Assembly (NCBI RefSeq): GCF_000485595.1
Contig: NW_014577682.1
Coordinates: 138,276-175,455 of the forward strand
Source of the DNA: Priapulus caudatus
Lineage: Eukaryota; Priapulida; Priapulimorpha; Priapulimorphida; Priapulidae
Direction: 5' to 3'
DNA length: 37,180 nucleotides
Shown here: one piece after another, positions 1-37,180 of the stretch
How the letters are laid out: every line of letters starts with the position of its first letter
Position numbering within the stretch: the first letter of the stretch is position 1
Translations under genes and position numbers: made by a program
The notes under the pieces: model-generated
Databases searched by the model: none
The model's input: only the letters and a program-made list of their open reading frames with translations
What the model was told of the DNA's origin: nothing

Positions 1-825
1 GGGGGGCCGCGGAGGGAGAAGCTGGTGCGAGAATGAGCGAAGGGAGAAGCCGTGGTGGAGCGAGGAGGAGAAGGGAGAACTTGCATGCGTGGCAGAGGAG
101 AGCGCGGAGAGCTGGTGGAGGAGGAAGGCGAGAAGCGTGGCTGGAGGACGCGGAGAAGAAGCTGGTGGCAGGCAGGGCGACTGTGAAGCTGCCGTGGAGA
201 AGGAGGAAGGGAAGGGAGCAGGTGATGGAGAAGGAGGAGGGGAGCTTCTCCTTTCTCCCCCTCCTCCTCACCAGCCTCCATCTCCTCCTCCTTCTCCCAC
301 CTTCCTCCTTCGTCCACCAGCTTCTCCCCTCCTCTCCTCCACCAGCCCTTCTTCCCCTTTCTTCACCAGCTTCTGGCCCTTCTCCACCAGCTTCTCCCTT
401 CTTCCCCTTCTTCATCTCCACAGCTTCTCCCCCTCTCCTTCTTCCATCAAGCTTCTCCCCTCCTCCTTCTCCACACCTTCTCCGTTCTCGCCTTCCTCCC
501 TTCATCCACCATGCTTTCTCCCCTCCTCTTTCCCCACCAGCTTCTCCCCTTCTCACCAGCTGTCTCCCTTCTCCCCTTTCCTCATTTACTCAAACCACTT
601 TCCTCTCCTCCTCCTCACCAGGGCGTTACCTCCCCCTCTTCCCACCACCTTCTCCTTCCTTCCCTTGCTTCCTCCACCAAGCTTCGTCCCTTCTCCTTTC
701 TCCTGCCTCCACCAGCTCCCTTCTCCCCCTCCTCTCCTCCCTCCTTCTCCACCAGCTTCTCCCCCTCTCCCTCCCCCTCCCTTCCCCCTCCCGCCTCCCT
801 ACACTGCTCCTTCGCCTACCCTGTA
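1..825. repeat. Purine/pyrimidine minisatellite with an internal strand switch
   Basis: Positions 1-240 are purine-rich with units like GGAGAAGCTGGTG. From about 245 to 825 the same unit appears reverse-complemented (CACCAGCTTCTCC) with CTCCTCCTC filler. The switch point is near 240-250. Long open frames on the plus strand here are a by-product of C/T-only sequence and are not genes. The tract lies upstream of the first visible TUBGCP4 exon, presumably in its intron 1. Confidence 0.85.
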
Positions 826-870
826 CCAGAACTACAAGAGTGCTGACGATGTTGCACTGATACGCCCGAA

Positions 871-914
871 ATAGAGTACCTCCATAAAGAGGACTCTTTA
901 TGGAGGTACTCTAT
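871..914. repeat. Perfect 21-bp inverted repeat with 2-nt spacer
   Basis: Arms 871-891 and 894-914 are exact reverse complements (ATAGAGTACCTCC... and ...GGAGGTACTCTAT) around GA. The 44-bp palindrome is flanked by the direct repeat CCCGAA (865-870 and 915-920), as a target-site duplication would be. It sits about 105 bp upstream of the 1019 exon. Confidence 0.85.
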
Positions 915-1018
915 CCCGAAACGCCGATAGACAGCGTAGTGCCATCTGGCGGTGGCATTTGCAAGTTAATTTACGACGCTAAACCTGATGTTTACTATTT
1001 ATCTATGTACAATTTTAG

Positions 1019-4000
1019 GTGGTGAAAGGTCTCCCGTTCTTACACCCCAGTGAGGTAGCTGTGTTGGATCGAGTGTTGCAACTGGGAGCATGGTATAAAT
1101 GCTTTAAAGATTTTATAGAAAATTACAAGTTTGCACCTAATGTCAACAAAACTTCAGGTGAGTTCCAAAATACTGGTAATTGAAGGACCAAGCATTTCAT
1201 GGAATTTGTTTTCAATCTGATGGTACATTTTCTTGTACAATTGTGTCCTATATTATATCCGCTGCTTTAGGTGATAAGGATGCAAGATTTCTACGTGGTT
1301 TGTACCTGCAAGCATTTTGTGGTGGCCTGGATGAGGTGCTAGAACCGTATAGGTGCCAGCTGCTGGAACTAGAGAAAGACTTCATGTCAGACCCTCACCT
1401 TCCAGTCTCACATGTCCAACAGGCACTGCAGCAAGTAAGGCAATTTTGAAAAGTGTGGAATTTCTTCTCTTGGTAACTTTATATATGGACATAGATCTTT
1501 TTCAGACATGAAATAACTGGCGATGTGATAATTGACGTATATGTAGAACAATGGCTTCATATAGTAAGTGACAATTTATAGATATATTAACGTAAAATTT
1601 ATTTTATATATGTTAATATAAGGTGGTTTACATTGCATATGACACAATTGAGATAACCTGTCACGTGTTAGCATCCTGTTAATAATAAAATTTATTCTCA
1701 ATGGTTTGTAATGTTTTGAAATATTGTGATTTTTTTCAGTACTACCTACTATTTCCAGCACTTCACGGAGTAATTATGGAAATACGTGCTAAAAAGGTAT
1801 TGTAATCTCTCAGGGATTCATAGAGAAACTCAATTATTAAATGTCAGATGTCAACAGTTTACATGTGTGATAACATCACTCCTGATAACATAAAATGTAA
1901 TTTCCTACATATATCATAATAAATTCATAAAACGTGAAATATTACAAACCAGACATTAACCATGGGCTTTTATAATCAAATGTTAGTGAAATTAATTCTT
2001 TGTGAAGCTGCTAATATTGATTAAAATATGGAAATGAGGTGTAAATTGTAATAATACAGGTACTTGTAGATTGTTCTAAACTTCTAGTTTCAAGTGTATA
2101 TAATTTAATTGCCTGCAGGTGCATGGTTGCTGTATACTAGACATTGTCCACAAAAAATCCATTAGTGGGTCAGAACTTGTCAGTTCAAACCTTAAGAGGT
2201 GAGTAAATATTAGTTAGACACAGTTTTCACTTTAGGGATTATATACAAAATTAGTTAAAATCAGCACACAAGCTTAAAACAGTTCTATAAATATGATATT
2301 GGTATAATGTCTGCGTATCCATGATATTATCACATGCGTTATATTACATGCCTGTTACAGGATACTTCAGGTGTGTCACAGTGTGTTGTATCGGCAGACA
2401 ACAGCATGGGTATTGCATGGTATTCTCATGGATGAGCAAAAAGAGTTCTTCATACAGGAGCACCAGCCTCCACCATCCAGCATTCAGGTGCTAGCAGAGA
2501 ATGATTCCACCCACATACTTGTCCACCAGTATTGCCTGTTGGGTTGTTATTCCTTGTTAAATATTGATAACACATTTAGCACGTTTCTCCTAGTGTGCGG
2601 TGTACAAAGTGCACCTATTACAAAATACCACTCTACTAACTGGAAATAGTATCTATGGTTTAATTACCTGTAGTCATTATTCAATACATCATTCAGGCAG
2701 GACATTTCCCACAGTAAGGATGTGTCCTATAGAGCACATCCAGCCCTTCTCATCCCCCAAGTCTAACACTCTTCCCACTCTTCCTTTCTGTCACTGTTAC
2801 CACGTAGCCCACAGACAGCACAGATCCATCTCTTCTTCCTCTCTAACACTCTTCCCTGTCTTCCTGTCACTGTTACCACGTAGCCCACAGACAGCACAGA
2901 TCCATCCCCTCTTCCTCCTCCTCTAACACCTTCTGTCACTGTTACCACGTAGCCCCACAGACAGCACAGATCCATCCCTCTTCCTTCTCCTCTAACACTT
3001 TCCTGTTACTGTTACCACGTAACCTACAGTCAGGATGTGTGCTATAGAGCAGATCCAGCCCTTTTTCTCTTCCTCTAACACTCGGCACAACTTACCGTGC
3101 AGGCGGAGATCTCTTGCCATTAACTAACTTCAGCAAAAAAGAGGATAAGAGACTGTGGTGGAAACGCCGTAGCACAAGAAAGAAGAGCCTAGTAGCAGGC
3201 GGCAACCCCCCAGATGAAAACATGTTATCTCTTCACTAGCCACACATTTAGGGCCCGGCATACCCCAGATAGGCACCACAATTATTATTGATATACCGTG
3301 CAGCAAGAGGAAAAAATTACTTTTTGCTTCACGAGCGAGCCTCTTTCAAAGTACTGTGAGCAAAAATAAAGCTCTCAGCAAAAATTATTACCGGAGCCGA
3401 TTCTCGGAGGTTTAGAGACAGCTCATCCTCATCGCTCCATTTATTTTTTAACACCTAGGCATGCAGGCGGGAGGCTTCGGAAGGACTCAGACGCCGGACA
3501 GACAAGCTACGGTGTCTCCCGCGGGGCCACTACTCGTCCTGCGACCACAGAGATGCTGCCTGCCTACATGCCGCTGCGCGTCGCCCGAGAAGATCCTGCT
3601 TCAATCGGCGAACGACTCGCCGTGCACAATGTTTGACGGTGACGAGCCGTGAGAATTCCACATACAGGGGAGAACGTAGCGTTGCGCGCTGGCGTTCATC
3701 GCCATGACGATCCCCAGAGCAAGGCACAGCACGCACGAGAAGAGAGACGTAGGTGTGCTAAGTTGCGCCTCTGCCACGTGTGCCATCCCAGAATCGGTGG
3801 CACGCAAACCGAAGGACAGACGTAGGTATATGCAGTGACCTGGCCCATTCTCTCCGTGGTGATCCCAGAGCGGAGCACGCACAAGGAGAGAGTAGGTGTG
3901 TAAGTGGCGCCTTCTAATCCTGGCTGCGATCGCCGAGAGAGGGCACGCACGAGGACAGACGATAGGTTTGCGAATGCTAGCGCTCTTCCCTGTGTTGCAT

Positions 4001-7000
4001 CCCAGAGCGGCACTCGCGAGAGAGACAGGTTTATAAGTCGGCGCCCTCTCGCGTGTGATCCCACGTCGGCTGGCACGCACGAGCCGGACAGAACGTAGGT
4101 TTGCGTGTGCCGCCCTCTTCCTTAGTGCGATCCCAGAGCGGGCACGTCACGGAGCGAGCCAGACGTAGGTTTGTACAGTGGCGCCTCTTCCATGTGCGCA
4201 TCCGCGGAGAGGGCACGCACGAGGACAGACGTAGCTGTTTGCGTCTGGCCGCCCTCTTCCTGTGCGAATCCGCGAGATGAGGCCACGCACGCAGACAGAC
4301 GTAGGTTTGTGGTTGTGGTGCCTCCGTCTCCTCATTGTGTGATCCCAGAGCGGCACTCGCCGAGGCGAGAGACAGGTTTGTAAGTGGCGCCCTCTCTGCG
4401 TGTGATCCCAGTCGGGATGTAGGTTTGCATTTTTTGTTGATCCAAGAAGATGCCAAATGAAGATGCGATATTGACAAGGGTGTGTCCCCATTAAAGGTTA
4501 ATGCATTATAACAGACAGACAGACAGTTTATGACAGACAGACAGAGGTTCGTACTGACGTGTGTTCCTAGTTATCTGGTGTGTATTGCTTGAATAGCATG
4601 TCATCCTAATAATGTGTTTTGTGTTCTTTGTGTGGAAATATCCCATAGCCATGTACTAATGGTTTTTTAATGTTACTACTTTATAAGCCTGATAGTGATA
4701 TGTTTTTTTTATATCATGTGTGTTATAACCCTTCTTAGCATGAAAAGAAAGTCAAAATTTGCATTGAGAGATATTTCGTTTATGAAGGGACAACCACTGC
4801 TGCTTCCATCGCTTTACTTGACTGCTATGCTTGTGTTCAGGAGAAACGGTGGGTGTTTCAGCGTGTATCTCACTACTTTACAGGTGGTCTGCTGACCGTC
4901 TTCCGCAGTCAGGAAGACAGTTTTGCTCAACAGCTGCTGCAGCTTCAGCAACAGCCGGAGTTCTCACTCGCTGACTTTGAGGCTGTCATTGGGAAAATCA
5001 GAGCATGCATCGCAGAGGTATTGCTATACAAGTTGCTCTGCCTCGTCCCTGTAGCCAACATCTAGGTGTGGGCGTCAGGCAGGTGTCGGAGCAGATGTCT
5101 GCTCTATTGACAAATGTAGTCGGCCCATCCTACATTGAGAATTCAGTGAAATCCCACTGTAACGATGCCTGGGTTCAATATGATGAAACGTTTCTCTTTC
5201 ATGTCTGTATTTACCCACGTCTTGACGTGTCATCTCCCGCGTGGGTGGGTGGTCCTTTGTGTTAAGTAGGTGTGGTGTGTTATACCATCTGGTTGTCTGC
5301 TTTTGATGTGGTGGAATTGCACCTCTCACTAATGTATCGTAGTGGTTCGTGAATTATACACGCACACGCATTAGCGGTGTCGGCTGCAGTCTTATATAAC
5401 TTGAAATCTCGACTAGAAACACTACATTCTCTGTGTGTGCCTCTATATACTCAACTCTTTATCACCTGGGTTTTCCTGCTGCGGTGCTGTGTCTTGCTGT
5501 GTAAGTATCACTGGTAATACGATTCCATAGTATGAGCGTAGAGCTATGTGGCAGCTACTTTGTGGCTGATCATAGATCGGACTCTTGCGCGCTGCTTGCT
5601 CGCTTCACTGTCTCTCGCGTCTGCTGCTGACATCATCTAGGGCTCTGTTCTCGCCATTTTCTTTCTTTGTTCTGGCTTGAGTCTTATTCATGTGATGGTA
5701 GACTTGATTCTCTAAGGTTTTTGCCTTGCATGCGATAACCATGCATGTTTTAAAGTAGAACGGCTTGCTGGTAAGCGTGTACTATGCAAAGTAAATCCTG
5801 TGTTTTTTTAAAGCCTGTGGCTTGTTGATAGAAAAATATCATAAATAGTCATGATATCATAATTCTAAAGTGTCTTAAATTTTGTGTCACTACCTGCAAC
5901 CTGATAAGTTTACAGTCATTTTGCATGTCCTTCCCAGCTAGTAAAGTAATACTTGTACAATCCTCCGCAAGCAGTAATAACGTAGAAACACAGACAGCGT
6001 AAGCAGTAATACACTTACAAACCCTTCCCCCCCAGAAAACGTAAGCAGTAATACGCATACAACCCCCTCCCCCCAGAAAACAAGCAGTAATACGCGTACA
6101 TTCCCCCAGTAAACGCAAGCAGGAAGATTCGTACGATTCCTCACCGCCCACAGGAAACTCGAGCTGTACGTCACTTTAGTGAGCTGTAGACTGTGTGATG
6201 GACCAGGGTAAAAAATACATGGGAGCGATGGGCGATTCACTCTTCAAACCTCCGAAATCGCTCTCGTGATGCTCAAAGTTTTTGACGAGAGCTATTTGTT
6301 CCACAGACACTGGACTTGAAAAAGAGCTCCTGTGAAAAAAAAGTTATTTTTCCCCTGTGATGGACGCGCTGTGTGACTGTGTGTGTGTCTCTCTCGGCAG
6401 CGGCTGTGGAAGCTCGTCGTGGAGGAGGCCGACCTGCTCACGCACATCCAGCTGGTGAAGAACATGTACCTGATGGGTCGAGGCGAGCTGTTCCACGCGT
6501 TCATCGACACCGCCGACAACCTGCTGCGGGCGCCACCTAGCCACACGACCGAACACGGTACGCGCCGCGAGCCGACGACGCAAGCTCAAAACGCGTTGAA
6601 GCATTGTCGGACTTTTCGGCGACCAAGTTCGCTGCTTCAGCGTGGTGGTGCTTGTCGTTCGAGCTGCTTGGTAGTTAAGTCTCCGCCATTCCAGTCTATT
6701 ATTCAAACCGCTTATACGTCAAACACTAACACGGTGTCCATGTGACCATTTTGGGAAAGTTAGAAACGTGAGCTTTTCCGAAGTAAGTAGCCAGCTGGCT
6801 ACGTTATTACACGGTGACACGCTTTTGGTCAGTAGCCGTCTGCTATATGGTCCAGCCACAAACTGGGGTTACTGAGCATGTACATTGGAAATACAAAACT
6901 GACTTATTAATATTAGTGAAGTGAGAGGATCTTGTACGGGTGGGATCGAGCGCATCTCTATCCTGTCTGTGGCAGTTTGCTCATCAAGTTGACTAGGACA

Positions 7001-9387
7001 GTTCGAACACGTATACCTGCAAATGTTTGTTATTATGTGATGTTTTAAAAAATCATTCTAAATTAGGAAACAGTTGATTCTTGTATGCAATTTATATACA
7101 GATATTCTACATTGTATGGTGCTGGTACCTACTTGATGTTGACTGATTACTAATGGAAGCTCATATTTCGAGAGTGAAACTGGTATACACAGTATTGATG
7201 CATTTATATTTTGCTTAGGCCCCATTGTTAGAAACAAAAAGTGGTGACATCATGATTCAAAGTTGTCATGAAAAAGTTGTGATATTTTCTAGAGTCGTAG
7301 GCATAACTATTTATGTTTCTGGTGATGGACCCCTGTTTTCTAACCCTTAAAGGGCCCAGGCTAGCAACAGATGAATATTTATATGATTGGCCATTTGTTG
7401 GCAGATGTGAACATGGTGTTCCAGCAGGTAGCACGGAACATCGTCATGGGCGATGACTCCTTCCTAGATGCCTTCTATCTCACAGTGCCTGCACCTGATA
7501 ACAAGCGTAAGCAGATAAGCGTAAGAAGCGCAATAATATTATGGACTAGCAGTTGACGGCACCTTGTGCAATGCATGAAAATGGTCACCAGTCAGTGTTT
7601 ATCCAAAATGGCAAGGGTTACAAGGTGACAATACACGTCTTGGTCCTCACGTGCCTGATGGCAGCACCTGTAGTGGCAGTTGTTATTGCATGTTGGGGGT
7701 GCCAATACATTAAGGTTCAATATATTGCTGTTCATTATTGTTTTTCACTGCTTAGGCCAGGACGATGCAGGTGGAACTGAGACTGGGTGGAGCAGGCTGG
7801 GCCTTGTCTATACAGTAGATTGGCCTCTACACATATTGTTTAGCAAACCTGTGCTAGACAAGTAAGTTTCTCCTTAAGGAATGAAGCTTGCCATTAAAAA
7901 TTTATGTTTGCCTACTCGTATAGTGAAGATAATATTTTATCTTGGATGAATTTCTAATGAATGAGAAGTTAGTAACTAATTCACAAACAGACATCACTTA
8001 AGCCTAGATAGTGGTTACTGGTTCTCGTTAACACTGCAGATACAACAAGGTATTTAAGTACCTGATGTCGGTGCAGAGAGCCCACATCAGCCTGAATAGC
8101 TGCTGGGCGATGCAGAAGCAACAGAAGCATCATAAGTGTCCTGGTATCCTAGCAACCGCATCATGGCAGATGCACAACCACATGTCTTTTCTGGTGAACA
8201 ATCTTCAGTATTATTTGATGGTGAGATTGATGTTATTCAGGTTAAGTATGTCTTCATTCTCCATAATTCTTTTACATTAAATTCCTACTGAAAAGTAAAC
8301 GTGGTTATGAAATGTGTTCTCATTGTTATTCGTGACTAATGTAGTGATCTTCCTATTTGCTTTTACCCTCAAGGTTGATGTTTTAGAAACACAGTTTGCA
8401 ACACTCGTTAGCAAGATTCAGTCGACGAAAGACTTTGAAGCCATCCGACTCGCTCATGACTCATTTCTCACCAGTATTCAAGCACAGTGCTTTCTGCTAC
8501 TAAAGCCAGTATGTGGTCAACTTTCAATGATCTAATTATAACTTCATTCCTGGCGTTACGATTGTTTCTTTGTTTAACAAGTCAAACAAAAATGAGAAAC
8601 GCTATCGGCACATAACTTTTATCAAACTAAACATGCTTTATGTATGTACATGGCTCGTCCTCTCTATGTGCGTTATATTGGTTATGATTCTGTTCTGTAG
8701 GTGTCCTACTGTATTGGTGAAATATTGAATCTCTGCCAATCATTCTGTACTCTGACTATGAGCAGTGCTGTCCCACCAACACAGAGAGAGCATGACCAGC
8801 TGAACAACATCTCACAGGTAAGAAACAGATCTTATATGTTTCTAGATGTACATGTTAGAAAAATCAGTGCATATACTCAACTGGTTAAATGTCACATTTT
8901 CAGCTGAGATTTAGTTTTGAAAATGAGTTGTGATATTCTGTTTAGCAAATATCTCAGAGCATTATAGGGGATTAGTACAAAATCTAACCTAACAGTGGTT
9001 ATAGGTCATTAGTTTAGTGATGAGAATTATTATAGTAAAATTTAATGTTATATTTTGCTAAGCAAATATATTATAACGTTATGAGTGATTGATTACAACT
9101 CACACGTGTGACCATGAAAAAATTGTAGTTATGCAATATCTAACAAAACAAATCATGCTTTAGTTAGTGTATGCATTATGCTTACAGTTCTACTCTAGTG
9201 GTGATTACATCATAGTTTATTCATTGTTTTTCTCCAATTTCAGGCATTTGGAAGGCAAACATCTCTATTGTTTAAGATCTTGTCACGTGTACGAAACCAT
9301 CAGTCCAGCCCACATCTAGCACAGTTTCTCATGAGAATTGACTTCAATAAATTTTTCACAGGCTCTGGTGGGCAGCTAGGAAGGTAA
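1019..9387 (+). CDS. TUBGCP4: TUBGCP4, gamma-tubulin complex component 4 (5' end outside window, one internal segment not found)
   Basis: GCP4 is a gamma-tubulin ring complex subunit that binds gamma-tubulin through its C-terminal GRIP2 domain and helps nucleate microtubules at centrosomes. Exons read from GT-AG borders and matching phases: 1019-1157, 1271-1434, 1740-1796, 2119-2198, 2361-2487 (weak donor), 4909-5017 (start uncertain; 4884 and 4739 also fit), 6401-6557, 7405-7506, 7756-7861, 8040-8220, 8374-8508, 8701-8817, 9244-9387. Landmarks recalled from vertebrate GCP4 include FLHPSE, SDPHLPVSHV, TAWVLHGIL, QQPEFSLADFE, MGRGELFHAFIDTA, DWPLHILF, FLVNNLQYYL, DFEAIRLAHD, and a final exon with RQTSLLFKIL ending GGQLGR-TAA. 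About the first 30 residues should lie upstream. The conserved block before the QQP exon (about 80-100 residues, containing an LPSYIPVRVAEKILF-like core) is not visible between 2488 and 4908, which is tandem repeat or poor sequence. Convergent with HAX1. Identity is firm; the 2361-5017 stretch is not. Confidence 0.93.
2698..3085. repeat. Tandem repeat, about 75-90-bp unit, five copies
   Basis: Each unit runs from CCCACAGACAGCACAGATCC through CTCTTCC...TCTAACAC to TGTTACCACGTAG. The two outermost units share an alternative GGATGTGTNCTATAGAGCA segment. It lies in TUBGCP4 sequence after the 2361-2487 exon, in the stretch where conserved coding sequence is missing. Confidence 0.85.
3086..3659. 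other. Unassigned stretch inside TUBGCP4
   Basis: No exon of the flanking gene, tRNA or recognisable repeat is visible. The base composition changes from AT-rich to GC-rich around 3455, just before the degenerate repeat that follows. Confidence 0.4.
3660..4425. repeat. Degenerate tandem repeat, about 65-75-bp unit, roughly ten copies
   Basis: The recurring core is GATCCCAGAGCGG, then GCACGCACGAGGACAGACGTAGGTTTG, then GTGGCGCCCTCTTCC. Copies differ by many single-base insertions and deletions at different places, which could be decay or uncorrected long-read error. It lies within the TUBGCP4 intron or gap. Confidence 0.8.
4511..4545. repeat. ACAG/GACA microsatellite
   Basis: Two short runs of the GACA tetranucleotide separated by TTTAT. 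Confidence 0.85.
5018..5934. other. TUBGCP4 intron, left part
   Basis: I see no exon, RNA gene or clear repeat between the 5017 donor and the short tandem array that starts near 5935. Confidence 0.5.
5935..6165. repeat. Short tandem array, about 45-bp unit, around five copies
   Basis: Each copy has GCAGTAATACNCNTACAA, then a C-run and CAGAAAACG. Copies decay toward the right (GCAGGAAGATTCGTACGATTCC). TUBGCP4 intron. Confidence 0.75.
6193..6357 (+). repeat. Dispersed repeat, copy 1
   Basis: It begins CCAGGGTAAAAAATACATGG, contains ACTCTTCAAACCTCCGAAATCGCTC and GAAAAAGAGCTCC, and ends near TTTTTCCCCTG. A second copy lies reverse-complemented at 21766-21921. It ends about 43 bp before the 6401 exon of TUBGCP4. 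Confidence 0.75.
6558..7404. other. TUBGCP4 intron
   Basis: AT-rich intron between the GRGELFHAFIDTA exon and the next one. No further feature seen. Confidence 0.5.
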
Positions 9388-10640
9388 AAGACTTCAGTAT
9401 ATTTTCCACATGCAAAAGAGCTAGTCTTATTGTGTAAGATATCTGGATTGAGCATTTTCACTCAGACGTTTGTACAGTTTCATAAGATTCATATGCTTGA
9501 CTTCAGTGCTCAGGTGAACCCAAGGTCAACCGAAGGGCGATCTAAAATTAAGAGCATTGGTGGCCTATAATCGTCAATGAAGTGAAAGAGGTTACCTGGA
9601 AGGAACAAACAGGTGAACAAATGCAGGGCAATTTACTGTTGCTGCTGTTACTGTTGTTGCAGCACTGCTCTTGCTCCATTGCTGTACTTATTTTAAAATG
9701 GTGTGAATTAATGCTATATTAGCATGTTTACTGTAGAGATAATGTAAATATAATTTACTTCTTTGTTGTCTGCTATTAAATGTAATATACCAGGACCAGA
9801 GAAATCTAGAAAGCTTAGATTTTTAAATAAATGCATAAAATTAGATGCCTTTAAAATGTACTTTAAAACAACAATATTTTAATCCATAATTTTCATAACA
9901 AACATATTAATAAGCCATTCACAATTGTTAATTTCCACAACTGCATACTCATGACCAACTACAAGTATACAAAACAAGATTTTTATCATTTAAATACCTT
10001 TATAAAAGTGTATAATGACAACTTGAGTACTTCTCTTCAGCATACAGTTTGCATGCTCGTGACAATGGTAATAATTGTGATTACCCCCCCCCTCCACAAG
10101 ATTTTGTTGCTATGACAATTATCCACATCTTTTAGTAACATCAATTTGTGGAGAAAACTCTGTTCATACTAAATGTATATTGTTACATGTTTAACTAAAA
10201 CAGGATATTCAATTTGCCAGTCATTATGCTTGGCTATTGCTCAGCTGTCTTCTTTGTTTATAAGAGGATATTTACTTTGTACAATTAAACAAATGTCTAA
10301 GCTTACCATGCCAAATTTTTTACATCTGCCTATTACAATGGGAAAAATAAAAAGGCTTTTCATTAATAAATTCAGCTATCAGAGGTTTTTATATCTTGTA
10401 TATCTGATGAACTGACCACATTTTGTAATTGTTGGTTTTCAAAAGCCATTGGGCATTAGTAGTTTTAAGTCGGCACGTTCTAAGTTTAGTATATGAAGGC
10501 ATGTTGAAAGAAAAGCAAGGCGCTGAACAATGTGTTAAAGAGTCACACTGCCTATTGACTTTGTGCCAGAGCAGCAAAACTCCCATTTTCTGTATTGTAT
10601 ACAGGTATAGTTATAGCGAGTGGCTGTTGATATTCTACCA
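9388..10640. other. Convergent intergenic region, TUBGCP4 / HAX1 3' ends
   Basis: AT-rich, with no open frame of interest. An AATAAA at about 9826-9831 could serve TUBGCP4 about 440 bp after its stop. I could not assign a convincing minus-strand polyadenylation signal for HAX1. Confidence 0.5.
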
Positions 10641-13600
10641 TTACCACCTTAATAACCTCTTCAGGAAAGATTGATTTGAATTTTCACTTGAGCTCCAATG
10701 GTTTTCCTGCAGAGGTGGCTTTGGACCAAAGAATTTCGAATACAGTGTGTCTGCCTCTTGGTCCTTTAAGGGAGCACTGGGCATCAGGGGTTCCATCTTT
10801 GGTAGATATTCAGGCCTCCATATTGGAATTCTTTGTGGGATTTCCGGTGCTACCTGAGGATGCATCCATGCTTCGCCAAACTCTGAGAGACGATCTGTAA
10901 AGAAAAAACGTGTTTGTTAGTTGAGCAACAAATCTTTTTCTAGCATAGCAATAAAAATCATTGAGGATAACGCGCAACTATTGTATTGTAAAGAACCTGG
11001 TTTTATATTGGGTACATCACCTCTGGTATCTGAATCTCCTTTCTTGTCTTCATGGGTAGTAACACTGCAGGACCCATCGCCTAGTGTCTGTGTGGTGACA
11101 GTCTCTTCATTGCCCTCTCCATCCCGTACTGTTCTTGTCTCTTCAATCCTCTACAGTAAGCGGTGCAAAATTAATATGTTAATTACTTGTGAAGCAGTTT
11201 CCAGATAAAAGAAATAATAATTGCAGATATGCCACTTCTAGATAAACACATTCCATCTATGGAGTCTAGTACAAACCATGTACAGGAATATGGTTGTATA
11301 CACGTTCCCAGATTTACTCCATTTACTAGCAAAGACAGGGTAAGGTTACACAGAGCCACAAACCCACCATGGAGCTTAGTGTAAATCGTTCAGATAATAT
11401 TCAAAACACAACAGAATTATTTCCACTGTCTTACTCCATCCGGTCCACGTTTCCTGATGATCTTTACACTGCGGAAGTATTGATTCTGCCGCGGTTGGCT
11501 GCAAGAGGGAGATTTCACCGTGCCAGAACTCTTTAAGATGCTGTCAAGGTTGCCCTCAGACACCTTGTCATCGATATCTGGAAAGCGCCATCTGTGAGTC
11601 ATAGAACTATAATTACCCTATTAAGGGTGACATACAATCACTCAACTACAAACATTAAAATGTCCACAATTTTACATAAAATAGTATACATAAAGTAGAG
11701 TATCAACTAATCACAGGTCAATAGTCCCTAATATAGCATATAGCAATAGTCTACATTTTCAACGCTGTATTTACAACAAGACTGACCTGTATCAATTTTC
11801 AACTGTGGTTTCGTAGGGCCTGGTAAGCTGCCCCACTTGTCACTAAACTGGAAAAAATATTTACTGAAATTAGCATTTCAAAACAAATAGGGGGCCTACT
11901 GTTGATACAAAACAATGACATTTGTTTGGTGTGTCATGCTGCCTTATCGCCTCTGTTGAATCAAAGCTTTCCTTTTTATACAACATGTCAAGCCAAAGCA
12001 CATACTATCTATATCTATAGAATGAGAAGCACGGAATGCAATTTAGTTGTATGTTTTGAACTTCGAACTGCTTTTCATACATATCATATATATCATATAA
12101 CTACAGGGCAGAGAATGTCTATCAGGCAGTAATTCGTACAGGAAGAGATGCTTACTCGAGGAGGCACCTTATCGCAGTGAGTACATAAGGCCTAAGAAAA
12201 AAAGTTGTTTGTTTCCCCTAACGAGCTGAAAAAAATTGGAAAATGTAGGCAGGCAAAACTTTTTTATCAAAATATTTTTTTTGTATTCTAACAATACTTG
12301 TTTTATACTTATAACAGCCCATATAATGACAAAGTCAAATCAATGCATTCACCGATCGATATCACGTTGGGATTTTTATATTTAAATTTATTTTTTTTGT
12401 CCTTGATTACAATAAAGTTTCGACACGGGGGTTTAAAATAGACTCGGCCGGGTTAGTGAAAACAAACGTCTTTTTTTAGGCCTAACCATTATATCCCTAC
12501 ACATCTTAGCAAATCTAAGTCTATGGGAATTTTACGATGAGTCTATTCCAGCGTCGAAGCAAGGATCAGTAATGCAATGAAAGTTATGCTGCAACAAGAG
12601 ACATATCACAGATGTTCAACAAACTACTGTATACGCCATATTTTTCGCATACAGATATTTTCGCGAGTGGTTAATTTCGCGGTCAGCGAATTATGAATTA
12701 TTTGGTATTATTCGATATAAATTGTTGTTATTTTCGCGGTCGGGGACGCGTTTCGCGAAATTCGCGAAAATTAAACCACCGCGAAATATACAGCGTATAC
12801 AGTATATTGATAAAAGTATTTCTAAATAATAGTATACAGGTATAGGTTACACAGAGAGATATTAAAACATGCAGTAATGTATAGAAGATTGGGGGCGCAA
12901 GGCCACATATGGAAGCAAATTGCAGTACAACATGCTTACACCAGCTACTCAAGGGAAATGACAGACATGGCCCTCATGGTCGAGCGACCAGTTCATAGAG
13001 GTAGCTTTTAAGACAAGTTTGATTATATTTCCAAAGACATAATGTAATAAGCCTCTTAATAGTTAAGTAGTCAGAAAAAGTGACCATCACACTGTTATGA
13101 GACGTATGACTGCAACACTATATTTAAACAATGAGAAAATTTTCTATTAAACTAGAATTGGCTTTGAATATTTGTTTGATAAATAAATATAGCAATTTCT
13201 TCCATTAACACTGTGCCGACATTTATCATAGCAGACATTAGTCTTACATTCACTGAACTGAAATAATAGTGCCTGCAAACACAGTGTTTTAAATAAATTA
13301 CAAAACCTCACCCACTATCCAATCATGTAAAATGACAATACTAAAATGGAAACATACAGCGAATGGCATAACTCGGACAGTTTCATGGCTAGGTCCATCC
13401 GGCACTTTCAGCATGCTATCCCTTGGGGCTTGGCCCTCACTGCCATCACTTCCTGGGATAGCCCATACAGGTGGGTGGAAGGAAGGAACCTCTAAAAAAA
13501 TGTTTAACTTTAAATATGCACTTTACAACATACACAATGCAAACAGAACTGGCACATTGAGTAATGCATTGATTACTTAACTACTGTGTAAAACAATCAA

Positions 13601-15213
13601 AATACACACCACACATTCCTTTGTTAAAAGTTTAACATTTGCACTGCTTGCAGTAATTTGGTTCATCAAATTTTTCTGTTTTGCCAGGTCACTTACAAAG
13701 TGATACAATTATCATGGCCCTACCATGTCGTATGGGTGGAAATTCTGCAAGACCCAGGTTCCTAAATATGTCCTCAAAGTGGCGAAACATTTCTTGTGCT
13801 TCTGTAAAAAAGTGCATGTGACTGTGGGGTCCAAATTCCTGCTCGTTTTCATGGAAGCCAAACGGCTGGTTGAAGTCACCTAAGCCATCCATGATATCCC
13901 CAGTCAAATCAAACTCATCTTCATCACCAAAAATATCATCATCACTTGTCCTGTGATAAAAATACAATCACCATGCATACGTTAGAAAAATGGCAAAACA
14001 ATCACTGATCAACCCAGCAAAATTTCGAGTTCATTCTGTAAATGCCTTCCTCTTCACAATTGCCCTCCTGTGTGAAACATCGTGAGACTGTTCTACATTG
14101 AGATATGGCGTATGCAATCCAATGTTTGCCAGTGCTACATATGTTATCATTTCTATGTGGCACTGATCAAATTATCTCATTTCTTTAATCAAATTTAACT
14201 GAATCTTGTACATAGTCATTGGGCCTGTTAACAGGAATTTTAATACAAATTTGGGAGTTGGAAAGTTGCACCACCTGCAGAAACACCTGAGTCGGAGCTG
14301 AATGAAAATGCTGAATTTGACAAATCTCAGCAGCAACTTGGATACCATAGGGATATAGGCCCAAGCAGAGATTGCTACCGTTATATATAGATATCGTGAG
14401 AGTGTTGGGGAAAACTTGATCCCACTGCCAATGGCAAAAAGTGGATTGAGAGAGGGGGAAAACAAGTTGAGCCAGAACAATATCTGTCAGTTAGATCATG
14501 ATCTGCACTGTCATTGCATGTCATTCTAGAATTCACAAGCACTTGGAACGTCTCAATAAAAAAAGTATGGTAAATAAACACGAACTGTATTTACATACCG
14601 TACCAAAGTCTAAATGTTTCGCTACTCTCTTTCGCTTATTATTGCCGATTTCCTGTAATTGCCGTTCAAATGCTCCTCTGCAACACACAAGCACACCGCA
14701 TGCACGCTGCTGTGCACAAACAAAATGAATAAACAGAAGAGAACAAATAAGAGAAAGAATAAAAAGAAGATACTCTCTTTATTCTTGTTGTTTGTGGCAG
14801 TTCTTGGCACAGCATTGTGTTAAATTGTGCACAGCAGCGTACCATGTGAGGTGTACAGTACACTGTACAGTACGCCGTACGGGGTCATGTCAGAGACAGA
14901 GGAGCACAGGAAATTACGATTATCGCCAATAAGATAGTAGAGAAACATTAAGACTTTGGTAGTACATACATTTCGTGTTTATTTACCGTAATTTTTTATT
15001 GAGACGTTCCAAGTGCCGAAGTGGCTCACTAGCTCAGTTCCAGGGCAGTGGCTGTGCATGCTGTCACTGCTGATGACTGATGAGTTATAAATATAATTTT
15101 AAGGACGTGTAATCAAATAATGTCTAGTAAATTATAAAGTGACATTACCTGTAGTGCCTATCTCTTTCACGTGGAAAGCCAAATAATCCTTTAAATATGT
15201 CGTTTGCATTCAT
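10641..15213 (-). CDS. HAX1: HAX1-like protein (HCLS1-associated protein X-1 family), 349 residues
   Basis: HAX1 is a mainly mitochondrial adaptor with roles in cell survival and protein handling. Eight minus-strand exons join in phase to 1050 nt: 15149-15213, 13724-13950, 13358-13491, 12156-12191, 11787-11847, 11435-11577, 11021-11150, 10641-10894. The N-terminus MNANDIFKGLFGFP matches the family start (MSLFDLFRGFFGFP in human). An acidic patch (SDDDIFGDEDEFD, about residues 24-36), a phenylalanine-rich middle, the RDSMLK motif (about 121-126) and the YFRSVKI...GPDG...IEETRTVRD block (about 208-232) follow in the family order. The C-terminus FLKRLLRW is where human has LGRWFRSR. At 349 residues it is longer than human HAX1 (279). 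The 36-nt exon 12156-12191 is frame-neutral, so it could be a cassette exon or a wrong call. Its start codon lies 227 bp from that of MAN1B1. Confidence 0.85.
12625..12804. mobile_element. MITE with CTGTATACGC terminal inverted repeats, TA target
   Basis: The ends TACTGTATACGC and GCGTATACAGTA are exact inverse copies, giving a 176-bp element bounded by TA dinucleotides. The inside is full of TTCGCG/CGCGAA motifs that fold back (ATTTTCGCG... with ...CGCGAAAAT). A TA duplication fits the Tc1/mariner group. It lies in HAX1 intron 3. Confidence 0.75.
14540..15015. mobile_element. 476-bp foldback element in HAX1 intron 1
   Basis: The left end CACTTGGAACGTCTCAATA is the exact reverse complement of the right end. 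Similarity continues inward for about 120-150 bp per arm (GTAAATAAACACGAA, AAAGTCTAAATGTTTC, CAGAGGAGCA), with one arm interrupted. A second inner inverted pair (GCTGCTGTGCACAA near 14706, TTGTGCACAGCAGC near 14825) encloses an A-rich loop. It has no coding capacity. Its right end is 133 bp from HAX1 exon 1. Confidence 0.8.
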
Positions 15214-15440
15214 GTTGCGTAAAACTACAAAGGCGAAAAATATGAAAGTGATAGATAGATATGTCTGACGCAACTATTGTTTACAGCGGAAGTGACTAAG
15301 AACGATGCACTCTTGTTATTTATGTTGTTTCCGTGTTATCGTTGTCGAATGCCGATGTGTTGCTGCAGTTGTAGAACTTTTCAAATAATTTAATAAGTTG
15401 TGTTTTCTTTCATGTTTTGAGTAATCTGCGTATATCAGCC
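15214..15440. promoter_or_regulatory. Divergent (bidirectional) promoter region between HAX1 and MAN1B1
   Basis: The two start codons point away from each other with 227 bp between them, so both 5' UTRs and core promoters must fit here unless a non-coding first exon exists elsewhere. No TATA box is convincing. GCGGAAGTGA at 15286-15295 matches the ETS/GABP core that is common in TATA-less bidirectional housekeeping promoters, and a TTTCCG at about 15329 could be a second, inverted core. Function is inferred from geometry and motif only. Confidence 0.65.
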
Positions 15441-18400
15441 ATGATGTCAAAAGATAATCGAGACTTTATAACGTTGTCTATTACTGGCGAGGATGCTGAC
15501 AAATATAAGACGAAGCAGTCCATCTGGCGGGTACTAAAAATATCATATTCATACTCATAGATACCGTAATCATAGCCCGACCAGGCTGTGCGACGGATTG
15601 TCTATACATTGGATATCTATTGTATATACATTGGATCCAGGCTGTGCGACGGATTGTCTCTACATAGGATTGTCTATACTATAGGGGTATTCTAACCCTA
15701 GCAATACCGTTTCTTGGAGCTACCGTAATCATAGATACAATAATGTAACCCAAACCCAAGAGGATAGGGTTACAAAGTGTCCCTATCCTTTTCTGCGGAG
15801 GAATGCCCGAGTAAATCACTCGGGCCGGTTTGCTGGTGCGTTTTCAGATACTAGAACTTCCAAACTGGGTTTATTCTAAACACGAACCTTGCTCCGCTAT
15901 CCGGGAACTTACAATGTATCGCAATACTCTGTATTAAACTAATATAACCTGTTACAAAAATTCGAAGTGACGAGCGGCGAATATACTGAGCGCCATTTCT
16001 GTTGACCTGTGACGTACGCATTTCCCAATGCGCATAGCGATCGGCAAACGCAGCGCCCTCCGATTGGTCGGTGAATCCACTCTTCAAACCGAAGTACGTC
16101 ACAGGTCAACAGAAATGGCGCTCAGTATATTCGCCGCTCGTCACTTCGAATTTTTGTAACAGGTTATATTAGTTTAATACAGAGTATTGCGATACATTGT
16201 AAGTTCCCGAATAGCGGAGAAAGGTTCGTGTTTAGAATAAACCCAGTTTGGAAGTTCTAGTATCTGAAAACGCACCAGCAAACCGGCCCGAGTGATTCAC
16301 TCGGGCATTCCTCCGCAGAAAAGAATAGGGACACTTTGTAACCCTATCCTCTTGGGTTTGGGTTACATTATTGTATCTACCGTAATCATAGCTCTAGTAA
16401 CTATAGTACCTGCGGGCCGCCTGCGGCAACTGTACGCGGGCTATAGTACTAGAGCTAAGATAATCATATTATCATATGAAATAGACCTAAGAGTAAGAGA
16501 GTAAGACTAAAGCTATGTCTCCACGCACGCGGCACGACACGACACGACATGCAAGCAAAACGCAGCGACGTTGTGCTGCCAAAAAAATTGTGATTTCGCG
16601 CATTGTGTTCATTCTGGTTCAGTGATCAGAAATTGTGCATGTGCTTGTTGTCCATTGCCATTGGCTGATGGTGGCGTGAGCAGAACAATCGCGTTGATTG
16701 GTTCAACTGTCTTTCACCGTACACTGCGTCTGCAGCCGGCAAAAGTCAAACTCATCTGACTTTCGCCGTCGCCATGAAACCGGGCTGGCGCCGTGCCGTG
16801 TCAGTGGAGACTGCGCTATAAGATATAATAGATTTGAACTTTGCCGGTAGGGGTGAACGACGCCGTTTCCCGCGCCGCGTGTGTGGAGACCGGCCTTAAG
16901 CCGGCTAGCTTGGTATTTGCCGTTCACAGAAATGCGGCTAAACAGAGGAATTGCTCCGACCTGTGATTGGAAGATAAAAATAGAATTCGTTACGTTTCTC
17001 AAGTCTGTCAATATATGACATGCATACAACTCGATTGATAACAAAAAACTTAGTCTAAGCTAAGTCAAAGACTACAAACACGGTAACCATCCCCTCCCAT
17101 TTGAGCTAATCAGAGGTTGAAGCAATTTCTATGTTTAGTGATGTTGCCAGTCAGCGGCTAAACTGTAAACAGTGGAATTGCTCGGAATACAGCACGAACT
17201 CTATTTGAACAAGAAACTCTTCGCGAAAGTTAGCAAATATTCGGAGAATCCTCTATAAAGAGTGTAAACGTTGTAATCTTTTGAAAATAAACTATCATGT
17301 AAATAGAGTCAGTGAGATATCTAATACTGACAGTCTTGAGAAACGTTACGAATTCTATTTTTATCTTCCAATCACAGGTCGGAGCAATTCCTCTGTTTAG
17401 CTGCATGCGTTCACAGGCTTGGACCTGCTGATATTGCTCTGTGGTATTATATGTATTTTCATACCGACTGTGCCAACCGGCTAGTTGTGAAGTACAGAAA
17501 TATTTAAGTTTTCTTCTATTGTATAAATGCATTCGGAGATTGGCAACCCGAGATCCGGAGCAGAGGTTCGCCAAAGTTAAACACTTACTTTACCATCAAA
17601 CTGGCTGCTGTCACAAAATAGATATTGCTGTGGGTGGTACGCACGCTGGGATGTCTCTGTGTCATTTGTCTGATAATACTCTCTATATTACTATTAGTTT
17701 CATAAGTTACAGTCATTGGTCATGACAACTATCTATCTACATCATGATTTGTCTTCATACTTAGTGAGTGGGTCTTCTTCATGTACGTTTCTATTCTATT
17801 TCAGGTGTGGAATCGGTTATCAAGGTTGCAAAAAAATGTATTATCTGTATTTCTAGTAGTTGTGCTGGTTACAGTTGCTGTCATCATACTTCACACAGGT
17901 ATTTTTTCATTAAAAAGTTATTGTTATCAATGTAAGTAGCTTCAGGATTTCTATTAATAACTGTAAACTGCTTTTGTAATTCAGTAATTTATTTTTTATA
18001 TCATAGCTGAGGAATGGTTTTTGTAAATATGCACCACTAAAAGTTAGATTTGTTTCATATGAAAAATCTTTTTTTTTCAAATGCAAGTTGAATAGAGATT
18101 TTGTCAACCATATGCCATCTCAATTTCATGGAATATATTGTAGCTAGCCTATCATTGTTTTAGAGTATTTTTAAAGTTTAGTTAATTGTGGGTGTGTTTC
18201 AATATAGGTTGCTTTCTCTACCCATCTTTGTAAATTGGGGTACTTTACTAACTACTACTTACTACTTACTACTTTAATTGTAACTTTACTAACTTTCCTT
18301 ATCAGGATTAACACCAGTATCGTGTTGGTCCTCTGGCAACCCTATCTGTCAAAATGTAAATGTGAATGATGAGCTTTAAATTTCATTCTATGCTTTGTGT

Positions 18401-19226
18401 TTTAATATGTACCCCAGTTTTCCTTTTGCCTGTTGTAAAATGAGAGTCATATATTAATGATTATCCTGATCCGTTTATCAGAATACAGGTATATTGGGTG
18501 TATTTTTGTAGATCGGGGGTCATTGGACATCCGTGAGAAAGATATAAGTGACGATGATCGCTACGTTCAGCTACATAGGAGGAACAAAGTTGAGGCAATC
18601 AATGATTTTGTGGTAATTATTTAGTAATTGTACTAAGTACGAAGTATGACTATGTAAAACAAGGTGTTTCAGTTCCAAAAGTGGCAGAGAGTGAACTTTG
18701 TATTTGTGGTATTATTACTTGTGCAGAAAGGAATGGGCTAAATGCATCTCACAATTGGTTTATTGAGAAATGGATAATAACTGTAAAAAGTAATAGTTTG
18801 ACTGTTTTATAAATAACAAAGGAGTATGTGCAGTAAAGATATTTTTACTTTCAATGTCCAGTCTAGAATATAACCTGCAATTAAACAATTGGAGAAAAAA
18901 CTCATGAGCACGGCTATTATTTTTAGAATGAACGAAAAAAGCAACAGGAATCTTTGAATATGGAACATAAGGATAGTGTGCTGGAGAAGCCACCAGAGAA
19001 ATCACATGCCGACAGTCTCATCCAAGAATCGGTAGCAGTCGAAAAAGTAGTGCAGCACCCAGAGCCACCGATAGGTTCTAATGGTGATAATGGTGTAAAT
19101 GGTGTACAGGGAAACGTGGCTGATGTAAATAATGAGGTGAGTGTTAAACAATACACAGCCGAATACGTGACGAAAAAATATGTAAATAAATTATGACTTA
19201 CATACATAGAGTATGCATACAGTATG

Positions 19227-19274
<48 letters not shown>

Positions 19275-19287
19275 TATATATATATAT

Positions 19288-19367
<80 letters not shown>

Positions 19368-22300
19368 AGAGATTGTATGCCGTGGAAATGTGCATGTGTT
19401 CTCATTTTCCCGTAAAATCTCATCTGAAGCTGTTTCACAGGCATAATAATGTTATATACAGATACGTCTAACACGCTGATGAGTTGTCATTTGGGATTTA
19501 TGTTTTGTAAATGTATTCTGAAATGTCTGTTGTGGTAATATATTCGTTCTTCTTGTTGTAATCGGTATGTAGGGTCCTGGGAAAAATAATAATCACATAT
19601 CGGCAGTAAGACCAAAAGATATCGAAGATATCCTTCATCACGATGATGGAATACCAATGGAATTCATGGGTGTGTTTGCCAAAATTGAACTGCAGCTTTT
19701 CACAAAATTGTGTTCTATCCTATTTTTTATAACAGTGTCCTCTGTGTGCAATGTAGTATATCTAAGGTCATTTTTCTTTGAGCGTTTGCTTTATAATCAT
19801 TTACTATTGAATTTGCAGAGGTTTCACTGAGGGTAATCGTTTCCGACTTCTGTGGAATTCAGGTGCGCAGAACGAACGACAGAAAGCTGTCACAGCGGCC
19901 TTCCAGCACGCGTGGACGGCATATAAGAAGTATGCATGGGGATATGACCAGCTGAAACCAGTTACAAGAAGCCACCATGAGTGGTTTGGTCTGGGCCTCA
20001 CCATCATTGATGCCCTGGATACAATGTACATTATGGATCTGAAAGAAGGTGAGTTTGATTCTTGCAAACTATTTAACAATAGCTTCACACATAGGTGGTA
20101 GCATGCGGTGGCTTCATCATATTGGAAGCTTACTAATACTATTTATTTGATTTGGAAATAATTACAGTGCTCAGTTAGTGTCCTGTAGTTGCTGTAGGAA
20201 GTGTGTAAACTTCACCATGTACTGGTCATCTCGCTGCACATTTTCTCATCCTATCTGATGATTACGAAGTGTATCCTTTACCCCGGGCATCGCCGTGTAG
20301 CCCAGCTAGTTAACTATAAGTCTATAACCAACATTGAAGTTTTATTTCCTTTACCATATGTTTTAGCTCTCAGGATCTCTTACAGTGCCATGCTACTATG
20401 TCTTTTTAGTAATATGTAGAGATGCATACTGTACTGGAAAAGTAGATAGTATTGTGTCATTACATGAGATGGCAAAGCACAGCAACTTTCATAGGAAGGT
20501 CTAGGGACAGGGTCCTCCTGAAAACTATTGAAAATAAACGATCAAGTGAGACATTATACAGTTATAGTCGGCTCTAGCAACACATTGCCAATTGAAATGC
20601 TGATGACTGAGGTTATACTGCGACATGTAGTGATGTCTATTTAATCGCGATGCGTGTGTGCTTCCGGCACATCTACGCCCCATGTTTTACCTATATGGCT
20701 GTGCAGAGTTCAAGGAGGGTCGTGACTGGGTGGAGCAGAAGCTGAATCTGTCACAGAACAAGGATGTCAACCTGTTTGAGGTGACGATACGCGTGCTCGG
20801 TGGACTGCTCAGCACCTACCACCTCTCGCAAGACCGAATGTTCCTCGATAGAGCCGTAAGTCGCTCGCCCCACATCTACGCGTATGCTCATAACAGAAAC
20901 GGAAGCAATAGGTCCACAGGAACCACGGCTCGTGCATGTGTCACTTTCGATCTCAGTTTGTGTCTTCTGTTCATTTTTACATTGGTACTTCATTTAACTC
21001 ATTCTGTGTTTATCTTGTTCATCATGGTTAAGCTTCAAGATAGCTGTTTTCTTAACCGATATCATCTACAATGTACGATATCATGCGTCCAATGTAACAT
21101 GACCATGCCTGCTAAAGCTTCAAGATGCCCTGTTTCCTCTATCCTTCTCCCCCGTGATCATATTCTGCACGACAATGCACGCGTGCGTTGACCACGTGTT
21201 GTCAAGCTCCGGCGTTGTTCTTGCAGAAAGAGCTGGGAGACAAGCTGATGCCGGCGTTCACGAGCGAGTCGGGAGTGCCGTTCTCGGACGTTAACCTCTA
21301 CTACCGGCAGGGAAAGCCGCCTAAGTGGGGTCCCGACAGCACTGTGTCAGAAGTCGCCACCATTCAGCTCGAGTTCCGTGACCTCAGTCGTGCTACTGGT
21401 GACCCCAAATACGAGGTCAGACTTCGGCGGGGCACTGAACACTATTTGCGCTCGTGTGAATGAATTTCGCCGCGTCGTCCTGCATGAGGGTCTCACACAA
21501 GGATTCGTGAATTTCTGCACGCAGTTAAATTGCATCGCAAACCCACCTGTTCCGACATTACTCACCATCCTGCACGTCTAGAATCCATTTACAATCATCA
21601 TCATCATGTGCGCGTCATTTCGGTCAATTTAACATCAACTCGTGTCTCGGAATAGTAATTGTAATAAGTACGAGCGGATTGCACTTAGAGGGCCATCGTC
21701 TATCTCGCGCTGCGTCGCGCATGTCGTACGCGATGTCTCTCTCACGCGGCGGTGCGTCTGCGCCAGGGGAATTTTTTTCACGGGAGCTCTTTTTCCATAA
21801 TCTGTGGGAAAATAGTTCTTGTCAAAAATTTTACGGGAGCTGTTTTGAGCCTCATGGGAGCGATTTCAGAGGTTTGAAGAGCGAATCGCTCATCGCTCCC
21901 GTGTATTTCTTACCCTGGTCTGCGGTGCAGGAAGCTGCCTGGGCGGTGTCGCAGAAGCTGCACAATACGCCCAAGTTCCTCGGCCTCGTGCCGATGTTCA
22001 TCAACGCGCAGACGGGTCAGTTCCGCAGTGCGACGACCTTGACCTTGGGAGCCCGAGCGGACAGCTACTACGAGTACCTGCTGAAACAGTGGCTGCAGAC
22101 GGGAAGGAAGATCGACTGGTACGTAGTACTGATGGCTGTTTGCCTCGAAGGTAGAAGGAGGGAAGTGCCGTGCGGGGTGACTGGAAAGGAGGTAGCCTGA
22201 TGTAGGTGTGCATGGAAAAAATTCGATCTAGAGATGGAATTCCATCTTTTTGGTAGCCCCAGAGGTCATTTTTGAGTGTAAATTCGTTAAGGAAGATTTG

Positions 22301-25300
22301 GGGGGAGTGGGTGGGAGGTAATAATACCAAAATCACAGATGGGACTGGGAGTCTCTTGTCCACTATTTCCCCAGAGTTATTCGTGGATATTTTTTTATTC
22401 AATTAGCTCAATGTAGCATTTTCTTCCCTTTTCGGGTTATAATACATGATATAAATTGAAGATTTTTACCAGAAAATTGCCTCGAATGCATTTCAGAGAA
22501 TCTAGATCTCCTAGAGTTTTCGGAGTCTTTGGTGGGTCATGAACTTTCCCCTTCCCCCACACCACCTAACAGGCTACATCTTGCTGTGCTCGACACGCTT
22601 CACTTCGCTTGAAAAATGTTGACCTTTTTAATTAAATGCTAGTTTTATCCCTGTTTATGTATGCCGCAGTTTGGTCTGTTTCAACATCAGGTTATCTGAA
22701 CAGTGGTAATGATATCGAGTAATGTTTCCTTGCAACTCTTGCTCTGCATGAAGGCTGAAGGATGACTTTATGGAGGCAGTAGAAGGAATCAAGAAGCACA
22801 TGTGGAAGAAATCCGCATCTAACAACCTCAGCTTCATCGGAGAGCTGCTGCGAGGAACCAGCTTCAGCCCGAAAATGGTATCGCATTGTCCATGTCACAT
22901 AGCTAGCCAGATAGGTCCATGAATAGTTAAGAATGCATGATAACCTGTGATATTGCATCGTTCACATTGTGTAGTTAGCAGGATAGGTCCATGAATAGTT
23001 CAGAATGCATGATAACCTATGATATTGCATCGTTCACGTTACGTAGTTGGCAGGATAGGTCCATGAATCGTTTAGAATGCATGATAACCTGTGGTATTGC
23101 ATGGTCCATGTTACGTACAGTGGAAGTCCAAAAATCCATACTGCTTGGATTTCGGATTTTCCGGATTCTCAGGCAGTACTTTTAAAATGCAAATTTAAGG
23201 AGGAATAAAGAAGAGTTGAACAATTAAATTTTGCTAGTTTATTCATTAGCAAATACAGCATGCTTCATTTATTAAAACCAGAGATGCCAACCACTACGAT
23301 TTATCCGTATTTTATACGAATTTCTATTTCTTTGCACCACTACGACCAGTTTGTATCAAACTACGAATTTCACTGTGATCGGAAAAAAAATATTATTTTT
23401 GGTCCGTCAGTCTATAATACGCAGGGGAAAAAATACACGGGGGCGGCAGGCGATTTTGCCCCGAAATGCCAAAAAGAGCTCCATCGGGGGCGACCCCAAA
23501 AGAAAAAGTCGCCCTGGAAATCGATTGTCCAGGTCGGTCCTGCGCCTTGCCGCTCTCGCTCGGCGTTGCTGCGCTACGATGCCTAGGCCTCTGCCGCTAG
23601 CGGCAGCCGGTTCCACGGCGCGGTAGAATTCATGGTACGGTGTGACTGTCAAGTGTTTACCATATTTTAAGCATGCATGTGTGTACTGTACTGTATTGCA
23701 TTCAATCAAGCGCGCGCCGCCTCCCGCGCGTATATACGTGTGTGCCTGTGCGCGTGCTTGCGTGTGTGCCTGCGCGCGTGCGTGTGTGCGTGCCGGTGTG
23801 CCTGCGGGCGTGCTTGCGCGTGTGCCTGCGTGCGTGCGTGCGTGCGTGCCTGTGTGTGCCGGTGTGCCTGCGGGCGTGCTTGCGTGTGTGCCTGCGCGCG
23901 TGCATGTGTGCGCGTGCTTGCGCGTGTGCCTGCGCGCGTGCGTGCCTGCATGCGCGCGTGCGTGCGTGCGTGTGACCAACGACCCGTAGGATTATAGAAC
24001 GCTAATCCATGGAAAATCCTAATGAAATTCACACGTATATTTTTCCCTGCCGGCACACTCGTGTGTCATTCCCGATTGTAGCTTTTTCGTCAATTCCCCG
24101 ACGCTGTTGCTCTCTCATAGTCCAGCAATGCCAACCCTCTACATTTTAGTAGTGATTAGTACCACGCTGAAACAATCGTGCCCCCCCCCCCCGTACTTCA
24201 ATCAATGCCACGCCTGCCAGCAGGCACGTACGCAGCGTCGATGGATGTGCACAGCCATACATACACACGTGCCTCGCGGGCCGCTTTCTCAAACCCCCTG
24301 AGCTTCCAGGGCACTTACGCGGGCCCTGGGGGTAGATTCATCAAGCTGGTACGGAAAATATTTTGCGTAAATCTTGTGTACGCAATCGACGTTGCTTAGT
24401 TGCGATCATCAACACAGCTATTTAGTAAATTGCGTACGATTCGCGTACGCAAGCGAGGCCGTTTAGTGCGAATTCATCAAGCTAAAATTACGGTGAAACT
24501 ATTGCGCTAAGTAACTCTACACGAGCTGACGAGGGTGCCGTAAAACCACTCGAAATTTCCGCAGGTGTCCAAGCATTATCCGAGATCACTTATTTTATTG
24601 AGAAACATCTATAAAAATTATACTCAACTAAAAATAAATAAATAATTACCAGTACACACGCTTTGACGCGTTTTTGTCATAGCTCTGGCATTGTTTCGTT
24701 TATTAGCGAGTTCGTAGTTAGCCGTTGATCGATGCACCACACACGGTACTGCACACGCACACACGCCCGTGTACGTACACACGCAGCACGCACGCTACGT
24801 GATACTGCACACGCAACGCACGCCCCGTGTATCGTACACAACGACGCACGCACGCACGTGTAGTGCACAGCACGCCCGTTGTCGATACACCGCACGCGCG
24901 CACCCACGGTACGAGTGCACACGCACGTACGTACGTGCACCACACACGCACGGCACTAGCAAGATGCACGCACGCCAACGCACGCACGCACGCACGCGCG
25001 CCGCATGTACGTCACAACGCCACGCACGCAAGTGTACGTGCACAGCACGCACGTGTACGTGCACACGACGCGCACGTGCACATGACGCACGCACACACGT
25101 GTAAGTGCACACGCACGCACGACGTGTATGTCACACACGCCACGACCACGTGTATACGTGAAACGACGCACGCACGTTACGTGACACGCACGCACGCCGT
25201 GTACGTGACACGCACGCACGTGACGTGACACGCACAATCACGCTACGCACGCAGCGTTATCGTAACACACGCACGCACGCACGACGTGTACGTTACACGC

Positions 25301-28300
25301 ACAGCACGGCACGCACGTGTACGTGCACAGTATGCACGCCGGTACGTACACACGCACGCACGTCACGTACGTGATACGTGCACCACCACGCACGCACGTG
25401 CACATGCAACGTCGCGCCCGCTGTACGCTGCACACGCACGCACGCACGCCCGGTGTAACGGCATGCAAACGCACGCACGCACGCACGCACGCACCCACAG
25501 ACGGTGCACATGCAGGACGCACGCACGCGCGGTACGTGCACACGCACGCCGCAGTGTTTACGTGCACACGCACGCACTGTGTACGTTACACGCACGCACG
25601 CCGTGTACGTTACACCACGACAACGAACGCACGCACGGCACGTGTTACGTACAAAGCGCACGCACGAATGTGTACGTAGCCACTCACCGCACGTCGTACT
25701 ACTGCACAACAGCAACAACAAAGCACACGTGCACAATGCACGCACGCACGCACCCACGTGTAACGTGCACGCGCACACACTCACGCACGTGTACGTACAC
25801 ACGCACCACGCACCGCTGTACGGGTGCTGCTTTAATGTGTGTGTTGAACGCAAATCATTACAACGGCGGAAAAATTGAGGACACGTATCACATGCCCCCA
25901 GCACTCATGTAGACAGACGGACGCTAGAACGAGGCCATATGGTTTAAATACCAGAGCGGGGCGTCTGTTCTTCTTCAAGAGTTAGATAATTAACTACGAG
26001 TGTTAATGATATCTACTTTGGTCATGCGTATGGTCGCACAGTTTGATTGGTTTATGTAGGCACACCCCTCCACAGCCAGCTGCTACGACGCGTAGGGGAT
26101 TTAAACACTTGCGATTGCATCAAACATTGCGTACGTTAGGGACCTACGATGCGTTGATGAATCGCACCTACGGGCTTTGCTACGTTACTTCGGTAGAACC
26201 CTATTGCTTGTAACGCAATCGACTTGACCAACTTGCATGGAAATCCGGCCCAGGTGGACCCCAGCCGCAAGAGACTTCGCCGTATAAACAATCGATCCTC
26301 CTCGGCTCGTACAGGCAGACACTCCACAGTGTCTTGGCGCTGTATTTGCACTTGTATTTGTACTTGCACGTTGTATATGCACTGGTCTGCACATTTGTTT
26401 CCGCTAGCCGTGAAATACAAATGTTTCATGTGCGTGGCAGCCGTAGTACTACATTTAGAACGGCGTGTGTGTGTGATAAAATTAAATAATCCACCCGAAC
26501 CCCCCCCCCTCGCACATTACTAATTGATGGCCAGGAAACTACAGGATTGTGTTCAAATATTATGTTGGCATCTCTGCAAACGAGCAATTTTATAGTAAAA
26601 TAAAGTCGACACTTGACAAAAATGTAAACCTAAAAAGTTTCCACTACAAAAAAGAGTGTGTAATGCTTGAAAGCATGTTTAAAAATGAACATTGTAAAAG
26701 AAAAATACAGTAAACAAACGAATGCGGAAGTTATGTTATACAAATTAATTATTTATTTTTAGTTTATTAAACAGAGTTAAATTTGAGTTTTCGACAATTC
26801 CGGATTCTCGGGTGGTCCGGATTTCTGGCATCTGGATTTTTGGACTTCTAATGTAGTTAGCGAGATAGGTCCATATGAATCGTTTAGAACGTAGAATGCG
26901 TGTTGACCTGTAATATTGCATCGTCCACGTTACGTAGTTAGCGGGATAGGTTCATTAATCGTTTAGAATGTATGATAACTTTAGGTATTGCATTGTCCAT
27001 TAGAATGCATGGTAACCGTGTGCAGTCACATAGCCAGACCACTACGTCACATCACTGCTCCAACTCACGCGTATCTAACCATGATGACAAGTATCTAGAA
27101 CAAGAATGCTTTATAGCAATGTTAAGACAATCGGATCCACATCACCACAAAAGATCGTAATCGTTCATTGTCGTAATGCAAGTTGGTGAATGAGCATATC
27201 AGTGACGTGTTTCCTACATTATGAAGTAATGCTTTCCTGGCCATACCTGTGATTCCCATGCCTTTCTATTTCAGGATGTAATATTTTAAATAGGACGCAT
27301 GCATTTCGTGTATGTATGTTTTTATCTATTATGCCCTTATTTCTTATTGGCCACACCTGTGATTTTCACGTGTACGATCGTTAAGACGCAATGCGTGTAT
27401 TATGTGCATGTATTAACATGCAAAACATGCAATTGCCACGCTTACATTTGTTAAGACGTAATACATGTATTATGTGCATGTATTAACATGCAAAACATGC
27501 AATTGCCACGCTTACGTTTGTTAAGACGTAATACATGTATTATGTGCATCTATTCACATGCAAAACCTCTATGTATAGAGTTATCATTTGTCTCTCTTTC
27601 TCTCACTGTACATATGTCCCCCTCTCTTTCTCCCCTTGTCTCTCTCTCTCTCTCACTCATACTTATATATAGTAGTATAATATATATATTAATAATATAT
27701 ATATCGGATATATATATATAAATAAAGTCTGTTGTGTATTTATCAGTTTGTTTCTACGTGAATGAGAATGATGAAATGAGCTGCATTTCACAATTGTCTA
27801 TTTGAAATGTTACGGAGCACACGCCAACACCGGAGTGCTTACCCGCTCAGCTTTTGAGAATAATTGCAAGATATCTTCTGGCGGCCATATGGCGGCCAGC
27901 GGCACAGTGTCATTGCTTTCTCACCGACCGTGGATTGGCTAACTGCTATCCACTTAGTATATAGAGATCAGCGGTCACGAGCCAACACCAGCAACGCCCG
28001 TCCGTACGTCTGTCCACGCGTCGCTGTGCAGTGTTTAGGCTTTGCGTGTAGCTTCATATAGAATATCGTATATGAATCCTAATGTATAATGTATATCTAT
28101 ATTCATGTAGGATCATCTTGTCTGCTACTTTGCCGGCGCGCTCGGCCTCGGTTGGCAGTACGGCCTCGGCATTGACGATGAGCTGCTGGACATGGCGCAG
28201 GAGCTAATGCACACCTGCTACCAGATGTACGCGCAGATGCCAACGTTCCTCTCACCCGAGATCGCGCACTTCAACATGCTGCCCGGCTCCAAGGACGACA

Positions 28301-30875
28301 TCTTCGTTAAGGTAACGGTCGAGCAACGGCGGTGTCGCTAGAACGATCGTAGGGTTACTGGCTAGAGTTAGGGCTACGGTAGAAGCTAGCATTTAAACAG
28401 TTGCTAGAATGATCGTAGGGTTACGGCCTAGAGCTGGGGTACGGTAGAAGCTAGCCACAAGTTCCCTTCTCGCTTAACACTACGTTGGCGAGAGGTACGT
28501 CGTTTCCTACGACGTGTAACAGTCGGAGAGCCTGGTCGGGCTAGGTAGAAGCTAGCATTTAAACAGTGCTGCCAGTAAATAGATGTAGATAGAAAAGTAA
28601 ATAGAATTAAGCTGCCAAGCCGACGCCAGTAAATAGAATAGGTAATGGCCGAGCATCGGCGGTGTCGCTAGAAATGGGTTACAGCTCGTCAGTCCGAAGG
28701 GTCACTGGTCCGAAGGTTCACTAGTCTGGAGGCCCACTAGTCCAAAGGCTCACTAGTCCGAAGGGAAAACTAAACATTTTCACTGATTTTATTTAGCAAA
28801 TTGTGTGCTGATTGATGGCGCCACGTCATGGTTTGTAGCAGGAGAGTGGAGAGATAAATGTCATAAACATCATGCTGCAGATGGCCATGCAGATACACTG
28901 TCACATGGTTAGAACGCTGCTGTGTATTTTCAGAAAACTGAACAAATAAAATTTTCTAGAGCCAAAAATGTGCAAATTGTGTGAATTATGTTGTTTTATG
29001 GTGTACGAGGGGCGGTATTACGAGGCTAAATTACGTACAAATAGATACAAACGATCTGTACATTGGCATTTTTCTGACGATACCTGAGATTGGCAGTATT
29101 ACGAGGGGCGGTATAATGAGGTTTTACCGTAGTCTACAATTTTGCCACACATCCACACACCTCCCCCCCCCCCAAACACACCTCCCCCTACATCCCTCTA
29201 CTTCGGACTAGTGGACCTTCGGACTAGTGAACCTTCGGACTAGTGGGCCTTCGGACTAGTGGCCTTCGGACTAGCGGGCAGTCACCCACTTTGGTTTTCG
29301 GACTAGTGGGTCTTCGGACTAGGCCATCCTTAAAAAATTCTATGTTTGCTGTCCTCTGACCGACCCACAAAAATAGCCGCGACCCAAACGGTTTTTTTGA
29401 CATTTTGGGTTCCATTTTTTTTTTTTTTACATTCCTTATAGTTAAGGCTGAAACACAAAGCATGTGTGGCGAACATGAGGACAGACTTAAAATAACTATT
29501 ATGCCTCACAAAAAAGAGACCTACCTACCTACCCACTAAAAACATCATGGGTCGGGGGACAGCAAACGAATTTTTTAAGGATGGCCCTAGTGAACCTTCA
29601 GACTAGTGGGCCTTTGGATTAGCGGGCACTCACCGCTAGAATGATCGTGGGGTTTACGGCTAAACCTAGAGCTATGGTAAAAACTAGCATTTAAACAGTT
29701 GCTAGAATGACCGTAGCATTACGGCTAGAGTTATAGCTATGGTAGAAGCTAGCATTTAACCAGTGCTGCTAGTAAATAAAAGTACAGTATCTCGTCAGTA
29801 AATGGGTGAGGGGCAAACAGATGAGGAAAATTCGGAAAGAATGTGGAATATTTTTTCAAGGTCATCACTGATAGTTATTGTCAGCCTATCTAGAACAAAT
29901 ATAGGGTTACACCTAGAGCTATGGCTACGATAGAAGGTATCATTTTAATCATCATGCCAGTAAGCTAAGTCACGACAGGCAAACACTTTCTTTGTCATTG
30001 TGTTTTTACGTGCATAGGTATAATTCGTGTTTACACAGTCCAGCTTTTTCGTCATCTCTGCTAGCCGCGATGCTGAGGTTAAACATGTGGCAGGCATGGT
30101 AAAAATCTTTAAGGTGTTTGTGTGGCTGGAAGCTTCCTCCTTCTCCCTGTCCCTCTCCCTCTTCATCTCTTCCTCTAATCCTGTCAAGAATGCAGACAGC
30201 CAACACACGGAAATGATTATAATACTGATCTAAGGTTTCTCTCTCTCCTTCCCTCTCCCTCTCTCTCCCTCTTTCTCTTTCCCTCCCTCCCTCTCTCCCA
30301 CTCCCTCTCTATCTCCCCCTCTCTCTCCCTCGCTTTCCCCTTTTTTTCCTCCCTTTCTCACATTATCTTTCCCTCTCTCTCTCTCACCCCCTAATCTCTT
30401 CATCTCTCTCTCCGAATCTCTCTCCCCCCTCTCTCTCACTCTCTTCTTCTCCCTTTCCCTTTCCCAATCTCTCTCTCCCCTCCCCCTCTCTCACTCTCCC
30501 TTTCTCTCTCCCAATCTCTCTCATTCTCTCGTTCTCTCTCAGACTGCCGACGCTCACAACCTGCTGAGGCCGGAGACGATCGAGTCGCTCTACATTCTCT
30601 ACCAGCTCACCGGTGCGCGCAAGTACCAGGACATGGGCTGGCGCATCTTCACGGCGTTCGAGAAGCACGCGCGGCTCGACGGTCAGGGCTACACGTCGCT
30701 CAGCAACGTGAAGAACGCCGACCAGCCCGGCTGGCGCGACTCGATGGAGTCGTTCTTCCTCGGCGAGACGCTCAAGTACTTCTACCTGCTCTTCGACGAC
30801 AACCCGCGCCTCGTCGACCTGCGCACGTGGGTGTTCAACACCGAGGCGCACCCGCTGCCGCTCGTCGGCTCCTGA
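15441..30875 (+). CDS. MAN1B1: MAN1B1, ER class I alpha-1,2-mannosidase (GH47), complete 653-residue model
   Basis: This type II membrane enzyme trims the terminal alpha-1,2-mannose from Man9GlcNAc2 in the ER/Golgi and marks misfolded glycoproteins for degradation. Twelve exons join in phase: 15441-15530, 17805-17898, 18512-18612, 18927-19136, 19573-19669, 19863-20048, 20707-20855, 21227-21415, 21931-22118, 22754-22877, 28111-28311, 30543-30875. The cytosolic RDFITLSI segment and the SRLQKN motif before a single transmembrane helix (about 42-59) match vertebrate MAN1B1. A stem of about 135 residues precedes the GH47 domain (about 198-650). Family catalytic positions are present: Asp in ADSYYEYL (about D416), Glu in LRPET (about E554) and the Ca2+-binding Thr in FNTEAHPLP (about T643). 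The conserved disulphide pair appears as DHLVC (C481) and ELMHTC (C512). Human MAN1B1 is 699 residues; the difference is in the stem. The acceptor at 22753 is weak but keeps frame. Confidence 0.95.
15576..15666. repeat. Direct repeat pair, about 57-bp spacing
   Basis: CCAGGCTGTGCGACGGATTG occurs twice, each time followed by TCTNTACAT. The pair lies just after MAN1B1 exon 1. Confidence 0.8.
15720..16391. mobile_element. Foldback transposon-like element with 283-bp arms
   Basis: Arms 15735-16017 and 16094-16376 are equal in length and near-identical reverse complements (only a handful of substitutions seen, e.g. within CCGAGTAAATCACTCGG), around a 76-bp loop. Ends read ATACAATAATGTAACCC and its complement. 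The direct repeat CTACCGTAATCATAG flanks both sides (15720-15734, 16377-16391), and 14 of its bases recur at 15562-15575. There is no transposase-like frame, so it would be non-autonomous. MAN1B1 intron 1. Confidence 0.85.
16390..16457. repeat. Hairpin with GC-rich loop
   Basis: AGCTCTAGTAACTATAGTAC pairs with CTATAGTACTAGAGCT (one extra A on the left) around a GC-rich loop containing GCGGGCCGCCTGCGG. It abuts the right flank of the large foldback element. Confidence 0.7.
16512..16820. mobile_element. Probable MITE with GTCTCCAC-type imperfect inverted ends
   Basis: The left end reads GCTATGTCTCCACGCACGCGGC. The right end read backwards gives TATAGCGCAGTCTCCACTGACACGG. A related inverted end (GCCGCGTGTGTGGAGACC) lies just beyond at about 16875-16892. 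Ends are imperfect and the target site is not clear. MAN1B1 intron 1. Confidence 0.5.
16921..17412. repeat. Large inverted repeat, arms of about 95 bp
   Basis: 16921-17017 (GGCTAAACAGAGGAATTGCT...AATCACAGGTC complement) and 17318-17412 are near-identical reverse complements. A third, degenerate copy of the GGCTAAAC...GGAATTGCTC part lies between them near 17156-17190. MAN1B1 intron 1. Confidence 0.8.
17899..18511. other. MAN1B1 intron 2
   Basis: AT-rich, with a short TACTACTTACT microsatellite near 18252-18278. No other feature seen. Confidence 0.5.
19226..19362. repeat. Compound (TA)n-(GA)n microsatellite
   Basis: A TA run to about 19290 is followed by a GA run to about 19362, in MAN1B1 intron 4. 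Both strands show artificial open frames of Tyr/Ile and Arg/Glu or Ser/Leu. Confidence 0.95.
20282..20309 (+). mobile_element. Degenerate Helitron 3' terminus
   Basis: CCCGGGCATCGCCGTG, then TAGCCCAG and CTAG before a T, closely resembles the 3' end of the Helitron at 35621-35647. The terminal hairpin is partly decayed. I did not find a matching 5' TC end. MAN1B1 intron 6. Confidence 0.5.
21766..21921 (-). repeat. Dispersed repeat, copy 2
   Basis: Reverse complement of the 6193-6357 family (CCAGGGTAAGAAATACACGG, GCTCTTCAAACCTCTGAAATCGCTCC, GGAAAAAGAGCTCC). It ends 9 bp before MAN1B1 exon 9 (21931), so the repeat supplies the TTTCTTACCC pyrimidine stretch of that exon's acceptor. Confidence 0.75.
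22119..22753. other. MAN1B1 intron 9
   Basis: No gene or clear repeat seen. Confidence 0.5.
22878..23117. repeat. 72-bp satellite, left part, starting at a splice donor
   Basis: Units start at 22879, 22951, 23023 and 23095, exactly 72 bp apart, with the core GGATAGGTCCATGAATNGTT, then GAATGCATGATAACCT. The first unit begins at the GT of MAN1B1 intron 10. The array resumes at 26856 after the inserted transposon. Confidence 0.9.
23735..23975. repeat. GTGCCTGCGCGCGTGC minisatellite
   Basis: Tandem GTGTGCCTGCGNGCGTGCTTGC units. Overlapping Cys/Ala/Arg and Thr/His open frames on both strands are artefacts of the repeat. Confidence 0.9.
24730..25820. repeat. Noisy ACGCACGCACGTGTACGTGCAC satellite, about 1.1 kb
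   Basis: Units of about 20-28 bp combine ACGCACGCACG with the palindrome GTGTACGTGCAC. Copies differ by frequent single-base indels. Many long His/Thr/Arg or Cys/Val/Arg frames on both strands follow from the repeat. Confidence 0.85.
26856..27030. repeat. 72-bp satellite, right part
   Basis: Continuation of the 22878-23117 array after the inserted transposon (GATAGGTNCAT, CGTTTAGAA, ATTGCATNGTCCA). The last copies are degenerate. Confidence 0.85.
27376..27568. repeat. 63-bp tandem repeat, about three copies
   Basis: GTTAAGACGTAATACATGTATTATGTGCATGTATTAACATGCAAAACATGC-type units, rich in small palindromes (TAATACATGTATTA, GCATGTATTAACATGC). Followed by CT-rich (27590-27660) and AT-rich (27660-27725) low-complexity runs. 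MAN1B1 intron 10. Confidence 0.85.
28688..29633. mobile_element. Element with inverted ACTAGTCCGAAGG subterminal arrays
   Basis: 28688-28763 holds repeats of CACTAGTCCGAAGG. 29201-29320 and 29587-29630 hold the inverse CCTTCGGACTAGTG. Between them is unique AT-rich sequence with two ACGAGGGGCGGTAT copies (29007, 29100). The geometry suggests a DNA transposon with long satellite-like ends inserted in the surrounding array. Exact ends are not defined. Confidence 0.5.
29322..29586. mobile_element. 265-bp MITE, GGCCATCC ends, 3-bp CTA duplication
   Basis: GGCCATCCTTAAAAAATTC opens the element and its inverse closes it, with further pairing (TTTGCTGTCC, CGACCCA). CTA lies on both sides (29319-29321, 29587-29589). 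Removing the element plus one CTA restores the surrounding ACTAGTGAACC repeat unit. A GG-initial end with a 3-bp duplication fits the PIF/Harbinger group. MAN1B1 intron 11. Confidence 0.75.
30232..30542 (+). repeat. Long CT-rich tract leading into MAN1B1 exon 12
   Basis: About 310 nt of almost pure TCTC/CCCTC ends at the CTCAG acceptor of exon 12, an extreme polypyrimidine tract. The minus-strand Arg/Glu-rich frame across it is an artefact. Confidence 0.9.
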
Positions 30876-30934
30876 TAGCGTGCGCGCACGCGGGAGGTGG
30901 AGGGTCGCTGGATCACGGCAGGGTCCCAAAGTCG

Positions 30935-31130
30935 CGAGAGGGTTGCGGGGTTACAGGATGGTCGAAGGGTCGCAGGGTCAGGACAGGGTCACGACAGGGT
31001 CGCGGAATGATGTGATGGTTGTGGGAAGGTCAGCAAGGATGGTGAGTCACAGAGGGCCAGGCAAGGTCACGGAGGCGCGTAGGAGGTCACAGAGGGCTGT
31101 GAGAGGTCACAGTGGGCAGTGAGAGGTTAC
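30935..31130. repeat. GGTCAC/GGTCGC minisatellite in the MAN1B1 3' UTR region
   Basis: Repeats of AGGGTCGC/AGGTCACAGAGGG begin about 60 bp after the MAN1B1 stop codon and are probably transcribed in its 3' UTR. Confidence 0.7.
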
Positions 31131-31139
31131 ATAGCATAA

Positions 31140-33403
31140 AGGAAGGTCGCACGGATTTTACGCTTGAGATTTTCACGGTGTCTCTTGAGTCAGATGCTGG
31201 CTGCACATGAAGATGGGGTTGAGGGTGGTGTACCTTCAGTAAGTGCATTTACTTTGAGTTGTTTTTCATGTGCATTGCATCTGGAGTTATTTATCTGAAG
31301 CATCAATTTTCGGTCATGTATTTTGCCCCTGAAAATGGTTTCTTTCGTCACGTCTCCACATGTTCAATCATGCAGTTGTTTGGCTCTCATCAAGGTCTTC
31401 TGGTTACTATGATCATATTGGCTCAGTGATTAATAAGGGGTGCACGGCCCGGTCTGATTTGCTACCCCTTGTACATTGTTTTCCAATATGCCATTGGTTA
31501 TGAAATGCCTTCCTTGCAGGAATGATGATTTTCCAGAACATATGCTCAATCGTTGTGAATATATAGTTTTGTACCATGTCATTCTCTTGCAGGAATGTAT
31601 TTCTTCTGTCATGAGTAATTCTTTGTACGTATGTAGGGAGCACATAATTTGTATCGAAACGCATATTTTAGCAATGATTGCGATTATTATTATCAATATA
31701 TTGGTGCAAATACTCAAGGATCTACATTTAGGTTCGTCTGTTGTTAACACAGCCAGGAGCTGTTTGTCCGGTGTTTTGTAAGCACTTCAAATATGACATT
31801 GGAGTCTCATGATATTGAATGAATAAGAAGAAATCTTTGAAATTATCGTAATTCTCGATTATAAGTCAACCCCGAAATTCATACAATCGTTACTTAATAG
31901 GCAGGAATTGCTCTAGGTGCCCAACCCCAACCAGACTCTTGCTGACCCGTTTTATTTTTAGATATGCATTGCAAAGTTTGTCTAAATTACGTGCGATTAG
32001 CAACTGGGTGGTAGAGAGTGCAAAATTCTATGTTGTAGAAACTCATGCGGAACTAATATAATTATTTAAAGGTGAAGGTATTTTATCTGCGTGCATCCAT
32101 AGCTATATTAATATAATGTTGCGGTCATTACTGTTGGCTTCATACTTTACATTTCTGACCCGTCTGCAGTAAGACCAGTCACTTATAAACGTATTCTCAT
32201 ATATACGTATGTACGTGAACGTGTACGTGACGTATCACACGTAATGTACGTGTGTCCATTGTTCTTCCATCTCCACTGACCGTAACCACTATTTAACTGA
32301 CAGTCATCGAAGGGTATATACATACATCTGTATATCTATCTCTCTTTTTCTCTCTCTAAATATATATATATATATATATATATGCATGCAGCTCATCATT
32401 TTTATAAAACCATCTGTGATCATGATTTATCTGTATTGTAATAACTATTTGTTCAGTGTATGATCTGTTTATTATATCACGCGGGGATAGTGTTGTATGT
32501 ATGTAAATAATCACATTTCTGTCCCTGGTTTCTATCTTGCGTACAACGTACGCACGGTAAAACTATGGAGGATAGGTGTAATAAATAGTTGTTATATGAT
32601 TCACATATACATGATGACGTGCATGTATCTACATATAGGTCTGCTGTAACCAAAACTTCATATATCAGAAGATTATTTTTGGATTTTTTTAATCTAATAT
32701 AGTTTCCTAGATTTTCTCCTATTTATTTTTAGCTGTTATCTTATGTTACTGAGATTTGCATTTCTACGCTTACGTTGACAACGCGTCTAGCAATGTACGT
32801 CGTGCACGTGCGTGCGTGGTGAAGCGAATGCCTGGCTACATAAGTAGAGATATCTACTAGCTGCTTTTGGGTTGAATAGTAGTTGCTAACTTTTGTAAAA
32901 ACCCTTTCTGCCTACTACGCAGTAAAGCATAGAGAATGTTTGCTAAGGTATAGGTGAAAAATTTAATACATTATTTTAGTAGTATCATTAATTAATTGGA
33001 ATGGGAATGAAACATAATATTGCATAGGTGTATGTGAGAATTGTGGTGGTGACATGATCGCCGAGTTACTGGCCTGGTTAGCTGCGTGAACCCATCCATG
33101 TAAGTGCATACCAATATTGACTTTCAGGGCCAGCAGGAGTGGAATCGTAAACCTGACACTGGTTTGCACCACATTATCGCGTCCTACGTGATACAATGCA
33201 TAAATTTACACATAATCTGACCGATAAGAAATTAATACAAAGTGTTTATTCAGCCTCAATATATATATATATGTATACGAGTCGATACTTGCAAGTCAGC
33301 CCCATAGTATACGGCGTGCGAGCTGAGCGGACGTTTTCATCACCAAGTATTGATTGGAGAGGTTGACTTTCTCAAGCGATATAAAAACCACTACAGTGTC
33401 AAT
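31140..33403. other. MAN1B1 3' flank and intergenic DNA
   Basis: AT-rich, no credible gene. Contains a (TA)n run near 32358-32383. A CGATTATAAGTCAACCCCGAAA near 31856 resembles a DNA-transposon end, but no partner is seen. Confidence 0.5.
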
Positions 33404-36400
33404 ATGAGCGCGTTTGAAGACTACCACCAAGTCTGCAATTACTATGACGAATTCAGGTACGAATTGTGTAATGATACAGATAGCATGACTAATTAAAAAG
33501 AAGACGTGTTAAGTATTCGCGGACGCATAAAAAAATTTTCCAGACGAGACGGCGGCGAGAATCGCAGCTGTGCTTGTCGACAATTATAAATAAGTTATGT
33601 ACGAGCGTCATACGTATCCAACATACGTATAAAACGTATCCGTAAACGTGTTTTCCTCCTGTGTGCGGCGTGCTCATACTTTGCGTTGTGTGGTATTGTC
33701 ATGCATTGCGTTGCGCACATGTTGTTACGACGCGTTGCGTTACTCTACGTTGCGCTATGGTACGACGCGTTGTGTTGCGTTACGCTACGTTGCATCGTGT
33801 TACGACGCGTTGTGTTGCGTTACGCTACGTTGCGTCATGTTACGACGCGTTGCGTTGCGTTACGCTACGCTGCGCTATGTTACGACGCGCTGCGCTATGA
33901 TACGACGCGTTGCGTTGCGTTGCGCACATGTTGTTACGACGTGTAACGTTGCATTACGCTACGTTGCGCCATGTTACGACACGTTGCGTTACGTGGCAGC
34001 TGGCGAGATGGGATGCAGCGGCGCTCTCTATTGTGTCAGCAATACTGGGTGAGGGCGTGCGCGGGACATTTTTAGCTCACCTTGACATCGTCAAGCTGAG
34101 CTAATGCCATGGGTCGTCGTCCGTCGTACGTCCGTGCGTGCGTCCGTCCGCCCGTCCGTCAACATTTTGCTACGGTCAACAATAACTCAGGAACCGTTTG
34201 ACCCACATGTTTGAAATTGGGTATAGTTGTTACTGCTATGCTCCCATATTAAACGTCCTATTTTGGAGCACGCCAGTCGACGTACTTTCGAGCCACGGCA
34301 ATTTTTTGCCAAAAATGGGAATTGCCATTAGTCAGTTGAGGCTCAGCGGATTTTGCTCATTTTTGGTATGTGAATGAATAAGGGCTAGGGGTTTTGATAT
34401 TAAAAAAAAAAATAATGCAAATTATGTAGGGTTTGGCAATTATATAGCATATTATATAGATACGCAGATAACAAACAGTCTGTGGTGTCACACTCGTCTG
34501 GTTCGTTTTACAAGATTTCATTGACAATATCTTTAATGCAAAATTCCTGCTATGAACATTATGATTTATACTATTATTATTATATTATTATTATTATGAT
34601 ATAATGATTTATGCTAAGAAACATCAAAGCGGGTATAGCGCCATCTACCGTCACAAATTGTGATTCATTTTGGTTTATAAATCTATATATAAAGTTGTTC
34701 AGCCGAATTTGTGTGTTCGCGCATAACTAGAGAACTCCGCAGCCTAGAGGAAAACTAAATATATTTTTAGAATCAGCACGTCAAAAAAGTTAAAAATTTA
34801 TAAGTTAAAAAGTTAAAAATTTATAAAAATTCTATTCATCAATAGATGGCGTACAGATTAACATTATACATCACATACGTGTGAATCCATTGTGTATCAC
34901 CATAACGTCCCAGTAGCCAAATGGATAAGGCATCGGACTCCTAAACCATTGATTTTCCGTTCGATTCCGACCTGGGGAAATTCTTTGTTTCTTTACTTTT
35001 GGACTGTTTATAAGTACTTCTGCCGTATTAACCGTTAATTTCAAAATTTTAATTTTTTTACCACATTTAAACGTTTATTAAAAATCTAGAATAAACTATG
35101 GTAGATGATAATGATAGCGCAAACTGACGGGAACACTTCACAGAAGCCTATGTAGCTTACTTGCTTCTCGAACGCCGTGAAGATGCGCCAGCCCATGTCC
35201 TGGTACTATATAATTTCATTTTATTATTTATAATTTTTGACTTTTTTATTTTAATGACATCTTTTCATTTTTTATTATTTTTTACTGTTGGGATGGGATG
35301 GCATGCGATGGGATGGGATGGCATGGCATGGCATGGGATAGGATGGGATGGCATGGCATGGCCTGGGATGCGATGAGATGGCATGCGATGGGATGGGATG
35401 GCATGGCATGGCCTGGGATGCGATGAGATGGCATGCGATGGGATGGGATGGCATGGCATGGCCTGGGATGCGATGAGATGGCATGCGATGGGATGGGATG
35501 GCATGGAATGCGATGGATGGATGCATGCATGGATGGATGCATGGATAGATAGATGGTTCGATTTTTTGGGTATTTTCCTTTCAACCAAGCGGTCACCAAC
35601 TGAGTAACGCCACTGATTTCCCCGGGCAACGCCGGGTATCCCGCTAGTTATTTATAATTTATATATGTTATTATTTATTATTTTTACATAAAAAATTACA
35701 CATAATTATCAAGAGTATATAATGGGAGTTCTCCCATATATACTCTTCGTTTCTATAATGTACGTCGATGGTTGCTGAATTAAAACTGACTTCTTCTCAC
35801 TCACTCATTTGTGTCCTTTTTTGTGGTGAGCTACAGTGTCATTGACACTTTCATTATGTTTAGCTTCGTGCGTTGAGTATCACACGTGCGAAATCCATCC
35901 GCAACACCGCCGCAACACAGCCGTAAAGCCTAGCGCAGACATGCGATTTTTGGTTGCTCGTCGCTGCAACCTAGCTGTAACTGCATGGTGCGGTTGGCTG
36001 CCACTGAACTTGGCGCATATCTATCTAGATCAATTTACCTAGACCTACCTACGTACTGATATAATTGTCGGTCAATATATAATAGTATTTTCATTAAAAA
36101 AAACAGACGACCCACGCCATATCGCCTGTGCTGGCCGCACCAGAAAACCCCGGTTACTAACCGTAATTGTAACGCACGTACGCACGCACAGACACACATG
36201 CGCACACACGCGCGCGCTTGCGCGCACGCATAAGCGTATCGCATTTACTCGTGTAAATGTTGAACCCCAAGTATTGCCAAAATTAGTATGAAAAAATATA
36301 CATGAAATATGTATTGGTATTGAATATTTGTGTCACGTTGGGTAGTAGTTGATCAAACAAGTCGTTATATTGCAACACATTTATTGACAAAAGTAAATTA

Positions 36401-37011
36401 TGAACATAATTATGGAACACTTTTAAAATGCGTTCTAACGTTCAGTTAAAATGTAGTGAGTTATTTACTTACGTTTTTACAGTGGTTTGTCACAAAAATG
36501 TGCGTGGGAAAACATCTTTAAGTTTAACCATTGCACTATTACATGTACCATGTACTATTACATGTAGAATATCAATATTAGGTTCAATTAAATTAAAAAT
36601 TTGTATTACTTTATAGCCTACTATTTATTACATTATTTACAAAAACTCTTTAATTATATGTATCGTGTACAAAGGTTATACAACCTTATATGCATATCGG
36701 TCAGGTGCATGATAATATAGGTAGTTTCTATTAACTGGAGCGATGTAATGTTTGTCAAGATAAGCCTATAGGTGTTCTTTGCCCCGTGTGTAAGCCGCAT
36801 ACAACTTTTTATATTGAATTTATGTACAAAAATGTGCGCTCATACGCGAGTAAATACGGTGGTATATACGGTATAACGTTTACTACGCTAACATACACTG
36901 ACCTATAGTACACCGGTGACTGTTGCAGGCATCCAGTAGGGGCGGAGACTGAGCTGAGAGCATTTTGTAGACTGGGAAAGCATTTAAAAGACGTCCATGT
37001 CGCAGACATTG
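33404..37011 (+). CDS. 5' part of a probable class I SAM-dependent methyltransferase gene (continues past the right edge)
   Basis: Two exons can be joined: 33404-33456 (ATG plus 17 codons plus AG, donor GTACGA) and 36929-37011 (acceptor TTGCAG, donor GTAAGC). They read in phase as MSAFEDYHQVCNYYDEFR, then HPVGAETELRAFC...DVHVADIG. This resembles the N-terminus of small animal methyltransferases, in which a [N/H]YDxxR-P-G segment leads into motif I (hydrophobic residues then an acidic residue and GxGxG). Here the exon breaks just after ADI-G, where the glycine-rich SAM loop would start in the next exon, outside the window. Only 45 residues are visible, so substrate and exact family cannot be named. 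The 3.5-kb intron 1 carries the Helitron and other repeats. Confidence 0.55.
33697..33995. repeat. 40-bp GTTACGACGCGTTG tandem repeat
   Basis: Units such as TTACGCTACGTTGCGTCATG followed by TTACGACGCGTTGTGTTGCG repeat about seven times, in intron 1 of the methyltransferase-like gene. Long plus-strand Cys/Arg/Leu frames here are repeat artefacts. Confidence 0.9.
34072..34440. mobile_element. GTCCGTCCG-type dispersed repeat with 5' hairpin
   Basis: It starts with a 33-nt hairpin (TTAGCTCACCTTGAC / GTCAAGCTGAGCTAA, one mismatch). GTCGTCCGTCG and GTCCGTCCGCCCGTCCGTCAAC follow, then CAGGAACCGTTTGACCCACATGTTTGAAATT. I recognise this architecture (TTAGCTCACC hairpin plus GTCCGTCCG) from repeats common in marine invertebrate genomes. 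The right boundary is approximate. Confidence 0.55.
34907..34978 (+). pseudogene. tRNA-Arg(CCT)-like pseudogene or SINE head
   Basis: 72 nt align to eukaryotic tRNA-Arg(CCU): A box TAGCCAAATGG, CTCCTAA anticodon loop, B box GTTCGATTCC, and an acceptor stem GTCCCAG/CTGGGGA. The G1-A72 end, D-stem, anticodon stem (three of five pairs) and T-stem carry mismatches, so a working tRNA is unlikely. The intact A and B boxes could still recruit Pol III. Confidence 0.65.
35162..35207 (-). pseudogene. 46-bp perfect antisense copy of MAN1B1 exon 12
   Basis: 35162-35207 equals the reverse complement of 30622-30667 at all 46 positions, and the match breaks immediately on both sides. The source encodes [16 protein letters not shown] of the mannosidase. 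It sits inside the Helitron and is GC-rich against AT-rich neighbours. Confidence 0.95.
35290..35552. repeat. GGGATGGCATG minisatellite inside the Helitron
   Basis: GGGATGGGATGGCATGGCATGGCCTGGGATGCGATGAGATGGCATGCGAT units of about 60 bp, three near-identical copies, then GGATGGATGCATG and GATAGATAGATGG. Met/His/Pro/Ser frames on both strands are artefacts. Confidence 0.9.
35711..35747. repeat. Hairpin just beyond the Helitron
   Basis: AAGAGTATATAATGGGAG and CTCCCATATATACTCTT pair around TT with a single bulged base. Confidence 0.75.
36170..36234. repeat. ACGCAC/GCGC purine-pyrimidine alternating tract
   Basis: Alternating GT/CA and CG dinucleotides, including ACACACGCGCGCGC. Such tracts can adopt Z-DNA. 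Confidence 0.7.
36235..36862. mobile_element. Possible MITE with ATTTACTCG-type inverted ends
   Basis: GCATTTACTCGTGTAAAT at 36240 and ACGCGAGTAAATACGGT near 36846 are imperfect inverted repeats (shared ATTTACTCG[TC]GTA). The interior is AT-rich without coding capacity. Ends and target site are not well defined. Confidence 0.4.
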
Positions 37012-37180
37012 GTAAGCAAGCTGGAAAGATTTTGCAAAAGAACAGATTTTGCAAAGAGTATTGAGTGAGGAAGGGGTTCGAGAGAAAGAGGGGGGGGAAG
37101 AAAGAGACTACGTAGGGTAGAGATTACTCTTTATAGTCACGTTACCCTCTTGCAATGGCAGTCTGAGCATCAGCGCCATT

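Follow-up and report, generated by a model that had tools for sequence, protein, structure and literature searches.

How did a short piece of a host exon come to lie inside a Helitron only a few kilobases from the gene that still contains it? An earlier note on this DNA, a stretch of 37,180 nucleotides from Priapulus caudatus (C622:138276-175455, hereafter called the window; assembly of 385 Mb, 2952 contigs), read the locus as a Helitron that had captured a fragment of a nearby MAN1B1 exon. The positions of the features concerned are collected in Table 1, where the 46-bp copy is called the patch.

Table 1 Positions, strands and particulars of the features discussed (numbering of the window)
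Feature	Position	Strand	Remarks
MAN1B1 last coding exon	30543..30875	+	start by eye from CAG acceptor; stop 30873-30875
Donor segment in MAN1B1 last coding exon	30622..30667	+	single copy
Repeat hosting the Helitron, left part	34067..34681		outer limit approximate
Non-autonomous canonical Helitron copy (A/TC...CTAG/T)	34682..35647	+	966 bp
Degenerate tRNA-like segment in Helitron	34907..34979	+	RF00005 26.8 bits, cut-off 29
Patch, perfect antisense copy of MAN1B1 last-exon segment	35162..35207	-	46 bp, of which 44 bp surely donor-derived
TGGGA/TGGCA minisatellite of Helitron	35289..35546	+	
Helitron 3' hairpin, CCCGG GCAACG CCGGG	35621..35636	+	11 nt then to element end: TATCCCGCTAG
Repeat hosting the Helitron, right part	35648..35857		outer limit approximate

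The 5' TC, the terminal hairpin and the 3' CTAG that had been described for the element were all found at 34682-35647. The 5' end at 34682 reads TCTATATATAAAG behind an A, and the 3' end at 35647 is CTAG followed by T, with TATCCCG between it and the hairpin. As in canonical Helitrons, which are mobilised by a RepHel protein and have TC and CTRR ends, the 3' end is preceded by a hairpin, which here has a 5-bp stem, a 6-nt loop and its foot 11 nt from the element end. The tRNA-like segment resembles tRNA-Arg with anticodon CCT in our reading and is ancestral in the family, other copies having it too; in 5 of 20 loci searched it was listed, with scores short of the Rfam threshold. A second Helitron-type 3' end, CCCCGGGCATCGCCGTGTAGCCCAGCTAG followed by T, lies at 20277-20309, just after a MAN1B1 exon (85 % identity over 33 nt).

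Of the repeat into which the Helitron inserted, the first ~208 bp of the right part match at least 39 other places at 93-98 % (40 of 1437 candidates scored). When the flanks of the Helitron were joined, they aligned across the junction in all 16 host-repeat relatives that were fetched, and in every one of these the sequence was uninterrupted at the Helitron site, 14 reading TTTATAAA directly followed by TTATTTATAA and two having one base changed. Further left the alignment was poor in four of the 16 (L066, L077, L079, L080). The empty site in 16 of 16 relatives places the insertion exactly between A and T, as had been claimed, and without target duplication, which again agrees with a canonical Helitron. 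The host repeat was thus there first and the Helitron came second.

The Helitron has at least 62 matches in its own genome (40 of 1319 candidates scored), and 40 loci were fetched from the assembly as a sample of the family. With a pattern that itself contains CTAG, 29 3' ends of the family were located, and T followed in all 29; in viral contigs a 3'-end pattern gave no matches. Among 33 rows read by eye at the 5' side, TC stood behind A in 11-12 copies, the remaining starts being TC behind another base, directly behind the CTAG end of another element, or otherwise. L004, L019, L023, L029, L031, L032, L064 and others begin right after another element's CTAG and so form head-to-tail composites, with GGTATTAGTCTGCTAG joined to TATATATAAAG as an example of such a junction. 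For 31 of the 40 loci the sequence was long enough for divergence from the majority consensus to be determined; it was 2.3-18.5 %, and 4.7 % (29/615) in the window copy. The closest relative of the window copy in the sample had 93.0 % identity and the tightest pair of any copies 96.6 %, so that nothing in the sample points to a recent burst.

The patch is the exact reverse complement of its donor segment at a distance of 4494 nt (blastn E 4e-19 within the window), which confirms the error-free antisense copy, with a source about 4.5 kb upstream, of the earlier note. The attribution of the source to a nearby MAN1B1 exon was likewise borne out: the product of the donor gene belongs to GH47 (Pfam E 3e-46), among solved structures it is closest to human ER mannosidase I, which is MAN1B1 (PDB, 142 bits compared with 82 for Golgi mannosidase IA), and the exon is the last coding one. 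The only matches of this exon in the assembly are the donor segment itself and the patch. The exon thus keeps the donor and the Helitron has one further copy, as in a filler or templated insertion, where the donor is copied and not moved. The 46-mer occurs at exactly two places in the 385 Mb at up to 3 mismatches, the donor and the acceptor (control 0), and only one of the 40 fetched Helitron loci carries it, with up to 8 errors allowed. Carriage of the 46 bp by all family copies, an outcome that the earlier note had named as contrary to its own reading, is rejected by these counts.

The state of the site before the patch can be read from the other copies. A search of the assembly with the family sequence that runs unbroken through this spot gave 35 matches (up to 3 mismatches allowed; control 0), and the unfilled site is the ancestral state of the family. 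Both anchors flanking the spot were found at usable spacing in 26 of the 40 Helitron loci, and in 24 of these 14-22 bp lie between them, most commonly ATATCAAATATTATTATATTTT. In L030 (C705; L063:3268-3609) the 22 bp are accompanied by a 342-bp insert, located in the same A+T-rich stretch that is missing from the window copy. In the window copy the anchors enclose 45 bp, made up of one T at 35161 that matches neither parent and 44 donor bases. As these 45 bp stand in place of 22 A+T-rich bp of family sequence, the event was a replacement and not a simple interruption. The last two bases of the patch, CT at 35206-35207, are common to donor and Helitron, so that the right junction has a 2-bp microhomology running into the element; the left junction has the extra T and is without microhomology. 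Recipient bases were thus lost and the junctions have microhomology on one side and an added nucleotide on the other, as in filler-type insertions. The TACT direct repeats around the insert were considered as a target duplication, which is ruled out by the ancestral site, since that shares CT only. The hairpin predicted at the spot (DNA fold -5.2, compared with -3.5 ± 1.6 in 200 simple shuffles) is not clearly stronger than in the shuffles, and the case for a break-prone spot is weak.

We consider it probable that the patch is a filler copied from a template, either in break repair or by template switching, that the exon in cis served as this template, and that the copying probably took place in situ after the Helitron had inserted. 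The lost bases, the donor still in place, the 2-bp microhomology and the extra base together have the anatomy of templated filling. On this account, a canonical non-autonomous Helitron inserted into a repeat that already lay downstream of MAN1B1, as the empty sites show. Later, replication or repair would have failed in its A+T-rich stretch, with loss of 22 bp, and 44-46 bp of the last MAN1B1 exon, 4.5 kb off on the same contig, would have been copied into the gap in the opposite orientation. Copying may have proceeded by template switching or by synthesis-dependent end joining (we infer both this choice and the polymerase), and the resulting patch would be a passive scar that needs no Helitron machinery.

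Fillers of this kind are known in Helitrons. In insect Helitrons, internal fillers with end junctions of 2-13 bp were taken as support for the filler DNA model, and double-strand break repair was given as their explanation (PMC6544945). The insect Hel1 cases resemble the present one in having a short internal host sequence in a non-autonomous Helitron, a known source locus and short end junctions; they differ in that their extra regions are described from amplified exemplars, whereas here a single copy has an inverted donor in cis, and the 22 bp lost here are known from 35 intact sites (PMC6544945). Patches of similar make have also been described in human genomes (PMC5110952; PMC8421209). Templated insertions of the MMBIR type, which are known as germline variants, share the inverted orientation relative to a nearby template and the microhomology at the junction, but in that study templates were searched within 100 bp, whereas here the donor is 4.5 kb away and microhomology is confined to one of the two junctions (PMC8421209).

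True gene capture, in which the fragment was taken up during transposition of a nearby source copy that then made a local hop, is an unlikely alternative. Helitrons are known to carry gene fragments, according to the cited account (PMC6544945), and a 44-bp insertion common to L006 (C542) and L064 (C2265) suggests that the family can propagate internal inserts. That 44-bp insertion lies before the tRNA-like part and consists partly of repeats of ATAACGGACCA; C2265 was at first taken as a host donor of the L006 44-mer and was dropped, the site there being another Helitron copy. Against capture, the 46 bp are found at no further place in the assembly, and a local hop together with loss of the source copy would be required. 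The position of the patch also argues against it. Capture by end bypass, which takes up DNA beyond the original 3' end, predicts a fragment at that end; the patch occupies positions 481-526 of 966, it replaces 22 bp of the interior and the Helitron has kept the 3' end of its family, so end bypass does not fit. Of the earlier reading, what stands is that a piece of a nearby host exon sits in the Helitron, but a capture linked to transposition is unsupported, since the patch is private to this copy, replaces interior sequence, has a single-copy donor in cis and has junctions of the repair type.

Less likely still is an RNA-templated patch, in which a reverse-transcribed piece of MAN1B1 mRNA repaired the break, the origin that has been suggested for human templated sequence insertions of class 2. 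The donor is exonic, and RNA-derived patches with microhomology and non-templated nucleotides have been described (PMC5110952). The class 2 insertions share with the present patch a short copied sequence, microhomology, an extra nucleotide and lost recipient bases, but they are human polymorphisms with distant donors and are held to be RNA-derived, whereas here the donor is 4.5 kb off (PMC5110952). The 46 bp contain no exon-exon junction by which an RNA template could be recognised. A donor in cis at this distance follows readily from copying of DNA, whereas with an RNA that can diffuse it would be fortuitous. An assembly error is very improbable: the Helitron is close to the end of contig C622 (~1.5 kb) and N-filled gaps are found beside some other Helitron copies, but the patch is cleanly joined on both sides, stands in place of lost sequence and has microhomology, whereas a mis-join would be more likely to give one junction.

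The perfect identity of patch and donor had been taken to suggest recent acquisition or constraint. In the host repeat copy 18 of 810 positions depart from the consensus (2.2 %), including some at the very ends, and this sets an upper limit on the residence time of the Helitron. At such a divergence 46 bp should have gathered no more than about one change, so that a count of none is nothing out of the ordinary. The perfect identity therefore implies neither constraint nor a very recent date, and constraint is not needed to explain it. For a patch dating back over the whole divergence of the Helitron (4.7 %), the probability of no change in 46 bp would be 0.11, so dating alone leaves the order of patch and insertion unsettled. 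The chance of a random donor falling within ~4.6 kb on either side is ~2e-5 by our own arithmetic, which favours an event after insertion. It is thus from the location of the donor in cis, and not from dating, that we infer the patch to be later than the Helitron insertion.

Local donors are not the rule among the other inserts of the family. For six other non-satellite inserts of at least 17 bp (L003, L006, L017, L018, L021, L030), no donor outside the element was found within ~4.3-4.5 kb, the flanks being shorter for L018 (only 0.6 kb on one side) and L030 (2.6-2.8 kb), and the idea that these too were local patches was abandoned. Satellite-like inserts, a 14-bp one in L009 and those in L022 and L040 lay outside this comparison. 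For the 26-mer of L018 no donor was found at up to 1 mismatch. In L017 a 56-bp filler lies in the Helitron minisatellite (C260:235589-235644); with up to 3 mismatches allowed it matches just one further site, C146:341923-341978 on a different scaffold (3 mismatches), which has no other likeness to the Helitron. Together with the patch, this shows that the family has more than one instance of a filler and that neither an exon nor proximity is required.

The background of local repeats was assessed in 239 kb from 22 regions, with low-complexity and high-copy words excluded. Besides a Helitron end in L050, the 46-bp pair was the only inverted perfect match of at least 26 bp at more than 2 kb. Direct matches at more than 2 kb were found in L049 (30 bp), L050 (a run at 9.2 kb), L060 (two of 27 bp) and L062 (33 bp). 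The window also contains an inverted repeat, 15732-16017 and 16094-16379 (286 bp with a 76-nt spacer; the perfect runs are shorter when some words are excluded), which from its structure would be a fold-back or MITE-like element of young age. L045 has an end related to it, TAGATACAATAATGTAACCCAA, at 9232.

As a 46-bp antisense match to MAN1B1 in cis, the patch could in principle give an RNA duplex that feeds silencing or editing and regulates the gene, though we regard this as highly improbable. It would require transcripts past 35207 or a transcribed Helitron, and the polyadenylation-like signals found upstream of the patch from 32580 on make read-through to it less likely.

The way in which Helitrons take up pieces of host DNA has yet to be settled, according to the cited account of the insect elements (PMC6544945). 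A search of the literature found no Helitron with a local inverted exon piece, which is no proof that none is in print. The present locus gives the states before and after at base resolution: the ancestral site is known from 35 places, as are the donor, the acceptor and the lost bases, and no sign was seen of the patch having been propagated. The case supports the idea that some 'captured' fragments begin as ordinary repair scars in resident elements, and that only later jumps would make such scars look like capture.
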